A DNA stretch of 63,123 bases from Clostridiales bacterium (GTDB taxonomy: Bacteria; Bacillota; Clostridia; Lachnospirales; JAQSXR01), in contig JAQSXR010000011.1 of assembly GCA_029256575.1 (NCBI GenBank), positions 1-63,123 on the forward strand. The letters run 5' to 3'. How positions within the stretch are numbered: the stretch's first letter is position 1; each line of letters starts with the position of its first letter. Positions 1 to 63,123 of this stretch are shown one piece after another. The notes beneath the pieces were generated by a model, which worked only from the letters and a program-made list of their open reading frames with translations, ran no database searches and was not told the origin of the DNA. Position numbers and translations under genes: made by a program.

Positions 1-127
1 TACTCAAAAGACTTGAAATAGGGTATTTAAACCTTGTTCTATTTCTTGGTGTATAATTTAATCTTTGTTTCATTATTCAGTTTCCAAGGTTCTGTTTTTT
101 AATTACTACTTTCGTAGTGCGTTATTT
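1..127 (-). other. Probable rRNA operon leader (partial)
   Basis: Read on the minus strand, the stretch after the promoter at 128-156 contains a small ACTAC-GAAA-GTAGT hairpin (about 104-117) and then AGAACCTTGGAAACTGAATAA (71-93 area), the type of motif found in leaders and spacers of clostridial rRNA operons. No protein is encoded. The inference is that a 16S rRNA gene starts just beyond the left edge. The rRNA gene itself is not in the window, so this rests on the motif and the promoter only. Confidence 0.45.
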
Positions 128-156
128 ATAATACCACGCCACGTTATCGATGTCAA
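128..156 (-). promoter_or_regulatory. Strong sigma-A promoter, probably of an rRNA operon
   Basis: Minus-strand TTGACA (151-156), a 17-nt spacer and TATTAT (128-133). It lies downstream of the two tRNA-Ser genes and drives transcription out of the left edge into the rRNA-type leader. Confidence 0.7.
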
Positions 157-204
157 CACTTTTATGTGTTATTTTGAGCTTCTTTTCATTAGTAAAGCAC
201 TCAA

Positions 205-293
205 CGGAGAAGGAGGGATTTGAACCCTCGCGCCGCTATTAACGACCTATTCCCTTTCCAGGGGAACCCCTTCGGCCACTTGGGTACTTCTCC
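205..293 (-). tRNA. tRNA-Ser (anticodon GGA)
   Basis: The reverse complement folds as a class II tRNA: 7-bp acceptor stem GGAGAAG/CTTCTCC, anticodon loop CTGGAAA (anticodon GGA), a long variable arm typical of serine tRNAs, and a GGGTTCAAATCCC T arm. The discriminator at 205 is G, as expected for serine. CCA is not encoded. It follows a second tRNA-Ser on the same strand by 54 bp and probably shares its promoter. Confidence 0.95.
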
Positions 294-347
294 AAGCAAA
301 AAGCCAATCAGATAAACAAAACCACCGAAGTGGTCTTGAAAGTAAAA

Positions 348-433
348 CGGAGAAGGTGGGATTCGAACCCACGGTCCCTTTCGGAATCACTGGTTTTCAA
401 GACCAGCTCCTTAAACCACTCGGACACCTCTCC
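348..433 (-). tRNA. tRNA-Ser (anticodon TGA)
   Basis: Class II tRNA on the minus strand with acceptor ends GGAGAGG/CCTTCTCC-like pairing, anticodon loop CTTGAAA (anticodon TGA), an extended variable arm and a GGGTTCGAATCCC T arm. Discriminator G at 348, no encoded CCA. It is the first gene of a two-tRNA unit behind the promoter at 495-523. Confidence 0.95.
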
Positions 434-494
434 ATAGTATAATTCACACGTTCAACTTACTGTTTTAATGTTTCGTTCGTTTGAGCGCTTATTG

Positions 495-523
495 ATAATA
501 ACATGGTTTTTTATACTCGTCAA
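495..523 (-). promoter_or_regulatory. Promoter of the tRNA-Ser pair
   Basis: Minus-strand TTGACG (518-523), 17-nt spacer, TATTAT (495-500), ending about 60 bp before the first tRNA. Its -35/-10 pair closely resembles the one before the rRNA leader. Confidence 0.7.
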
Positions 524-531
524 CACTTTTT

Positions 532-1242
532 TCAATCTTTTTTTAAATTTCTATTTTTTCCTTTTAAAATCGTGTCAGCAATCCATAAATCTTCTATTGT
601 CGTGATTTTTATGTTCTTATAATCACCTAATATTATCTTAACTTTTTCAGTATTAAACTGCTCGAAGACCATTGCATCATCTGTTGAGTTTCTATTCTCT
701 AGCATAAAAAACTGTTCATAAGCATCATAAATTTTATTGAACTGAAATGCTTGTGGCGTTTGGATGCTCCATAGAGTCGTCCTATCTAAAGTTTCTACAA
801 CATAATTATCTTTATTTGATACCTTAATTGTGTCTTTGACTGGTACCCCAAGAACACAAGCTGAATACTTCTTAACACTATCAATACAAGCTAATATATG
901 CTCTGCTGTTATAAATGGTCTTACTCCATCATGAATTAAAACATAATCGCTATCGTTGCATACTTTAAGAGCATTAAAAACAGATTCATATCTTTCTTTT
1001 CCGCCCTCTATAATATGTGTAACCTTTGAAAAATTATACCTAGCAACTATTTCTTGTTTACAAAAATTAATATCATCATTTCCACAAACAATAATTATGT
1101 TATCTACAGAACTATTTTGGAATTCTTTAATAGTATATGAAAGAATCGGTCTATTATCCAACATTAAATATTGCTTTGAAACCGCTGTATTCATTCTTTT
1201 CCCTTGCCCTGCTGCAAGGATAATTGCAGTAATTTTCCCCAT
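532..1242 (-). CDS. ispD: 2-C-methyl-D-erythritol 4-phosphate cytidylyltransferase
   Basis: Transfers CMP from CTP to methylerythritol phosphate in the non-mevalonate isoprenoid pathway (cytosol). At 236 residues it has the normal family length. The nucleotide-binding signature LAAGQGKRM is at residues 9-17 with the following SKQY, HDGVRPF at 104-110 and VPVKDTIK at about 133-140. The start ATG follows a GGGTGA-like ribosome binding site and overlaps the end of tsaD by one base, so the two genes are translationally coupled. The C-terminus is lysine-rich. It is a stand-alone IspD, not fused to IspF. Family assignment is firm. Confidence 0.95.
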   Translation of the reverse strand: MGKITAIILAAGQGKRMNTAVSKQYLMLDNRPILSYTIKEFQNSSVDNIIIVCGNDDINFCKQEIVARYNFSKVTHIIEGGKERYESVFNALKVCNDSDYVLIHDGVRPFITAEHILACIDSVKKYSACVLGVPVKDTIKVSNKDNYVVETLDRTTLWSIQTPQAFQFNKIYDAYEQFFMLENRNSTDDAMVFEQFNTEKVKIILGDYKNIKITTIEDLWIADTILKGKNRNLKKD

Positions 1243-2264
1243 TACTTTTCACCCAATTTAAGATTTGGTATCGCATTTAAGTCCATTCCATGTCTTATAC
1301 CTTTTTTATATTCAATATACCCAGCTGCTCCTATCATTGCTGCATTATCAGTACATAATATTTTAGACGGAAAGTAAAATTCAATACCTTTTTGCTTACA
1401 TACATCAATAAGGCTATTACATATGGTTGAATTAGAAGCAACTCCTCCAGCAATAGCTAGTTTATTTATTTTATAGTGTTCAACCGCTTTCAGCGCACGA
1501 TCTATTAAGACATCGCTAACTGCTCTTTGAAAGGAAGCGGCAATATCAGCTTTATTTACTTCTAAACCCTTCATTTGTGCTAAGTTAATATAATTTAAAA
1601 CAGATGATTTAAGACCACTAAAACTAAAATCATAAGGGGCCCCTTCTATTACAGCACGCGGGAAATCTATCGCTCGATCATTTCCTTCTTTTGCAAGTTT
1701 TTCAATCTTAGGACCACCAGGATAACCTAAACCAACTGCTCTAGCTACTTTATCAAAAGCTTCTCCGGCAGCATCATCCCTAGTTCTTCCTAGAATTTCA
1801 TATTCACCATAATCTTTTACAAGAACCAAATGTGTATGCCCACCCGAAACTATTAAGCACACAAATGGTGGTTCTAATTGTTTATTTTCTATAAAATTAG
1901 CACATATGTGCCCCTCTATATGATGCACACCAATTAAAGGCTTATTGATAGAGTAGGCTATCGCTTTCGCTTCTGCTACCCCTACTAATAATGCCCCTAC
2001 TAATCCTGGCCCATACGTAACCGCAATTGCATCAATATCTTCCAAAGTCATAGCAGCCTCTAACAAAGCCTCTTCAATAACTTGATTGATTTTTTCAATA
2101 TGTTTTCTTGATGCAATTTCAGGAACTACGCCGCCATACAATTTATGTATGTCTATTTGCGATGAAATAATATTTGATAATACTTCACGACCGTTTCTAA
2201 CAACTGCGGCGGCTGTTTCATCACATGAGCTTTCAATTGCTAATATATTTATATTCATATCCAT
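1242..2264 (-). CDS. tsaD: tRNA N6-adenosine threonylcarbamoyltransferase TsaD
   Basis: Catalytic subunit that transfers the threonylcarbamoyl group from TC-AMP to A37 of ANN-decoding tRNAs, working with TsaB and TsaE, which are also encoded here (7288-8428). The 340-residue protein shows the ASKHA nucleotide-binding start [15 protein letters not shown], the metal-binding H-x3-H (about H115 and H119 in VHHIEGH), SGGHTHL near 140-146 and CTDNAAMIG near the end. Start ATG follows AGGTGAAGAA. Together with the upstream 187-residue gene (8 bp away) and ispD it forms a compact cotranscribed run. Confidence 0.97.
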
Positions 2265-2272
2265 TTCTTCAC

Positions 2273-2836
2273 CTACTCAAAAAAGGCATCAGTCTCTTGC
2301 CAACCTCTTACCTTCCAAATTCCATCAACTTTTACAAGAAGAATATTTTCGTATATTTTTATATCTTTTTGGTTTCCATCTACTAGATCAAAGAGAACTC
2401 GTACACCACATAATTCTTCTCCCTCTACAACTGCTTGATCAGCATCTGTAATACGATCTATCGTATATGCTATTATTACTCTTTTGCTTTTTTTATAATC
2501 TAAAATTTCATTATTAAGCCTTTCCATATATTCTGTATATGGATTATTTAACAATAATTGTTCATCAAACAAGTGTCTCATTTGATTCGCAAGCGCAGCA
2601 ATGTCCTTATCACTATTTTCTGTAACATAGAACTGTTTTGTTATTCTAGAAAACAAATCTACAACTTCTTTTTGTGTTGAGGGGTAATCCTCCACCAAAT
2701 CTAATGCTTTAAGCTTTTCTAATTCAGTCATTGCTTTTTTATCAGTCATGCTACTACGATACACTAAAAAGACTGTTGCACTTATGACCATTATTACAAT
2801 AAAAATACCAAGAAATTTCTTCACATTATCACCCAC
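2273..2836 (-). CDS. Membrane-anchored protein of unknown function (DUF6715-like)
   Basis: 187 residues with an N-terminal membrane anchor (about residues 7-26, [18 protein letters not shown]) and an extracytoplasmic rest. The soluble part looks like an alpha/beta NTF2-like or DUF6715-type domain found in Lachnospiraceae, ending in a [10 protein letters not shown] strand. I recognise no catalytic motif. It sits between tsaD (8 bp downstream) and rnz (stop/start overlap) and is probably cotranscribed with them. The family name is from memory and uncertain; the membrane anchor is clear. Confidence 0.6.
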
Positions 2837-3747
2837 TATTCTATAGTATAATCTAATGTGGTAGACATTCTATCCTTCCCAGCGATTGCATTTGCAAATA
2901 TTTTTCTAACATCATTCATGTATTCTTCTGGGTGTATTAATGAAGGACTATAATGTGTCAACCATAATTCATTTACATTAGCTTTTTTTGCTAGGTTTGC
3001 AGCTTCATAGAAAGTCATGTGTTTATATTCTTTGGCTTGCTTTTCTTTTTCTTTTTCACCATACATACCTTCGCATATAAATATATCGGCATTTTCTGCT
3101 GATTCAATTATACTTTGAGTTGGTCTTGTATCCGTACAGTAAGTTAATTTTAATCCTTTTCTTTCTGGCCCAAGTACCATATCTTTTGTATATGTTACTC
3201 CGTCACATTCAGCTTCATCCTCTTTTTGTAACTTACTCCAGCATTTCATAGGAACACTATTTTCATTCGCTTTATCAATTGAAAATTTACCCGCTCTATT
3301 CAATATAATATTATATCCGTAGCAAGTAACATTGTGATTTACTTTAAAAGCTTCAATTGTTAATCCACAAATATTAATGCTAACTTTTGGCTCACTAAGT
3401 TCAATAAACTTCAGTTCATAAGGCAATTCTGGTGCAATAACCCTAAGACAATCAACTACCTTCTCAAGCCCCTTCGGACCAATTAGTGTAATTGGTTCTC
3501 TTCTATCTGAGTTTCCTATTGTTAATAATAAACCAGGTAATCCACTAATGTGATCACCATGATAATGTGTAAAACATATTACATCTATAGGTTTAAATGT
3601 CCAACCTTTTTCTTTTATTGCTATTTGAGTTCCCTCACCACAATCTATCAGCACCGTACTGCCATTGTATCTAGCCATAAGTGCAGTAAGCCACCTGTGC
3701 GGCAACGGCATCATACCTCCGCAACCAAGCAGACAAATATCAAGCAT
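2836..3747 (-). CDS. rnz: Ribonuclease Z (metallo-beta-lactamase fold)
   Basis: tRNA 3'-end processing endonuclease. Residues of the zinc site are visible: THYHGDH (HxHxDH) near residue 63, a distal H in FKVNHNVTCYG, D in LTYCTDTRP and the C-terminal LTHYSP. Length about 303 residues fits short-form RNase Z. A GTG nine bases further upstream (3756) is in frame, but GGGGTGAAAG sits right before ATG at 3747, so the ATG is the better start. Extra insertions between residues 180 and 200 are typical of the clostridial branch. The gene overlaps or abuts a small zinc-ribbon gene upstream. Confidence 0.88.
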   Translation of the reverse strand: MLDICLLGCGGMMPLPHRWLTALMARYNGSTVLIDCGEGTQIAIKEKGWTFKPIDVICFTHYHGDHISGLPGLLLTIGNSDRREPITLIGPKGLEKVVDCLRVIAPELPYELKFIELSEPKVSINICGLTIEAFKVNHNVTCYGYNIILNRAGKFSIDKANENSVPMKCWSKLQKEDEAECDGVTYTKDMVLGPERKGLKLTYCTDTRPTQSIIESAENADIFICEGMYGEKEKEKQAKEYKHMTFYEAANLAKKANVNELWLTHYSPSLIHPEEYMNDVRKIFANAIAGKDRMSTTLDYTIE

Positions 3748-3752
3748 TTCTT

Positions 3753-4025
3753 TCACCCCATCTTATTTAAAAAATATTCTTTTATACTTGGTGGTATGGC
3801 AAATTGTTTAACTAACTTGTCATAACACTCTTCACATATATCTATTCTATGAGTTTGCCCATCTTTTTGAGAGAAATATCCCCACTTCTTACTAATCGAA
3901 ATGTAATCTTTACTATTTTCAGTACCCAGTTTTTGTGAAGTAACTATTTGACCGCACATATTACAAAGAATTTCATCTATAACTTTAGCATTTTTCACAG
4001 TAAGTTTTTTAGCATATCTTCTCAT
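3753..4025 (-). CDS. Small zinc-ribbon protein of unknown function
   Basis: The open frame runs up to 4076, but a strong AGAAGGGGA site lies just before the ATG at 4025, giving a 90-residue product that begins MRRYAKKLTV. It carries two CxxC pairs (CNMC near residue 23 and CEEC near 70), spaced like a zinc ribbon, and no enzyme motif. It directly precedes rnz and overlaps its possible GTG start, so the two are translated together. I do not recognise the family; a role in RNA or DNA binding would be a guess. Confidence 0.6.
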   Translation of the reverse strand: MRRYAKKLTVKNAKVIDEILCNMCGQIVTSQKLGTENSKDYISISKKWGYFSQKDGQTHRIDICEECYDKLVKQFAIPPSIKEYFLNKMG

Positions 4026-4192
4026 CTCGTGTCCCCTTCTGCATGTCATGTCAAAGCGGAAATCCTTACTCCGCAAGCTTCTGACTAAAATCTATCATCT
4101 ACAACGTTCATAACTTACTAACTTCTATGACGATTATACCATTTTGATAGGTTAAAGTACATAACAATTGTTTACAGTAGGGGGGGCCCATA

Positions 4193-4260
4193 ATAAAAAA
4201 GCATCTCAAAAGAATAGTAATATAATGCATTTTACGCATTCTATTCTAAGAGATGCTTTA
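4193..4260 (-). terminator. Rho-independent terminator after tkt
   Basis: Minus-strand hairpin with AAAGCATCTC/GAGATGCTTT at the base continuing through AAGAATAG/CTATTCT, followed by TTTTTTATTA. It closes the transketolase transcript. The remaining gap between here and the zinc-ribbon gene (4077-4192) shows nothing else clear apart from a run of seven G on the plus strand. Confidence 0.85.
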
Positions 4261-4269
4261 AAAATCAAT

Positions 4270-6255
4270 TTATAAAATCGCTAATGTTTTTGCTACTACA
4301 TTATCAACTGTAAATCCAAACTCTTTAAATAAGATCTCCGCTGGTGCTGAAGCTCCAAAATGATCTATAGTAACAGTTGTACCGTCTAAACCAACATATT
4401 TACCCCAACTAAAAGAACTTCCAGCTTCTATTGCAACTCTTTTTCTAATGTTATTAGGTAATACTTGTTCTTTATATTCAGCCGATTGTTGTTCAAATAA
4501 TTCCATCGAAGGAACACTAACAACTCTTACATCAACACCTTTTTGAAGTAATTCAATACGTGCATTATAAGCTAATTCTACTTCTGAACCTGATGCCATT
4601 AATATTGCATCCGGTGTTTCTTTTGTTGAATCTACTAAAACATAAGCGCCTTTTAATGCATCTTTTGAAGATTCTTTATATTGAGGCAGATTTTGTCTAG
4701 TCAATACGATTGCTGTTGGAACATTTTTAGATGTAATTGCATAGTACCATGCAGCTACTGTTTCAGTTGCATCTGCTGGTCTAAAAACTGTAAAGTTAGG
4801 TAAGCTTCTTAACATCGTCAATTGTTCTATTGGCTCATGTGTAGGTCCATCTTCTCCAACCCCTATACTATCATGTGTCAATACATATGTTAGAGGTAAT
4901 CCCATAAGAGCAGATAATCTAGCCATAGGTTTAACATAATCACTAAAAACAAAGAAAGTTGAAACATAAACTTTTAAACCACCATGAACGGTTAACCCAT
5001 TTCCAATACCAGCCATTGAAAGTTCACGAACACCGAAGTGTAGATTTCTTCCTGTATAATCTTTTGCAGAAAAATCTCCTTCTCCATTCATATAAGTCTT
5101 TGTTGATGGTGCAAGGTCAGCTGATCCGCCGATTAAATTAGGTAGTTTTGTTTTTAATCTATTTATGATTTCTCCAGAAATATTTCTAGTTGCGTTAGGC
5201 TTGTTATCAAATTTCCAGAATTCTTCATCATTAATTAAATCTTTTGCTAACTCATCGTTGTGAGCTTGTTCCCATTCTTTTGCTAGTTCAGGATATTGCT
5301 TAGAATATTCAGCAAATTTTTCATTCCATTGTTGTTCCATGTTAGCATTTTCATTCACTATTTTCTCTATATTTAAACGAACTTCTGAAGGTACTGCAAA
5401 TTCATCCTTCTCAGTCCAACCTAAAAATTCTTTTGTGGCAATGATATTATCAACACCTAGAGGTTCACCATGTGCACTTGCTTTACCTTGTTTTGCTGGA
5501 CAACCATACCCTATTTGTGTTTTAACTTCGATTAGGGAAGGTTTACCTTTCGTTGATTTAGCTGTACTTATCGCTTTTGAAATACTTTCTAAATCTGTAC
5601 CATCTTCAACTGTATAAACATTAAAGCCTAGGGCTCTAAATCTTCCTGCAACATCTTCCGTAAATGCTATTTCTGTACTACCTTCAATTGAAATATTATT
5701 TGAATCGTACATTATTATAAGTTTATCTAATTGTAATGTTCCTGCTAATGAAGCAGCTTCATATGAAATTCCTTCCATCATACAACCATCACCCGAAATT
5801 ACGTATGTGTAATGATCTACGATATCATAGCCTTCTTTATTAAACTTAGCTGCAAGGTGCTTTTCAGCCATTGCCATCCCCACTGCATTTGAAAATCCTG
5901 CTCCAAGAGGCCCTGTAGTCGTTTCAACACCAATTGTATGTCCATATTCTGGATGTCCTGGTGTTAAGCTTCCCCATTGACGGAAGTTTTGTAAATCTTC
6001 TATAGTTAATCCATAGCCGAATAAGTGTAGCAGTGAGTATAACAACATAGATCCGTGTCCGCCTGATAATACAAAGCGATCTCTGTCAACCCATTTCGGA
6101 TTTTTGGGATTGTGTTTTAAATGCTTAGCCCAAAGTTCATATGCCATTGGAGCTGATCCCATTGGCAATCCTGGATGTCCTGAGTTTGCTTTTTGAATCG
6201 CTTCAGCAGATAAAAGTCTTATGGTATTAACTGTAAGATTATCAATTTTATTCAT
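4270..6255 (-). CDS. tkt: Transketolase
   Basis: Thiamine-diphosphate enzyme of the pentose phosphate pathway that moves two-carbon units between ketose and aldose phosphates. At 661 residues it is full length with all three domains. Visible signatures: HPGLPMG near residue 27, GHGSMLLYSLL near 66, the ThDP motif GDGCMMEG near 155, and DSIGVGEDGPTHEPIEQL near 465, which carries the catalytic region of the pyrimidine domain. The start ATG follows AGGAGGAAG. A weak promoter (TTGAAA-16-TAAAAT, about 6301-6328) precedes it, so it may be transcribed on its own. Confidence 0.97.
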   Translation of the reverse strand: MNKIDNLTVNTIRLLSAEAIQKANSGHPGLPMGSAPMAYELWAKHLKHNPKNPKWVDRDRFVLSGGHGSMLLYSLLHLFGYGLTIEDLQNFRQWGSLTPGHPEYGHTIGVETTTGPLGAGFSNAVGMAMAEKHLAAKFNKEGYDIVDHYTYVISGDGCMMEGISYEAASLAGTLQLDKLIIMYDSNNISIEGSTEIAFTEDVAGRFRALGFNVYTVEDGTDLESISKAISTAKSTKGKPSLIEVKTQIGYGCPAKQGKASAHGEPLGVDNIIATKEFLGWTEKDEFAVPSEVRLNIEKIVNENANMEQQWNEKFAEYSKQYPELAKEWEQAHNDELAKDLINDEEFWKFDNKPNATRNISGEIINRLKTKLPNLIGGSADLAPSTKTYMNGEGDFSAKDYTGRNLHFGVRELSMAGIGNGLTVHGGLKVYVSTFFVFSDYVKPMARLSALMGLPLTYVLTHDSIGVGEDGPTHEPIEQLTMLRSLPNFTVFRPADATETVAAWYYAITSKNVPTAIVLTRQNLPQYKESSKDALKGAYVLVDSTKETPDAILMASGSEVELAYNARIELLQKGVDVRVVSVPSMELFEQQSAEYKEQVLPNNIRKRVAIEAGSSFSWGKYVGLDGTTVTIDHFGASAPAEILFKEFGFTVDNVVAKTLAIL

Positions 6256-6300
6256 TGTCTTCCTCCTGTTTATTAGGTTTTAAAATTCTATACAAGTTGA

Positions 6301-6328
6301 ATTTTAACATATTTCCAATTAATTTCAA
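6301..6328 (-). promoter_or_regulatory. Possible tkt promoter
   Basis: Minus-strand TTGAAA (6323-6328), 16-nt spacer, TAAAAT (6301-6306), about 45 bp before the tkt start. The -35 overlaps the stop codon of the preceding gene. AT-rich sequence makes chance matches likely. Confidence 0.4.
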
Positions 6329-6846
6329 TAGCTAGTCTTGTTAGTTTTCATCTTTTTTAGTAGGATAATTATGGTTACTAATAATAATACTGGGAATAAG
6401 CATATTTCAAATAAAACAATTGTTGACAATACATCTCCATTAATTCCAATCACCATTGGCATGTATGAAGTCAAACCCCAACTTTCTACTTGGTATTCTA
6501 CTACATATCCACTTCCTGGCGCCATTTCTGTTTTACCAATTACTCTACCTTTTACAATAATATCTCTATTTAATATCTCGTGTTTACTAAGTTTGTTACT
6601 TGGTACATTCCCTGTAAGTATTAATTTATTCGTCTCAACCGCTATCTCTTCATTTACAAAAATATCTTTTAGTTCTTCTTCTCCATTTAAGACTTGAAAC
6701 TCAGCATTAAAAGCTCCCGTATCACGAATTAAAAGTCTTGTTACACCATATTTTCCCCCATCGTTTTGAGGTACTTTGTAGGGTAACAATGCAAAAACTA
6801 TTATTGCTACATATATTATCCAAATTGCTATTAATGCTTTCTTCAC
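6325..6846 (-). CDS. Two-TM membrane protein of unknown function
   Basis: 173 residues, starting with GTG behind a GAAGGTG site. A transmembrane segment spans about residues 4-22 and a second about 142-165, followed by a lysine-rich cytoplasmic tail. The domain between them is predicted to be outside and contains beta-strand-rich sequence with GNVPSNKL and KGRVIGKTEMAPGSGY, which recalls OB-like folds but without a match I can name. Three bases separate it from rimI, so it probably belongs to the tsaE-tsaB-rimI transcript. No function can be given. Confidence 0.6.
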   Translation of the reverse strand: MKKALIAIWIIYVAIIVFALLPYKVPQNDGGKYGVTRLLIRDTGAFNAEFQVLNGEEELKDIFVNEEIAVETNKLILTGNVPSNKLSKHEILNRDIIVKGRVIGKTEMAPGSGYVVEYQVESWGLTSYMPMVIGINGDVLSTIVLFEICLFPVLLLVTIIILLKKMKTNKTSY

Positions 6847-6848
6847 AT

Positions 6849-7301
6849 TTACACACCTTCTTCTAATATTCTATACCACATTATTAGTGCATCTTCATTT
6901 GGTTGCTGATAAAAACTCTTACGAATACCAACACCTTCAAAACCAATTTTCTCATATACATGTTGTGCTCTTTTATTACTTACTCTAACTTCTAAAGTTA
7001 AAGCATTGATACCATCTTCTTTCGCTCTTTCTATCATCTCTTCTACTAGCTTGGTCCCAATACCTTGCTGCTGATATTGCTTTTTGATTGCTATATTTGT
7101 AATATTTCCCTCATTTACAATATTCCATAAACCTGAAAATCCAACCAATTCACCATTTTTTATTGCAACAAAATACATCGCTTTTGGATTTTTGAGTTCA
7201 TCTTCAAAATCAGTTTTTGACCAAGGCATTGAGAAATTCTCCTCTTCAATCATTACAACAGCCTCAATATCAAGTATATTCATTTTTCTAATTATTAACA
7301 T
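6849..7301 (-). CDS. rimI: Ribosomal protein alanine N-acetyltransferase RimI
   Basis: GNAT-family acetyltransferase, 150 residues. The acetyl-CoA loop is visible as QQQGIGTKLVEEM (about residues 76-88), with the family motif NxxAQHVYEKIGF near 108-120 and the N-terminal FSMPWSKTDF typical of RimI. It would acetylate the N-terminal alanine of S18, though substrate range varies in Firmicutes. The ATG at 7301 lies seven bases behind AAAGGAG, so translation starts inside the 3' end of tsaB (14-nt overlap). The order tsaE-tsaB-rimI is a classic conserved cluster. Confidence 0.93.
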   Translation of the reverse strand: MLIIRKMNILDIEAVVMIEEENFSMPWSKTDFEDELKNPKAMYFVAIKNGELVGFSGLWNIVNEGNITNIAIKKQYQQQGIGTKLVEEMIERAKEDGINALTLEVRVSNKRAQHVYEKIGFEGVGIRKSFYQQPNEDALIMWYRILEEGV

Positions 7302-8001
7302 CCATTTTCTCCTTTAGCTCTCTTTCCGCTTGAACTAATCGAAGATAATTTGGGGCATGGTCTCTTGCATTTTCTAGTTTTCCCTCATTATAATAATTTA
7401 GCGCTACTCTTGCTACTGCAGTAGCATTTTGTCTATTAAGATTAACAGGTGCAAATAATGCTTTGTCGGCTAATTTATCTTTAATCTTATCAAAATGTAT
7501 TGTAACCCCATCTCCCAGAAAAATACATTGATTACCGTATTTATCTAGTTCTGATAAAAGTTCATCAATCTCAATTGATCTATCTTCTCTAATAGCGACT
7601 ATTTTGTCACCATTACTTTGATACATACCTGCATATACTTGATTTCTTCTTGCATCTATAATAGGGCAAATTAATAGATCTTTTGCATAACAAAAATTGT
7701 TAGCCATTGCCTCTAACGTGGGTACGCTTATAATCGGTTTATTAAGTGCAAGTCCCAAACCTTTCGCTGTGGCAGACCCTATTCTTAGACCGGTAAAAGA
7801 ACCCGGTCCTTCTGATATCGCAATCGCATCAATTGATTTTATATCAACTTCCAATTGTTTTATTAACTCATCTAGCATAGGCATTAAGCTTTGTGAATGC
7901 GTTTTTTTATGATTGGTTGTAAATTCACCTAATATCTGATCCGAATCAACGAACGCTACTGATGCTACTATTGCAGAACTTTCAATTGCTAGTATTCTCA
8001 T
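7288..8001 (-). CDS. tsaB: tRNA threonylcarbamoyladenosine biosynthesis protein TsaB
   Basis: Non-catalytic ASKHA partner that dimerises with TsaD. It has ILAIESS at the N-terminus, EGPGSFTGLRIG near residue 66 and SVPTLEAMA near 94. GAGGGTGA precedes the ATG at 8001, which is preferred over an in-frame ATG nine bases upstream, giving about 237 residues. The gene overlaps tsaE by about 20 bases and rimI by 14. With tsaD at 1242-2264 and tsaE next door, most of the t6A machinery (apart from TsaC) is in this window. Confidence 0.95.
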   Translation of the reverse strand: MRILAIESSAIVASVAFVDSDQILGEFTTNHKKTHSQSLMPMLDELIKQLEVDIKSIDAIAISEGPGSFTGLRIGSATAKGLGLALNKPIISVPTLEAMANNFCYAKDLLICPIIDARRNQVYAGMYQSNGDKIVAIREDRSIEIDELLSELDKYGNQCIFLGDGVTIHFDKIKDKLADKALFAPVNLNRQNATAVARVALNYYNEGKLENARDHAPNYLRLVQAERELKEKMDVNN

Positions 8002-8428
8002 ACGTTTCACCCTCTATTTTAATTATTCTATAATCAAAACCCTTTTCTAAATCCTTCTCAATCGTAATCGTAATTGCATTCTTAGGAATAATCTCAGGAA
8101 CTAGGTTCGCCCATTCGACTAAACTAACACCATCTCCATAGAAATAGTCCTCATATCCAATCTCATCCATTTCCGAAACATCACCAATTCTATATACATC
8201 AAAGTGGTACAAGGGAAGTCTCCCTTGTTCATATACTTGAACAATCGTAAAAGTCGGGCTAGATATAGCTTCTTCGATTTCAAGACCTTTGGCAAACCCT
8301 TGTGTGAAAACAGTTTTCCCTACGCCTAGATCCCCTAATAAGCAGTATATATCCCCTTTCTTTGCATTCTCTCCAATATTCTTACCTAATTCAAATGTTT
8401 GCTCTGCAGATAAGCTTGGCACTTTCAT
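7982..8428 (-). CDS. tsaE: tRNA threonylcarbamoyladenosine biosynthesis ATPase TsaE
   Basis: Small P-loop ATPase (148 residues) that resets the TsaBD complex. Walker A is GDLGVGKT (about residues 32-39), followed by SPTFTIVQVYE and HFDVYRI, which carries the conserved D, and the VEWANLVPE motif. Start ATG follows AGAAAGAGGA. It is the first gene of the run tsaE-tsaB-rimI-(6325 gene). A small AGACG-GGGG-CGTCT hairpin at about 8506-8519 separates it from the upstream YcxB-like gene. Confidence 0.95.
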   Translation of the reverse strand: MKVPSLSAEQTFELGKNIGENAKKGDIYCLLGDLGVGKTVFTQGFAKGLEIEEAISSPTFTIVQVYEQGRLPLYHFDVYRIGDVSEMDEIGYEDYFYGDGVSLVEWANLVPEIIPKNAITITIEKDLEKGFDYRIIKIEGETYENTSN

Positions 8429-8521
8429 ATTGTGTCCTCTTTCTTAAGAAAAGGGAAGTCGCAAAATAGTTGACAGTATATAGTATAAATACTCTCGCTA
8501 CTTTGAGACGCCCCCGTCTGT

Positions 8522-9727
8522 TTATTTTTTATTTTTGCTATTCTTTTTTTTAGAATTTGCATTTTTTGTATTTGTATTTTCCTTTTCAGAGTTTACGTTT
8601 TCTGTATTCGTATACTCCTCATTTATGTTTTGAGTGCTTACACTTTCAGTATTTAAGTTTTCAGTGCTTTCTCTTTCAACCCTTAAGTTTTCAGTACTTA
8701 AATTTTCGGCGCTAGCACTTAAGCTTTCAACGCTGGCTCTTGTATCTGTACTTTTTGTATCTGTTCTTTTTTTATTTGTACTTTTTGTATTTGCAACTTT
8801 AGTATTTTTACTTTTTGCATCTACTTTTTTCTCATTTGTATTTTTTGTATTTTTTTTATTATTTGTATTTATATTTTTTGTATTTTTTTTATTTGTATTT
8901 TTTTCATTTGTATTTTTTTCATTTATATTTTTTTCATTTATATCTTTTTCATTTATATTTTTTTCATTTATATCCATATTTGGATTTTGTTTAAATAAAT
9001 TTCTATATACGATCTTCATTTTGTTAACTACTTTTTTATATAAATTTTTTATATTATTTAGCAATGATTTTATGGTAGGTAAAATTTTCGTCTTATATAT
9101 TTTAACAATCTTACCCCTTGAATTTTGTATCCAATTTTGGTTCGAATTTTGTTTCGATTTTAAATTATGAACTGATATTTCGTTATTTGCTTTCGGAATA
9201 ACTATTCCTTGTCTATTTATTAAGAATTGTTTATATTTCTTTTCATTAAGCTTATTAGATATTAAATCCTTAAGTGGTTCCATACTAGTTTCAAAATATC
9301 TTTTTGGTACAATATAGCCTTGCGTTCTATTTATGAATACAACTATTTGTCTATTTGTCTCTACGATTCGAGCTATGCTCTCCCATGCTAATGAAAAGTC
9401 GTTATCCTCTGAGGCTATGCTAAGTCCTTGTTCATTAAAGGTATAAAACAAATCTCTTTCATTTGCTTTTTCTTTCTTTACATGCATAACAGCTCTATAG
9501 TATAAACTTGCTGGAACAAACACTGTATATATTAATCCTCCTGAAAGGAAAAGAAGCGCTGATATGGTGTCTTTTATATTAAAAGATACTATACTCATTA
9601 CAAAACAAAGTAAACTAAATGCAATTGCAAATAATCCTTTTTTCCTTAGATATGCGCAAGTTAAATTAAAACGAAACATATCTATTACATTAATTCTTAC
9701 AACAGCCTTAATTTCTTCAAATGTCAT
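8522..9727 (-). CDS. YcxB-like membrane protein with long low-complexity tail
   Basis: 401 residues. Residues 1-170 contain two hydrophobic segments (about 31-48 and 56-77) followed by a cytoplasmic beta-rich part (FYTFNEQGLSIASEDNDFSLAWESIARIVE) that matches the YcxB-like protein family seen in Firmicutes. After about residue 245 the protein becomes a degenerate repeat of units such as NEKN, INEKN, NTNKKN and STENL, almost entirely N, K, E, T and S, to the last residue. DNA in the tail consists of ttttttcattt-type repeats, so it may vary in length by slippage. Function unknown. SD AAAGGACA precedes the ATG. No operon partner is evident. Confidence 0.65.
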   Translation of the reverse strand: MTFEEIKAVVRINVIDMFRFNLTCAYLRKKGLFAIAFSLLCFVMSIVSFNIKDTISALLFLSGGLIYTVFVPASLYYRAVMHVKKEKANERDLFYTFNEQGLSIASEDNDFSLAWESIARIVETNRQIVVFINRTQGYIVPKRYFETSMEPLKDLISNKLNEKKYKQFLINRQGIVIPKANNEISVHNLKSKQNSNQNWIQNSRGKIVKIYKTKILPTIKSLLNNIKNLYKKVVNKMKIVYRNLFKQNPNMDINEKNINEKDINEKNINEKNTNEKNTNKKNTKNINTNNKKNTKNTNEKKVDAKSKNTKVANTKSTNKKRTDTKSTDTRASVESLSASAENLSTENLRVERESTENLNTESVSTQNINEEYTNTENVNSEKENTNTKNANSKKKNSKNKK

Positions 9728-9772
9728 TATGTTTTGTCCTTTATCAATTGATGGGGATATTATAGCATAATG

Positions 9773-11119
9773 CTATTTCATTTGCAAGGTCTTGGCTTTT
9801 TTGAAAAACGAAACAATCATACAACTCCCTACAATAAATGCAAATAGTTCTACAAGAGGTACGATCACCCACACCCCATTTATTCCCATAAAAGTCGGTA
9901 AGATAAAAATAGCTGGTATTATTACTATAAACCCCCTTATCATAGAAATAATAAACGCTGGTTTAGATTTTGCAATTGAAGAAAAAAATGAAATTACTAC
10001 AACATTCATTCCCATCAAAACAAAGGCAGTAAAATAAAGTCTCATTCCTTTTTTAGCAATATCATATAAGACCACATTATTTTCAGAATTAAATGCCCCT
10101 ATAATTGGGTCTGGATAAATTATGCATACTAAATAAAAAGCAATGCCAAGAACTAATGCTAGTGTACCGCCGCTAAATAGAACTTTCTTTATATTTGCTT
10201 CTTTTTTTGCACCATAACTGACACTGATTATAGGTTGAATCCCTTGCCCAATTCCAGTGAACATAGCTGTAAATACAAGTGAAATATTAGCCATAATTCC
10301 ATACGCTGCTACACCAATATCTCCGACTATCTTGATAATTACTAGGTTGAACATTAATATTACAATACCAACTGAGAATTCAGAGATGAATGCAGGGACC
10401 CCAACTATTAATACTTTTCTAATTTGATCGAGATTTAATTTCGTTTTTATTAATTTAAAGTTGTTTTGTTTTTGTAGTATGTGTATCGATAATATTCCGA
10501 GACTAATTACTGGTGAAATACCAGTAGCCAGCGCTGCACCAAACATACCCATCTTAAATGGAACTATAAAAATATAATCTAAAATAATATTACCCACATT
10601 GCCTGATATCATAGCTAACATAGCAAGCTTAGGATTTCCATCATTTCTTACCATACTTAACATTATGCTATTTAAAATAAATGCAATTGAAAAAGCAAAT
10701 AATGTTTTTAAGTAACTACTCGAAAGTGAAATTAAGCGACCGGTTGCCCCTAGTAGCTTTACAATATCTTTTGAAAAACCCACTCCAAATATAGATAGTA
10801 AAACTCCAATAATAATCCCTACAATAAATACTTGTGTAAAAAGCCTCTGCCCTTCTTCCTTTTTGCCACTTCCTAAGTATATCGAATATAAAGTTCCTAC
10901 TCCTGTAGCGATTAATAATCCCAACGCGCTTAGTACTCCGCTATATATTGGGATAACCAAGTTTAAAGCAATCAACCCATCTTTTCCAATCCCATTCGCT
11001 ATAAAATAAGTATCCACTAAAACATAAAGCGAAAGACCCATCATGCTTATAATATTAAAAGACACATATCTTATAAAAGTTTTTAAAATATTATCCGTTA
11101 TTATTTTATTTGTTTTCAT
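9773..11119 (-). CDS. MATE family multidrug/Na+ (or H+) antiporter
   Basis: 448 residues with about twelve hydrophobic segments, arranged as two six-helix halves typical of MATE exporters. Recognisable family sequence includes YVLVDTYFIANGIGKDGLIALNLVIP (DinF/NorM-like helix 1-2 region) and GIGQGIQPIISVSYGAKK at the start of the second half. It exports cationic or aromatic compounds; the substrate cannot be read. The ATG lies four bases behind a GGAGG, which itself follows directly on a strong terminator hairpin, so expression is probably controlled by transcription attenuation in the 11120-11235 leader. Confidence 0.92.
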   Translation of the reverse strand: MKTNKIITDNILKTFIRYVSFNIISMMGLSLYVLVDTYFIANGIGKDGLIALNLVIPIYSGVLSALGLLIATGVGTLYSIYLGSGKKEEGQRLFTQVFIVGIIIGVLLSIFGVGFSKDIVKLLGATGRLISLSSSYLKTLFAFSIAFILNSIMLSMVRNDGNPKLAMLAMISGNVGNIILDYIFIVPFKMGMFGAALATGISPVISLGILSIHILQKQNNFKLIKTKLNLDQIRKVLIVGVPAFISEFSVGIVILMFNLVIIKIVGDIGVAAYGIMANISLVFTAMFTGIGQGIQPIISVSYGAKKEANIKKVLFSGGTLALVLGIAFYLVCIIYPDPIIGAFNSENNVVLYDIAKKGMRLYFTAFVLMGMNVVVISFFSSIAKSKPAFIISMIRGFIVIIPAIFILPTFMGINGVWVIVPLVELFAFIVGSCMIVSFFKKAKTLQMK

Positions 11120-11128
11120 ATATCCTCC

Positions 11129-11173
11129 AAAAAAATATCGCTAGACCTGTCATATCCACAGGCCTAACGATAT
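11129..11173 (-). promoter_or_regulatory. Terminator-type attenuator in the MATE leader
   Basis: On the minus strand ATATCGTTAGGCCTGT pairs over 16 bp (two G-U pairs) with ACAGGTCTAGCGATAT around a 7-nt loop, followed at once by seven T. The GGAGG ribosome site of the MATE gene (11124-11128) is directly behind the T-run. Since a promoter (11243-11271) lies upstream of it and no gene intervenes, the hairpin must act on the MATE transcript itself. Confidence 0.75.
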
Positions 11174-11242
11174 GATATATTTCTCTATTATGAACAAGAA
11201 AATCCGGCGATTTATTTTGTTCTAGTACACTAAGTTATTACT
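11174..11242 (-). other. MATE 5' leader with upstream hairpin
   Basis: About 70 nt between the predicted transcription start and the terminator. A GAACAA/TTGTTC plus AAATC/GATTT hairpin with loop GCCG can form (about 11191-11221), so the leader could hold an anti-terminator or a ligand- or ribosome-sensing element. I do not recognise a known riboswitch class. Confidence 0.4.
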
Positions 11243-11271
11243 ATAATAATAAATCTGTGTACATTTGTCAA
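11243..11271 (-). promoter_or_regulatory. Sigma-A promoter of the MATE gene
   Basis: Minus-strand TTGACA (11266-11271), 17-nt spacer, TATTAT (11243-11248). Consensus quality is high, and it lies about 125 bp ahead of the start codon. Confidence 0.8.
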
Positions 11272-11314
11272 GAGTCAGGATATTATAAAACAATACTTTA
11301 CTAAGCTATTTTTC

Positions 11315-13275
11315 TTACAAAAGATTAGTATATACAATCGTATTGGCAATTGTGATCATTGTCATTAATATAGTATTTAAAAATACACCTGTATACACAT
11401 TTCCTGTTTTCTTATATAATGCCTTTGTATATATGGTTGCAACAATAAGTGTTGGAACCAATGCAAATAGCAATATACTACTTAGTGCTTGTGAAGGCCA
11501 TAATGCTCTTCCAGTGATAAATAGTTTTCCATATTGAGCAACGATATAAAGAACAAGACCTCCTACATTTACAATACATCCAACAAGATATCCTTTCCAG
11601 CCCTTAATGAAATCTGTATTCGCATTAATTGTGATTCCTGTTACATAGTAATAAAGGAAGAAGAAAGGTATATATCTTAAACAAGACAAAATATGTTTAA
11701 GCTCAAACGTCTTAACTGCCCAAACCCAAATTCTAAAGTCAGTTTTAAATACAGCACTTACAATAAATAGAATTAGGAAGCCTACAACTACTACTGCGAT
11801 AGATGTTGCTAATGCTGCTAATATTGCCTTCCAATTAGTTACAAATCCATACTGTTTTAGTAATGTTTTATTTGGTTTTTTGTCAAGATAATAGCACGCT
11901 AATGCAATGATAGCAGTTACTGCTGTTAAACAGCAGTTAACAAAGTTCCAATTATGATTGGCTTTATTTTTTCTTTCCCTTTCTTAACATAAGTATATAT
12001 GCCAAAAACAACCGATAACGCTATAACTACTAAAGAACTAACTTTAAGAATTTTCATTCCTGTTCCTGTCTTATCCATTAAGGTTGGGAAATATAGTGCT
12101 GGGAATAATGTGCAAAATACAATAATAAGCCAAAATACAGATTTCCCGCCTAATGTCTTAGGTCCTTCTATTTGCAAATTAGCCTCTGTTTTTGCCTTGG
12201 AGAAAAATGGAACCTTTAATAGTAATGAAATAAGCGGAATAAATAGCAAGAAGAACCCAACTAAGGCAACAAATTCAAATAATTCTTTTAGGAACCAAAT
12301 TTGACTATCGGATGCTAAATTAGCTGAATCTTGATCTGGTGAGACAAATCCTTCAAAGGCCGCTGTATAAAAATCTATCTGATGACCTGTTGTTGTTACG
12401 GAAAAATGATTCCAAGGATGGGTTTCATTCGGCATATAGATTACCCTTTTACCACCATTGTCTAAAGTATATATTGTACCTTCTGTACTATTTTCTGGAT
12501 AACCTAAGAACTCTTCCCCTTCAGATGTATTTATGTAATTCTTACGAATAACGGTCTCTCCTGTGCTTTCTGCTACTAAGTCAAAGAAAAACTCATCATA
12601 ATGTGCAGCTATCTTACCTACAAATCTAGGTCCAAATGCTGCTGCTGCAACATCGGAGGTAGCTCCTAGGTAACCAGCCCAAAGATAATCTGAACCCATT
12701 GTGAGCCCTGCATATATTTTTCTTAATCCAAGTGTCGCATAGCTTTGTTCATCCATTACCATAGCCATGGTTGCTGAAAAGCCTCCCATAGAGTGGCCTG
12801 CTACTGCGATAATTCCGTTTCCAGATTCATCCTTTAACACATAATCTTGGTCATACATATACTGCGCTGCATCAAATAAACTAGATGGCCAGAAAGAAAA
12901 GAATTCTTTTCCACTTTCTAAGTCTTTCTCATAAATAGAGTGTCCATGATCGTACATATCTAAAGCTAATACAACATATCCTCTTCTAGATAATTCGATT
13001 GCACCAGCGTCCTGCATTTCTGCAGAATTTAAATATCCATGTGTTGTAATAATCGTCGGTCTTGGATCATTTTCACTAGCAGTCTTTGGCATATAAAGTA
13101 ACCCTGACAGAGTACCTACTTCTGTTTCAAAACTAATTCTGGTTACCTTTGTTGAATAGAATGAAGTATTAAACATTTGTGCCAAAATACTACCAAGTAG
13201 AATTAATACAATTGATACTGCTACCAACCAAACAGATTTCTTTGACTTCGTTGATTTTGATGTTGAATTACTCAT
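11315..13275 (-). pseudogene. Membrane alpha/beta hydrolase, frameshifted by an 11-bp tandem duplication
   Basis: The first 449 codons (13275-11926) encode an N-terminal TM segment (about 18-37), an alpha/beta-hydrolase domain with THGYLNS (oxyanion region), the nucleophile elbow GHSMGGFS near residue 165 and ETHPWNHFSVT holding the likely catalytic H, then three TM segments. The frame stops at 11926. In the next frame the protein continues without interruption (TAIIALACYYLDKK, then further TM segments) to the stop at 11315. The break is at 11919-11940, two near-identical 11-bp units (TTAAC-N-GC-N-GT on the minus strand); removal of either one restores a single open frame of about 650 codons. 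The full product would be a polytopic membrane hydrolase of unknown substrate. Loss of the C-terminal membrane part probably, but not certainly, inactivates it. Confidence 0.8.
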
Positions 13276-13362
13276 AAGATACCTCCCAATATTATTTTGA
13301 TTATCACTTTATATTCCGCTACCCTCCTTTTTCATAAAATTAAACGCTCTCTAGAATAAAAA

Positions 13363-13399
13363 GGGGTATTAAACATTGTTTGACAATGCTTAATACCCT
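13363..13399 (-). terminator. Rho-independent terminator after the glp operon
   Basis: Minus-strand GGGTATTAAGCATTG pairs with CAATGTTTAATACCC around TCAAA, followed by CTTTTTATTC. It closes the glpA-like/glpK operon and also isolates the hydrolase gene downstream. Confidence 0.85.
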
Positions 13400-13509
13400 C
13401 TCTGCTCTCATCTCTGAAGGAACTATATTTAATTAATTTAAAATATTCTAACGAATTAATTATACCATATATTGGAAATTTTGCAAACCTTTTTTGACAG
13501 ATTTACAAT

Positions 13510-15018
<1,509 letters not shown>

Positions 15019-15045
15019 TTATATTCTAAATTTAATTCATTATGC

Positions 15046-15414
15046 CTAATTCTGTCCCCTTACATTTTTCGTCGCAATTACATTAACATTTGTCCCCAAT
15101 ACATTCCTAACTATAATATCTCCAATGCAAATGGGTGCTTCTACGATAATACCTTTTAATTCTTTCATACAATCTTTTATCTTATCTTTCGGAATATCTT
15201 CACTTGTCTTAACAGAAACCATAGGCAATTCACCATTCTTCACAATCACGGTAGATGTAATGATTCTAGTGGGATTTATGACCTCTTTTTTCGCATACTG
15301 TTCTCCTTTCTGGCAAGAGTTCCCGGATATTTTTATTACTTGTCCTTTCTCAATTGCCACATTCATCATACATCCCAATGGACATCCTATGCAGATTAAT
15401 TCCTTCGTCTCCAT
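15046..15414 (-). CDS. DUF1667 protein of the glycerol 3-phosphate dehydrogenase complex
   Basis: 122 residues from the ATG at 15414 (a GGAGGGAGGG site precedes it; an in-frame ATG lies 18 bases upstream). Residues include CIGCPLGCMMNV near the N-terminus and NSCQKGEQYAKKE near 36, cysteine pairs that suggest an iron-sulfur centre. In many Clostridia this family sits between glpK and the two flavoproteins, replacing GlpC in electron transfer; that role is inferred from neighbourhood. It abuts the upstream FAD oxidoreductase. Confidence 0.85.
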   Translation of the reverse strand: METKELICIGCPLGCMMNVAIEKGQVIKISGNSCQKGEQYAKKEVINPTRIITSTVIVKNGELPMVSVKTSEDIPKDKIKDCMKELKGIIVEAPICIGDIIVRNVLGTNVNVIATKNVRGQN

Positions 15415-15431
15415 ACAAAACCCTCCCTCCA

Positions 15432-16625
15432 CTATTCTATAATTTCAATTGTAATATTCTGAAGCTTTGATTCACTCATTACATCCTGCCTTTTTATTTT
15501 AACTTCTTCCATTTCTCCTGGGGCCATTATCTTCTTTCTTCGTTTCCATACTTCATTATTATCGAAGGTAACACGAATACTGCCTTCCCTATAAACTTTA
15601 TCAACGCGAAATCGTACCGTCACTACTTCATCCATCTTTATTGGATTTATATATTTGGGAACTGTGTAACGAACGCCTTTTCCAGATATCAATTCGATTA
15701 AATTAATTTTTGCTAAACTTTCTCTCATTTCGGCAGAAACAATGACATATCTTGCTGCATTCCTTCCTGCTAAGCTAGCTTCTTCCGAAACAAAATCCAC
15801 CAAGTCATGAACATGAAGTACATTTCCACAAGCGAATATCCCTTCTTCACTTGTTTCTAATTGATCATTCACAATGGGTCCTGATGTTATTTTCTCTATA
15901 TTAATACCTAATCCTTGAGATAGTTCATTTTCCGGAATTAATCCTACCGATAACAATAGTGTGTCACAAGAGAAATACTCCTCTGTTCCTTGGCTTAATC
16001 TTAAAGGGATTTGATAGTCATCAAGACATTGTACTATATTTCTTTTTAACCCACCGGAATATGGCATTAACTCTGCCACCAACTTTACAGTTGCACCTTC
16101 TAAAGTCATTCTCCTAGCCATAATCAACCCAATATCACCAGAACCTAGTATTACAACTTCTTTTCCTGGCATTAGTCCCTCTATATTCACTAAACGTTGT
16201 GCCGTTCCCGCGCTGTAAATTCCTGCTGGCCGATATCCAGGAATACCAAGTGCCCCTCTTGCTCGCTCCCTACACCCCATAGCCAACACAATTGCCTTTG
16301 CTTGAATTGTGAAGTGTCCCTCCGTCTTATTCATTGCTGTTACTTGCTTCTTTGAGTTGATATCAATTACCATCGTGTTTAATTTATATTCTATATTAAG
16401 TTCCTTCACTCTCTCGATATAACGCTCTGCGTATTCTGGACCAGTCAACTCCTCACGAAAAGTATGCAGTCCAAACCCATTATGAATACATTGATTCAAT
16501 ATGCCTCCTAATTCCTTATCCCTCTCAATAATCAAAATGCTGTTACACCCTTCTTCTTTCGCAGCCACTGCTGCTGCTAACCCTGCAGGCCCGCCTCCAA
16601 TAATAATAATGTCAAATGACTCCAT
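15432..16625 (-). CDS. NAD(P)/FAD-dependent oxidoreductase of the glp operon
   Basis: 397 residues from the ATG at 16625, behind AAAGGAGTGAGA. An N-terminal FAD site IIIIGGGPAGLAAAVAA (about residues 5-21) and a second dinucleotide fold with VVILGSGDIGLIMARR near 160 mark a two-Rossmann flavoprotein. GIFACGN near 262 is the conserved FAD-ribityl contact. It lies between the glpA-like dehydrogenase and the DUF1667 gene, so it probably passes electrons from glycerol 3-phosphate oxidation to an acceptor, in place of GlpB. The acceptor cannot be read from the sequence. Confidence 0.88.
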   Translation of the reverse strand: MESFDIIIIGGGPAGLAAAVAAKEEGCNSILIIERDKELGGILNQCIHNGFGLHTFREELTGPEYAERYIERVKELNIEYKLNTMVIDINSKKQVTAMNKTEGHFTIQAKAIVLAMGCRERARGALGIPGYRPAGIYSAGTAQRLVNIEGLMPGKEVVILGSGDIGLIMARRMTLEGATVKLVAELMPYSGGLKRNIVQCLDDYQIPLRLSQGTEEYFSCDTLLLSVGLIPENELSQGLGINIEKITSGPIVNDQLETSEEGIFACGNVLHVHDLVDFVSEEASLAGRNAARYVIVSAEMRESLAKINLIELISGKGVRYTVPKYINPIKMDEVVTVRFRVDKVYREGSIRVTFDNNEVWKRRKKIMAPGEMEEVKIKRQDVMSESKLQNITIEIIE

Positions 16626-16654
16626 AAATGTTCTCACTCCTTTCAGTTTTAGAC

Positions 16655-18121
16655 CTATTTATTCATCCACCCTATCTCCTTGTTCTTTCCTATAATTAAA
16701 TTTGATTCTCCGCTGGATTTCGATATATCTTCCAAATTAATCTGAAGCTCTCTTGCCAATATTTCCATAATTTTTGGGGTACAAAACCCCGCTTGACATC
16801 TACCAGATCCTGATCTTGTTCTTCTTTTAATTCCATCCAAAGTCTTAGCTCCTATCGGTCTTTGTATTGCATCTATAATTTCTCCCTCTGTAATGGTTTC
16901 ACATCGGCAAACAACATTGCCATAGGCTGGAGTTTCCTTAATCAACTTATCTCTTTCTTCTTTAGGAAGTTCAATTATATGAGGTATCCCTTTTCTAGTG
17001 CTAATAAAGTCTATTTTCTTAACGAGAGGAATAATATCGATATCGGTTACTAGCTCTGCAACAAATTTACCAATCGCTGGTGTGCAGGAAAGTCCTGGTG
17101 ATTCAATCCCTGCCACATCGATAAATCCAGGCGCATCCACTACCTCTCCTATGATAAAGTCATTTCCCTCTGTATGTGCTCGTAGCCCGCTAAATGAGGT
17201 TATAATTTGTCGCTTTGGAATATGCTTTACACTTCTCTCCGCTTTTGCTATAATCTCTTCCATTGCAGATTGTGTTGTAGTCGTCAGTTCTTTATTCTCA
17301 ACGTCTGTTGCTGTCGGTCCAATCATTAAATTCCCATGAACTGTAGGTGTCACTAGAATTCCTTTTCCAAACTTACCTGGTGTTTGAAAAAGAGTATGCT
17401 TTATATAGCTACCTAAGTTTTTATCAAACAAGCAATATTCACCCTTACGAGCTATTATTTTAATTTTATTTTCACTAACCATATTATGAATATTATCTGC
17501 ATAAACTCCTGCTGCATTAATAACAATTCTCGAATCAAATCTTCCATTACTTGTTTGTATTTGATAATTACTACTTCTGTTTCTCTGTTGCTTTTCAATA
17601 TTTACTACTTCTGTTTCCAAGAAAAATTCCACCCCATTTGTGCATGCATTTTCAGCAAGTGCGATATTTAGGGTAAACGGACATATAATTCCTCCAGTTG
17701 GTGCATATAAGGCTGCGACAACGTCCTCTGAAATATTTGGTTCCAGATGTTGTACCTCCTCCTTTTTAATAATTCTAATATCAGGCACTTTATTCTTTAA
17801 TCCGTTTTGCAGCAAATCTTCTAAGATTTCCCTTTCTTCTTCACGAAAGCTTAATACCAAAGATCCATTTCTGTGAAAAGGGATGTCTAGATCTTTCGAT
17901 AAGCTTTCCATCATACGATTTCCTTCTACGTTTAGTTTACTTTTTATACTACCTGCCTTTGCATCATATCCAGCGTGAACAATGCCACTATTTGCTTTAG
18001 AAGTTCCCTCACAGATATCAGAGCATTTTTCCAATACTGCAATCTTTATTTGATATCTGGATAATTCTCGAGCAATCGAACAGCCAATTACACCAGCACC
18101 AATAACTATAACGTCATACAT
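16655..18121 (-). CDS. glpA: Glycerol-3-phosphate dehydrogenase (GlpA-like) with BFD [2Fe-2S] domain
   Basis: 488 residues from the ATG at 18121, which follows GGGAGGGTGAG. The open frame reaches 18172, but that upstream part lies inside the leader terminator and is not a credible start. N-terminal FAD motif DVIVIGAGVIGCSIAREL, a DAO-fold dehydrogenase body, then a C-terminal BFD-like domain with CRCETITEGEI and GRCQAGFCTPKI (four cysteines of a [2Fe-2S] site) at about 400-460. It oxidises glycerol 3-phosphate to dihydroxyacetone phosphate at the membrane face. First gene of the operon, controlled by GlpP. Confidence 0.92.
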   Translation of the reverse strand: MYDVIVIGAGVIGCSIARELSRYQIKIAVLEKCSDICEGTSKANSGIVHAGYDAKAGSIKSKLNVEGNRMMESLSKDLDIPFHRNGSLVLSFREEEREILEDLLQNGLKNKVPDIRIIKKEEVQHLEPNISEDVVAALYAPTGGIICPFTLNIALAENACTNGVEFFLETEVVNIEKQQRNRSSNYQIQTSNGRFDSRIVINAAGVYADNIHNMVSENKIKIIARKGEYCLFDKNLGSYIKHTLFQTPGKFGKGILVTPTVHGNLMIGPTATDVENKELTTTTQSAMEEIIAKAERSVKHIPKRQIITSFSGLRAHTEGNDFIIGEVVDAPGFIDVAGIESPGLSCTPAIGKFVAELVTDIDIIPLVKKIDFISTRKGIPHIIELPKEERDKLIKETPAYGNVVCRCETITEGEIIDAIQRPIGAKTLDGIKRRTRSGSGRCQAGFCTPKIMEILARELQINLEDISKSSGESNLIIGKNKEIGWMNK

Positions 18122-18147
18122 ATATCTCACCCTCCCAGTTTTAGGCA

Positions 18148-18198
18148 TAAAAAAACAAGCAAACAATATCACAAGTTAATGTGATACTATTTTGCTTG
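18148..18198 (-). terminator. Leader terminator of the glp operon (GlpP target)
   Basis: Minus-strand hairpin: CAAGCAAA at the base pairs with TTTGCTTG, the upper stem is TATCACA/TGTGATA, and seven T follow. It lies between the operon promoter (18237-18265) and the glpA start. GlpP proteins release such terminators when bound to glycerol 3-phosphate, and glpP is the next gene upstream. Confidence 0.8.
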
Positions 18199-18236
18199 AC
18201 TCCAATTCTCATGCAATACATTATTAAGTTGTTATA

Positions 18237-18265
18237 ATTATAACATAAATATTGGTAATTTTCAA
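18237..18265 (-). promoter_or_regulatory. Promoter of the glp operon
   Basis: Minus-strand TTGAAA (18260-18265), 17-nt spacer, TATAAT (18237-18242). The -10 lies within a perfect 16-bp palindrome TGTTATAATTATAACA (18230-18245), which could be an operator as well. Confidence 0.75.
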
Positions 18266-18272
18266 TAGATTT

Positions 18273-18839
18273 CTACATAAACCATACCTTCTGGTTCGTT
18301 GTTGAAATGGATACTGCCCCTGCTGATAAAGCTGACATAGCATCCTCTTTATCTGATATTAATCCACCCGCTATAATAGGTATCGAAATCATACTGCTTA
18401 ACCTTTTTATCACTTTTGGCATAACACCAGGAAGAATTTCAACATAATCTGGTTTTACCGTTTCACTCTGTCTTTGTATATTCTCAAAAGCCATAGAATC
18501 TATTACAAAAAAACGAAATACTGTAAAAAGATGCAATTCTTTCGCTCTTTTAATCAATGCTTGTTTTGTTGAAATAATCCCATCTGCTTCAGTATTGTTT
18601 TTTATATAATCAACTGATATTTCTTTTGTACTAAGCCCATTAATTAAATCAACATGTACAATAGCAATTTTGCCCTCAGATTTTATCTTATTAACTATAT
18701 CAATAATATTACAGATATCACCAAAGAGTATGAAAATTATTTTGCTTTCCGATTCTAAACATCGATGAAGTCCATCCATATCCTTAACCGCCGCTATAAT
18801 AGGTGATTCATCCATCGCTGTCTCAAATCTTTTATTCAT
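18273..18839 (-). CDS. glpP: Glycerol-3-phosphate-responsive antiterminator GlpP
   Basis: 188-residue TIM-barrel-like RNA-binding regulator. PIIAAVKDMDGL near residue 13, HVDLINGLSTKEIS near 60 and the C-terminal PIIAGGLISDKEDAMSALSAGAVSISTTN (phosphate-binding loop) are typical of the GlpP family. It would bind glycerol 3-phosphate and the glp leader mRNA and prevent termination at 18148-18198. The gene immediately precedes that leader in the same direction. SD GGAAG lies seven bases before ATG. Confidence 0.93.
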   Translation of the reverse strand: MNKRFETAMDESPIIAAVKDMDGLHRCLESESKIIFILFGDICNIIDIVNKIKSEGKIAIVHVDLINGLSTKEISVDYIKNNTEADGIISTKQALIKRAKELHLFTVFRFFVIDSMAFENIQRQSETVKPDYVEILPGVMPKVIKRLSSMISIPIIAGGLISDKEDAMSALSAGAVSISTTNQKVWFM

Positions 18840-18894
18840 ACTTTGCTACTTCCTTTCATATTGTCTAATCTTTAAATTCTTAATTTAAAATTAT

Positions 18895-20540
18895 TTAAAT
18901 CTGGAATTTCTCAACAATTTGTTGAAGTTGTGCTGATAATATTTTTAATTCATTTGCGTGGTTTGATACTTCCTCTATCGCAGCTAATTGTTCTTCCGAT
19001 GATGCAGATACTTCTTCTGTAGCTGCTGATGTTTCTTCCGTAGAAGCTGATATATCTTCCATAATACCAACTATATCATCTTTCATACTTCTCATAGAAG
19101 AACTTTGTTTTCCAATTTCATTTACATTTATAATTAATTCTTTTAGTGTGTCAGATATCTTACCAAAAGCTGTTTTTGTATCCTCAACAGCAATATTTTG
19201 TTCATTTGATACTGTCCTAACAAGTTCCATCGTATTTACTGAAGAATTTGAATATTTTTGAATATCGTCAATAATTTCTTTAATTTGCTTAACTGCATTT
19301 TCTGATTCTTCTGCTAGTTTTCTTATTTCTTCCGCTACTACTGCAAATCCTCTACCTGCTTCTCCTGCTCTTGCTGCTTCTATCGATGCATTTAATGCAA
19401 GAAGATTTGTTTGTTTAGAAATTTGTGTTATCGATTCTGTAATAACATTAATTTTATCACTACTTTCACTTACTTTAGAAATAACTTCACTTATATTATT
19501 CGTAGCAATTTTATTTTTTTCTGTAGTTGTTATTAATTTTTCAACTGCCACTAACCCATTATCACTTAATTTTTCTGTTTCATTCGCTACTTGATCCATA
19601 TTTGTAACAGAGTTTGCTACTGCCTCTATATTACTCGCAAGTATATCTACTGAATGCACCGCATTTTCTGTACTTTTTGCTTCTTCGCCAACCGCTTGAG
19701 CAACCTGTTGAATTGTTGCTGTCACTTCATTAATTGCAGTTGAAGTCTCATCTGTAATCGTAGCTAAAGAGTTAGAAAATGTCATAACAGTTAATGAAGA
19801 TTCTTTCATCGTTGAAATGAGTTCTTTCATGTTCCTTAACATAATATTAAATGATCCTGCTAATATTCCTTAGATACCTCTTCTAGGTTTTCACTAATTA
19901 TTCTTATAGGTACCGATATATGTCTAGCAAATAGAATAATTACAATTAACCCTAAGATTATTGAGCTTGTTAATATGATACCCAAAAGCTTTAATATCTC
20001 AAAAGAACCTTGATTATAATCTTGCATGTAGGAGCCCGCTGAAACGATCCATCCCCAATTTGGGTCTTTTTCCTGATAAGAAATCTTTTCACCAAATTTA
20101 TCAGAGTTTGGAAGTGTCCATGTATATTGATCCTCAACATCCCATACGTTTTGTCCTTCAAGAGAAGGATGTGCAACTTCTAATCCTTTGTCATCATAAA
20201 CTACAAAATAACCACTTTTCCCTAAATCAATATTTTTATTAATCTCACGCTTTCCTTCACTATTCATAACTCCAAGTAAATATATCTTAACTTCTTCCTG
20301 TGCTTCAGCTAATGTTACCGTTCCTTTTGTTACTTCTTTTTGTTTTATATCAATAAGTTGAAGTGCTTGCCTAACGCTGTTTTTAAGGATTACTTCACCC
20401 TTATTGTTTAGCTCGCCTTTCGCAATCTGGTAACTAACGATTCCTGTAATCAATAATGGAATAATTAGTAATAATGATGCCATTAAAATCAATTTTGATC
20501 GTATTGAATTTGTGAAACTAAACCTTTTCTTTGTTTGCAT
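18895..20540 (-). pseudogene. Methyl-accepting chemotaxis protein, broken inside the HAMP domain
   Basis: Two frames together make one receptor. The first (20540-19860; the ATG at 20540 follows GAGGAAATATT) has a TM segment, a single-Cache ligand domain (DLGKSGYFVVYDDKGLEVAHPSL; DPNWGWIVSAGSYM), a second TM and HAMP helix 1 ending RIISENLEEVSKEY at a premature TAG. The second (about 19875-18895) resumes as GILAGSFNIMLRNMKEL, the end of HAMP, then a full signalling domain with the hairpin motif [28 protein letters not shown]. About 16-18 residues of the HAMP connector are missing and the frame is shifted, which points to a small deletion not divisible by three. No compensating start with a clear SD is seen for the second part, though ATG at 19842 could be used. 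Confidence 0.8.
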
Positions 20541-20638
20541 AATATTTCCTCTGTCTTTTCTCATGTAGTGGGGTTAATTTGGGTATGTAAAAACGATAAT
20601 ATTATTTATATACTAATTATTTAGGATATATACTGTTT

Positions 20639-20667
20639 ATTTTATTCTTATGTTTATATACTGTCAA
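20639..20667 (-). promoter_or_regulatory. Promoter of the chemotaxis receptor gene
   Basis: Minus-strand TTGACA (20662-20667), 17-nt spacer, TAAAAT (20639-20644). The promoter is intact although the gene is broken. Confidence 0.65.
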
Positions 20668-20750
20668 TACTGTAAATGTAGCTATTTTTTGAAAAGGAAT
20701 TATATTTTTTATATACGACTTTTATTTTTTGTAATGAAAAAAATTAATTA

Positions 20751-20780
20751 GTTGACAAGTCAACCAATTTTATATAATAT
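20751..20780 (+). promoter_or_regulatory. marR promoter with overlapping palindromic operator
   Basis: TTGACA (20752-20757) with TATAAT at 20773-20778 (15-nt spacer) or TAATAT at 20775-20780 (17 nt). A perfect palindrome GTTGAC-AA-GTCAAC (20751-20764) covers the -35, as expected for autorepression by a MarR-family protein. Confidence 0.7.
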
Positions 20781-20814
20781 TATCGTAAATCAACTTAAGA
20801 AAGGAAGTGCTTCT

Positions 20815-21258
20815 TTGCTTAGAGATGTACATATTTATTTTAATAAGTTAGATAGAATCGCACATATGTTTATAAATGATAGACTAAAAGATACTGAACT
20901 ATCAAGAGGACTTTTTTTTTACATACTAGAATTATCTCATCAAGATGGAGTTTCATTACAAAAATTAAGTCGTATGGTTTTTGTAGATAAAGCTAATACT
21001 ACTAGGGCTGTAGCTAAACTTACCGAATTAGGATATGTTTTTAGAAAAGAAAATGAGTGTGACTTACGTTCTTCTAAAATTTTCTTAACGCAATTAGGCA
21101 AAAATGCAGCTATTAAGATAGAAGAAATTTTTCTTGAATGGCGTAATTTAATCAGTGATGGACTTACAGATAATGAACAAAAGATTGTATTGGATATAAG
21201 CAATAAACTTTATGAAAATGCATATAAGTATTATTGCAGTCTTGATGACAAGAAGTAG
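20815..21258 (+). CDS. MarR family transcriptional regulator
   Basis: Winged-helix dimeric regulator. The open frame extends upstream to 20752, but that part is the promoter; the real start is TTG at 20815, seven bases behind GGAAG, giving 147 residues. The wHTH is at about residues 34-95 with SLQKLSRMVFVDKANTTRAVAKLTELGYVFRKEN and the wing RSSKIFLTQLGK. No ligand can be predicted. The palindrome over its own -35 suggests autoregulation. The DUF4914-like gene follows 85 bp downstream in the same direction and may be its target. Confidence 0.88.
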   Translation: MLRDVHIYFNKLDRIAHMFINDRLKDTELSRGLFFYILELSHQDGVSLQKLSRMVFVDKANTTRAVAKLTELGYVFRKENECDLRSSKIFLTQLGKNAAIKIEEIFLEWRNLISDGLTDNEQKIVLDISNKLYENAYKYYCSLDDKK

Positions 21259-21284
21259 TTAAGTGAAAAAGATATACAAGTAAA

Positions 21285-21299
21285 CGGTTTTTAAAACCG
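21285..21299 (+). promoter_or_regulatory. Palindrome before the DUF4914-like gene
   Basis: Perfect 7-1-7 palindrome CGGTTTT-T-AAAACCG between marR and the next gene. No T-run follows, so it is less likely a terminator than an operator or a small mRNA hairpin. It differs in sequence from the marR palindrome. Confidence 0.35.
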
Positions 21300-21343
21300 A
21301 ATAACTTTATATATATATTGAATAAGAAAGGAACGATTGTTTA

Positions 21344-23215
21344 ATGGATAAACTAAAGAAATTCACGCTTTCGGAAGACGTATTAGACATTATACAAAAT
21401 TGCCAAGGCTTTATTATACCAAAAACGAAACAAGAGCTTGTTTCTATGGCCTTTGGAAATGATAATAATGATAGTTTTGATGTTGGCTACGATGTAAATG
21501 GTGAACAAATTATTGAAGCAAATGTAGTACGCTGTAAAAATGGTGCTGTTGTAAATTATACTGACGATTATATGCGTCGACGCGATCCTGACTGCCTACT
21601 TGTTGCAGATGAAAATGACACTGATAAACCAAGATATGATGATGTATATAAAGATGATTTTTCACCACTCAGAAATAGTACTTTTGAATGGCTTAAAAAG
21701 CAAGAGTTAATTGTTATGCCGTTTATGGCTGGTGGTAAAGAGTATGGTTATGAAGCTCTTCTACTTGCACCAGTAAATGCAGCATTCTTTGCTTGCGGAC
21801 TTGGTGACTTACAGTATTTTGTAAATATAGACGAATATGAGGGAGCCTTCTCCCCAAAGGCAGTTATATATCTTGCTCCTCCATTTCGCCATACCCATTT
21901 CAATGGTAAACAAATAGTTGTTCATAATCGTTTACCTGGAATGCATGAGTTATTTTCTTACAATCTTTATCCTGGCCCAAGTGCCAAAAAGGGTATTTAC
22001 GGAGTATTATTAAATATAGGTGAAGGTGAAGGTTGGGTAACCGTTCACGCTTCAACCGTTAAAGTTATTACACCATATGACAACGAAATAGTTATTTTAC
22101 ATGAAGGCGCTTCTGGTGGTGGTAAAAGTGAAATGATTGAGAATATTCACAGAGAGCCTGATGGCAAGAGTATAGTAGGTGAAAATCTAACAACCAATGA
22201 AAAATACTATATTCGATTAAAAGAAACATGTGAACTTAGACCAGTTACTGATGATATGGCTTTATGTCATCCTAAGATGCAAAATGATAGTAATAAATTA
22301 GTAGTAAAAGATGCTGAAGAAGGTTGGTTTTTAAGAGTTGATAATATTAAAAATTATGGAACCGAGCCTTTCTACGAAAAAATATGTACGCAACCATCTG
22401 AACCACTTGTTTTCTTGAACATTCAAGGCGTTCCAAAATCAACTTGTTTAATTTGGGAACATACACTAGATTCAGACGGTACACCATGTCCTAATCCTCG
22501 AGTAATTTTACCACGTAGGATGGTTCCTAACATAATTAGTGAATTAGTTGAGGTTGATGTTAGAAGCTTTGGGGTTCGTACTCCTCCATGCAGTATTGAT
22601 AATCCTAGCTATGGTATATTAGGATTGTTACACATTATCCCTCCTGCTCTTGCATGGTTGTGGAGACTTGTTGCACCAAGAGGATATAACAACCCTAGTA
22701 TCATCGATTCTGTTGGAATGACAAGTGAAGGAGTTGGGTCATATTGGCCATTTGCAACTGGCAAGATGGTTGAGCAAGCAAACCTCTTATTAGATCAGAT
22801 CTTACATTCATCCAGCACACGATATGTTCTTATCCCAAATCAACATATTGGTAACTATAAGGTAGGGTTTATGCCTCAATGGATTGCAAGAGAATATATT
22901 GCTCGACGTGGTAGTGCAAAATTCAAACAAGAACATTTAGTTCAAGCACGTTGTTCTTTATTAGGTTATAGCCTTGATAGTTTAAAGGTAGATGGCCAAC
23001 ATATAAGAAAAATATTCCTACAACCTGAACTTCAAGCTGAAGTAGGTCATGACGGATATGATAAAGGCGCAAAGATATTAAGTGATTTCTTTAAAAAAGA
23101 ATTAGAAAAATATAATGTACCAGAACTTAACCCACTTGGTAAGAAAATTATCGAATGTTGTTTAAATGATTCTCCTCTTGAAGATTATCTCGATATTTTA
23201 CCAATGAGATATTAA
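21344..23215 (+). CDS. DUF4914-like P-loop protein
   Basis: 623 residues, soluble, no signal peptide. The family appears to be DUF4914 (from memory), found in Clostridia and Bacteroidota, of unknown function. A clear Walker A sequence HEGASGGGKSEM lies near residue 263, preceded by a beta-rich half; the arrangement, including GASGGGKS and a following DDMALCHPK and PRRMVPN segment, recalls the P-loop of PEP carboxykinase and HPr kinase. Four W residues cluster around LHIIPPALAWLWRL near 435. SD AAAGGAACG precedes the ATG. It stands alone between marR and a terminator. Kinase or carboxykinase activity is only a hypothesis. Confidence 0.7.
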   Translation: MDKLKKFTLSEDVLDIIQNCQGFIIPKTKQELVSMAFGNDNNDSFDVGYDVNGEQIIEANVVRCKNGAVVNYTDDYMRRRDPDCLLVADENDTDKPRYDDVYKDDFSPLRNSTFEWLKKQELIVMPFMAGGKEYGYEALLLAPVNAAFFACGLGDLQYFVNIDEYEGAFSPKAVIYLAPPFRHTHFNGKQIVVHNRLPGMHELFSYNLYPGPSAKKGIYGVLLNIGEGEGWVTVHASTVKVITPYDNEIVILHEGASGGGKSEMIENIHREPDGKSIVGENLTTNEKYYIRLKETCELRPVTDDMALCHPKMQNDSNKLVVKDAEEGWFLRVDNIKNYGTEPFYEKICTQPSEPLVFLNIQGVPKSTCLIWEHTLDSDGTPCPNPRVILPRRMVPNIISELVEVDVRSFGVRTPPCSIDNPSYGILGLLHIIPPALAWLWRLVAPRGYNNPSIIDSVGMTSEGVGSYWPFATGKMVEQANLLLDQILHSSSTRYVLIPNQHIGNYKVGFMPQWIAREYIARRGSAKFKQEHLVQARCSLLGYSLDSLKVDGQHIRKIFLQPELQAEVGHDGYDKGAKILSDFFKKELEKYNVPELNPLGKKIIECCLNDSPLEDYLDILPMRY

Positions 23216-23261
23216 AACAGTTAATACCATATAAAATTAAAAATATATAATTATTAAAAAA

Positions 23262-23300
23262 GAAACATACTAGGTTTTCATTCCTAATATGTTTCTTTTT
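23262..23300 (+). terminator. Terminator after the DUF4914-like gene
   Basis: Stem AGAAACATA-TAGG / CCTA-TATGTTTCT around an 8-nt loop, followed by TTTTTATATTTT. Confidence 0.88.
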
Positions 23301-23353
23301 ATATTTTATCACAATAGAAATCTAAATAATTATAAATTCAATATAGTTTCAAC

Positions 23354-23383
23354 TTGACATTAGTGTATGTCATACACTATAAT
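23354..23383 (+). promoter_or_regulatory. padR promoter with 19-bp palindromic operator
   Basis: TTGACA (23354-23359), 18-nt spacer, TATAAT (23378-23383). The spacer is almost wholly filled by the perfect palindrome TAGTGTATG-T-CATACACTA (23361-23379). This is the ideal position for repression by the adjacent PadR protein. Confidence 0.85.
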
Positions 23384-23400
23384 CAATCTGAGGTGATTAC

Positions 23401-23757
23401 ATGAATAATATTGATGAACTAATGAACTCTCTCATTATTGAACTAAGAAGAGGAACACTCGTACTTTCTGTTCTTAGCCAACTTAGTGAACCCGAGTATG
23501 GATATTCTCTTGTTCAAAAATTAGAAAATAAAAATTCACTAATTGAAGCCGGTACACTCTACCCCTTGCTTCGAAGATTAGAAAAGCAGCAACTATTAGT
23601 TAGCAATTGGGATACTACCGAAAGCCGACCACGTAAATTCTATGTATTAAGTGCCCAAGGAAAAGAAGTGTATACTCGTCTTAAGGGTGAGTGGTATTCT
23701 GTGTCAAAGCAATTAGAAAAATTATTAATGGAGGATGATAATTATGAAATTGATTGA
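23401..23757 (+). CDS. PadR family transcriptional regulator
   Basis: 118-residue winged-helix protein of the short PadR-s2 type: helix region VLSVLSQLSEPEYGYSLVQKLENKN, then EAGTLYPLLRRLEKQQLLVSNW and the wing SRPRKFYVLSAQGKEVY. GAGGTG lies five bases before the ATG. It overlaps the following HAAS-domain gene, and the pair is a common two-gene module in Firmicutes in which the membrane HAAS protein may modulate the regulator. Ligand unknown. The palindrome in its promoter points to autorepression. Confidence 0.92.
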   Translation: MNNIDELMNSLIIELRRGTLVLSVLSQLSEPEYGYSLVQKLENKNSLIEAGTLYPLLRRLEKQQLLVSNWDTTESRPRKFYVLSAQGKEVYTRLKGEWYSVSKQLEKLLMEDDNYEID

Positions 23758-24742
23758 TCGTTATATTTATGCAGTTACGGAACATTTACCAATCGATACT
23801 CGCGAAGATGTAAGCAAAGAATTACGTGCGAATATAGAGGATATGCTACCAGAGAGTCCAAATGAGCATGATATCCGCGCAGTTCTCGAAAAACTTGGGA
23901 GTCCCACTAAACTTGCAGAGGATTTTGCCCCAACAAAACGCTATTTAATAGGGCCAAGTCTATATGCCAGTTATTTTAGTGTTTTAAAATTAGTAATTGG
24001 AATTGTTGTTATTGTCCTCGCATCTATTACTTTGATTGATAAATTATTAAATCCTTCCGATAGTATCAATTATATAAAGATGTCCGTTGAGATTATTACA
24101 GACATGATAGTAGCTGTAATACAAGGAGCAACTCAAGCATTCTTATGGGTAACTATAACTTTTATCATATTAGAAAGAACCGGAGTTAATGCAGAGAACT
24201 TACCTTTTCAGGAAACGTGGTCTATTGATAATTTACCAACATTACCTATACCGAAGAAAAAAATGATCTCACGCGTTGAAACTGCTGTTTCCATGTTTTT
24301 TGCTATACTATTTATTTCTCTATTTTATTTTGAACCACAACTTATTGGTTGGTATGAGAAAGGTAAGGACGGTCTTAGACTTATTGAGTCATTTTTTGTA
24401 GTTGAACGATTGCACTTCTACATGCCAATTATTATTCTCTTAGCTATCTTTCAGTTTGGTATTTTTATTTACAAGTTTATCTCAAGGCGCTGGAGCCGTC
24501 CGTTAGCTATCGTTAATACGATTAATAATATTGCTATATCTATCCTCATTTGCATAATGGCAAGTGATTCATCATTATTTAACAACGGATTTGTATCACG
24601 TTTTTCAAATCTATTAGACTCTTCAATTTCACAGTTGAAACCTATTTGGAATAGAAGCATTTGGGTATTCGTAATTGTTTTTGTCAGTATTTGTATCTGG
24701 GATAGTATATCTGGATTTATAAAGTGCAATGCACATGATTAA
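23744..24742 (+). CDS. HAAS-domain membrane protein, partner of PadR
   Basis: 332 residues from the ATG at 23744, seven bases behind GGAGG (an in-frame ATG at 23735 lacks a site). Residues 1-70 form a cytoplasmic helical HAAS domain (IDRYIYAVTEHLPIDTREDVSKEL...ILEKLGSPTKLAEDF type), followed by about six TM segments to the C-terminus. The start lies inside the end of padR (14-nt overlap), so expression is coupled. Proteins of this kind are thought to relay membrane state to PadR regulators; no direct evidence is available in the sequence. A terminator follows. Confidence 0.8.
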   Translation: MKLIDRYIYAVTEHLPIDTREDVSKELRANIEDMLPESPNEHDIRAVLEKLGSPTKLAEDFAPTKRYLIGPSLYASYFSVLKLVIGIVVIVLASITLIDKLLNPSDSINYIKMSVEIITDMIVAVIQGATQAFLWVTITFIILERTGVNAENLPFQETWSIDNLPTLPIPKKKMISRVETAVSMFFAILFISLFYFEPQLIGWYEKGKDGLRLIESFFVVERLHFYMPIIILLAIFQFGIFIYKFISRRWSRPLAIVNTINNIAISILICIMASDSSLFNNGFVSRFSNLLDSSISQLKPIWNRSIWVFVIVFVSICIWDSISGFIKCNAHD

Positions 24743-24751
24743 TAAAAATAG

Positions 24752-24785
24752 AAAACTCTCATCTTACTTGATGAGAGTTTTTTGA
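24752..24785 (+). terminator. Terminator of the PadR-HAAS operon
   Basis: Stem AAAACTCTCATC/GATGAGAGTTTT with loop TTACTT and a T-run. Confidence 0.9.
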
Positions 24786-24863
24786 TTCTAGATTTATCAT
24801 ATGAAACGAATAAATTCAGGTTAGTATGGGGTAAAATAAAATTACTATGATATTTTTATTAAT

Positions 24864-26178
<1,315 letters not shown>

Positions 26179-26226
26179 TTATATGTTGCTCTAACATTTA
26201 CCGAAATATTTGTAACATCTACAAGA

Positions 26227-26676
26227 TTAATTTGTTTTCTTCTTTATTATTACCGAAATATCTTCATCCACAATATATCCTTTTGCTTTCAAACTTGTCT
26301 TCATGGCTTCATACCAACCCTCTCCAGAAAGTTGTGTTACTTTATTCTCATCCATAAAGATAATCTGGCCTTCTGGAAGATCTTTAATATTCTCACATGA
26401 TATTTGGTATTGATTTTTTCTATTAATTGCTCCTATTTCTTCTAACGACGTTATCATACGATATACGGTAGCAATTCCAATAGATGGATCTTTTAAATTT
26501 GCCTCATAATATATTTCTTTACAACATGAACAATCATTTCCTAGGATTATATCTATTATTAACTTTCTTTGCGTAGTAATTCGGCATCCTTTTTCCCTAA
26601 GCTGATTAATAATTAGTTCACGCTTATTAATGAGCGTGGTAAAAGATTGATTATTATATTTGCAGCATTTACTCAT
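26227..26676 (-). CDS. Fur family regulator, atypical C-terminal domain
   Basis: 149 residues. The winged-helix part is clear: REKGCRITTQRKLIIDIILGN and GIATVYRMITSLEEIGAINRK match Fur/PerR DNA-binding helices. The C-terminal half lacks the HxHxH and CxxC metal ligands of canonical Fur; a CSCCKE stretch at about 50-55 is the only cysteine cluster. It might sense something other than iron, or metal through the N-terminal cysteines. It lies just downstream of feoB in the same direction, separated by 84 bp, and may share the feo transcript. Confidence 0.8.
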   Translation of the reverse strand: MSKCCKYNNQSFTTLINKRELIINQLREKGCRITTQRKLIIDIILGNDCSCCKEIYYEANLKDPSIGIATVYRMITSLEEIGAINRKNQYQISCENIKDLPEGQIIFMDENKVTQLSGEGWYEAMKTSLKAKGYIVDEDISVIIKKKTN

Positions 26677-26759
26677 TTAATCACCTTTTCGATTTAGATT
26701 TTTTATTATTACTGTAGAAATATAAATAGATCTTTCTAGTTTAGATTTTAGATTTGATT

Positions 26760-28814
26760 CTAAAAAATTAAATTACCTAAAGTATTAATTATTAGTGCTA
26801 CGATATAAGCAACTACCATTTGAAAAGATATTGCTTTTAATGTCCATTTCCATGAAACCATTTCTCTCTTCATTGCTCCTACTGCTGCAAAACAAGGCAT
26901 ACATAGTAAATTAAATGCCATATATGAATACGCTGAAACTTGTGTAAATACGTCTCTAATTTCAGGTAATGCTTGTGCTCCTGAACTTATCGCCTCAATT
27001 GTTGCTTCGTCACCAATCCCACCAAAGAGTTGTCCAAAGGTTGCAACGATATTTTCTTTTGCTATCCAACCAGTTACAACACCAACAGAGGCTCTCCAAT
27101 CAGCAAATCCAAGTGGTGCGAATATAAATTTAATAGCATTTCCAATCGATGCCAAGAAGCTATCTTCCATATCTACCATTCCAGTAAAGTTAAAGTTTGA
27201 AAGCAACCAGATTAAAACTGTAGATACAAAAATTATTGTTCCTGCTTTAATCGCAAACCCTTTTACCTTATCCCAACCATGAATTAGTATACTTTTACCT
27301 GTTGGTATTCGATATTGTGGCAACTCCATAATAAAGTTAGATGTTTCCCCTTTGAATGCAAATTTATTTAGCAGTAAAGCGCTGATGATTGCTATTACTA
27401 ATCCAAGCATATAGATGGAAAATACAATTATTGTCTTATTACTTCCTGCAAAAAGTGTTGCTGCAAACATAGCATAAATCGGCAACTTCGCTCCACAAGA
27501 CATAAACGGCGTAATCATCATAGTAATTTTACGGTCTTTATCACTCTCTAATGTTCTTGAAGCCATAAGTGCTGGCACAGAACACCCAAATCCCATTAGT
27601 AATGGAATAAACGATTTTCCTGATAATCCTAAGTGTCTGAATAAGCGATCCATAACAAAGGCTACTCTTGCCATATATCCGCTGTCTTCTAGGAACGATA
27701 GTAATAAAAATAGAACTAATACTAAAGGTAAGAATCCTGCAACTGCGCCAATCCCTTCCATTACCCCATCAATAACTAGTGAAAGAATCCAATCAGATGC
27801 TCCTGCATTACTTAAGATACTCTCAATCCCCCCAGTTAACGCTCCCCAACCTTCTTCTACAAGCCCTGCAAGCCAAATTCCAGGACTTGGAAGTCCTTTG
27901 ATTAGTAAGAAGTTCTCACTGAAAGTAGCGGCAAATAACAGGTACATTATCATAGCGAAAATAGGTAAAGCAAGAAATCGGTTGGTTAGTATTTTATCTA
28001 ATTTATCAGATTTATTAGAAACATGCCCCTTCTCACTCTTCTTTACGATCCCTTTTAATATCTTTGATATATATTTATACCTAAGATCTGCTATTTTAGC
28101 TTCTGTGTCGCCATCTGCTTCTTTTTCGGCCTCTTTTACGATTATATTAACTTGCTTTATTGTATCATCGGAAAGACCATTGGTAATGACCTCGTCTCCT
28201 TCAATAAGTTTGATTGCTTTCCATCTGCGCTCATCTGGGCTTTTATCTTCTAATAATTGTTCCACTTTCAATAAGGCAGAATCAATATTTTTATCAAAAA
28301 CCTGTACATTATTAGGTTTCTTTTTATTTCTTGCCGTTTCTATGGCAGCTTCCATCAAATGATTGAGACCCTTTGCTTTTCTAGCAACTATCGGTACAAC
28401 CAGAACTCCTAATATCTCTGAAAGTTTGTTAAAATCTATCGTATCTCCCTTTGCTTCTACTTCATCCATCATATTGATTGCGATGACCAACGGAATCTGT
28501 GTTTCAATAATCTGAAGCGTTAAATAAAGATTTCTCTCTATACTCGTACCATCCACTATATTTATTACTACATCTGGTTTTTCATTTACTATAAAGTCTC
28601 TTGCGATAATCTCTTCTGCTGAGTATGGAGATAATGAATAAGTACCTGGTAAATCTAACACCTTTACATCTCTATCCTTCTTATATGTACCTTCTTTTTT
28701 ATCAACTGTTACACCTGGCCAATTGCCAACGTGTTGCTTAGAGCCTGTAATTTCATTAAATACTGTTGTTTTTCCACTGTTTGGGTTACCCGCTAATGCA
28801 ATATTAATGGACAT
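26760..28814 (-). CDS. feoB: Ferrous iron transport protein B
   Basis: 684-residue Fe2+ transporter with an N-terminal GTPase. G1 GNPNSGKT at residues 9-16, G3 DLPGTYSLSPYSAEE near 54, G4 NMMDE near 115. The membrane part begins about residue 278 with GFGCSVPALMASR and MSCGAKLPIYAMF, which carry the conserved cysteines of the permease. Two feoA genes lie just upstream and a Fur box precedes the cluster. An AGCAGAGC/GGCTCTGC hairpin (about 28863-28887) lies between feoA and feoB and may set their ratio. SD AAAGGAGAG. Confidence 0.97.
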   Translation of the reverse strand: MSINIALAGNPNSGKTTVFNEITGSKQHVGNWPGVTVDKKEGTYKKDRDVKVLDLPGTYSLSPYSAEEIIARDFIVNEKPDVVINIVDGTSIERNLYLTLQIIETQIPLVIAINMMDEVEAKGDTIDFNKLSEILGVLVVPIVARKAKGLNHLMEAAIETARNKKKPNNVQVFDKNIDSALLKVEQLLEDKSPDERRWKAIKLIEGDEVITNGLSDDTIKQVNIIVKEAEKEADGDTEAKIADLRYKYISKILKGIVKKSEKGHVSNKSDKLDKILTNRFLALPIFAMIMYLLFAATFSENFLLIKGLPSPGIWLAGLVEEGWGALTGGIESILSNAGASDWILSLVIDGVMEGIGAVAGFLPLVLVLFLLLSFLEDSGYMARVAFVMDRLFRHLGLSGKSFIPLLMGFGCSVPALMASRTLESDKDRKITMMITPFMSCGAKLPIYAMFAATLFAGSNKTIIVFSIYMLGLVIAIISALLLNKFAFKGETSNFIMELPQYRIPTGKSILIHGWDKVKGFAIKAGTIIFVSTVLIWLLSNFNFTGMVDMEDSFLASIGNAIKFIFAPLGFADWRASVGVVTGWIAKENIVATFGQLFGGIGDEATIEAISSGAQALPEIRDVFTQVSAYSYMAFNLLCMPCFAAVGAMKREMVSWKWTLKAISFQMVVAYIVALIINTLGNLIF

Positions 28815-28887
28815 ATATTCTCTCCTTTAGGTTAGTGTATGCTAACTATTATCTCTAAAATATGCAGAGCCTCTTCTTTTTGCTCTG

Positions 28888-29106
28888 CTACTGAACTTGA
28901 ATCTGTTTTGCTTCTTCTTTTCTTAAACTTAATTCATATCCTCTAATATTTACTTCTATTGGATCTCCTAGCGGGGCTACTTTAATCACTTTAATCGTTG
29001 CTCCTGGTGTTACTCCCATATCCATAATTCGTCTTCTTGCAGGTCCTTTTTCTCCAACTGAAATGACTGTTCCTTCTTGTCCGGGTTTTAAATCTTCTAA
29101 TGTCAT
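28888..29106 (-). CDS. feoA: FeoA family protein (second copy)
   Basis: 72-residue SH3-like protein of ferrous iron transport. TLEDLKPGQEGTVISVGEKGPARRRIMDMGVTPG shows the usual FeoA core, ending in SLRKEEAKQIQV. It follows the first feoA by 12 bp and precedes feoB. FeoA is thought to act at the FeoB GTPase domain. The two copies differ considerably, so they are not a recent duplication. Confidence 0.95.
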   Translation of the reverse strand: MTLEDLKPGQEGTVISVGEKGPARRRIMDMGVTPGATIKVIKVAPLGDPIEVNIRGYELSLRKEEAKQIQVQ

Positions 29107-29118
29107 TCTTGTTATCTC

Positions 29119-29349
29119 CTAATCTACCATTATTTTTGATGCTAATCCTTTATTCAAGGCTATTCTTACTCCTTTAACCAGTAGTATCATTCCGCTCTGA
29201 TTCTCACCTAGCACTTCTACTTTTTCACCCTTAACAAATCCAAGGTCTTGTAGATGTTTTTTCATTTCATCTTTTACTCTACATGCAGTTATTAATTTTG
29301 TCTCACCAAGTCTTACTAATGCTAACGGCATACTATCAATCCTTTCCAC
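29119..29349 (-). CDS. feoA: FeoA family protein (first copy)
   Basis: 76 residues. MPLALVRLGETKLITACRVKDEMKKHLQDLGFVKGEKVEVL fits the clostridial FeoA branch, in which the ERRRL-type turn is replaced by DEMKKHL. It is the first gene of the feoA-feoA-feoB transcript, behind the promoter at 29377-29405 and the Fur box at 29415-29429. SD AAAGG. Confidence 0.9.
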   Translation of the reverse strand: MERIDSMPLALVRLGETKLITACRVKDEMKKHLQDLGFVKGEKVEVLGENQSGMILLVKGVRIALNKGLASKIMVD

Positions 29350-29376
29350 TAAAAAATAATGACTAATTTACTTTAT

Positions 29377-29405
29377 ATCCTAACCTGTGCGCCGTAATAT
29401 GTCAA
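29377..29405 (-). promoter_or_regulatory. feo promoter
   Basis: Minus-strand TTGACA (29400-29405), 17-nt spacer, TAGGAT (29377-29382). The Fur box ends 9 bp upstream of the -35. Confidence 0.55.
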
Positions 29406-29441
29406 TGCCTCAAATGATAATAATTATCACTTAAGGCATTT
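29405..29441 (-). promoter_or_regulatory. Fur box inside a 37-bp palindrome
   Basis: TGATAAT-A-ATTATCA (29415-29429) is a perfect 7-1-7 Fur box. It is the centre of a larger near-perfect palindrome with 18-bp arms starting AATGCCT. The two arm mismatches become G-U pairs in minus-strand RNA, so a transcript from ribU could also fold here. Expected regulator: a Fur protein repressing feoA-feoA-feoB with iron. Confidence 0.85.
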
Positions 29442-29495
29442 ATTTGTACTATTATGTTCTTAAATCAAAAACAAATACTACTCTACTATTATTTA

Positions 29496-30107
29496 TTAAA
29501 ATTTAATTGCTCGTTTTAAAACATTATATAGTAGATAAGATAGTACTGACATCAAAATTCCTTTTACAATATTAAATGGCGTTATACCATATAGAACTAA
29601 AGTAAACTTATCTTTTATTACCTTTATCGTTTCTGCTGACATCTCAATTATTTGATCCATTGGCATAAACTTTGTGTAGAATGGTAGCATTATAAAGTAA
29701 TTCATAACTGCTCCAACTACTGCCATTGAAATAGTTGCAACCACAAACCCTACTATTACTCTCTTAATTGTTAAAGTCTTAGATTTTGTACATACCAGCC
29801 CTAATCCTATCATGAAGGCTGCCCCTACTATGAAGTTTGCAAGTTCACCAATTCCACCTGTTGTTGTACCTTTAACAATAAGCTTTAATATATTCTTAAG
29901 CAATTCAATTATAACTCCTGCTACAGGTCCGTATGCAAGTGTTCCTATTGCTGCTGGAACATCACTTACTTCTAGTTTTAAGAAGAATGGGAAAATCCCT
30001 GTGATTGTTTCAAATAGCATTAATATAAATGCGATTACCGATAACATTGAACAAAGTACAAGAGCATGTGTTGTAAAAATCTTTTTCTTACCAAATTCTG
30101 TTTTCAT
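29496..30107 (-). CDS. ribU: Riboflavin transporter, ECF S component
   Basis: 203 residues from the ATG at 30107 behind AAAGGAGAG (the open frame extends upstream through the leader terminator). Five or six TM segments; KLEVSDVPAAIGTLAYGPVAGVIIELLKN is the RibU signature region. It captures riboflavin and needs a shared EcfAAT module encoded elsewhere. An FMN riboswitch and terminator upstream confirm the substrate. Confidence 0.93.
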   Translation of the reverse strand: MKTEFGKKKIFTTHALVLCSMLSVIAFILMLFETITGIFPFFLKLEVSDVPAAIGTLAYGPVAGVIIELLKNILKLIVKGTTTGGIGELANFIVGAAFMIGLGLVCTKSKTLTIKRVIVGFVVATISMAVVGAVMNYFIMLPFYTKFMPMDQIIEMSAETIKVIKDKFTLVLYGITPFNIVKGILMSVLSYLLYNVLKRAIKF

Positions 30108-30151
30108 AATTTCTCTCCTTTTAGATGGCTCCTTAGGGGGGTGAGTCACAT

Positions 30152-30179
30152 AAAAAATCCCCATAAATATTTTATGGGG
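30152..30179 (-). terminator. Expression-platform terminator of the ribU riboswitch
   Basis: Minus-strand CCCCATAAA/TTTATGGGG with a 3-nt loop, then ATTTTTTATG. It lies between the FMN aptamer and the ribU SD. A second strong hairpin (TGCCCCAAGCTAA/TTAGCTTGGGGCA, 30197-30224) sits between aptamer and terminator. Confidence 0.75.
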
Positions 30180-30248
30180 GGCTTTATGGCACGAAATGCC
30201 CCAAGCTAAAATTAGCTTGGGGCATGTTTATGACAAGAATTAATCTTT

Positions 30249-30356
30249 CTTCTCTCATCCAGACTTTACTGTCGGTATTGGAATTTCACCAATTCAGCGG
30301 CTTACGCCGGTCACGGACTTTACCGTCGGTAGGGAGTTTCACCCTGCCCCGAAGAA
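30249..30356 (-). promoter_or_regulatory. FMN riboswitch (RFN element)
   Basis: On the minus strand the aptamer begins CTTCGGGGCAGGGTGAAA and ends TCTGGATGAGAGAAG, with the conserved ACCGACGGT, AAAGTCCG and ACCGACAGTAAAGTC segments in order. It controls ribU, switching it off at high FMN by termination. Confidence 0.95.
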
Positions 30357-30375
30357 TATTGTTTTATTTGTCTTT

Positions 30376-30404
30376 ATTCTAACGCGTGAAGTATCATTTG
30401 TCAA
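30376..30404 (-). promoter_or_regulatory. ribU promoter
   Basis: Minus-strand TTGACA (30399-30404), 17-nt spacer, TAGAAT (30376-30381), about 20 bp ahead of the riboswitch. Confidence 0.75.
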
Positions 30405-30469
30405 TATAAACATAGTATAATTTCACTCATGTAAATATTTACTTATGTTTACAGAATAACAACCCTGAT

Positions 30470-31516
30470 CTATTTTTTCTTTTTAAATACAAATTCTCTC
30501 TGAATCTGAAAGCTAATGAAAAATAAAAATGTATCCACAATAGCTTTTATAGCAGTAACATTCATCCCCATATTGTCGCTTATTATTCTTAATAAGCCCC
30601 AACTAATCGCAGTTTGAATTACACAAAGAACATAGTATTTAATAATAGTAGCTTTTTCTTTTTCTTTGTTGTCAAAGACAATATTTTTATTACAGGTATA
30701 ATTAAATAGTGATGATAGTAAACGTGCAGCTACGGTACTATATAATAGGTTTTCATGAAATCCAATAAAAACAATATTAGTAAAAATAGAAAACAATGTA
30801 ATATCTACGAGAAACGATGCTATCGACACAATCACGAATTTGAATATGAGAGACAGAACTTTTAAAGAATCAATAATTGGATTGAAATGTGTTGATTCAT
30901 TATTATTTATATATATTGTTTTGATCTTTTCTTCTGCAATCGTAATATTATGCTTTTTTGTCTCTATCAACATATTTGTTTCATATTCAAAGCGCTCACC
31001 TTTCAGTTCCATTAACGGAATCAAAAAGTCTTTCGGTATTCCCCTTAAGCCTGTTTGCGTATCATGTATCCTTAAACCAATAAATAATTTGAATGCTAAG
31101 CTCATCGACTTATTTCCAAATCGACTTTTCTTAGGAACATCCTCGCCATCAAAATCTCTAGCTCCTAATATCAATTTATCCGGATTTTGTTCAAGTGCTT
31201 TTGCTACATTAAATGTATCCCGAGGTGCATGTTGCCCATCCGCGTCTGCTGTAACAATCCCAATATAATCTGGGTACTTATTTAGGAAATAATTGAAACC
31301 TGTTTTCAATGCTCTTCCTTTACCCAGGTTCACACTATGTTTTAATACTTCGCAGCCATCAATCGTATTCACTTCTTCAAATATATTGTTATACTCACTT
31401 GCACTACCATCATTAACCACAATAATATTATTAAATCCTATCCCTTTGAATTGCTTTATAAGATCAGGAAAATCCTTATTTGGCCGTAAAGACGGAATAA
31501 TAAGAGCTATTTTCAT
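30470..31516 (-). CDS. Family 2 glycosyltransferase fused to a GtrA-like membrane domain
   Basis: 348 residues. Residues 1-215 are a GT-A fold family 2 transferase like dolichol-phosphate mannosyltransferase: IALIIPSLRPNKDF, NDGSASEYNN, TADADGQH (the DxD-type site near 89-96). From about residue 225 four TM helices form a GtrA-like domain. Such proteins make or flip polyprenyl-phosphate sugars. The next gene upstream (14 bp away) is a large membrane protein with GT-C character, its likely user. SD AGAGGATG. Confidence 0.88.
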   Translation of the reverse strand: MKIALIIPSLRPNKDFPDLIKQFKGIGFNNIIVVNDGSASEYNNIFEEVNTIDGCEVLKHSVNLGKGRALKTGFNYFLNKYPDYIGIVTADADGQHAPRDTFNVAKALEQNPDKLILGARDFDGEDVPKKSRFGNKSMSLAFKLFIGLRIHDTQTGLRGIPKDFLIPLMELKGERFEYETNMLIETKKHNITIAEEKIKTIYINNNESTHFNPIIDSLKVLSLIFKFVIVSIASFLVDITLFSIFTNIVFIGFHENLLYSTVAARLLSSLFNYTCNKNIVFDNKEKEKATIIKYYVLCVIQTAISWGLLRIISDNMGMNVTAIKAIVDTFLFFISFQIQREFVFKKKK

Positions 31517-31529
31517 TTTATCACATCCT

Positions 31530-33464
31530 CTATTTTACAGGTATTAGCTTTACTTCCTTATCATTTATATGCTCTATCCTAAATAATCTTGCAGATCGAA
31601 AGCCGGCAACTTTTTCAAATGATTCATCAAAATCATCCCATAAAGTGCTATTGTATTTAACTAGAAATACATGTGTGTATTTATGTCTGATCAGTATGTC
31701 AGCAAATTCTTCTGAGTTACTTATCGTTCGTTTGCCATCACCAATACCTTCGTCAACATTTCCTATATCAAAAGTCAGAATACTATTCGCATTTCTTGGC
31801 AATAGGTAATATTTTGTTATAAAATATTCAAACCCATTTGATTTTTGTGCAACGAGAAATACCTTATCCGTTTCCTTTGTTTTTTCTAAAACTATATTGG
31901 CTTCCTCTTCAATCTTCTGTCTTTGTTCTACTACATAGGTAGCTGTATAATGTTCCATAATAACCTTGCCTGGGAACAATATTATTACGATTGCAGCTGT
32001 AATTAGAACGAGTGACGGAGCCAAATGATTTGCTCTACTTGTTTTTATATTGGTAGCATAATTCATTATATAAATAGCTAAGATAATTACTGTTCCTGCT
32101 GGGAATATACTTACGTATCTATCAAAACAAGATAAAACTAATGCTTCACTTTCTCTGAAGGTAAATAAGTAAGCAACTAATGTAGCGATAATATAGATAG
32201 CTCCCCATAAATGATTAATAAAATTTGATCGGTCAAATCTTTTTCTTTCTTCTTTTTCTTGAATTACTAAACGAATAAGCTGGGATAAGATTAATAATCC
32301 CATTGTAATTCCAACAAAAGTGAACTTTTGTCCATATAACTTCATATTAAATAATTCCGTTGCATAACTCTTCATTGTTTCATTTTGATACTCTAACCCA
32401 CTACCCGTAAAAGCTTTAAATAATCCAATTAGGCTTACATCTGTAGCCGAGAAAATCACCCCAGTATCCACAATATAAGTATGAATTCCCCATGCAGCTT
32501 GTGTAGCAATAGGAACTAATATTATTATTAAAGCCATTAAGTATATGGCATTTTTTTCTTTTTTGATCTTTTTCATTAACTTATCATCTTCAAGCGAAAG
32601 TTCGGCTTCACGATGTTTATTTTTTAATATATTCTTTTTATAACTTACATAATCAAGTGCTACAAATAATGCTACAAATACTGCTGCAAGAACCCCCGTA
32701 GTTTTTAGTAATGTAAGTACAATAAGTCCTAACATAATTCTTACTAATTTAAATTTATTATAATCTTTTTCCAAAAGTGCTACTAACATGATATAAGCAA
32801 ATGTTATGCAAATCATCGGATCAATTAGTACCGCTGTATATGTTTGTGGAAAAAACAGTAGTGGAAGTAGTGGGACAATTGTTGCATAAACAAGTGCATA
32901 TTTCCACTTTTTCCATGTCATGTTCTTCATTCCAACTAGAAGCATACTAAGTATCATAAAGGTGAATGCCCCTATCATCCCAGGCTCAGTAAACCCAGCA
33001 AGTTTTGTCCAAAAATAACCAAATACTGCTGTAGCAGGTGGATAGTCTTTGTATACAGTAGGAACGATATCAAAGCTTCCTAGTTTATCAAATTGAGTCA
33101 TTGCTTTAACAGTTAACCCCCAATGAGTATACTCATCCCAGGCCACTATTTTTCTTGTCGTTTGTGTTGCGAATATAAGGATAACCCAAAGTATTATTAC
33201 AACAAATGCAGGGGTAAACATGTTCCTAATAAATACCTTCGGTCTCTTAATAGCAAAGAAAACAGATGCGATCGCTGCTATAATCAATATGCCAACGACT
33301 AAATATAGAGTAGGTAATAGTAAATCAAACATTCCACCTATAGTTAAAAGTATTGTAACACCAAACACCGTTGGTGCTAACACTTGCTCAAAACGTTTAT
33401 TTTTTGATGCCGCAAAAAATGCAGGGACTGAAAATAATAAAATTAAAACTAATATTGTTTTCAT
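31530..33464 (-). CDS. Large polytopic membrane protein, probable GT-C glycosyltransferase
   Basis: 644 residues with about twelve TM segments. Between early TM segments lies IVAWDEYTHWGLTVKAM (near residue 108), an acidic motif after the first outside loop, as in GT-C enzymes that use polyprenyl-phosphate sugars. A charged loop at about 275-300 (KKNILKNKHREAELSLEDDK) is cytoplasmic, and the C-terminal 110 residues form an extracytoplasmic domain. Coupled with the GT2-GtrA gene, it probably glycosylates an envelope component; acceptor unknown. SD AAAGGAG. Confidence 0.65.
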   Translation of the reverse strand: MKTILVLILLFSVPAFFAASKNKRFEQVLAPTVFGVTILLTIGGMFDLLLPTLYLVVGILIIAAIASVFFAIKRPKVFIRNMFTPAFVVIILWVILIFATQTTRKIVAWDEYTHWGLTVKAMTQFDKLGSFDIVPTVYKDYPPATAVFGYFWTKLAGFTEPGMIGAFTFMILSMLLVGMKNMTWKKWKYALVYATIVPLLPLLFFPQTYTAVLIDPMICITFAYIMLVALLEKDYNKFKLVRIMLGLIVLTLLKTTGVLAAVFVALFVALDYVSYKKNILKNKHREAELSLEDDKLMKKIKKEKNAIYLMALIIILVPIATQAAWGIHTYIVDTGVIFSATDVSLIGLFKAFTGSGLEYQNETMKSYATELFNMKLYGQKFTFVGITMGLLILSQLIRLVIQEKEERKRFDRSNFINHLWGAIYIIATLVAYLFTFRESEALVLSCFDRYVSIFPAGTVIILAIYIMNYATNIKTSRANHLAPSLVLITAAIVIILFPGKVIMEHYTATYVVEQRQKIEEEANIVLEKTKETDKVFLVAQKSNGFEYFITKYYLLPRNANSILTFDIGNVDEGIGDGKRTISNSEEFADILIRHKYTHVFLVKYNSTLWDDFDESFEKVAGFRSARLFRIEHINDKEVKLIPVK

Positions 33465-33515
33465 AATAGATAGACTCCTTTCCGCTTAATTTTCCGAAAC
33501 CTTACTCCAAATAAA

Positions 33516-35666
33516 TTACAAAACTTGTTTCATTGTTAGTTGTATTCTTTTCTTTAACAAGTCAATGCTCATAACTCTAACGTCAACAATATCGCCTACA
33601 CTTACGACTTCAAGTGGATGCTTAATAAATTTATCTGTCATTTGTGAGATATGCACTAATCCATCTTGATGAACGCCGATATCCACGAAAGCTCCAAAAT
33701 CGATTACATTTCTAACCGTTCCTTTCAGAATCATTCCTTCTGTCAAATCCTTCATATCAAGTACATCTGTTCTAAGAATAGGTTTTGGCATCTCTTCTCG
33801 AGGATCTCTTCCCGGTTTCTCAAGCTCTTTTACAATATCCGTTAATGTGATATCCCCCACGCCTAATTCCTTTGCGAGTTGTTTATAATCTGATAGTTTC
33901 TTTGCAAGATCATTTATTGCCTTTGCTTTAATATCATCTTTTGTATAACCTAATCGTTCAATCAGTTTCTCAGTTGCTTCATAAGATTCAGGATGAACAC
34001 TTGTATTATCTAAAGGATTACTTCCATCAATTATTCTTAAAAATCCTGCACATTGTTCATAAGCTTTCGGTCCCAACTTGGCAACTTTCAATAGTTCTTT
34101 ACGATTTTTGAATTTGCCATTTTCTTCTCTATAAATAACAATATTCTTTGCAATCGCTTTACTAATACCAGAAATATATTCAAGGAGTGATGCTGATGCA
34201 GTGTTTAGATCTACCCCAACCTTATTCACGCAGTTTTCAACTACCCCAGATAAAGCTTCTGATAAATGTTTTTGATTCATATCATGTTGATATTGACCAA
34301 CTCCTATTGCTTTTGGATCAATCTTAACCAACTCTGCTAGTGGATCTTGTAATCTTCTAGCAATTGAAGCTGCACTTCTTTGACCCACATCAAAATTAGG
34401 AAATTCTTCTGTTGCTAATTTACTTGCAGAGTATACAGATGCCCCTGCTTCATTTACTATAATATATTGAACTTTTTCCGTAATTTCTTTCAAAAGTTCT
34501 ACAATAATAATTTCAGATTCTCTTGATGCTGTTCCATTCCCTACAGAAATTAATTCGATATTATACTTCTTTATCAGTTTTTTTAGTTCTTCTTTTGATT
34601 CTTTAATCTTTTGTTGTGGAACAGTAGGATAAATAACCTTTGTTTCAAGAACCTTTCCAGTTCCATCCACAACAGCAAGTTTACATCCTGTTCTAAAAGC
34701 AGGATCCCAGCCAAGAACAACCTTATCTACAATTGGAGGTTGCATAAGTAATTGTTCTAGATTCTTACCAAAAATCTTAACTGCACCATCTTCCGCTCTC
34801 TCGCTTAATTCATTTCTAATTTCACGTTCTATTGCTGGAGCGATAAGTCTTTTATAACTATCCTCTATTGTTGTCTTCAATATTTGATTTGTAAATTGGT
34901 TGTTTTTAGTTACTACTTGTCTTTCAAGATACTTAATGATATCTTCTTCAGGAACTTCTAGTTTGACAGTAAGGACCTTTTCTTTTTCTCCACGATTAAC
35001 AGCAAGGATTCTATGCCCCGCCATCTTTGAAATCGCTTCTTCATAATCGTAATACATTTCAAAAACGGATTCCATTTCAGAATCTTTCGCCTTTGATGTC
35101 AATTTTCCTGCTTTAGTTGTAAATGCTCTTATATACATTCTATAATTTGCTTCGTCAGATATTTTTTCTGCTATAATATCTAATGCGCCTTGAATTGCTT
35201 CTTCTACTGAATTTACTTCTTTTTCTACTGACAAATATTCAACTGCATATTCTTCAACTGGTTTATCCAAATTTTGATCAAAGATTAAATCCGCTAAAGG
35301 TTGCAATCCCTTTTCAACTGCAATCGTTGCTCTTGTTCTTCTCTTTGGTCGGTATGGTCTATATAAATCCTCTACAACAACTAATGTTTGTGCTGCTATA
35401 ATTTGATTTCTTAATTCCTCAGTTAACTTTCCTTGTTCTTCTATGCTTGCAAGCACTTGTTGCTTTTTTTCATCAAGATTTCTAAGGTAAGTGAGCCTAT
35501 CATTTAAATCTCTTAGCACTTCATCATTTAATGAGCCTGTAATTTCTTTTCTATATCTTGCAATGAAAGGAATCGTATTTCCTTCATCAATAAGTTTTAC
35601 AGTCGCTTCAATTTGCCACATCTCCACTTTGAACTCATCTTGTAGCATTTTTAATATTTCCATCAT
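33516..35666 (-). CDS. tex: Transcription accessory protein Tex
   Basis: 716-residue RNA-binding protein with the full Tex architecture: N-terminal helical part (FIARYRKEITGSLND near 37), YqgF/RNase H-like domain (LGWDPAFRTGCKLAVVDGTG near 335), helix-hairpin-helix (ASLLEYISGISKAIAKNIV; FKNRKELLKVAKLGPKAYEQCAGFLRI), and a C-terminal S1 domain (GMILKGTVRNVIDFGAFVDIGVHQDGLVHISQM, about 640-710). It is thought to act in transcription and RNA turnover. Monocistronic, GGAG before the ATG. Confidence 0.97.
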   Translation of the reverse strand: MMEILKMLQDEFKVEMWQIEATVKLIDEGNTIPFIARYRKEITGSLNDEVLRDLNDRLTYLRNLDEKKQQVLASIEEQGKLTEELRNQIIAAQTLVVVEDLYRPYRPKRRTRATIAVEKGLQPLADLIFDQNLDKPVEEYAVEYLSVEKEVNSVEEAIQGALDIIAEKISDEANYRMYIRAFTTKAGKLTSKAKDSEMESVFEMYYDYEEAISKMAGHRILAVNRGEKEKVLTVKLEVPEEDIIKYLERQVVTKNNQFTNQILKTTIEDSYKRLIAPAIEREIRNELSERAEDGAVKIFGKNLEQLLMQPPIVDKVVLGWDPAFRTGCKLAVVDGTGKVLETKVIYPTVPQQKIKESKEELKKLIKKYNIELISVGNGTASRESEIIIVELLKEITEKVQYIIVNEAGASVYSASKLATEEFPNFDVGQRSAASIARRLQDPLAELVKIDPKAIGVGQYQHDMNQKHLSEALSGVVENCVNKVGVDLNTASASLLEYISGISKAIAKNIVIYREENGKFKNRKELLKVAKLGPKAYEQCAGFLRIIDGSNPLDNTSVHPESYEATEKLIERLGYTKDDIKAKAINDLAKKLSDYKQLAKELGVGDITLTDIVKELEKPGRDPREEMPKPILRTDVLDMKDLTEGMILKGTVRNVIDFGAFVDIGVHQDGLVHISQMTDKFIKHPLEVVSVGDIVDVRVMSIDLLKKRIQLTMKQVL

Positions 35667-35808
35667 TTGTTCTCCTTAGTTTCAATTATGGTTTTTTGTC
35701 AAAAATTATTAACATTCAAACCATTTATTAGACGATTTTAATTCAATATTGTTCCATTTATTAATATTGCAATTAAACACATAAAGTTATTATAGTTTAT
35801 ATGATGAA

Positions 35809-36624
35809 TTAATACAAATAATTTTTCTCAACAGGTCCTAATATGCTTTCAACTAAACATGTCGTATTCTTAACCATTTCGTTTATTATATCCATTATTT
35901 CATTATGCTCAGTTTTCCCACCTAAAAGCTTATGTAGATTTTCTTCGAATCTTTCCGGAAGCTTTGCACATTTTTTCTTACACAATTCAATTAGTCTTTT
36001 TTCACCCGGATGTTGTTCTCTATTTAATGCCCATATGATATCAAAATAACTAGCCAAAAATTCAGTAATTCTATGATTGATACTTACGATGTCGTTACGC
36101 TTACATGCTTTTTCTATTTGATGCGAATATGATGGTATGTTTCCATCTAAAAGTCGTAAATTTGTCATTACTATATTCATACTTAATCGAATTGGATAAG
36201 GAACTTTATATTTATTTATTATTCTTTCAAGTTCTCCATTTTTATCAAATAAAATCTTAGAATTTAATATATTATACCAGATACACGTTGAATATCCTGT
36301 CCTTCCATTAAAACCGAATACTTGACCTTCTAGTTCTTTATCTGTATTTGTAAGATTACGATAAATTATCTCTAACACAGTGCCACATTTAAGATTACAA
36401 TCATCCTCTAACTCCCAAAAAGCATTCCCTAATTCCATATGTCCACAGTATTTTTCTAAAATTAATCTTCTTACACTAATATCAATATCTTCTGTGGTAT
36501 AGATGTATACATCATAATCTGAATCAGCCATTGCTGTGTTAGATCCCCTTGAGCCACCTAACGTAATCCCTTCAACTTCTGGCAACTTCGAAAATTCTTC
36601 AATGATTCCTTGAATAAGCTCCAT
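35809..36624 (-). CDS. Nucleotidyltransferase-domain protein
   Basis: 271 residues from the ATG at 36624, behind GGGAGGG (an in-frame start 33 bases upstream lacks a site). LGGSRGSNTAMADSDYDVYIY near residue 21 is the GS-x(n)-DxD motif of the DNA polymerase beta nucleotidyltransferase superfamily. The rest is helical and resembles aminoglycoside-adenylyltransferase-like or DUF4037 proteins. Substrate unknown; a resistance role is possible but not shown. It faces a divergent HAAS-PspC gene across 255 bp. Confidence 0.75.
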   Translation of the reverse strand: MELIQGIIEEFSKLPEVEGITLGGSRGSNTAMADSDYDVYIYTTEDIDISVRRLILEKYCGHMELGNAFWELEDDCNLKCGTVLEIIYRNLTNTDKELEGQVFGFNGRTGYSTCIWYNILNSKILFDKNGELERIINKYKVPYPIRLSMNIVMTNLRLLDGNIPSYSHQIEKACKRNDIVSINHRITEFLASYFDIIWALNREQHPGEKRLIELCKKKCAKLPERFEENLHKLLGGKTEHNEIMDIINEMVKNTTCLVESILGPVEKNYLY

Positions 36625-36776
36625 AAATATTACCCTCCCATTTAATTCTATTGACAATAAATTTTATTTATTAGTAATAAAATACCACCTAGATTATACC
36701 ATATGTTATTGATAAAATTTAACAATATTTTTCTGTTTTTAAGCAAATAATATCGAAAACTTGTTATATTATTTTA

Positions 36777-36807
36777 TTGACATACAATATTATATGGCAT
36801 ATAATAT
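36777..36807 (+). promoter_or_regulatory. Promoter and inverted repeat of the HAAS-PspC gene
   Basis: TTGACA (36777-36782), 17-nt spacer, TATAAT (36800-36805). A perfect 9-3-9 inverted repeat ATATTATAT-GGC-ATATAATAT (36787-36807) covers the spacer and -10, a likely operator. The rest of the 36658-36879 gap shows nothing else I can name. Confidence 0.8.
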
Positions 36808-36879
36808 AACCATACAAAAAGTAATCTTTGAATTATTAATTCAAATAACATTGATTTAAATTATTAGGAGGAATAAACA

Positions 36880-37476
36880 ATGACTAGAAGCGAATTTATT
36901 AATGACTTAAGATCAAAAATTTGGAATTTACCAGTAGATGAAGTTTCTGCAGCAGTAAGATATTATGACAATTTTATTGTAGGAGCTGGTGTGGAAAATG
37001 AACAAGCAATTATTGCAAAGTTAGGATCTCCACAAAGAGTAGCGGATAGTGTAATTCGTGAGTTTAATTCAAGTTCATCATCACATGATTACAGTAATAC
37101 TAATCCCGCTAAAGACTACACTTTTGATAACAATACACAAAATAGTGCAAACCAAAATGGTGGGTATAATAATACAAACCAAAGTGGTGGATATTATAAT
37201 GCTAACCAAAATGGCAGCTATAATAACTCAAACCAAAATGGTGGATATAATTATTCAAACCAAAATCAATATCGTAATAATGGCTACCAAACAAAAAGAT
37301 TATTCAAATCAGAAAATGATAAGATGATATGTGGAGTTTGTGGTGGTCTTGCAGAATACTTTAACATAGACCCTAGTCTAGTTCGTATAATAGCTGTTGT
37401 AACTGCATTTGCAGGTGCTGGTTTATTAGCATACTTAGTTGGTGCAATTATATTACCTGAAAAGAGTAGACTATAG
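36880..37476 (+). CDS. HAAS domain plus PspC domain membrane protein
   Basis: 198 residues. Residues 1-70 are a HAAS-type helical domain (LRSKIWNLPVDEVSAAVRYYDNF; IAKLGSPQRVADSVIREF). Residues 80-140 are repeats of about ten residues (NQNGGYNNT, NQSGGYYNA, NQNGSYNNS, NQNGGYNYS) rich in N, G and Y. Residues 142-198 are a PspC domain with ICGVCGGLAEYFNIDPSLVRII and one TM segment. PspC proteins act in envelope stress; HAAS domains usually pair with PadR regulators. The repeat linker may be flexible. AGGAGG precedes the ATG; terminator follows at 37501. Confidence 0.85.
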   Translation: MTRSEFINDLRSKIWNLPVDEVSAAVRYYDNFIVGAGVENEQAIIAKLGSPQRVADSVIREFNSSSSSHDYSNTNPAKDYTFDNNTQNSANQNGGYNNTNQSGGYYNANQNGSYNNSNQNGGYNYSNQNQYRNNGYQTKRLFKSENDKMICGVCGGLAEYFNIDPSLVRIIAVVTAFAGAGLLAYLVGAIILPEKSRL

Positions 37477-37500
37477 TATTTAATTAGAATATAAACTCAA

Positions 37501-37535
37501 AAAGGGATGTCAATATACTATGACATCCCTTTTAT
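37501..37535 (+). terminator. Terminator after HAAS-PspC
   Basis: Stem AAAGGGATGTCA/TGACATCCCTTT then TTATTTATT; it may also serve the opposing aspartokinase gene. Confidence 0.85.
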
Positions 37536-37555
37536 TTATTCATATCTATAATTTA

Positions 37556-38767
37556 TTACTTTCTAGCTAATTTGAAAGCCTCATGAACTGCTTGTGTAGC
37601 TTCATTTACATCTTTTTCATCAATTAAAACTGTTATCTTAATCTCTGATGTAGATATCATCTTAATATTGATTCCTGCGTCGTATAAAGCTTCAAACATA
37701 GTTGCTGCAACACCAGCATTTGTTTGCATTCCTGCACCTACTACTGATACTTTTGCAACATTATCTTCTACTGTAACTTTTTCTCCAGATAATCTAGCAA
37801 GGTTTGCTTCGATAATTTGTTTTGCTTCAGCAGCAAAATCACTAGCAACTGTAAATGAAATATCTTTTGTTCCATCTCTTCCAATCGATTGTAGAATAAT
37901 ATCTACATTTATATTATTCTTAGCAAGCAATGAGAATAATTTAAAAGCTATTCCAGGCTCATCCTTAACACCCATTACTGCTATACGAGTAGTATTTTTA
38001 TCTGCGGCAACACCGCTTACTAACATTTTTTCCACTTTTGTTTCCTCCTTAACAATTGTACCATCTGCAACAACTAAACTTGAAAGCACTACTAACTGTA
38101 CATTATATTTTTTTGCTAATTCTACTGAACGATTGTGAAGAACTTTTGCCCCAAGTGTTGCTAGTTCAAGCATTTCATCGTATGATATTTCTTCTAGTTT
38201 TCTAGCATTTGGAACAACTCTAGGATCAGCTGTATATACACCTTCAACATCTGTATATATTTCACACGCATCTGCATGTAATGCTGCTGCTAAAGCAACT
38301 GCTGTTGTGTCTGAGCCACCTCTTCCAAGTGTAGTATAATCATCAAATTTATTTACACCTTGGAAACCTGTTATAATTACTATTTTTTTGTTTTCTAACT
38401 CAGTAGTAATTCTTTCAGTATCAATACGTTTTATTCTGGCATTGCTATAAACTGATGTTGTATGCATTGCTACTTGGAACGCGTTTAATGATACTGCTGG
38501 TACCCCAAGCTTTTCTAATGCCATTGCCATTAAAGCAACAGAAATTTGTTCTCCAGTTGTAAGAAGCATATCCATTTCTCGCCTTGAAGGATTCGGATTA
38601 ATTTCTTTTGCTTTTGCAATTAACTGGTCAGTTGTTTTGCCCTGGGCGGAGAGTACAACTACTACATCGTTGCCTTTTTTATAATCTTCTAATATTCTAT
38701 TTGCAACGTTATAAACTCTTTCTTTATCAGCTACTGAGCTGCCGCCGAATTTTTTAACTATTAACAA
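37556..38767 (-). CDS. lysC: Aspartate kinase
   Basis: First enzyme of the aspartate pathway to lysine, threonine and methionine. The 403-residue protein has KFGGSSV (residues 5-11), TTGEQISVAL near 70, GRGGSDTTAVALAAAL near 148 and DVEGVYTADPR near 172, followed by two ACT domains (about 255-330 and 340-400) for feedback control. The start is TTG, seven bases behind GGAGG; no ATG lies near. It follows the ApgM-like gene by 53 bp in the threonine cluster, so it is probably the threonine-pathway isozyme. Confidence 0.95.
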   Translation of the reverse strand: MLIVKKFGGSSVADKERVYNVANRILEDYKKGNDVVVVLSAQGKTTDQLIAKAKEINPNPSRREMDMLLTTGEQISVALMAMALEKLGVPAVSLNAFQVAMHTTSVYSNARIKRIDTERITTELENKKIVIITGFQGVNKFDDYTTLGRGGSDTTAVALAAALHADACEIYTDVEGVYTADPRVVPNARKLEEISYDEMLELATLGAKVLHNRSVELAKKYNVQLVVLSSLVVADGTIVKEETKVEKMLVSGVAADKNTTRIAVMGVKDEPGIAFKLFSLLAKNNINVDIILQSIGRDGTKDISFTVASDFAAEAKQIIEANLARLSGEKVTVEDNVAKVSVVGAGMQTNAGVAATMFEALYDAGINIKMISTSEIKITVLIDEKDVNEATQAVHEAFKLARK

Positions 38768-38820
38768 TGTTTTTTCCTCCTATACTGCTTGTTTATTAGT
38801 AATTTCTAGATAAGCATTAT

Positions 38821-40020
38821 TTATTTATTCAATAAGTAATCTATAATTTTGAATCCATCACTAATTTCAATTCCAGTTTGTACTGCTGCTTTTTCATTAT
38901 ATAAGTAATTACAATTTTTATCAATAGTGCTATCATACAATAAAAATGGTACTGGGTCACTTGTATGTGTTCTTAGTACTATCGGTGTTGGATGATCTGG
39001 TAATATTAACATTCTAAAATCAATTCCTTCGTTATGAAGATCCTCATATATTAGCTTAATTACTCGTTCATCCAAGAATTCTATTGCCTTAATTTTATTT
39101 TCAAGGTTTCCTTGATGACCCATTTCATCAGGTGCCTCTACATGAACATATACAAAATCACTATCTGATTTTAAAGCTTCTATTGCAGCATTCGCTTTAC
39201 CTTCGTAGTTCGTGTGAAGTGTTGCATTCGCACCTTCTACATTTATATTTTTCATGCTAGAGCTTACGGCAATCCCCTTAAGTAAATCAACAGCAGATAT
39301 CATCGCACCTTTAACATGATTTTTTTCTTCAAATGAAGATAAATTAGGTCTCGTTCCAGCTCCCCAAAACCATATTGAATTGGCTGGATTTAAACCTTTT
39401 CTTCTTCTATCCATATTGATTGGATGATTGTTCAAAATTTCATAACTCTTTCTCATCATATTTCTTAGATCTTGGTTTTCAGGCAAATACTCTCCTATTT
39501 TCTTACCAAGTATATCATGAGGTGCAGTTAAAATTACATCTTTTGAACCTTTATCCCAAATGGTTAGATGTCTATAGCTTGTTCCCAAGTAAAATTTATA
39601 TTCGCTATTTTCTAATTCTTCTCTAACTACTTCTAATAAAATAGCAGCATCTTCTGTCGTAATTTCACTTGAACTATGATCAACTATCGTTTTATTATCA
39701 TATTCAAAGTCATCGGATACTGTTACTATATTACATCTAAGTGCAATATCAGAATCCTTCATTTCAACGCCGATACTCATAGCTTCAAGCGGTGATCGAC
39801 CCGTATAGTATATTCTCGGATTATATCCTAACACTGAAAGATTAGCGGTATCACTACCTGGCGTCATTCCTTCAGGAATTGTATGAACTATTCCAATTTC
39901 ACTCACTTTAGCCAACATATCCATGGTTGGTGTATTTGCATATTCTAACGGTGTCTTACCACCAATCTGTTCCAATGGTCTGTCTGCCATACCATCTCCT
40001 AGAACTATTACATACTTCAT
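38821..40020 (-). CDS. ApgM-like protein, proposed homoserine kinase
   Basis: 399-residue alkaline phosphatase superfamily protein of the cofactor-independent phosphoglycerate mutase ApgM type. VIVLGDGMADRPL at the N-terminus, GSDTANLSVLGYNP near 56 (metal and Ser/Thr nucleophile region), VHVEAPDEMGHQGN near 290 and LILPDHPTPI near 340 are the metal ligands. In Clostridia and Bacteroidota this subfamily sits with homoserine dehydrogenase and has been proposed to be a homoserine kinase (TIGR02535-type). The neighbours here (hom, aspartokinase) fit that; a mutase role cannot be excluded. SD AAGGTGA. Confidence 0.8.
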   Translation of the reverse strand: MKYVIVLGDGMADRPLEQIGGKTPLEYANTPTMDMLAKVSEIGIVHTIPEGMTPGSDTANLSVLGYNPRIYYTGRSPLEAMSIGVEMKDSDIALRCNIVTVSDDFEYDNKTIVDHSSSEITTEDAAILLEVVREELENSEYKFYLGTSYRHLTIWDKGSKDVILTAPHDILGKKIGEYLPENQDLRNMMRKSYEILNNHPINMDRRRKGLNPANSIWFWGAGTRPNLSSFEEKNHVKGAMISAVDLLKGIAVSSSMKNINVEGANATLHTNYEGKANAAIEALKSDSDFVYVHVEAPDEMGHQGNLENKIKAIEFLDERVIKLIYEDLHNEGIDFRMLILPDHPTPIVLRTHTSDPVPFLLYDSTIDKNCNYLYNEKAAVQTGIEISDGFKIIDYLLNK

Positions 40021-40050
40021 TATGTCACCTTACCCTTTTTGTTCTATGCA

Positions 40051-41268
40051 TTATAGCGTAGTTCTAATTTTACTAACTACATTAATAATATTAGATAATT
40101 TTTCTCTATGTTCTTTTTCAGTAAATTCTTCTGTTATAAATGCAAATTCATTTACTAATGAAGGAATCAAAACATATTTCACGTTACCATATAGGTTATC
40201 GATCTTCTCTCTATTCTCATTTATATCCCCTATAACACGTACAAAGAATTTAACTGGTACTAGATCAATATCTAATAATTCAAGTTTTTGTTCATCCCAA
40301 TACATCGGTATATTAATATGAGGATGTTTGGCCGCATCTACTATATCCCCAACTACTGCACTAGCAGTTGGAAGTTTTCCAGCACCCTGTCCTTGAAATT
40401 TAAGACTTCCAACCATATTTCCCTTAACGTGAACAGCATTATATACATCATATACGTCTGCTAGAGGATGATCTGAATCTAATAACATTGGACTTACTCT
40501 TGCATATGTTCCTGCTTCAACCGTTTTGCAAGTAGCAACTAATCGGATACTTGCATCAAGGTATTTTGCATATTTAACATCTATATCTGTTATCTTAGTT
40601 ATTCCTTCTGTATATATCTTATCATAGTCTACTTGTAAACCATGTGCTAAAGATGAAAGAATCGCAATTTTTCTGCCTGCATCATGACCTTCAACATCTG
40701 CTTCCGGATTTCTCTCTGCATATCCTCTTTCTTGAGCTTCCTTTAGTACAGCATCGAATGGTAAGCCTTCCATTTGCATCTTAGTGAGTATAAAGTTCGT
40801 TGTTCCATTTAATATACCACTAATCTCTGTTATTACGTCAGCTGTAAGTGATCTATTTAATGGTCTAATTATTGGTATTCCACCGCCTACACTTGCTTCA
40901 AATAAGAAATTCAAACTACTTTCTTTTGCTAGTTTTAATAGTTCAGCTCCGTGTTTAGCAACCAATTCTTTATTTGATGTTACTACGCTTTTTCCACTTT
41001 CCAATGCTTTTCTCGCAAATTCATAAGCAGGATTTATTCCTCCCATTGCCTCAACTACTATTTTAATTTGTGGATCTTGTAGGATTATATTATAATCATG
41101 AACTATTTTTTCTTGGATTCTGTCATTTGGGAAATCACGTAAATCTAAAACATACTTAACATTTATTTCATACCCTGCATGATGTGCTATTATCTTTTTA
41201 TTAACTTCTAAAACTTCTACGACACCTGCACCAATTGTACCATATCCTAATACTGCTATATTTATCAT
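40051..41268 (-). CDS. hom: Homoserine dehydrogenase
   Basis: NAD(P)H-dependent reduction of aspartate semialdehyde to homoserine. The ATG at 41268 is 9 bases behind GGAG; an in-frame TTG lies 15 bases upstream. About 405 residues, with VLGYGTIGAGVVEVL (Rossmann) at 4-18, ATSNKELVAKHG-type catalytic Lys near 110 (TSNKELVAKHGAEL), GGGIPIIRPL near 139, and a C-terminal ACT domain (KFFVRVIGDINENREKI). Sits between ACT regulator and ApgM-like gene. Confidence 0.96.
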   Translation of the reverse strand: MINIAVLGYGTIGAGVVEVLEVNKKIIAHHAGYEINVKYVLDLRDFPNDRIQEKIVHDYNIILQDPQIKIVVEAMGGINPAYEFARKALESGKSVVTSNKELVAKHGAELLKLAKESSLNFLFEASVGGGIPIIRPLNRSLTADVITEISGILNGTTNFILTKMQMEGLPFDAVLKEAQERGYAERNPEADVEGHDAGRKIAILSSLAHGLQVDYDKIYTEGITKITDIDVKYAKYLDASIRLVATCKTVEAGTYARVSPMLLDSDHPLADVYDVYNAVHVKGNMVGSLKFQGQGAGKLPTASAVVGDIVDAAKHPHINIPMYWDEQKLELLDIDLVPVKFFVRVIGDINENREKIDNLYGNVKYVLIPSLVNEFAFITEEFTEKEHREKLSNIINVVSKIRTTL

Positions 41269-41328
41269 ATTGTCATTCTCCAATCCATTATTATACCGCT
41301 CATTACGAATGTTGATTTGTTATTGCAA

Positions 41329-41784
41329 TCAAGCTTTACCCGTACTTTCTGCCAATATCTTTACGTAATAAATCCCGCTCTCTTGTTGTAATTCGTCAAT
41401 CATCTTATCTATGTCACCCGTCGTAGCCAATACCTCAATACTTAGTGATAAAGTGGCAATACTATTAACTGGGATGCTTTGATGTATCGTTAATATATTT
41501 GCATTATAAACTGCAATATGTGTAAGTACTTTTGACAATATCCCTGGTTCATCGTCTATTTTCAAACTAAGATTAATGTTTTTTCCTCTTGAATTCTCAT
41601 AAAAAGGAAATATATCATCTTTATACTTATAAAAAGAACTTCTACTAATGCCAACCGTGTCTGTGGCTTCTTGTATCGTTAACACTTTCTTCGTTTCCAT
41701 TAACCTTTTTGCTTCTACTACTCTTAGCAAAACCTCAGGAACTGCTTTTTTCTTTAACACATAGTAGTTTACTTTTTCCGACAT
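41329..41784 (-). CDS. ACT domain-containing protein (PheB/UPF0735 type)
   Basis: 151 residues: an N-terminal HTH-like part (VLTIQEATDTVGISRSSFYKYKDDIFPF) followed by an ACT domain (LSLKIDDEPGILSKVLTHIAVYNANILTIHQS). The family is usually the gene before hom in Clostridia and is presumed to sense an amino acid and regulate the pathway. Here it is 45 bp upstream of hom, first gene of the cluster. AGAAGGTGA precedes ATG. Confidence 0.9.
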   Translation of the reverse strand: MSEKVNYYVLKKKAVPEVLLRVVEAKRLMETKKVLTIQEATDTVGISRSSFYKYKDDIFPFYENSRGKNINLSLKIDDEPGILSKVLTHIAVYNANILTIHQSIPVNSIATLSLSIEVLATTGDIDKMIDELQQESGIYYVKILAESTGKA

Positions 41785-41835
41785 GTATTCACCTTCTCTG
41801 TTCGTTCTACAAAAACATTTGTATCTGTAAGAACG

Positions 41836-41864
41836 ATATTATCATGTATTAATATTAAAATCAA
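41836..41864 (-). promoter_or_regulatory. Promoter of the threonine cluster
   Basis: Minus-strand TTGATT (41859-41864), 17-nt spacer, TAATAT (41836-41841). In the short leader a GTTCTTACA/TGTAGAAC hairpin can form. No T-box is visible. Confidence 0.6.
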
Positions 41865-41990
41865 GTCATATTTATTCTTTTTTTATATAATTCCAAAATA
41901 AGTATTCATATGCAATACATAGTCTTTATAGGGCGCACATGTATTTTAATTTTTATATATTATACTGCTATATATTATATGCCAGAATAC

Positions 41991-42021
41991 AAAAATCGCC
42001 TTATTATGCATAAGGCGATTT
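41991..42021 (-). terminator. Terminator after cheW
   Basis: Minus-strand AAATCGCCTTA/TAAGGCGATTT with a 7-nt loop and T-run. Confidence 0.88.
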
Positions 42022-42025
42022 GTTT

Positions 42026-42484
42026 TTATTGAGCTACATTTTGTAAACTTGCTTGTTCTTCTTCGGTTAGTATCATATCAACATCAAGAAGTACAATCAG
42101 TCTAGAATCAAATTTTGCAACACTCTTTATATATTTTCTTAAACCATTACCAGTAATCATTTTTGGAGCAGCTTCAACATTTTCTTCATCAATAACTTTA
42201 ATCTCTACTACTGCATCTACTATAAATCCTACTTTTACATCCATAGTTTTTGTAATAATAATCATTGTGTCATCATCGATCTCTTTGTTAACCATTCCAA
42301 ATTTCTTTCTCAAGCTATAAACTGGAATTACTTCACCTCTTAGATTAATAATACCTTCTATATAGTCTGGTGTATTCGGAACCTTTACTGGTTCTTGATA
42401 TTTTTCAATTATGTTTACTCTCATAATTTCCAAACCATATTCTTCGTGTTCAATTTTAAAAATAACTTGTTGCGTAGTTGCCAT
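42026..42484 (-). CDS. cheW: Chemotaxis coupling protein CheW
   Basis: 152 residues: FKIEHEEYGLEIMRVNIIEKYQEPVKVPNTPDYIEGIINLRGEVIPVYSLRKKF is a typical CheW core, linking chemoreceptors to CheA. AAGGAGTGA precedes the ATG. It stands after prfB (6 bp) with no other che gene in the window, an orphan coupling protein, while a broken receptor lies at 18895-20540. Confidence 0.93.
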   Translation of the reverse strand: MATTQQVIFKIEHEEYGLEIMRVNIIEKYQEPVKVPNTPDYIEGIINLRGEVIPVYSLRKKFGMVNKEIDDDTMIIITKTMDVKVGFIVDAVVEIKVIDEENVEAAPKMITGNGLRKYIKSVAKFDSRLIVLLDVDMILTEEEQASLQNVAQ

Positions 42485-42490
42485 ATACTA

Positions 42491-43610
42491 TCACTCCTTA
42501 GTATGATTTATACTTTTCCACTTTAAGTAGGCATTAATAAATTGATCTATAGCACCATCCATAACAGCATTGACATTTCCAGTTTCTTCGCTGGTCCTAT
42601 GATCTTTTACCATGCTATATGGCTGCATTACATATGACCTTATTTGGCTTCCCCAACTGTTGTCTTTGACTTCGCCTCTTATGTTATCAACCTTACCCAT
42701 TTGCTCTTGCTGTTTTACCTCAAATAGTTTGGCTTTTAACATTTTCATTGCTCTGTCTCTATTTTTATGCTGTGAACGTTCATTCTGACACTGTACCACA
42801 ATTCCTGTAGGAATATGTGTAATTCTAATTGCTGAATCAGTAGTATTAACATGCTGACCTCCAGCACCACTCGATCGATACGTATCAACTTTTAAGTCTT
42901 CCTCATTAATCTCAACGAACACATCATCATTTAATTCTGGCATTACATCACACGCTGCGAATGTTGTGTGTCTTCTACCCGACGAATCAAACGGTGAGAT
43001 TCTTACGAGTCTATGGACTCCCTTTTCTGATGATAAATAACCAAAGGCATTTTCACCATTCACCTGTAAAGTAATTGATTTTAAACCAACTTCTTCTCCA
43101 TCAAGGAAATCTAGTACTTCTATCGAAAAACCTCTTTGATCTGCCCATTTTGAATACATTCTATATAGCATATTAACCCAATCACAGGCTTCCGTACCAC
43201 CCGCCCCTGAATGTAATGTTAATATTGCATTATTTTTATCATATGGTCCTGATAACAATGTCATAATTCTAAGTCCATCAAAACATCGAATAAACTCATT
43301 TAAAGATTGTTTGCATTCTTCTACAAGTGATGTATTATTTTCTTCATATCCCATTTGTATAAGCGTCTCAACATCCTCAAACAAGGACATAATCTTCTCG
43401 TACTCTTCTACAGGTGCTTTTGTAGCTTTTAAAGCTTTCATTACTTTTTGAGAATTTTCTAAGTCATCCCAAAAACGATCTGATTGCATTTCTTTTTCAA
43501 ATTCATCAATTTTCTTTAACTTGTAATCCAAGTCAAAGTGATTCACCCATTTCATGCAATGGCTGTCTGTATTCATTTAAGATTGTCTTAAATTGATCAA
43601 ATTCGACCAT
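42491..43610 (-). CDS. prfB: Peptide chain release factor 2, programmed +1 frameshift
   Basis: Releases peptides at UGA and UAA. Translation starts at ATG 43610 (MVEFDQFKTILNEYRQPLHE); codon 26 is TGA (43533-43535) inside CTT-TGA-C, and a +1 shift continues as LDLDYKLKKI to about 372 residues. GGQ is present in SSGAGGQHVNTTDSA near 245 and the tripeptide anticodon region is DSSGRRHTT-like (SPFDSSGRRHTT). The SD-like stimulator GGGTGA is four bases before CTT, not the usual AGGGGG three bases away. Upstream of cheW, downstream of secA (36 bp). Confidence 0.96.
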
Positions 43611-43645
43611 TTTTGCACCTACCTTTATATTATCATATTCTTGAA

Positions 43646-46216
43646 TTATTTACCACAACAATGTTTATATTTTAGACCACTTCCACAAGTACAAGGATCA
43701 TTTCTACCTACTTTAGATTCCTTGCGTTTAAAAGGTTCTTTCGCTGAGGCTTCCGCTGATTTATTCGTACCAGTTACCTTTGCTACTTCTTCTCTTTCAA
43801 CCTTTTGTTCAACTCTTATATGGAATAAGTTTCGTGTTGTATCTTGTTCTATTCCTGCACTCATCTCATCAAACATATCATATCCTGCAAACTTATACTC
43901 AATCAATGGATCTTTTTGTGCATATGCTTGAAGACCTATTCCTTGTCTCATTTGATCCATATCATCAATATGATCCATCCATCTTCTGTCAATAATTCTA
44001 AGTAAGATAACACGCTCTATTTCTCTTGCTTGTTCCTCTGTCTCGAATTGTTTTTCCTTTATTTCATAAGCACTAATTGCTTCTTGTATAACCCTGTTCT
44101 TAAATATTTCCTTCTTACCTTTATCCAGTTCTTCTTCTGTTAAATAAGTCGATGGAAGACCAGTAAGAGCATTATATTTTTCATTAAAAGTCGTTAAATC
44201 CCAATCTTCCGGAGAGTCATCTTCATTGATTGCTTCATCAACATATTTGCCTATAACATTAGCTACCATTGCTAATATTACATCTCTCATGCTTTCTCCA
44301 TTAAGAACCTTTAATCTCTCTTCATATATAATTTCTCTTTGTTCATTCATAACCTTGTCATATTCAAGTAGGTTCTTTCTAATTCCAAAGTTATTATTTT
44401 CAATTCTCTTCTGTGCTCTTTCGATACCATTACTTAACATCTTATGTTCGATTTCTTCATTTTCCTTAACGCCCATTGTCTTAAACATTGACATTAGTCT
44501 TTCAGAACCGAACAATCTCATTAAATCATCTTCAAGAGAAATATAAAATCTTGAACTTCCCTTATCTCCTTGACGTCCTGCACGACCTCTTAACTGGTTA
44601 TCAATACGTCGTGATTCATGTCTTTCGGTACCTATAATTTTTAAACCGCCTACTTCAGTAACTCCCTCACCAAGCTTAATATCGGTACCACGGCCTGCCA
44701 TATTAGTTGCAATTGTAACTGCTCCTAATTGCCCAGCCATTGATACTATCTCTGCTTCCATCTCATGATACTTAGCATTCAAAACTTTATGTGGTACATT
44801 CTTTTTCTTTAAATGTTCACTAATTTCTTCTGATGCTTCAATTGTTATTGTACCAACTAAAACTGGTTGGCCTGTTTTATGAGTCTCAACTATTTGATTA
44901 ATAATTGCGTCCAATTTACCTTTTTTAGTTGTATAAACTGCATCGTTAAAGTCAATTCTTTGTACTGGTTTATTTGTAGGAACTACTACAACGTCTAATT
45001 CATAAATTCCTCTAAATTCTTGTTCTTCTGTTTGTGCAGTACCTGTCATACCAGACTTTTTCTTGTATTTATTAAAGAAATTTTGGAATGTAATCGTTGC
45101 TAAAGTTTTACTTTCTCTTTGTACCTTTACACTCTCTTTTGCTTCTATTGCTTGATGTAAACCATCTGAGTAACGTCTTCCATTCATGATACGACCTGTG
45201 AATTCATCAACTATTAGAATTTGGTCATCTTTAACAACGTAATCTTGGTCTTTAAACATTAAGTAATGTGCTCTTAAAGCTATATTAACATGATGTTGTA
45301 TTTCCATATTCTGAGGGTCTGCAAGGTTTTCCAATCGAAAGAATTCTTCAACCTTTTTAACACCTTCTTCTGTTAGATTAACAGATTTTGTTTTTTCATC
45401 AACAATAAAGTCTCCTTCTTCTTTCACTTCTTCATTCATAAGTACAGAGAGCTTTGTCATTTCTCCAATTTCTTTACCTTTAACTAATCTTCTAGCTAAA
45501 AAGTCAGCCATTGTATATAATTCTGTAGATTTTCCACTTTGTCCTGAAATAATAAGTGGGGTTCTAGCTTCATCAACTAATACAGAATCGACTTCGTCGA
45601 TTATTGCATAATTCAATTCTTTTTGAACTCTTTTTTCCTTGTAAATAACCATGTTATCTCTTAGATAATCAAAGCCAAGTTCATTGTTCGTTGCATAAGT
45701 TATATCACAATTATATGCAGCTCTTCGTTCTTCTGTATTCATATCATTAAGAACAACACCAACTGTTAAGCCCAAAAATCTATGAATTTGTCCCATCCAC
45801 TCAGAGTCACGTCCAGCTAGGTAATCATTTACCGTTACAATGTGAACTCCATTTCCTGTAAGTGCATTAAGATATGCAGGCAAAGTAGAAACGAGTGTCT
45901 TTCCTTCACCAGTTCTCATTTCTGCAATTCTTCCTTGGTGTAGAATTACACCACCCATAAGTTGAACTCTAAAATGTCTTTGACCTAATGTACGTATCGC
46001 TGCTTCTCTTACAACTGCATATGCTTCTGGTAGTATTTCGTCTAATGTTTCCCCTTTTTGAAGTCTTATCTTAAATTCTTCTGTCTTCGCTTTTAGTTGA
46101 TCATCACTTAGTGCTTTAATAGAAGGTTCTAAAGCTTCTATTTTATCTACTATAGGAACTATCCTCTTTAATTCGCGTGCACTATGACTTCCAAATATCT
46201 TTTCTATAACGCCCAT
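43646..46216 (-). CDS. secA: Preprotein translocase ATPase SecA
   Basis: Motor of the Sec export pathway. 856 residues from the ATG at 46216, behind AGGAGTG; the in-frame upstream ATG lacks a site. Walker A region [17 protein letters not shown] near 100, [19 protein letters not shown] near 205 (DEAD-like motif), [23 protein letters not shown] near 535, and a C-terminal zinc motif [15 protein letters not shown]. Single full-length SecA, no SecA2 in the window. Confidence 0.98.
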
Positions 46217-46372
46217 TTTATTCACTCCTATGCTTATTTTCAACGACATTATCGTTCTCTAATCATAAATTGTTTAAAATCTTTTCAATACATTGTATCA
46301 TTTTAATATTAATTCGGCAAGTAAAAGCTAAAAACCAAAGTCTTCATGTTTTACCTATTTCAGGGCAATAAA

Positions 46373-46400
46373 AATCCCCTGTCATTTGGCAGGGGATTAA
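46373..46400 (-). terminator. Terminator after hpf
   Basis: Minus-strand AATCCCCTG/CAGGGGATT with loop CCAAATGA, followed by TTTTATTG. Confidence 0.85.
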
Positions 46401-46418
46401 ATAAATTATATATTCATC

Positions 46419-46946
46419 TTAACATTCTGGTTCTATTAAACCATATGTTCCTTCTTTTCTTTTATATACTACATTTACTTCATCTGTCTCTGTATTTCTA
46501 AATACAAAGAATGAGTGTCCGATTAATTCCATTTGCAAACAAGCTTCTTCCGCATCCATAGGTTTAATTGCAAACTTTTTCGATTTTACTAATTTGATGT
46601 TATCTTCTTCTTCAATGTTTGAATTAACATAATCTTTCGCGAAGGATTCTTGTCTTTTATTTCTATCTACTATTTTATTTTTATATTTAACTAACTGACG
46701 TTCTATTGAATCATAAGCATCATCTATTGAACGATACATATCTGTTGTTGTTTGTTCTGATCTAAATATTGTTTTATTTGCGAATATTGTAACTTCTATT
46801 TTTTGTCTTTCTTTTTCAACGCTGAATGTTATTTGTATTTCAGTTTCTGGAGTAAAAAACTTGTCTAGCTTATCTAATCTTTCTGTAACAGCTGTCTTGA
46901 GTCCTTCAGTGATTGTAATATTTTTGCCTGATATCTTATAACGCAT
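46419..46946 (-). CDS. hpf: Ribosome hibernation promoting factor, long form
   Basis: 175 residues from the ATG at 46946 (SD GGGAG). The N-terminal domain is MRYKISGKNITITEGLKTAVTERLDKL with DMYRSIDDAYDSIERQLVKYK, and a C-terminal domain (MDAEEACLQMELIGHSFFVFRNTETDEVNVVYKRKEGTYGLIEP) makes it the long form that dimerises 70S ribosomes to 100S. Monocistronic with extended -10 promoter at 47046. Confidence 0.95.
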   Translation of the reverse strand: MRYKISGKNITITEGLKTAVTERLDKLDKFFTPETEIQITFSVEKERQKIEVTIFANKTIFRSEQTTTDMYRSIDDAYDSIERQLVKYKNKIVDRNKRQESFAKDYVNSNIEEEDNIKLVKSKKFAIKPMDAEEACLQMELIGHSFFVFRNTETDEVNVVYKRKEGTYGLIEPEC

Positions 46947-47514
46947 AATACCAACTCCCAACTATGTTATTTGTAATAAAATTGTTTGATAGCCTTTGTA
47001 ATTTTAATAGTATAGGCTAAATAGAGATTTCTATTACATATATATATTATACCACATACATATTTTTTTTCCTCTATTTTTTTCTATTTTTCTATTACTT
47101 TTTATCGATATTCTTCTTTTTTTTAGATTTTGTACAAAACGGATGTTCGTACTTGACAAACTTTAATAACATAAGAAAAAAAGTTATCCTTGTGGATAAT
47201 GTGTATAACTTTGTTGATAACTGCTTTTTCAACTTTTCTTGAGATATTCATGTGTGGATAGTTATTAACACAATTCGACATAATTCTTTTTTTATTTCAT
47301 AGTGTTCATGTAATATATTGTCGTTTTTGTGCATATTGTATATTTATCGTGTCGAACCTTGTATAAACCGTTCATTTTCTGTACACTTCGACCTATAATT
47401 ACACTTTTCCACACATTGCAGTTTTTATGCACTTTAGCATAAAAAACGAGATATAATATCCTTATATCTCGTTTTATGCATATGACTTTATTCGATTGTT
47501 ATATTCAGATAGGA
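46947..47514. other. 568-bp gene-free region with DnaA-box-like sites
   Basis: Besides the hpf promoter (extended -10 TGGTATAAT on the minus strand, ATTATA at 47046-47051) and the hydA terminator, the stretch 47184-47413 holds a perfect DnaA box TGTGGATAA (47191-47199) and near matches TGTGTATAA (47200-47208), TGTTGATAA (47212-47220), TGTGGATAG (47253-47261), TTATTAACA (47262-47270) and TTTTCCACA (47405-47413). Three sites are spaced by 9-12 bp in the same direction. No open frame of note. No DNA unwinding element beyond general AT-richness. Confidence 0.55.
47437..47479 (-). terminator. Terminator after the hydrogenase operon
   Basis: Minus-strand GCATAAAACGAGATATAA with TTATATCTCGT-TTTTATGC, one bulged base, loop GGATA. 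T-rich tail partly in the stem. Confidence 0.8.
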
Positions 47515-49275
47515 TTAATACTTTTCTCTTTCTGAATAAGTTGTATGAAGTTGTTCATGTGCCTTATGGCTGTTTGGTTTTTCATAGTATTCTTTGTAAA
47601 GCGTATCTATAAATGGATTTTTATGAGATTGTCTGTCTGCACTTGTATCATCAATATTATAAATAGCAGCTGTTCTAGCTTTAATAATATCAATATTTCC
47701 ATGATGTAGTGGTTGGCCACCTCCACCAACGCAGCCACCAGGACATGCCATTATTTCAACGACATGTAAATCTCTAGGGTTTCCACTTTGAATTTCTTCA
47801 ACAATTTGTCTTGCATTTGATAAGCCATGTACAATCGCTGTATTAATAGCAATACCACCAATTGTTAAAGAAGCAAGTTTCACTCCGTCCAATCCTCTAA
47901 CTGTTTCAAATTCTAACTTTTCAAGAGGTTTTGCTTCGAGTTCTTCATATACAGTACGAAGGGCAGCTTCTAAAACCCCACCTGTTACTCCAAAGATAAC
48001 TCCCGCACTTGTTCCAAATCCTATTGGCGCGTCAAATTTTGATTCATCTAGTTCATTAAATTTAATATTTGCTATTTTGATAAGTTGTGCAAGCTCTCTA
48101 GTAGATAGAACGATATCTACATCAGGATTGCCATTCACTTTAAATTCTTCTCTATCTGCTTCATACTTCTTGGCAATACAAGGCATAATCGATACTACTA
48201 CCATTTTTTCTCTAGGAATATCTAGTTTTTCTGCAAAGTAATTCTTTGCAACTGCACCAAACATTTGTTGAGGTGATCTACAGCTAGAAGGAAGATCTGA
48301 CATTCCTTTAAATTGAGTTTCAAAGAAATTTACCCATCCTGGACAGCAAGATGTCATAATAGGAAGTGAAGCTTTCTCACCATTTAAGAATTTTGTTACT
48401 CTACCTATTAATTCAGTTCCCTCTTCCATAATAGTTAAGTCAGCAGAAAAATCAGTATCGAATACATAATCTGCTCCTAATTGTTTTATGGCAGAAACCA
48501 TTTTACCGGTTGCTATTGTTCCTGGAGCAAGCCCAAATTCTTCACCAATTGCTACTCTTGTAGCAGGTGCTGTTTGGAATACTACCGTTTTTTCTGGGTC
48601 AGCTAATGCTCTAATAACTTTTCCTGTATCATCTTTTTCAGATAACGCTCCTACTGGGCAAACAGCGATACATTGTCCACAGTGCGTACATACAGTGTCT
48701 TCTAGGCTTTCATCAAATGCAGGTCCAACATATGCATCAAACCCTCTATTAATTCCAGATAATGCTCCAACTGATTGAACTGTATTGCACATAACTTCGC
48801 AACGTCTGCACATTATGCACTTATTCATATCTCTTACTATCGTTTTTGTAACTTTAATAGGGTATGTAGACATAGAGTTACTAGTAATAGATATGTTATT
48901 CACACCTACTTTTCTAGCTACATCTTGTAATTCACATTTCCCTGATTTATTACAAGTAAGACATTCATTTGGATGGTCTGTAATAAGTAATTCAACATTC
49001 GTTTTTCTTGCTTCAAGTACTCTCATTGTACTAGTTTTTACTACCATTCCTTCTGTAACTGGTGTTGCACAAGCTGGAGCTAAATTTCTTCTACCTTCAA
49101 CCTCTACTACACATACACGGCAAGATGCTGATTGATTTTTCATCTTGGTATCGTGCAAATTTAAATAGCAAAGTGTAGGGATATCAACGCCTACTTGTTT
49201 TGCCGCATCAAGAATCATGCTACCTTGTAATACTTCAACTTTTTTACCATCTATCGTTAAGTTAATATTTGACAT
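47515..49275 (-). CDS. hydA: [FeFe] hydrogenase catalytic subunit HydA
   Basis: 586 residues. Order of cofactor domains: N-terminal [2Fe-2S] (about 1-80; CYLN, CRVC, CATP), HxxxC-CxxC-type [4Fe-4S] HPNECLTCNKSGKCEL near 95-111, two [4Fe-4S] ferredoxin motifs (CIMCRRCEVMCN; CTHCGQCIAVCPVGAL), then the H-cluster domain with TSCCPGW near 310, MPCIAKKYE near 365 and ACPGGCVGGGGQP near 510. The C-terminal tail PNSHKAHEQLHTTYSEREKY is also typical. With HydB and HydC it forms an electron-bifurcating enzyme using ferredoxin and NADH to make H2. SD GGGAGGG. Confidence 0.97.
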   Translation of the reverse strand: MSNINLTIDGKKVEVLQGSMILDAAKQVGVDIPTLCYLNLHDTKMKNQSASCRVCVVEVEGRRNLAPACATPVTEGMVVKTSTMRVLEARKTNVELLITDHPNECLTCNKSGKCELQDVARKVGVNNISITSNSMSTYPIKVTKTIVRDMNKCIMCRRCEVMCNTVQSVGALSGINRGFDAYVGPAFDESLEDTVCTHCGQCIAVCPVGALSEKDDTGKVIRALADPEKTVVFQTAPATRVAIGEEFGLAPGTIATGKMVSAIKQLGADYVFDTDFSADLTIMEEGTELIGRVTKFLNGEKASLPIMTSCCPGWVNFFETQFKGMSDLPSSCRSPQQMFGAVAKNYFAEKLDIPREKMVVVSIMPCIAKKYEADREEFKVNGNPDVDIVLSTRELAQLIKIANIKFNELDESKFDAPIGFGTSAGVIFGVTGGVLEAALRTVYEELEAKPLEKLEFETVRGLDGVKLASLTIGGIAINTAIVHGLSNARQIVEEIQSGNPRDLHVVEIMACPGGCVGGGGQPLHHGNIDIIKARTAAIYNIDDTSADRQSHKNPFIDTLYKEYYEKPNSHKAHEQLHTTYSEREKY

Positions 49276-49289
49276 ATTGATTCCCTCCC

Positions 49290-51212
49290 TTACCTTTTAA
49301 TAATTGCTTTGAACTTACATTTATCGATACATGCGCCGCATTTAATACATTTTAATTTGTCAATTACATGTGCTTCTTTAACACTTCCTGAAATAGCATT
49401 AACAGGACATTGTCTTGCACATAATGTACATCCCTTACAATTATCTGGAATAATAACATATTCTAATAACTTCTGACATTGAGCGGATGGACATTTCTTA
49501 TCTACTACATGTGCTAAATATTCATCATAGAAAGCGTCAAGTGTTGATAATACTGGATTAGGGGCAGTTTGACCTAACCCACATAAAGCAGTGTCTTTAA
49601 TAACTCCACTTAATCTTTTTAGTTCGTCCAAATGTTCCATCGTTCCTTTTCCATCACATATCATTGAAAGAATTTCACGAAGTCTTGTTGTTCCGATACG
49701 GCAAGGAGTGCATTTACCGCAAGATTCTTCTTGCGTAAATTCAAGATAGAATTTTGCAACGGCTGGCATACAGTTATCCTCATCCATTACAATCATACCG
49801 CCTGATCCCATCATAGAACCTTTCGCTATAAGATTGTCAAAGTCGATTGGAGTATCCAAGTCTTTTTCTGTTAAGCATCCGCCTGATGGTCCACCAGTCT
49901 GCACTGCTTTAAATTTCTTTCCGTTCTTAATACCACCACCGATATCAAATATAACTTCTCTTAACGTTGTACCCATTGGAACTTCAACAAGTCCAACATT
50001 ATTAACTTTACCAGCTAGTGCGAATACTTTTGTACCTGCTGATCTTTCCGTACCAATAGCTTTATACCATTTAGCACCGTTAAGTATGATTACAGGAATG
50101 TTTGCAAATGTTTCAACATTATTAACATTGGTAGGTTTTCCCCAGAATCCTTTTTCTGCTGGGAATGGTGGTTTCATTGTTGGTTCGCCACGTTCACCTT
50201 CCATTGAATGAATAAGTGCTGTTTCTTCACCGCATACAAATGCGCCTGCTCCAAAAGTAATTTCAATATCAAATGCAAAATTAGTTCCTAGTATATTGTC
50301 ACCTAATAGTCCAATTTCTCTAGCATCTAATATTGCTTTTTCTAATCTTTTTATTGCCAAAGGATATTCCGCACGAATATATACTCTACCCATTGATGCA
50401 CCAATTGCATAACCACAGATAGCCATTGCTTCAACTATACTATGTGGATCTCCTTCTAATATAGAACGGTCCATGAATGCGCCTGGATCTCCTTCATCGG
50501 CATTACATACTACGTATTTCTGATCTGCATTGTTCTTGCTTGCGATTTCCCACTTCAAGCCTGTTGGGAACCCCCCGCCGCCACGTCCACGTAGCCCGGA
50601 TTCTTTCATCAAGTTAATTACTTGTTGTGAATCCATTGAAGTTATACAAGTTGCTAATGCTTTATACCCTTCTCTAGCGATATATTCATTCACATTATTT
50701 GGATCAATAACTCCACAATTTCTTAATGCGATACGCATCTGCTTTTTATAAAAATCCATATGTTTTGAATCTGAAATTGATTCATTTGTTTCAGTATTTT
50801 TATAAAGTAATCTATCTACTTTATTTCCACCAACGATATGTGTGTTTACAATTTCATCCGTATCTTCTGGTGTAACCATTACATAAAATGTATTATCAGG
50901 AAGTACCTTTACTATTGGTCCCTTCTCACAAAAACCAAAGCATCCTGTTTTAAGTACTTTAACTTCTTCTTGTATCCCTAACTCAGAGATTTTATTTCTA
51001 AAATTCTCTACTATCTTATCTGATTCAGAAGACTTACAACCAGTTCCTCCGCAAATAAGAATATTAATCTTTTCCTTTGATCCATTTGCTATAGCTTTTA
51101 TATCCGCTTTTGTTTTATCATCACTTTTTTCGCCTTGTTCTCTAATGCTTAACAATGATTTAACATTATTACTAAGTTCATTTAACTGTTCGATTGTTTG
51201 AATCTTTGACAT
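49290..51212 (-). CDS. hydB: Bifurcating hydrogenase subunit HydB (NuoF-like)
   Basis: 640 residues. N-terminal thioredoxin-like [2Fe-2S] domain (CGGTGCKSS; KTGCFGFCEKGP, about 50-115), NuoF FMN/NADH site GLRGRGGGGFPTGLKW near 205, [4Fe-4S] ESCGKCTPCRIGTTRL near 500, and two C-terminal [4Fe-4S] motifs (CKGCTLCARQCPVNAI; CIKCGACIDKCKF). This domain set is that of HydB of the Thermotoga-type trimer. Lies between hydC and hydA with short gaps. Confidence 0.97.
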   Translation of the reverse strand: MSKIQTIEQLNELSNNVKSLLSIREQGEKSDDKTKADIKAIANGSKEKINILICGGTGCKSSESDKIVENFRNKISELGIQEEVKVLKTGCFGFCEKGPIVKVLPDNTFYVMVTPEDTDEIVNTHIVGGNKVDRLLYKNTETNESISDSKHMDFYKKQMRIALRNCGVIDPNNVNEYIAREGYKALATCITSMDSQQVINLMKESGLRGRGGGGFPTGLKWEIASKNNADQKYVVCNADEGDPGAFMDRSILEGDPHSIVEAMAICGYAIGASMGRVYIRAEYPLAIKRLEKAILDAREIGLLGDNILGTNFAFDIEITFGAGAFVCGEETALIHSMEGERGEPTMKPPFPAEKGFWGKPTNVNNVETFANIPVIILNGAKWYKAIGTERSAGTKVFALAGKVNNVGLVEVPMGTTLREVIFDIGGGIKNGKKFKAVQTGGPSGGCLTEKDLDTPIDFDNLIAKGSMMGSGGMIVMDEDNCMPAVAKFYLEFTQEESCGKCTPCRIGTTRLREILSMICDGKGTMEHLDELKRLSGVIKDTALCGLGQTAPNPVLSTLDAFYDEYLAHVVDKKCPSAQCQKLLEYVIIPDNCKGCTLCARQCPVNAISGSVKEAHVIDKLKCIKCGACIDKCKFKAIIKR

Positions 51213-51231
51213 GGTTTCTCCTCCCGCAGTA

Positions 51232-51702
51232 TTATTTATATTCTGCTAAAATCCCTGCTACCATTTCTTTGGTAACACGGCCATATACTTTTTCTCCAAC
51301 TGTTACAACAGGCGCTAACCCACAAGCCCCTATGCATCTTAGTGAGCACAATGAGAACTTGCCATCTGGTGTTGTTTCAGTGCCTTGAATATTTAATATC
51401 TTTCTAAACTCGTCCAATACAGGCTCTGCACCTCTTACATAACATGCTGTTCCTAAACAAACTGAAATATGGTTTTTACCTTTTGGACTCATTGTAAAAT
51501 AAGAGTAGAAAGTAACTACGCCATAAACCTTTGCTGTTGACACACCTAATTTTCTTCCAACAAAATATTGAACTTCTTTTGGTAAGTATCCAAAGATTTC
51601 TTGGGCTTTATGTAGCACTCTTATAAGTTCACCCTTTTTTGATGGTAAAGAGTCAATAAATTGTCCTAATTCCTGAAACTTTTCTTGTGATAATTCTTCC
51701 AT
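51232..51702 (-). CDS. hydC: Bifurcating hydrogenase subunit HydC (NuoE-like)
   Basis: 156 residues, thioredoxin-like [2Fe-2S] protein: CLGTACYVRGA and CSLRCIGACGLAPV carry the four cysteines. N-terminal helical part ELIRVLHKAQEIFGYLPKEVQ is usual for NuoE. First gene of the hydABC operon, with an untranslated leader of about 185 nt. SD AGGGAGG. Confidence 0.96.
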   Translation of the reverse strand: MEELSQEKFQELGQFIDSLPSKKGELIRVLHKAQEIFGYLPKEVQYFVGRKLGVSTAKVYGVVTFYSYFTMSPKGKNHISVCLGTACYVRGAEPVLDEFRKILNIQGTETTPDGKFSLCSLRCIGACGLAPVVTVGEKVYGRVTKEMVAGILAEYK

Positions 51703-51956
51703 TTCTTAAACCTCCCTCTATAATTCTTTCCTGCATAATTTACGGATAAATTTATGTCCGCTTCGCTACTATTAATAACTGGCAAGCTGCTCTATATCTA
51801 GCTAATTCTATATGAATTTACACCCATGTAAAATAAACAGAATTTATCCCACGACAAAAATCGTGGGAAATCTTAACCTGTTAAATTGTATACATTATAC
51901 CACGATAGGGAAATACTGTAAAGCTACTTTGTTAAAGTTTTAGCAAATTAATATTA
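51703..51956 (-). promoter_or_regulatory. hydC leader and promoter
   Basis: Minus-strand promoter TTTACA (51917-51922), 17-nt spacer, TATAAT (51894-51899). About 185 nt separate it from the hydC ATG. A perfect hairpin TCCCACGA/TCGTGGGA (51847-51868) lies early in the leader, just after a TTAAC-AG-GTTAA inverted repeat near the transcription start. No Rex-type TTGTGA site and no known riboswitch is seen. Confidence 0.65.
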
Positions 51957-52007
51957 TAAAAAAGAAGCCTCACATCCCTTGATTACAATCAAGTTTATGA
52001 GACTTCT
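51957..52007 (-). terminator. Terminator after the PilZ gene
   Basis: Minus-strand AGAAGTCTCA...TGTGAGGCTTCT outer stem with CTTGATT/AATCAAG inner stem, followed by TTTTTTATAAT. Confidence 0.85.
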
Positions 52008-52064
52008 CAGATAATTCTTATCTATAATTATTCAAAAATGCAGTTCAATTTTAGTTAGGTTTTT

Positions 52065-52424
52065 TTAATAACTTGAATTTGTTTTTAACTTTTGTTCATA
52101 TTGATCGACTTTATTTGCTAAAAACTGTGCAAGTCCTACAAATTCGCAACCATATAACTTTACATCATCTTCAAGTGCCTCTCGTCTTACAATCTTTAGC
52201 ACTGTATAAAAGAATTCATCATCTCCAAAGTCAATTCGTGCATTAAAATAATAATCCAGTGGTATATCTTGAGTTGAAACAAATCCAATTCCAGTTTTGG
52301 ATATATTTACTACCTCTATTTCTAGCTTTAACCCCACCAATTGCATGCTATCTTGTTTGTATAACTTATCTACCTCAAGCGTCAACCCAATTGGTATTCT
52401 CCTATACCTTCTTCTGTCTTGCAT
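52065..52424 (-). CDS. PilZ domain protein (c-di-GMP receptor)
   Basis: 119 residues: RRRYRRIPIGLTLEV provides the RxxxR arm near residue 4 and VNISKTGIGFVS the (D/N)xSxxG motif, the two c-di-GMP contacts of PilZ domains. Nothing else is attached, so it is a stand-alone adaptor. The degenerate REC/GGDEF-like protein is directly upstream (20 bp), suggesting a shared signalling role. Confidence 0.88.
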   Translation of the reverse strand: MQDRRRYRRIPIGLTLEVDKLYKQDSMQLVGLKLEIEVVNISKTGIGFVSTQDIPLDYYFNARIDFGDDEFFYTVLKIVRREALEDDVKLYGCEFVGLAQFLANKVDQYEQKLKTNSSY

Positions 52425-52444
52425 TTAATCACCATCCAAATGTT

Positions 52445-53311
52445 TTATTTTTTCTCTAATCGGATTAATTTGTTAATTAGCGATAATATTTGTTGACTGT
52501 TATATGCGTTTTGTCCTTCTATAGAGGTATTTGAATTTTTCTCGAGATCCATACCATCCTGTAGATTTCTTAAGATTTCATCAAAATTATTTCCGTCGTC
52601 AGGAAATGTAACTCCATATACAAATATATCTCTAACAGTATGTAATTTTCTCGCACATTCATCATATGCCTGCAGTACTTTTTCTTTTACAATCTCTAAA
52701 TCCTTCTTTTTACAAAATGGAAAGATCATCATATACATGTTGCCTTCCCAGAACAACAGACTATCTGTGGCTTTGGATACTACTGATAATTTTTGTTCAT
52801 ACTCATTACTTTCTATATCTGATAGATCAAATATATCAATTAGAACAAAAGATATCGGATACCCCCCTAACCTAGACCTTCTAATTTCATCTCTAACCAT
52901 TTCGTAATTTCCTGCTTGTGCTTTTAAGATTGCATTATCAACCTTCGGAGTTAAACTAACAACCTTTCTGATAACCTCCTCTTCATTTAAAGGCAAAACC
53001 AATACATCATTAATATTATATTTAGCTGCTAAGTCAAGCCATTTAACTTTGTATTCTGATAAAATCATTAAGAATCTTAATTCTTTATCACTTTTTTTAA
53101 GCTCATTTATCATGCTAAAAATCTCTGCTTCAGATGCTTCATTATATTCAAATATAACCAAATTTAACTTTGTTCCTAAAAAAATTTGCTTTAATATAGC
53201 TTCATTGCTAGTTTGAGCTTCGTAGAAAAATATGTTATTATTTATCAGCATCTTTATTACACTACATTTTAACTTAAAATTAGATATGAATAATAATATT
53301 GATTGCCTCAT
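52445..53311 (-). CDS. Degenerate receiver plus GGDEF-like protein
   Basis: 288 residues from ATG 53311 (in-frame ATG 12 bases upstream possible). Residues 1-115 look like a receiver domain (ILLFISNFKLKCSVIKMLI; LRFLMILSEYK; NDVLVLPLNEEE), but the usual phospho-Asp position reads FEYNE and the switch Lys is Leu. Residues 140-260 fold like a GGDEF domain (SFVLIDIFDLSDI; SLLFWEGNMYMMIFPF), without GGDEF residues. Probably a non-enzymatic signalling protein. Trans-acting partner unknown. The PilZ gene follows. Confidence 0.6.
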   Translation of the reverse strand: MRQSILLFISNFKLKCSVIKMLINNNIFFYEAQTSNEAILKQIFLGTKLNLVIFEYNEASEAEIFSMINELKKSDKELRFLMILSEYKVKWLDLAAKYNINDVLVLPLNEEEVIRKVVSLTPKVDNAILKAQAGNYEMVRDEIRRSRLGGYPISFVLIDIFDLSDIESNEYEQKLSVVSKATDSLLFWEGNMYMMIFPFCKKKDLEIVKEKVLQAYDECARKLHTVRDIFVYGVTFPDDGNNFDEILRNLQDGMDLEKNSNTSIEGQNAYNSQQILSLINKLIRLEKK

Positions 53312-53323
53312 ATAACACCCCAT

Positions 53324-54235
53324 TTATAAATTATATAAATATTTCTCTATTGAATAAATTGCATTGGCTCCATCTGATGTAGCAGTAATTATTTGTCTAA
53401 GTTCTTTACTTCTTATATCGCCTGCCGCAAATATACCAGGTTCTTTTGTTTTACAATTCTCTCCCGCAATTACATACCCGTGAGAATCTTGCTCTACTTT
53501 ACCATCAATTAGTTTACTATTTGGTATTGTCCCAACTGCGACAAAAACCCCATCAATCTCTAAATTACTCGTTTCATTATTCAATCTATTCCTTACAACT
53601 ATTCCCTCAACTTTTTCTTCTCCGTAAATTTCTTCTACTACGCTATCCCAAATAATCTCAACATTATCTAGTTTATATAACGCCTCTTGTAAAATCTTTG
53701 TTGCTCTCAATTCATCTCTTCTGTGTATTAGATAAACTTTTTTACATCCTCTTGCTAAGAAGATTGCATCTTCTACTGCAACATCTCCGCCACCGATAAC
53801 TGCGGTTACTTTGTTGCGGAAGAATGCCCCATCGCAAGTGGCGCAATATGAAACGCCCATTCCTTGTAGTTTATCTTCGCCTTTTGCCCCAAGTTTCTTC
53901 CATTGAGCTCCCGTTGCGATTAGTATTGTCTTTGTCTCGAATGTATCTTTTTGAGTAATTACCTTCTTAATATCTCCATCTATCTCAAGTGATTTAACCG
54001 GTTCCATTATAAATTGAGCACCTAGCTTTTCTGCATGTTCTCTAAATTTTATACTTAAATCGAATCCGTTAATTCCTGGCATTCCGGGATAATTATCCAC
54101 TTCATAGGTGTTAATAACTTGCCCACCACTCATTGCTTCTTTTTCAATAATTAAACAGTTAATTCTAGCTCTTAATGCATAGATACCAGCTGCCAAACCT
54201 GCAGGACCTGAACCAATTATAATTAAATCATACAT
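53324..54235 (-). CDS. trxB: Thioredoxin reductase
   Basis: 303-residue flavoprotein: FAD motif LIIIGSGPAGLAAGIYA at 4-20, redox CATC in YCATCDGAFF near 132, NAD(P) motif VIGGGDVAVEDAIFLA near 147, GIFAAGDIR near 268. Reduces thioredoxin. Between a signalling gene and a CvfB-like gene. Confidence 0.95.
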   Translation of the reverse strand: MYDLIIIGSGPAGLAAGIYALRARINCLIIEKEAMSGGQVINTYEVDNYPGMPGINGFDLSIKFREHAEKLGAQFIMEPVKSLEIDGDIKKVITQKDTFETKTILIATGAQWKKLGAKGEDKLQGMGVSYCATCDGAFFRNKVTAVIGGGDVAVEDAIFLARGCKKVYLIHRRDELRATKILQEALYKLDNVEIIWDSVVEEIYGEEKVEGIVVRNRLNNETSNLEIDGVFVAVGTIPNSKLIDGKVEQDSHGYVIAGENCKTKEPGIFAAGDIRSKELRQIITATSDGANAIYSIEKYLYNL

Positions 54236-54256
54236 GCCTATTACCTCACTTTGTTA

Positions 54257-55093
54257 CTACTTTATTTTTATACAGTCGTCACATATTGTAATTTTTTCAT
54301 TTTTAAAAAGTCTTCCAATTGCTCTTTTAAATGAACTCTTGCTCATTGACAATTGTTCTTTTATATCCTCTGCATTACTTTTATCATGTAAATATAGAAC
54401 TCCGCCGTTCCTAATTACTGCATCCAGTACTTTAACAGCGTCATCATCCATTTGAACATTCACTTGTTGTCTAACACTCAAATCAATTTTACCATCCTCT
54501 TTTACAAGAGCTACTCGCGCTTTAATAACTTGACCAATACTATATGTTTCATATACTTCTTTTGGAGGTATTAGGGCCATATATTTATCATCTACTGCTA
54601 CAAAGACACCCATGCTTTCACTAATTGTATAAACTCTTCCCTCAACCCAATCACCTTGTACATACGGAGGATTTGTTTCGAGTAAATAATGAATATCCAT
54701 AGTTGCACATAATCGATCCGATTTATCTACATATAATCCAAATAGATATTCTTCGCCTTCTTCAACTTTACGAATTTGTTGTTTATATGGTAAAAATAAC
54801 TCTTTTTCTAATCCCCAATCAACAAAGGCTCCGATATTTGACACTGAAGTAACTTTTAATAATGCAAATTGTCCTATTGTTAATTTAGGTCTATTAATAG
54901 TCGCTATTATTCTATCTTTTGAATCTCGATAGATAAATACTTCATAGCTATCTCCTAATTTTGTTCCTTCTCTAACTTGACCTTTTGGTAATAGAACACT
55001 ATGATCTTCCATTCCTGGTTTCTCATTTAAATATACACCAAATTGTGATTCTTTCGTTACTACTAATGTTTGTACTTTCCCTATTTCTATCAT
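54257..55093 (-). CDS. CvfB-like S1 RNA-binding protein
   Basis: 278 residues with three S1-like beta barrels (LVVTKESQFGVYLN; ALLKVTSVSNIGAFVDWGLEKELFLP; VEGRVYTISESMGVFVAVDD) and a C-terminal winged helix (EDIKEQLSMSKSSFKRAIGRLFKNEKITI), the CvfB order. Thought to affect translation or virulence gene expression in other Firmicutes. 22 bp from metY, which is transcribed just before it. Confidence 0.9.
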   Translation of the reverse strand: MIEIGKVQTLVVTKESQFGVYLNEKPGMEDHSVLLPKGQVREGTKLGDSYEVFIYRDSKDRIIATINRPKLTIGQFALLKVTSVSNIGAFVDWGLEKELFLPYKQQIRKVEEGEEYLFGLYVDKSDRLCATMDIHYLLETNPPYVQGDWVEGRVYTISESMGVFVAVDDKYMALIPPKEVYETYSIGQVIKARVALVKEDGKIDLSVRQQVNVQMDDDAVKVLDAVIRNGGVLYLHDKSNAEDIKEQLSMSKSSFKRAIGRLFKNEKITICDDCIKIK

Positions 55094-55115
55094 TGTCTAC
55101 CCGTCCTTTTATGTT

Positions 55116-56390
55116 TTATAAAGTTGCTAATGCTTGTTTTATATCTTCTATAATATCTAGTACGTTTTCTATTCCTATAGACATCCTAATTAAGTCTGGA
55201 GTTATTCCTGCTTCAACTAATTGTTGATCACTTAATTGTCTATGTGTAGTGCTCGCTGGGTGTAAAACTGATGTTCTTGCATCTGCAACATGTACAACTA
55301 TGGCGGCTAATTTAAGACTATCCATAAATTTCATTGCTGCTTGTCTTCCACCTTTAATTCCAAAGGATACAACTCCACAACTACCCTTTGGTAAATATTT
55401 TTGTGCTAATTCATAATCATCACTACTCTTAAGTCCAGGATAGTTTACCCAACTTACGCTTTCATTATTACATAAAAATTCAGCTACATTTTGAGCATTC
55501 TCACAATGTCTTTCTACTCTTAAATGAAGCGTCTCTAATCCAAGATTCAGTAAAAATGCATTTTGTGGACTTGGGCTACATCCCAAATCTCTCAATAGTT
55601 GCACTCTAGCCTTTGTAATAAATGCAGCTTTCCCAAAATTTTTAGTATAAACTACACCATGATAAGATTCATCTGGTTCTACAAATTCAGGAAACTTTCC
55701 ATTCGTCCAATCGAAATTACCACTATCTACTACAACTCCACCCAATGAACAAGCATGTCCATCCATATATTTCGTTGTAGAATGAATCACAATATCAGCA
55801 CCAAATTCAAATGGTCTACAATTAATTGGTGTTGGGAAAGTATTATCTATAACCAGTGGTATTCCAGCTTCATGTGCAATATTTGCGAATTTTTCTATAT
55901 CGAATACACTCATTGCTGGGTTTGCAATCGTTTCACCGAAAACTAATCGAGTGTTTGGTTTTATTGCTGCTTTAATTTCTTCCGCACTTGCTTTTGGATC
56001 AACATAAGTTACTTCTATTCCAAATCTCTTAAAAGTAACACTAAATAGATTAATCGTGCCTCCATATATTGTACTTGCTGCAACAAAATGATCTCCAGCA
56101 TTACATAAAGACATAATAACAATTTGAGTAGCCGCTTGTCCTGATGAAGTACATAATGCTCCAACTCCACCTTCTAATGCAGATATCTTATTCTCAACTG
56201 CTTCTACAGTAGGATTACTAATTCTTGTATACATATGTCCTGGTGCTTCTAAATCAAATAATTTTCCTAATTGCTCACTTGAATCATATTTGTATGTAGT
56301 GCTTTGATATATTGGCAAAACTCTTGGTTGCCCATTCTCAGGTTTGTAACCTTCTTGAATACATTTTGTTTCAATTCTATACTCTGACAT
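55116..56390 (-). CDS. metY: O-acetylhomoserine aminocarboxypropyltransferase
   Basis: PLP enzyme of the Cys/Met metabolism family, converting O-acetylhomoserine and sulfide to homocysteine. 424 residues from ATG 56390 behind GGAGAG. Motifs: YQSTTYKYDS near the N-terminus, YTRISNPTVEAVE near 60, PLP Lys in HSTTKYMDGHACSLGG near 208, and ARTSVLHPASTTHRQL near 380. Length and the insertion around 230-270 fit MetY and not MetB. Weak promoter (TTGCGG-17-TAACAT, 56422-56450). Confidence 0.93.
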   Translation of the reverse strand: MSEYRIETKCIQEGYKPENGQPRVLPIYQSTTYKYDSSEQLGKLFDLEAPGHMYTRISNPTVEAVENKISALEGGVGALCTSSGQAATQIVIMSLCNAGDHFVAASTIYGGTINLFSVTFKRFGIEVTYVDPKASAEEIKAAIKPNTRLVFGETIANPAMSVFDIEKFANIAHEAGIPLVIDNTFPTPINCRPFEFGADIVIHSTTKYMDGHACSLGGVVVDSGNFDWTNGKFPEFVEPDESYHGVVYTKNFGKAAFITKARVQLLRDLGCSPSPQNAFLLNLGLETLHLRVERHCENAQNVAEFLCNNESVSWVNYPGLKSSDDYELAQKYLPKGSCGVVSFGIKGGRQAAMKFMDSLKLAAIVVHVADARTSVLHPASTTHRQLSDQQLVEAGITPDLIRMSIGIENVLDIIEDIKQALATL

Positions 56391-56462
56391 ATTATCTCTC
56401 CGTTCATCTTTTATCCATATAATGTTATCACATCTGCATTTTTTCCGCAAGTGATACATTGG

Positions 56463-56562
56463 GTGATACAATGGGGACGGTTCTTTTTGTATCATTGTGA
56501 TACAGTGGGGACGGTTCTTTTTGTATCAAAGTGATACAAAAAGAACCGTCCCCATTGTATTA
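56463..56562. repeat. Three copies of a 32-bp REP-like repeat
   Basis: Copy 1 (56463-56494, plus), copy 2 (56497-56528, plus) and copy 3 (56531-56562, inverted) share GTGATACAATGGGGACGG plus TTCTTTTTGTATCA; copies 2 and 3 make a hairpin of about 30 bp with a 2-bp gap. Similar GGGGACGG repeats are known next to Y1/REP-type transposases in Clostridia. No transposase is near. The hairpin may also end cadA-like transcripts. Confidence 0.8.
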
Positions 56563-56568
56563 CTAAAG

Positions 56569-58419
56569 CTATAGTCCTTTTGTTCTAAGAGCTCTCATGG
56601 AGTTCAAGATTGCAATAACAGAAACACCTACGTCTGCGAATACTGCTGCCCACATATTTGCTATTCCTATGGCCCCTAATAATAGGACAATTGCTTTCAC
56701 TCCTAGTGCAAATACAATATTTTGTTTTACTATTTTTTGTGTCTTTTTTGATATATTTATTGCTGTGGCAATCTTAGAAGGTTCATCATTCATTATAACT
56801 ATGTCTGCTGCTTCAATTGCAGCGTCTGATCCTAGACCACCCATTGCAATCCCTATATCTGCTCTTGTGAGTACCGGAGCATCATTAATCCCATCACCAA
56901 CGAATACAAGTTGCCCTTTTGGCGATTTTCTCAATAATAGTTCTTCTATTTTATCCACTTTATCATTCGGAAGTAATTCTGTATAAACTTCATCGATGCC
57001 AAGTTGTTTTGCAACCTTTTCTCCAACTGCTTTATTGTCACCTGTTAGCATTACTGTTTTACTAATATTTCCTGCTTTAAGTCTCTTAATTGCTTCTATC
57101 GAATCTTCCTTTATTTCATCTGAAATTACAATATACCCCATATACTCGTCATCTATTGCAACATGTACTACTGTTCCTGATATTTCATCTTTGCTATAGT
57201 TTACACCTATTTTATCCATTAACTTCGTGTTTCCTGCATATACTATCTTTCCATCTACGATAGTCTTAACACCAAACCCTGGTATTTCATCAACCTCTCC
57301 AATTCTTTCACTATCAATCTCTTTGTTATATGCTTGTTTTAAAGAAAGTGAAATTGGATGATTTGAATAATTTTCTGCAAATGCAGCTATTTCAATTAGA
57401 CTTTCGTTTGATAATCCCATAGCTTCGACTTTTGTAACACGAAAAGTTCCTTTTGTTAATGTGCCTGTCTTATCAAATACAACAATCTCAGTGGAAGCCA
57501 AGGCTTCTAGATAATTACTTCCCTTTATTAGAATACCATTTTTAGATGCTCCACCAATCCCGCCAAAAAATCCTAATGGTATTGATATTACCAAAGCGCA
57601 TGGACATGATATTACTAGAAATATCAATGCTCGGTATCCCCAATCACTAAAAATTGCATCTTTGATTACAAGAGGAGGTATAACCGCTAGTAAAGCTGCA
57701 GTGATTACCACTACAGGTGTATAATATTTTGCGAATTTAGTTATAAAGTTTTCTGCCTTAGCCTTTTTGCTACTTGCATTCTCAACCAAATCTAATATCT
57801 TAGCAACTGTTGATTCTCCAAATTCTTTTGTTGTCCTAACTGTTAGTACTCCATTTATATTAATACAGCCACTTAATACGTCACTATCAACGAATGCTTC
57901 TCGTGGTACGGATTCTCCGGTCAATGCAGAAGTATCGATTGATGAATTCCCTTCTATAACTATTCCATCTAGAGGAATTCTTTCACCTGGCTTAATAACA
58001 ATTACTTCACCAATCTCAACTTCTTCTGGATCAACCTTTATTAATTCACCTGCACGCTTTACATTCGCATAATCTGGGCGGATATCCATTAATGTAGCAA
58101 TTGATTTTCTTGATCGATTCACTGCATAATTTTGAAATGCTTCCCCAATCTGATAAAACAACATTACTGCAACTCCCTCAGGATACTCTCCTACAGCAAA
58201 CGCACCTATGGTTGCTATACTCATTAAGAAGTTTTCATCAAATATTTGGCCGCGAACAATATTTCTTATTGCCCCAATTAAAACGTCTCCACCTATTACT
58301 AAATATGCAATTAGAAATACTGCTAACTCCCAATTCTTTGTTAAGGGAGCAAGTAATGCAATCGCAAAAACCACTCCTCCAAATAATATTCTAATTAATG
58401 TCTTCTGGAATCTACTCAT
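56569..58419 (-). CDS. Heavy-metal P1B-type ATPase (Cd/Zn/Pb export)
   Basis: 616 residues from the ATG at 58419 behind TAGGAGTGG. Phosphorylation motif DKTGTLTKG near 316, metal-binding SCPCAL near 272, TGES near 187, NHPIS near 350 (His-Pro), MLTGDNK and GDGINDAP near 500. The N-terminal HMA domain of CadA is absent; it is encoded by a separate small gene just upstream. Neighbouring CadC-like repressor supports Cd/Zn/Pb. Product of the REP-flanked operon end. Confidence 0.93.
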   Translation of the reverse strand: MSRFQKTLIRILFGGVVFAIALLAPLTKNWELAVFLIAYLVIGGDVLIGAIRNIVRGQIFDENFLMSIATIGAFAVGEYPEGVAVMLFYQIGEAFQNYAVNRSRKSIATLMDIRPDYANVKRAGELIKVDPEEVEIGEVIVIKPGERIPLDGIVIEGNSSIDTSALTGESVPREAFVDSDVLSGCININGVLTVRTTKEFGESTVAKILDLVENASSKKAKAENFITKFAKYYTPVVVITAALLAVIPPLVIKDAIFSDWGYRALIFLVISCPCALVISIPLGFFGGIGGASKNGILIKGSNYLEALASTEIVVFDKTGTLTKGTFRVTKVEAMGLSNESLIEIAAFAENYSNHPISLSLKQAYNKEIDSERIGEVDEIPGFGVKTIVDGKIVYAGNTKLMDKIGVNYSKDEISGTVVHVAIDDEYMGYIVISDEIKEDSIEAIKRLKAGNISKTVMLTGDNKAVGEKVAKQLGIDEVYTELLPNDKVDKIEELLLRKSPKGQLVFVGDGINDAPVLTRADIGIAMGGLGSDAAIEAADIVIMNDEPSKIATAINISKKTQKIVKQNIVFALGVKAIVLLLGAIGIANMWAAVFADVGVSVIAILNSMRALRTKGL

Positions 58420-58444
58420 GGATGCCACTCCTAACGTTTATGTA

Positions 58445-58663
58445 TTAAATTTTTATTTTGCAATCTGGTTCTATTTTTTTACAAACCTTTGCAGCTTGTT
58501 TTAGTATGTCTTCAAAAAGTTCATCTACTGCATCAATTGTCAATTTTTGAGCCATAAAACTAATATTTGCTGCTTTAACACCTTCGATATCATTTATTGC
58601 TTTTTCCATTTTTGCTGCACAATTGGCACAATCAAGATCAACTAATTTATAAGTTTTCTTCAT
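58445..58663 (-). CDS. Stand-alone HMA metal-binding protein
   Basis: 72 residues with DLDCANCAAKMEKAI (residues 9-23), the CxxC of heavy-metal-associated domains, in the D-C-A-N-C form normally fused to the N-terminus of CadA/ZntA. It lies 26 bp upstream of the ATPase that lacks this domain, so it likely delivers or senses the metal in trans. SD AAGGAGG. Confidence 0.9.
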   Translation of the reverse strand: MKKTYKLVDLDCANCAAKMEKAINDIEGVKAANISFMAQKLTIDAVDELFEDILKQAAKVCKKIEPDCKIKI

Positions 58664-58702
58664 ATATAAAAATCCTCCTTATGTTTGCTTTCTTTAATCA
58701 TA

Positions 58703-59065
58703 TTACTCTGCGACATGTTCCATTCCTTGATCAATAATTGTTATAACATGTGAATCTGCTAATGAGTAAAAAACTGTTTTCCCATCTCTTCTATTTTTAA
58801 CTAATTTAGATTGTTTGAGAACTCGTAATTGATGCGAAATAGCGGATTGAGTCATATTTAGGATCTGTGCTATATCACAAACGCACATTTCTGATTCACG
58901 TAGTACATACAATATTTTGATTCTTGTTGAGTCTCCAAAAACCTTAAAAAGTTCTGCTAAATCGTATAAAGTCTCTTCCATCGGCATTTTTGCATTTACT
59001 AACCCAACTATATCTTCGTGAATACAAATATAATCACAATTATCTACATTAGTTTTATCAATCAT
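58703..59065 (-). CDS. ArsR/SmtB family metal-responsive repressor (CadC-like)
   Basis: 120 residues. Winged helix ILNMTQSAISHQLRVLKQSKLVKNRRDGKTVFY. Potential alpha3N ligands CVCDIA near 60 with N-terminal CDYICIHED, and the alpha5 site DSHVITIIDQGMEHVAE (D, H, H, E) near the C-terminus. Both metal sites are thus possible, as in CadC. Represses the P-type ATPase operon. Start ATG behind AAAGGAG. Confidence 0.92.
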   Translation of the reverse strand: MIDKTNVDNCDYICIHEDIVGLVNAKMPMEETLYDLAELFKVFGDSTRIKILYVLRESEMCVCDIAQILNMTQSAISHQLRVLKQSKLVKNRRDGKTVFYSLADSHVITIIDQGMEHVAE

Positions 59066-59080
59066 AGTAATCTCCTTTCA

Positions 59081-59131
59081 TATGAACATCTATTCATACG
59101 TTCATTATATATCTTTTGTAATAAATGTCAA
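59081..59131 (-). promoter_or_regulatory. Promoter and operator of the metal-export operon
   Basis: Minus-strand TTGACA (59126-59131), 16-nt spacer, TATAAT (59104-59109). Just downstream, TGAACA-TC-TATTCA (59083-59096 on the plus strand) matches the ArsR/SmtB 12-2-12 type half-sites. Confidence 0.82.
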
Positions 59132-59214
59132 TATGTTTTCAATAAATAAAAACAGCTATGTCACACTTGTTAAATTTCCTTACGAACAAGACAAACTTCC
59201 CTTTTTAAAATAAA

Positions 59215-59251
59215 AAAGTATATCCAATCTAAATGTGCTTGGATATACTTT
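59215..59251 (-). terminator. Terminator after the ABC exporter
   Basis: Minus-strand AAAGTATATCCAA/TTGGATATACTTT with an 11-nt loop and TTTTATTTT. Confidence 0.88.
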
Positions 59252-59287
59252 CTTTGACTCAATATTTATTAAAACATTTTGAATTAT

Positions 59288-60925
59288 TTAATTTAGATAT
59301 ACTACTCTTTTATATTCTTGAGACTCTATCACTTTTCTATATTCTCCGGATATAAGTATTTTCCCTTTTTCCATTATAATTAATTCATCAAAATCCTTTA
59401 GGTATTCTTCGGATATATTATGAGATGCAAAAATAACAGTTTTGTTAGAGAGCCCAAATACTCTTTCCTCAATCATCTGCGTATTTCTAAAATCAATTGC
59501 TGAAAAAGGATCATCAAAAACTAATATTTCGTTGTCAATTATTAACATACGGATTAGTGCTATTAGTTGTTTTTCTCCCTCATTTAATACTTGACAATTT
59601 GATTTATCTGAAAAGATATTTTCTATATCTATTCGCAAGTATTTTACTATGCTATCCGCATATTCATGAACATAAGTATTAAATATACTAACATTGTTAC
59701 TAAAGTTATCCGCGTAAACATACTCATTTTGATTAATGCATGTTATTATTTCAGACGTATCAAGTTCCTCTATATTCTCACCATCAATCAAAATTTCACC
59801 ATTTTGGACTTTCGCATATTTCATTAAGGCACTCACAATTGTTGACTTACCTGAACCACTAGGTCCTATAATTGCATATTTTTTCCCCCTTTTAAATTCA
59901 TATGAAAAATTCAGCAACAAAAAACCTTCCTCTTCAATTGTAATATCTTTAAACTCTATGTGTGAATTAAATTGCGCCTTAGTATATAAGTCTTTTTTAT
60001 CTTCATTTATTATATTAATTACTTTACTTTTAATTTCTTTCGTTGCATTAATATTCTTAATATCCTTTAAAATATATCGTACAGGATATATAAAACTATC
60101 AATATATCCGAGTGTTGCTACACCAGTTCCTAGCGTTATTTCTTTTTTATAAAGTAAATAAGCTATTGCTGAAATGGCCGATAAATTTAGAAAATCTAGT
60201 GCAAATCTATTTAAAACATCTGTAATTGCATTGAATTTTCCAAAATCATATTTCTTTTGCTCTGATGAAGCGAGGTATTTATTATGTTCGTCTAATATAC
60301 TCTTCTCTGTTTTTTTATTTACAAATTTTGCTCCTTCAAAGAGATCCTTTAATTTTTCTGTATACTTACTGAAACTTCTTAGGTGCGCTTTCTTTTTATT
60401 TGAGAGCGCCTTAATAGTCATTTTGGGAACTATTATTGTAATCCCAGTAGCTATTATAATGACAACTGTTATTCTATAATCAATGAAGACAAAGAGAAAT
60501 ATAGCGTAAATTATTAATGTAATACTTGCTTTTATAATATCGATAATAGCATCAACATATCTACTTTCTATTACTGTAATATCATTATTAATCATTGATA
60601 TGTAATCTCCAATATTCGTTTGTGCAAATTTGGAGTAATCTTTTTTAATTATTGATTTAAAAAAATCATGCTTCATTAGGATACTTAATTCTTTATCCTT
60701 TTTCCATTCATATTTTTGTGAGATATATCGAAATAATGCACCTAATATAATTAAAGAGCTAAATGCAACTCCCAATAAAATAATTCCATTAATTCCATTA
60801 TTAAAATTATAATCAAATAACAGTTTATTAATATAAGGTAATAAAGCTATAGTCAAAATATATAGAGATGAAAATAATATCTGAATTAAAAGTACTCCTT
60901 TTATTTTTCGAATATACGTTTTCAT
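59288..60925 (-). CDS. ABC exporter, fused TM and ATPase domains
   Basis: 545 residues from ATG 60925 behind GGGGG. Residues 1-300 hold five or six TM segments of type I exporters. ATPase: Walker A GPSGSGKST near 360, Q-loop in NQNEYVY, signature LNEGEKQ (altered from LSGGQ), Walker B ILVFDDPFSAID, switch His SHNISEE. A half-transporter, likely homodimer. It follows a secreted-peptide gene and a leader with uORF and hairpin, so export of, or immunity to, a peptide is plausible. No C39 peptidase domain. Confidence 0.88.
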   Translation of the reverse strand: MKTYIRKIKGVLLIQILFSSLYILTIALLPYINKLLFDYNFNNGINGIILLGVAFSSLIILGALFRYISQKYEWKKDKELSILMKHDFFKSIIKKDYSKFAQTNIGDYISMINNDITVIESRYVDAIIDIIKASITLIIYAIFLFVFIDYRITVVIIIATGITIIVPKMTIKALSNKKKAHLRSFSKYTEKLKDLFEGAKFVNKKTEKSILDEHNKYLASSEQKKYDFGKFNAITDVLNRFALDFLNLSAISAIAYLLYKKEITLGTGVATLGYIDSFIYPVRYILKDIKNINATKEIKSKVINIINEDKKDLYTKAQFNSHIEFKDITIEEEGFLLLNFSYEFKRGKKYAIIGPSGSGKSTIVSALMKYAKVQNGEILIDGENIEELDTSEIITCINQNEYVYADNFSNNVSIFNTYVHEYADSIVKYLRIDIENIFSDKSNCQVLNEGEKQLIALIRMLIIDNEILVFDDPFSAIDFRNTQMIEERVFGLSNKTVIFASHNISEEYLKDFDELIIMEKGKILISGEYRKVIESQEYKRVVYLN

Positions 60926-60944
60926 GACAACCCCCTTTTGTGAA

Positions 60945-60973
60945 AACAAGACGCAAAATATTTGCGTCTTGTT
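60945..60973 (-). promoter_or_regulatory. Terminator-like hairpin before the ABC exporter
   Basis: Perfect 13-bp stem AACAAGACGCAAA/TTTGCGTCTTGTT with 3-nt loop; T-rich 3' arm TTGTTTTC. It ends 19 bases before the ABC start codon. Confidence 0.7.
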
Positions 60974-60984
60974 CGGCTTTTTAG

Positions 60985-61063
60985 GCTGCTCTTCCTTGCT
61001 CTTTCAAATTCTTCTTCAATTTAATTATAGAAGAATTCTGCCATTGCAAGTCTCCCCTACAGC
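60985..61063 (-). other. Rod-like structured leader upstream of the ABC exporter
   Basis: Minus-strand RNA can pair GCTG (61063-61060) with CAGC (60988-60985), CTTGC (61050-61046) with GCAAG (60999-60995), and AATTCTTC (61037-61030) with GAAGAATT (61014-61007), in nested order. A 7-codon ORF overlaps the 5' arm. No Rfam class recognised. Confidence 0.45.
61021..61044 (-). CDS. Seven-codon upstream ORF (MAEFFYN)
   Basis: ATG (61042-61044) to TAA (61021-61023), seven bases behind an excellent AGGGGAG site (61052-61058). Sits in the leader of the ABC exporter, spanning the 5' arm of the inner hairpin. May be a leader peptide for attenuation. No coding evidence beyond the ribosome site. Confidence 0.4.
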   Translation of the reverse strand: MAEFFYN

Positions 61064-61187
61064 ATTTACGCAAATACTTTTACCTAAAAGCACTCTATGT
61101 TCAATAATTCCCTCATCCTGTTAATATCATAAGCTTGTTTTAATAAAATATATCAACTGGGTTTCTTTGCAAAATACAATACTTAAT

Positions 61188-61376
61188 CTAGAATAGATTA
61201 CTTATTCTAATGCTTCTTGTTTCTATGAGGATATTCAAAGGTACATCCCCTTCACAATATAGGTTTGTGTCCAGTTTAGGTGCAGCTAGTGATTGTGCTT
61301 GATTAATAAATGCAATGTTAGAAATGAAAACTGTTACCAAGATGATTCCAATAAGACTAAATGTTTTTCTTTTCAT
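61188..61376 (-). CDS. Small secreted peptide, candidate signalling pre-peptide
   Basis: 62 residues: basic start MKRK, hydrophobic core (about 6-24), polar region ending QAQSLA with possible signal peptidase cleavage near A31, and a mature part of about 30 residues with one Cys, ending ETRSIRISNLF. GGAGGG lies before the ATG. Transcribed divergently from the HTH-TPR regulator and upstream of the ABC exporter in the same direction. Architecture resembles PapR-type pre-peptides, but no sequence match is claimed. Confidence 0.7.
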   Translation of the reverse strand: MKRKTFSLIGIILVTVFISNIAFINQAQSLAAPKLDTNLYCEGDVPLNILIETRSIRISNLF

Positions 61377-61387
61377 AAAATCCCTCC

Positions 61388-61430
61388 AATGATATAATAT
61401 GTCTGATATATTTTAATTAATTATATCATT
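61388..61430. promoter_or_regulatory. 11-bp inverted repeat between regulator and peptide genes
   Basis: AATGATATAAT (61388-61398) and ATTATATCATT (61420-61430), perfect arms, 21-bp spacer. It covers the likely -10 of the peptide gene and lies between divergent genes; a probable operator. Confidence 0.65.
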
Positions 61431-61512
61431 TACTTGTCTTAGATTTATATAGACATTTATGTCATGTTTGCTACTATATTTCAAATTATTTGTTGATAAG
61501 GGGGGGCTATTT

Positions 61513-62457
61513 ATGAATTACAATCATTTTGGAGAATTGCTAAAAGAATTAAGATTATCAAGAAATTTGACGTTAGATCAGTTGTCAGAAGGCGTTTGTA
61601 GTTCTCGACAATTATCCCGTTTAGAAAAAGGGGAGTTTAATCCTTCTATATATATTTTGAATCAATTATCTTATAAATTTAATATTGATCTGCAGGAATA
61701 TTATAAGATCACTTTCTGCGATCAAACATTTCAAGCATATAACTATAAGTTTCAATGTGAGCAAGCTATAATAAACTGTGACGTAATGTTACTACGTAAG
61801 TTAATTGAAATAATGGAAACATTACAAGAATTCCAGAGTGGTGAAAATTTACAATACATATTTTATGGTAAAGCACTATGTAGTTCTTTAATTGATAAAA
61901 ATTATATTCAATCAATTCAATACTGCAATAGTGGTTTACTTATAGAAGATTCTTCTTTCACAATAAATACTATGAAATACAAAATATATTCAAATGTTGG
62001 GTTAACACTTATAAATTGTATAGCAGGGAATTATAGTAGTTTACATAATAATACTCAAGCCCTAAAAATTCTAGAAGATTTATACTTAATTATGCACGAT
62101 CAAATAAATAATACTCCATTTAAAATGTATTTATCTTCTTCCTTTAATAAGAAACTTTACCAAAATACAACTTACAACCTAAGTATTGCTTATATGAATC
62201 TAGAGCAGTTTGATAAATCATTAGACTATACCGAAGAAGGAATATCATATTCATTAAAAGAAAATTATTTGCGTTTTCTACCTGAGTTATTATATCAAAA
62301 AATGCGCCTACTCTATATAATGGAAAAGTATTCAGAAGCAAAAGATGTTTATCCAATATACCAAAGTTTTTATCAATTATGTAGAAGTAAGGAAGAAAAT
62401 GAAAAACACAAAATAGAAATTAAAGAAAATTATCCGCTGCTAAATATAAATAATTAA
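61513..62457 (+). CDS. HTH-TPR regulator (Rgg/PlcR-like, RRNPP type)
   Basis: 314 residues from ATG 61513 behind a G-run; the upstream in-frame extension lacks a site. Residues 1-60 are an XRE-type HTH (FGELLKELRLSRNLTLDQLSEGVCSSRQLSRLEKGEFNPSIYILNQL). The rest is helical with TPR-like repeats (YNLSIAYMNLEQFDKSLDYTEEGISYSLKENY near 240-270). Such proteins usually bind short re-imported peptides. Divergent small secreted peptide at 61188-61376 is the natural partner. Terminator at 62686. Confidence 0.85.
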   Translation: MNYNHFGELLKELRLSRNLTLDQLSEGVCSSRQLSRLEKGEFNPSIYILNQLSYKFNIDLQEYYKITFCDQTFQAYNYKFQCEQAIINCDVMLLRKLIEIMETLQEFQSGENLQYIFYGKALCSSLIDKNYIQSIQYCNSGLLIEDSSFTINTMKYKIYSNVGLTLINCIAGNYSSLHNNTQALKILEDLYLIMHDQINNTPFKMYLSSSFNKKLYQNTTYNLSIAYMNLEQFDKSLDYTEEGISYSLKENYLRFLPELLYQKMRLLYIMEKYSEAKDVYPIYQSFYQLCRSKEENEKHKIEIKENYPLLNINN

Positions 62458-62685
62458 TAAAACGTTATCAAATTCAAAATATATAAATATAAAAAACAAC
62501 TACAAAAAACAACTATAAATAACAACTATACAAAAAATAATAATACAAAAATAAACAACAAAAAAATAACTACAAAAATGCATACTAAAAAATGCATACT
62601 AAAAAAAAGCATACTAAAAAAACACATTCTACGAAAACAGATTCTACAAAAATACATACTACAAAACTACATACTACAGACTACA
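62458..62685. repeat. A-rich degenerate repeat tract
   Basis: About 230 bp made of imperfect units such as ACAACTACAAAAA, GCATACTAAAAAA and CATACTACAAAA. Drifts from one unit to the next along the tract. The plus-strand ORF inside it is a by-product (K, T, H-rich). Confidence 0.7.
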
Positions 62686-62727
62686 AAATACCCGCAAATG
62701 TTAGCCAACACATTTACGGGTATTTTA
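62686..62727. terminator. Bidirectional terminator
   Basis: AAAATACCCG-AAATGT paired with ACATTT-CGGGTATTTT around an 8-nt loop, with A/T flanks on both sides; serves the regulator (+) and the amidase (-). Confidence 0.82.
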
Positions 62728-62802
62728 AACTAGATATTTATATTGATAGGTATTTTATTTACTCTTTAATATTCCATACAAATAAACACTTATATTAACC
62801 TT

Positions 62803-63123
62803 CTATCTTCCACTTGGATACGCCGCAAAATATTCGTTAAACCCATTGTATATCCCGGTTGCAATCTTTTGTAAGAATTCATCCTTTTGTAGATTTCCCA
62901 TATCTTCTTTGTTCGTCATAAATGCACATTCAATCAATACGCAAGGAACTGTATTATCCCTTAATACTCTATAGTCTGCTGTTCTTATACCTCTGTCATA
63001 TGTCCCTGCAGAACCTGTAATTGATTTTTGCATTATATTTGCTAAGGTTTTTGATCGAGTGCCAATTTCACCAGTCCATTTTTGTTGATGAAAGACTATA
63101 GTCCCCTTTATTGATACATCTTG
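62803..63123 (-). CDS. N-acetylmuramoyl-L-alanine amidase, C-terminal part (cut by window edge)
   Basis: The frame runs uninterrupted to the right edge, giving the last 106 residues. SKTLANIMQKSI, GIRTADYRVLRDNTVPCVLIECAFMTNKEDMGNLQKDEFLQKIATGIYNGF is the end of an amidase_3 domain, with catalytic Glu in LIECAF. Cleaves peptide from peptidoglycan; the N-terminal part and signal are outside the window. Confidence 0.92.
   Translation of the reverse strand, partial: QDVSIKGTIVFHQQKWTGEIGTRSKTLANIMQKSITGSAGTYDRGIRTADYRVLRDNTVPCVLIECAFMTNKEDMGNLQKDEFLQKIATGIYNGFNEYFAAYPSGR

Follow-up and report, generated by a model that had tools for sequence, protein, structure and literature searches.

A PlcR-like regulator and a divergent small, putatively secreted peptide as a probable RRNPP-type signalling pair beside an ABC exporter gene in a Clostridiales bacterium

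The main finding of this work was that an HTH-TPR regulator gene and a divergent 62-codon reading frame, both located in a 63,123-nucleotide stretch of a Clostridiales genome (hereafter, the window), are best read as a quorum-sensing pair of the RRNPP type, a reading to which we give a probability of about three in four. It rests in part on the family of the regulator in genomes of the same order, where a propeptide-type ORF stands beside 26 of 65 family regulators and beside 4 of 309 control genes taken from those genomes (p about 2e-18; the 26 regulators come from 16 genomes, and paralogues among them are not independent), always on the strand opposite to the regulator. An ORF was counted when it encoded 35-80 aa, was preceded by a Shine-Dalgarno (SD) sequence, had at least two early basic residues and a hydrophobic core, and lay within 350 bp of the regulator. 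An earlier note had described both genes of the window, with the coordinates listed in Table 1, and a perfect 11-bp inverted repeat between them; all are present as described, and its receptor-propeptide reading is upheld by homology to PlcR, by conserved groove asparagines and by the association in the family.

Table 1. Features of the regulator-peptide-exporter locus (positions in the window).
Feature	Position	Strand	Basis or remark
HTH-TPR regulator, PlcR-like (RRNPP-type) putative peptide receptor, 314 aa	61513..62457	+	Pfam, phmmer, profile, groove Asn
Propeptide gene, 62 aa, predicted Sec-type signal sequence	61188..61376	-	ORF, SD, codon score, shuffles
Inverted repeat, left arm, 11 bp	61388..61398	+	holds extended -10 TGATATAAT directed at regulator
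Inverted repeat, right arm, 11 bp	61420..61430	-	holds minus-strand extended -10 TGATATAAT directed at peptide gene; putative promoter
Short palindrome GACATttATGTC, candidate operator of the regulator	61452..61463	.	
Structured, attenuator-like leader upstream of exporter	60926..61187	-	fold z; alternative pairing in truncated transcripts
13-bp perfect hairpin immediately upstream of exporter ribosome-binding site	60945..60973	-	first arm able to pair with 61068-61080
Possible 7-codon upstream ORF (MAEFFYN), candidate leader peptide	61021..61044	-	GGGGAG 7 nt before ATG
ABC exporter half-transporter, 545 aa, without peptidase domain	59288..60925	-	Pfam, motif alignment

A ribosome-binding site, GGAGGG (61382-61387), precedes the ATG of the peptide gene by 5 nt, and the product of this gene begins with a basic N-terminus (KRK start) followed by a 19-residue hydrophobic core, FSLIGIILVTVFISNIAFI. 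Applying the signal-peptidase rule by hand, a possible site was located at QSLA/AP, which would assign residues 1-31 to the signal and leave a mature part of about 31 aa ending in RSIRISNLF. With 62 aa and a distance of 136 bp from the regulator, the frame lies within the size (10-100 aa) and the receptor-adjacent position of RRNPP propeptides. Its codon score of 0.16 exceeds that of out-of-frame sequence by 2.2 sd and falls 1.5 sd short of the coding mean (coding 0.37±0.14, non-coding -0.26±0.19), and the regulator itself scores lower, 0.09. In addition, 2000 dinucleotide shuffles of the 587 bp that separate the ABC gene from the regulator yielded no signal-peptide-like ORF of 40-80 aa with an SD before it. 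That the small ORF is a chance frame and the regulator an orphan HTH-TPR protein thus seems very improbable, given the shuffles, the strong ribosome-binding site and a divergent position that recurs in the closest homologue; on its side are the codon score under the coding mean, the failure of our searches to find any convincing relative of the peptide (best matches 29-35% identity, E 0.04-0.06), and the roughly 60% of family regulators with no recognisable signal-peptide ORF. The earlier note had named regulator homologues with no adjacent small ORF as a refutation of its own proposal; such homologues exist, and the 40% that do have one under strict criteria compare with 1% of control genes. 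A 30-aa TTG frame at 60981-61073 was also considered as a peptide and rejected, its codon score being uninformative and its start poor.

Pfam analysis of the regulator recognised HTH_3 (3.1e-7) and, weakly, TPR_2 (0.0043), and its 314 aa, HTH included, fall within the 250-500 aa of RRNPP receptors. In a phmmer search against the PDB, the best solved relative was PlcR (2qfc; 5.6e-7 over residues 5-290), the sole solved protein matching at 1e-5 or better, nearly over its full length. A profile built from 16 relatives of the regulator (A1) matched PlcR from end to end (8.4e-37 over 1-295), and other regulators, including ComR, matched this profile mainly through the HTH and the adjoining region. 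It is the profile match, together with the groove asparagines, rather than the Pfam TPR score, that points to a peptide-binding TPR domain. In the alignment, N159, N201 and Y64 of PlcR correspond to N168, N222 and Y64 of the regulator, and K87, K89 and Q237, which we take to be PapR contacts (the roles given here to PlcR residues are partly presumed), are not kept. One conserved asparagine contacts the peptide backbone in RNPP proteins (PMC3601957). Therefore, the predicted fold and backbone-binding feature of the regulator agree with RRNPP receptors, and its specificity is probably unlike that for PapR. An AlphaFold prediction made without an alignment (pLDDT 41.5) was unusable.

The regulator occurs as a single copy in its own genome. 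A single-sequence search at 1e-10 matched 21 of 392 genomes of the order, its own included, and a profile search found family members in 24 of 96 genomes, with up to 21 matches in one of them (G026). A previous test on a smaller set, with the window among its loci, had given a similar association, with propeptide-type ORFs beside 10/28 regulators and 0/90 controls. Among the 26 propeptide ORFs of the larger test, 24 are tail-to-tail with the regulator, at its 3' side, and two are divergent; the divergent ones belong to L156 and to the closest regulator homologue of the single-sequence search (L071, identical to L005), and the window has the same layout. The family propeptides are diverse, about 44-69 aa long and provided with predicted Sec-type signals; for two pairs of them dS/dN were 0.66/0.47 and 0.91/0.50, in sequences too short for these values to be decisive. 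Outside these genomes, a genome contig collection contained no useful close relatives of the regulator or the exporter, viral contigs searched with three regulators gave none either, and plasmid and phage collections gave matches of only 21-27%. In the literature collection searched, no paper pairs RRNPP systems with Lachnospiraceae, a name whose tie to this order we infer, and the papers found hold no description of the order-mate family. The order-mate relatives apparently form an undescribed group in which every detected peptide gene lies opposite the receptor strand.

The earlier note had also offered a bacteriocin-type cassette, a reading that is not supported for the 62-residue peptide itself. 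It appears improbable that the peptide acts as an effector after export, whether bacteriocin-like or as some other small secreted protein, with the HTH-TPR protein as an ordinary regulator rather than a receptor. This possibility is suggested by the nearby ABC exporter and by the length of the mature part, about 31 aa, which exceeds that of known RRNPP pheromones; against it, the peptide has an apparent Sec-type signal in place of a double-glycine leader, and a peptidase domain is missing from the exporter. A peptide gene beside its receptor is, moreover, the RRNPP signature and recurs throughout the family, and the long mature part is compatible with RRNPP systems, whose precursors are commonly processed further. 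As to how the proposed RRNPP pair would operate, we hypothesize that the Sec pathway exports the 62-residue precursor, that about 31 residues are cleaved off by signal peptidase, and that a short C-terminal peptide, which probably lies within ETRSIRISNLF, is then freed by further proteolysis; RRNPP pheromones are usually the last 4-10 residues (PMC10075063). The short peptide would be re-imported by an oligopeptide permease, for which three SBP_bac_5 (Opp-type) proteins are encoded in the genome, and would bind in the TPR groove of the divergently encoded regulator. The peptide-bound regulator would in turn control its own intergenic promoter region, the direction of regulation being presumptive.

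The intergenic region offers candidate sites for this control. Among dinucleotide-shuffled versions of the 136-bp region, 0.85% contain a perfect 11-bp repeat with arms no more than 40 apart, so a chance origin is unlikely, but not overwhelmingly so. Each arm contains TGATATAAT: one copy, at 61390-61398, faces the regulator (promoter scan match 61370-61398, 10/12, with TG), and the other, at 61428-61420 on the minus strand, faces the peptide gene. The inverted repeat is therefore more simply read as a pair of extended -10 promoter elements in opposite orientation than as an operator, and the operator reading was rejected as first choice. A second plus-strand promoter candidate, TAGACA-16-TACTAT, occupies 61450-61477, and its -35 is overlapped by the palindrome GACATttATGTC, which has its sole match in the window there (0.01 expected by chance), has few copies in the genome and adjoins the proposed peptide promoter on its upstream side. 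This palindrome may thus be a better operator candidate for the regulator than the inverted repeat.

The place of the ABC exporter in this scheme is less clear. Its best start is the ATG at 60925, and its ABC_membrane (3.3e-12) and ABC_tran (2e-19) domains, with no N-terminal peptidase C39 domain, bear out the earlier description of an exporter that lacks a peptidase; likewise, the peptide has no GG leader. In an alignment with 14 relatives, nothing unusual is seen in Walker A or the H-loop His, but the signature (LNEGEKQ) has NEGEKQ where all 14 have SGGE or SGGQ, and Walker B is degenerate (D-D), with Asp replacing the catalytic Glu; the protein may be a degenerate subunit, a weak ATPase or the product of a decaying gene. 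The exporter was said to lie downstream of the peptide gene, and it does so on the same strand, but a single operon cannot be assumed, since 262 bp with a strongly structured leader separate the two. This leader folds far better than its shuffles (z = -4.36 for 60935-61110), and in transcripts truncated inside the hairpin the upstream segment 61068-61080 pairs with the first hairpin arm. The layout is attenuator-like, resembling that of bmrB-bmrCD, and the exporter might be controlled by attenuation; termination at the hairpin is doubtful, given its short minus-strand U-run. No credible Rfam match was obtained for the leader.

Two accounts of the exporter have to be weighed, and neither quite reaches even odds in our estimation. 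According to the first, the exporter is controlled by the RRNPP-type pair, the regulator possibly acting on the exporter gene, which is codirectional with the peptide gene. According to the second, equally plausible account, the pair is real and the exporter independent, a drug or peptide exporter under its own leader attenuator (short ORF plus alternative hairpins) that is merely adjacent. The folding of the leader, the competing partner of its hairpin and the B. subtilis bmrB-bmrCD precedent (PMC4191407) speak for independence, as do two close exporter relatives, the nearest (38%, L066) and another (32%, L067), that stand alone with no regulator, and the closest regulator homologue, L071, which has no exporter within several kb. 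Against it are the short U-run and the two genomes of one genus in which an exporter of the same type directly follows the regulator (L108 and L112, with gaps of 70 and 85 bp, respectively). The counts also speak against independence, those for the regulators being lowered by loci that contig ends cut: an exporter lies within 7 kb of 8/63 family regulators and of 1/40 control regions (p 0.07), a trend that gives modest support to exporters as part of this family's output. The earlier assignment of the exporter to the cassette is only partly supported, being favoured by this trend and disfavoured by the closest homologue and the degenerate ATPase motifs.

Radical-SAM maturases show a comparable pattern, being found within 7 kb of 9/63 family regulators and 1/40 control regions (p 0.046), and exporter and maturase together near 6/63 and 0/40 (p 0.048); L112 and L111, which were reached through the exporter search, were excluded from all 7-kb counts. 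The maturases resemble the CefB, Clo7bot and PapB-type families, with scores below the cut-offs of those families. Regulator, maturase and ABC exporter occur together in several order-mates (L109, L116, L120, L124, L153, L172 and L111), some of them also with a signal-peptide ORF, and a third close exporter relative (34%, L068) is the last gene of a radical-SAM RiPP-type operon. These loci, together with the altered signature and Walker B motifs of the exporter, would fit a locus left over from a radical-SAM RiPP cluster under quorum-sensing control, in which precursor and maturase were lost and regulator, pheromone and a decaying exporter remain. In line with such a loss, no maturase or precursor of this type is present in the window, and a one-query search of the genome gave no maturase match. 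We consider such a remnant unlikely, because every frame is open and pseudogene pieces did not come to light, because the assembly consists of 64 contigs, and because the statistical association is modest (p about 0.05). More broadly, and only tentatively, an order-wide family of RRNPP-like receptors, with opposite-strand Sec-type propeptides and often many copies per genome, may control export and radical-SAM RiPP cassettes, the pair in the window governing a single exporter with an attenuator-type leader.

RRNPP signalling has been studied thoroughly in Bacillales and Lactobacillales and only thinly in clostridia. A receptor-propeptide pair beside a transporter gene is of a kind already known, of which the window supplies a divergent form whose output may be an exporter; the result of greatest interest is found outside the window, in the order-wide family with opposite-strand Sec-type propeptides. 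The family statistics supply many receptor-propeptide pairs, and since some adjoin uncharacterised radical-SAM RiPP-type clusters, the peptides could be used to switch on silent clusters.

When compared with PlcR-PapR of the Bacillus cereus group, the pair shares a receptor of about 300 aa with HTH and TPR parts, the kept N159, N201 and Y64, and an adjacent small propeptide, here predicted to be secreted. It differs in its weak sequence similarity, in the presumed PapR-binding residues K87, K89 and Q237, which are not kept, and in gene order, since papR sits downstream of plcR on the same strand and the propeptide gene here is divergent. QssR-QssP (Qsr-Qsp) of Clostridium is likewise a clostridial RRNPP regulator with an adjacent signal-sequence precursor and expected Opp re-import, but those pairs share one operon (PMC7206700), unlike the 26/26 opposite-strand propeptide ORFs of the present family. 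The five-point signature of RRNPP_detector, which includes a small secreted propeptide, a TPR receptor of 250-500 aa and adjacency, has identified candidates near biosynthetic clusters (PMC10075063); the window agrees in receptor size and adjacency and has a propeptide predicted to be secreted, whereas the Pfam TPR score of its receptor misses the 1e-5 cut-off on Pfam models. The exporter leader resembles bmrB-bmrCD in layout only, a small upstream ORF and alternative hairpins preceding an ABC exporter gene. Rgg-SHP systems and Rgg-controlled RaS-RiPP operons share with the present family the opposite-strand peptide genes and, in some relatives, the proximity of radical-SAM RiPP-type genes and exporters. 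SHPs are shorter and are exported by PptAB, in contrast to the 62-aa peptide of the window and the precursors of its family (about 44-69 aa), all with predicted Sec-type signals, and the window has no maturase. In streptococci, the pheromone genes lie on the strand opposite to rgg, divergent or convergent (PMC13361665), and by analogy the streptococcal Rgg/SHP-RaS-RiPP operons of that study are the nearest functional parallel to the proposed system.

Motif alignment revealed that the ABC half-transporter (window 59288-60925) differs from 14 relatives in its ABC signature, which is degenerate (NEGEKQ), and in its Walker B motif, which is also degenerate and reads Asp-Asp. As read from sequence, the adjoining segment (window 56569-59065) contains a P-type ATPase, a small heavy-metal-associated protein and an ArsR-type repressor, an apparent heavy-metal resistance set.

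Located 3' of the PlcR-like regulator, window 62458-62690 is a G-poor tract (61% A, only 3% G) composed of degenerate tandem repeats with a unit of 14-15 bp, AAAAAACATACTAC, and similar tracts occur elsewhere in the same genome (C3:8835-8949 and contigs C37 and C11). Among the order-mate relatives of this regulator, nine loci (L006, L007, L009, L011, L012, L014, L020, L021, and L030) encode long members of about 575-660 aa, doubled HTH-TPR receptors; several of them contain two profile matches within a single open frame. A single genome, G026, presented 21 family matches, and this number suggests many signalling systems operating in parallel. The relative at G015:C49:5469-6413, with 12 in-frame stops, is a decayed copy.

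A family regulator also adjoins three of the four radical-SAM RiPP-type clusters listed below, and candidate precursors containing Cys were observed in L068, L109, and L111.

Features of the window and of order-mate loci
Feature	Location	Strand	Score
FMN riboswitch	window 30243-30360	-	116 bits
Radical-SAM RiPP-type cluster with ABC exporter	L068:283-4982		
Radical-SAM RiPP-type cluster with ABC exporter	L109:1261-9843		
Radical-SAM RiPP-type cluster with ABC exporter	L111:73-11776		
Radical-SAM RiPP-type cluster with ABC exporter	L153:1704-7932
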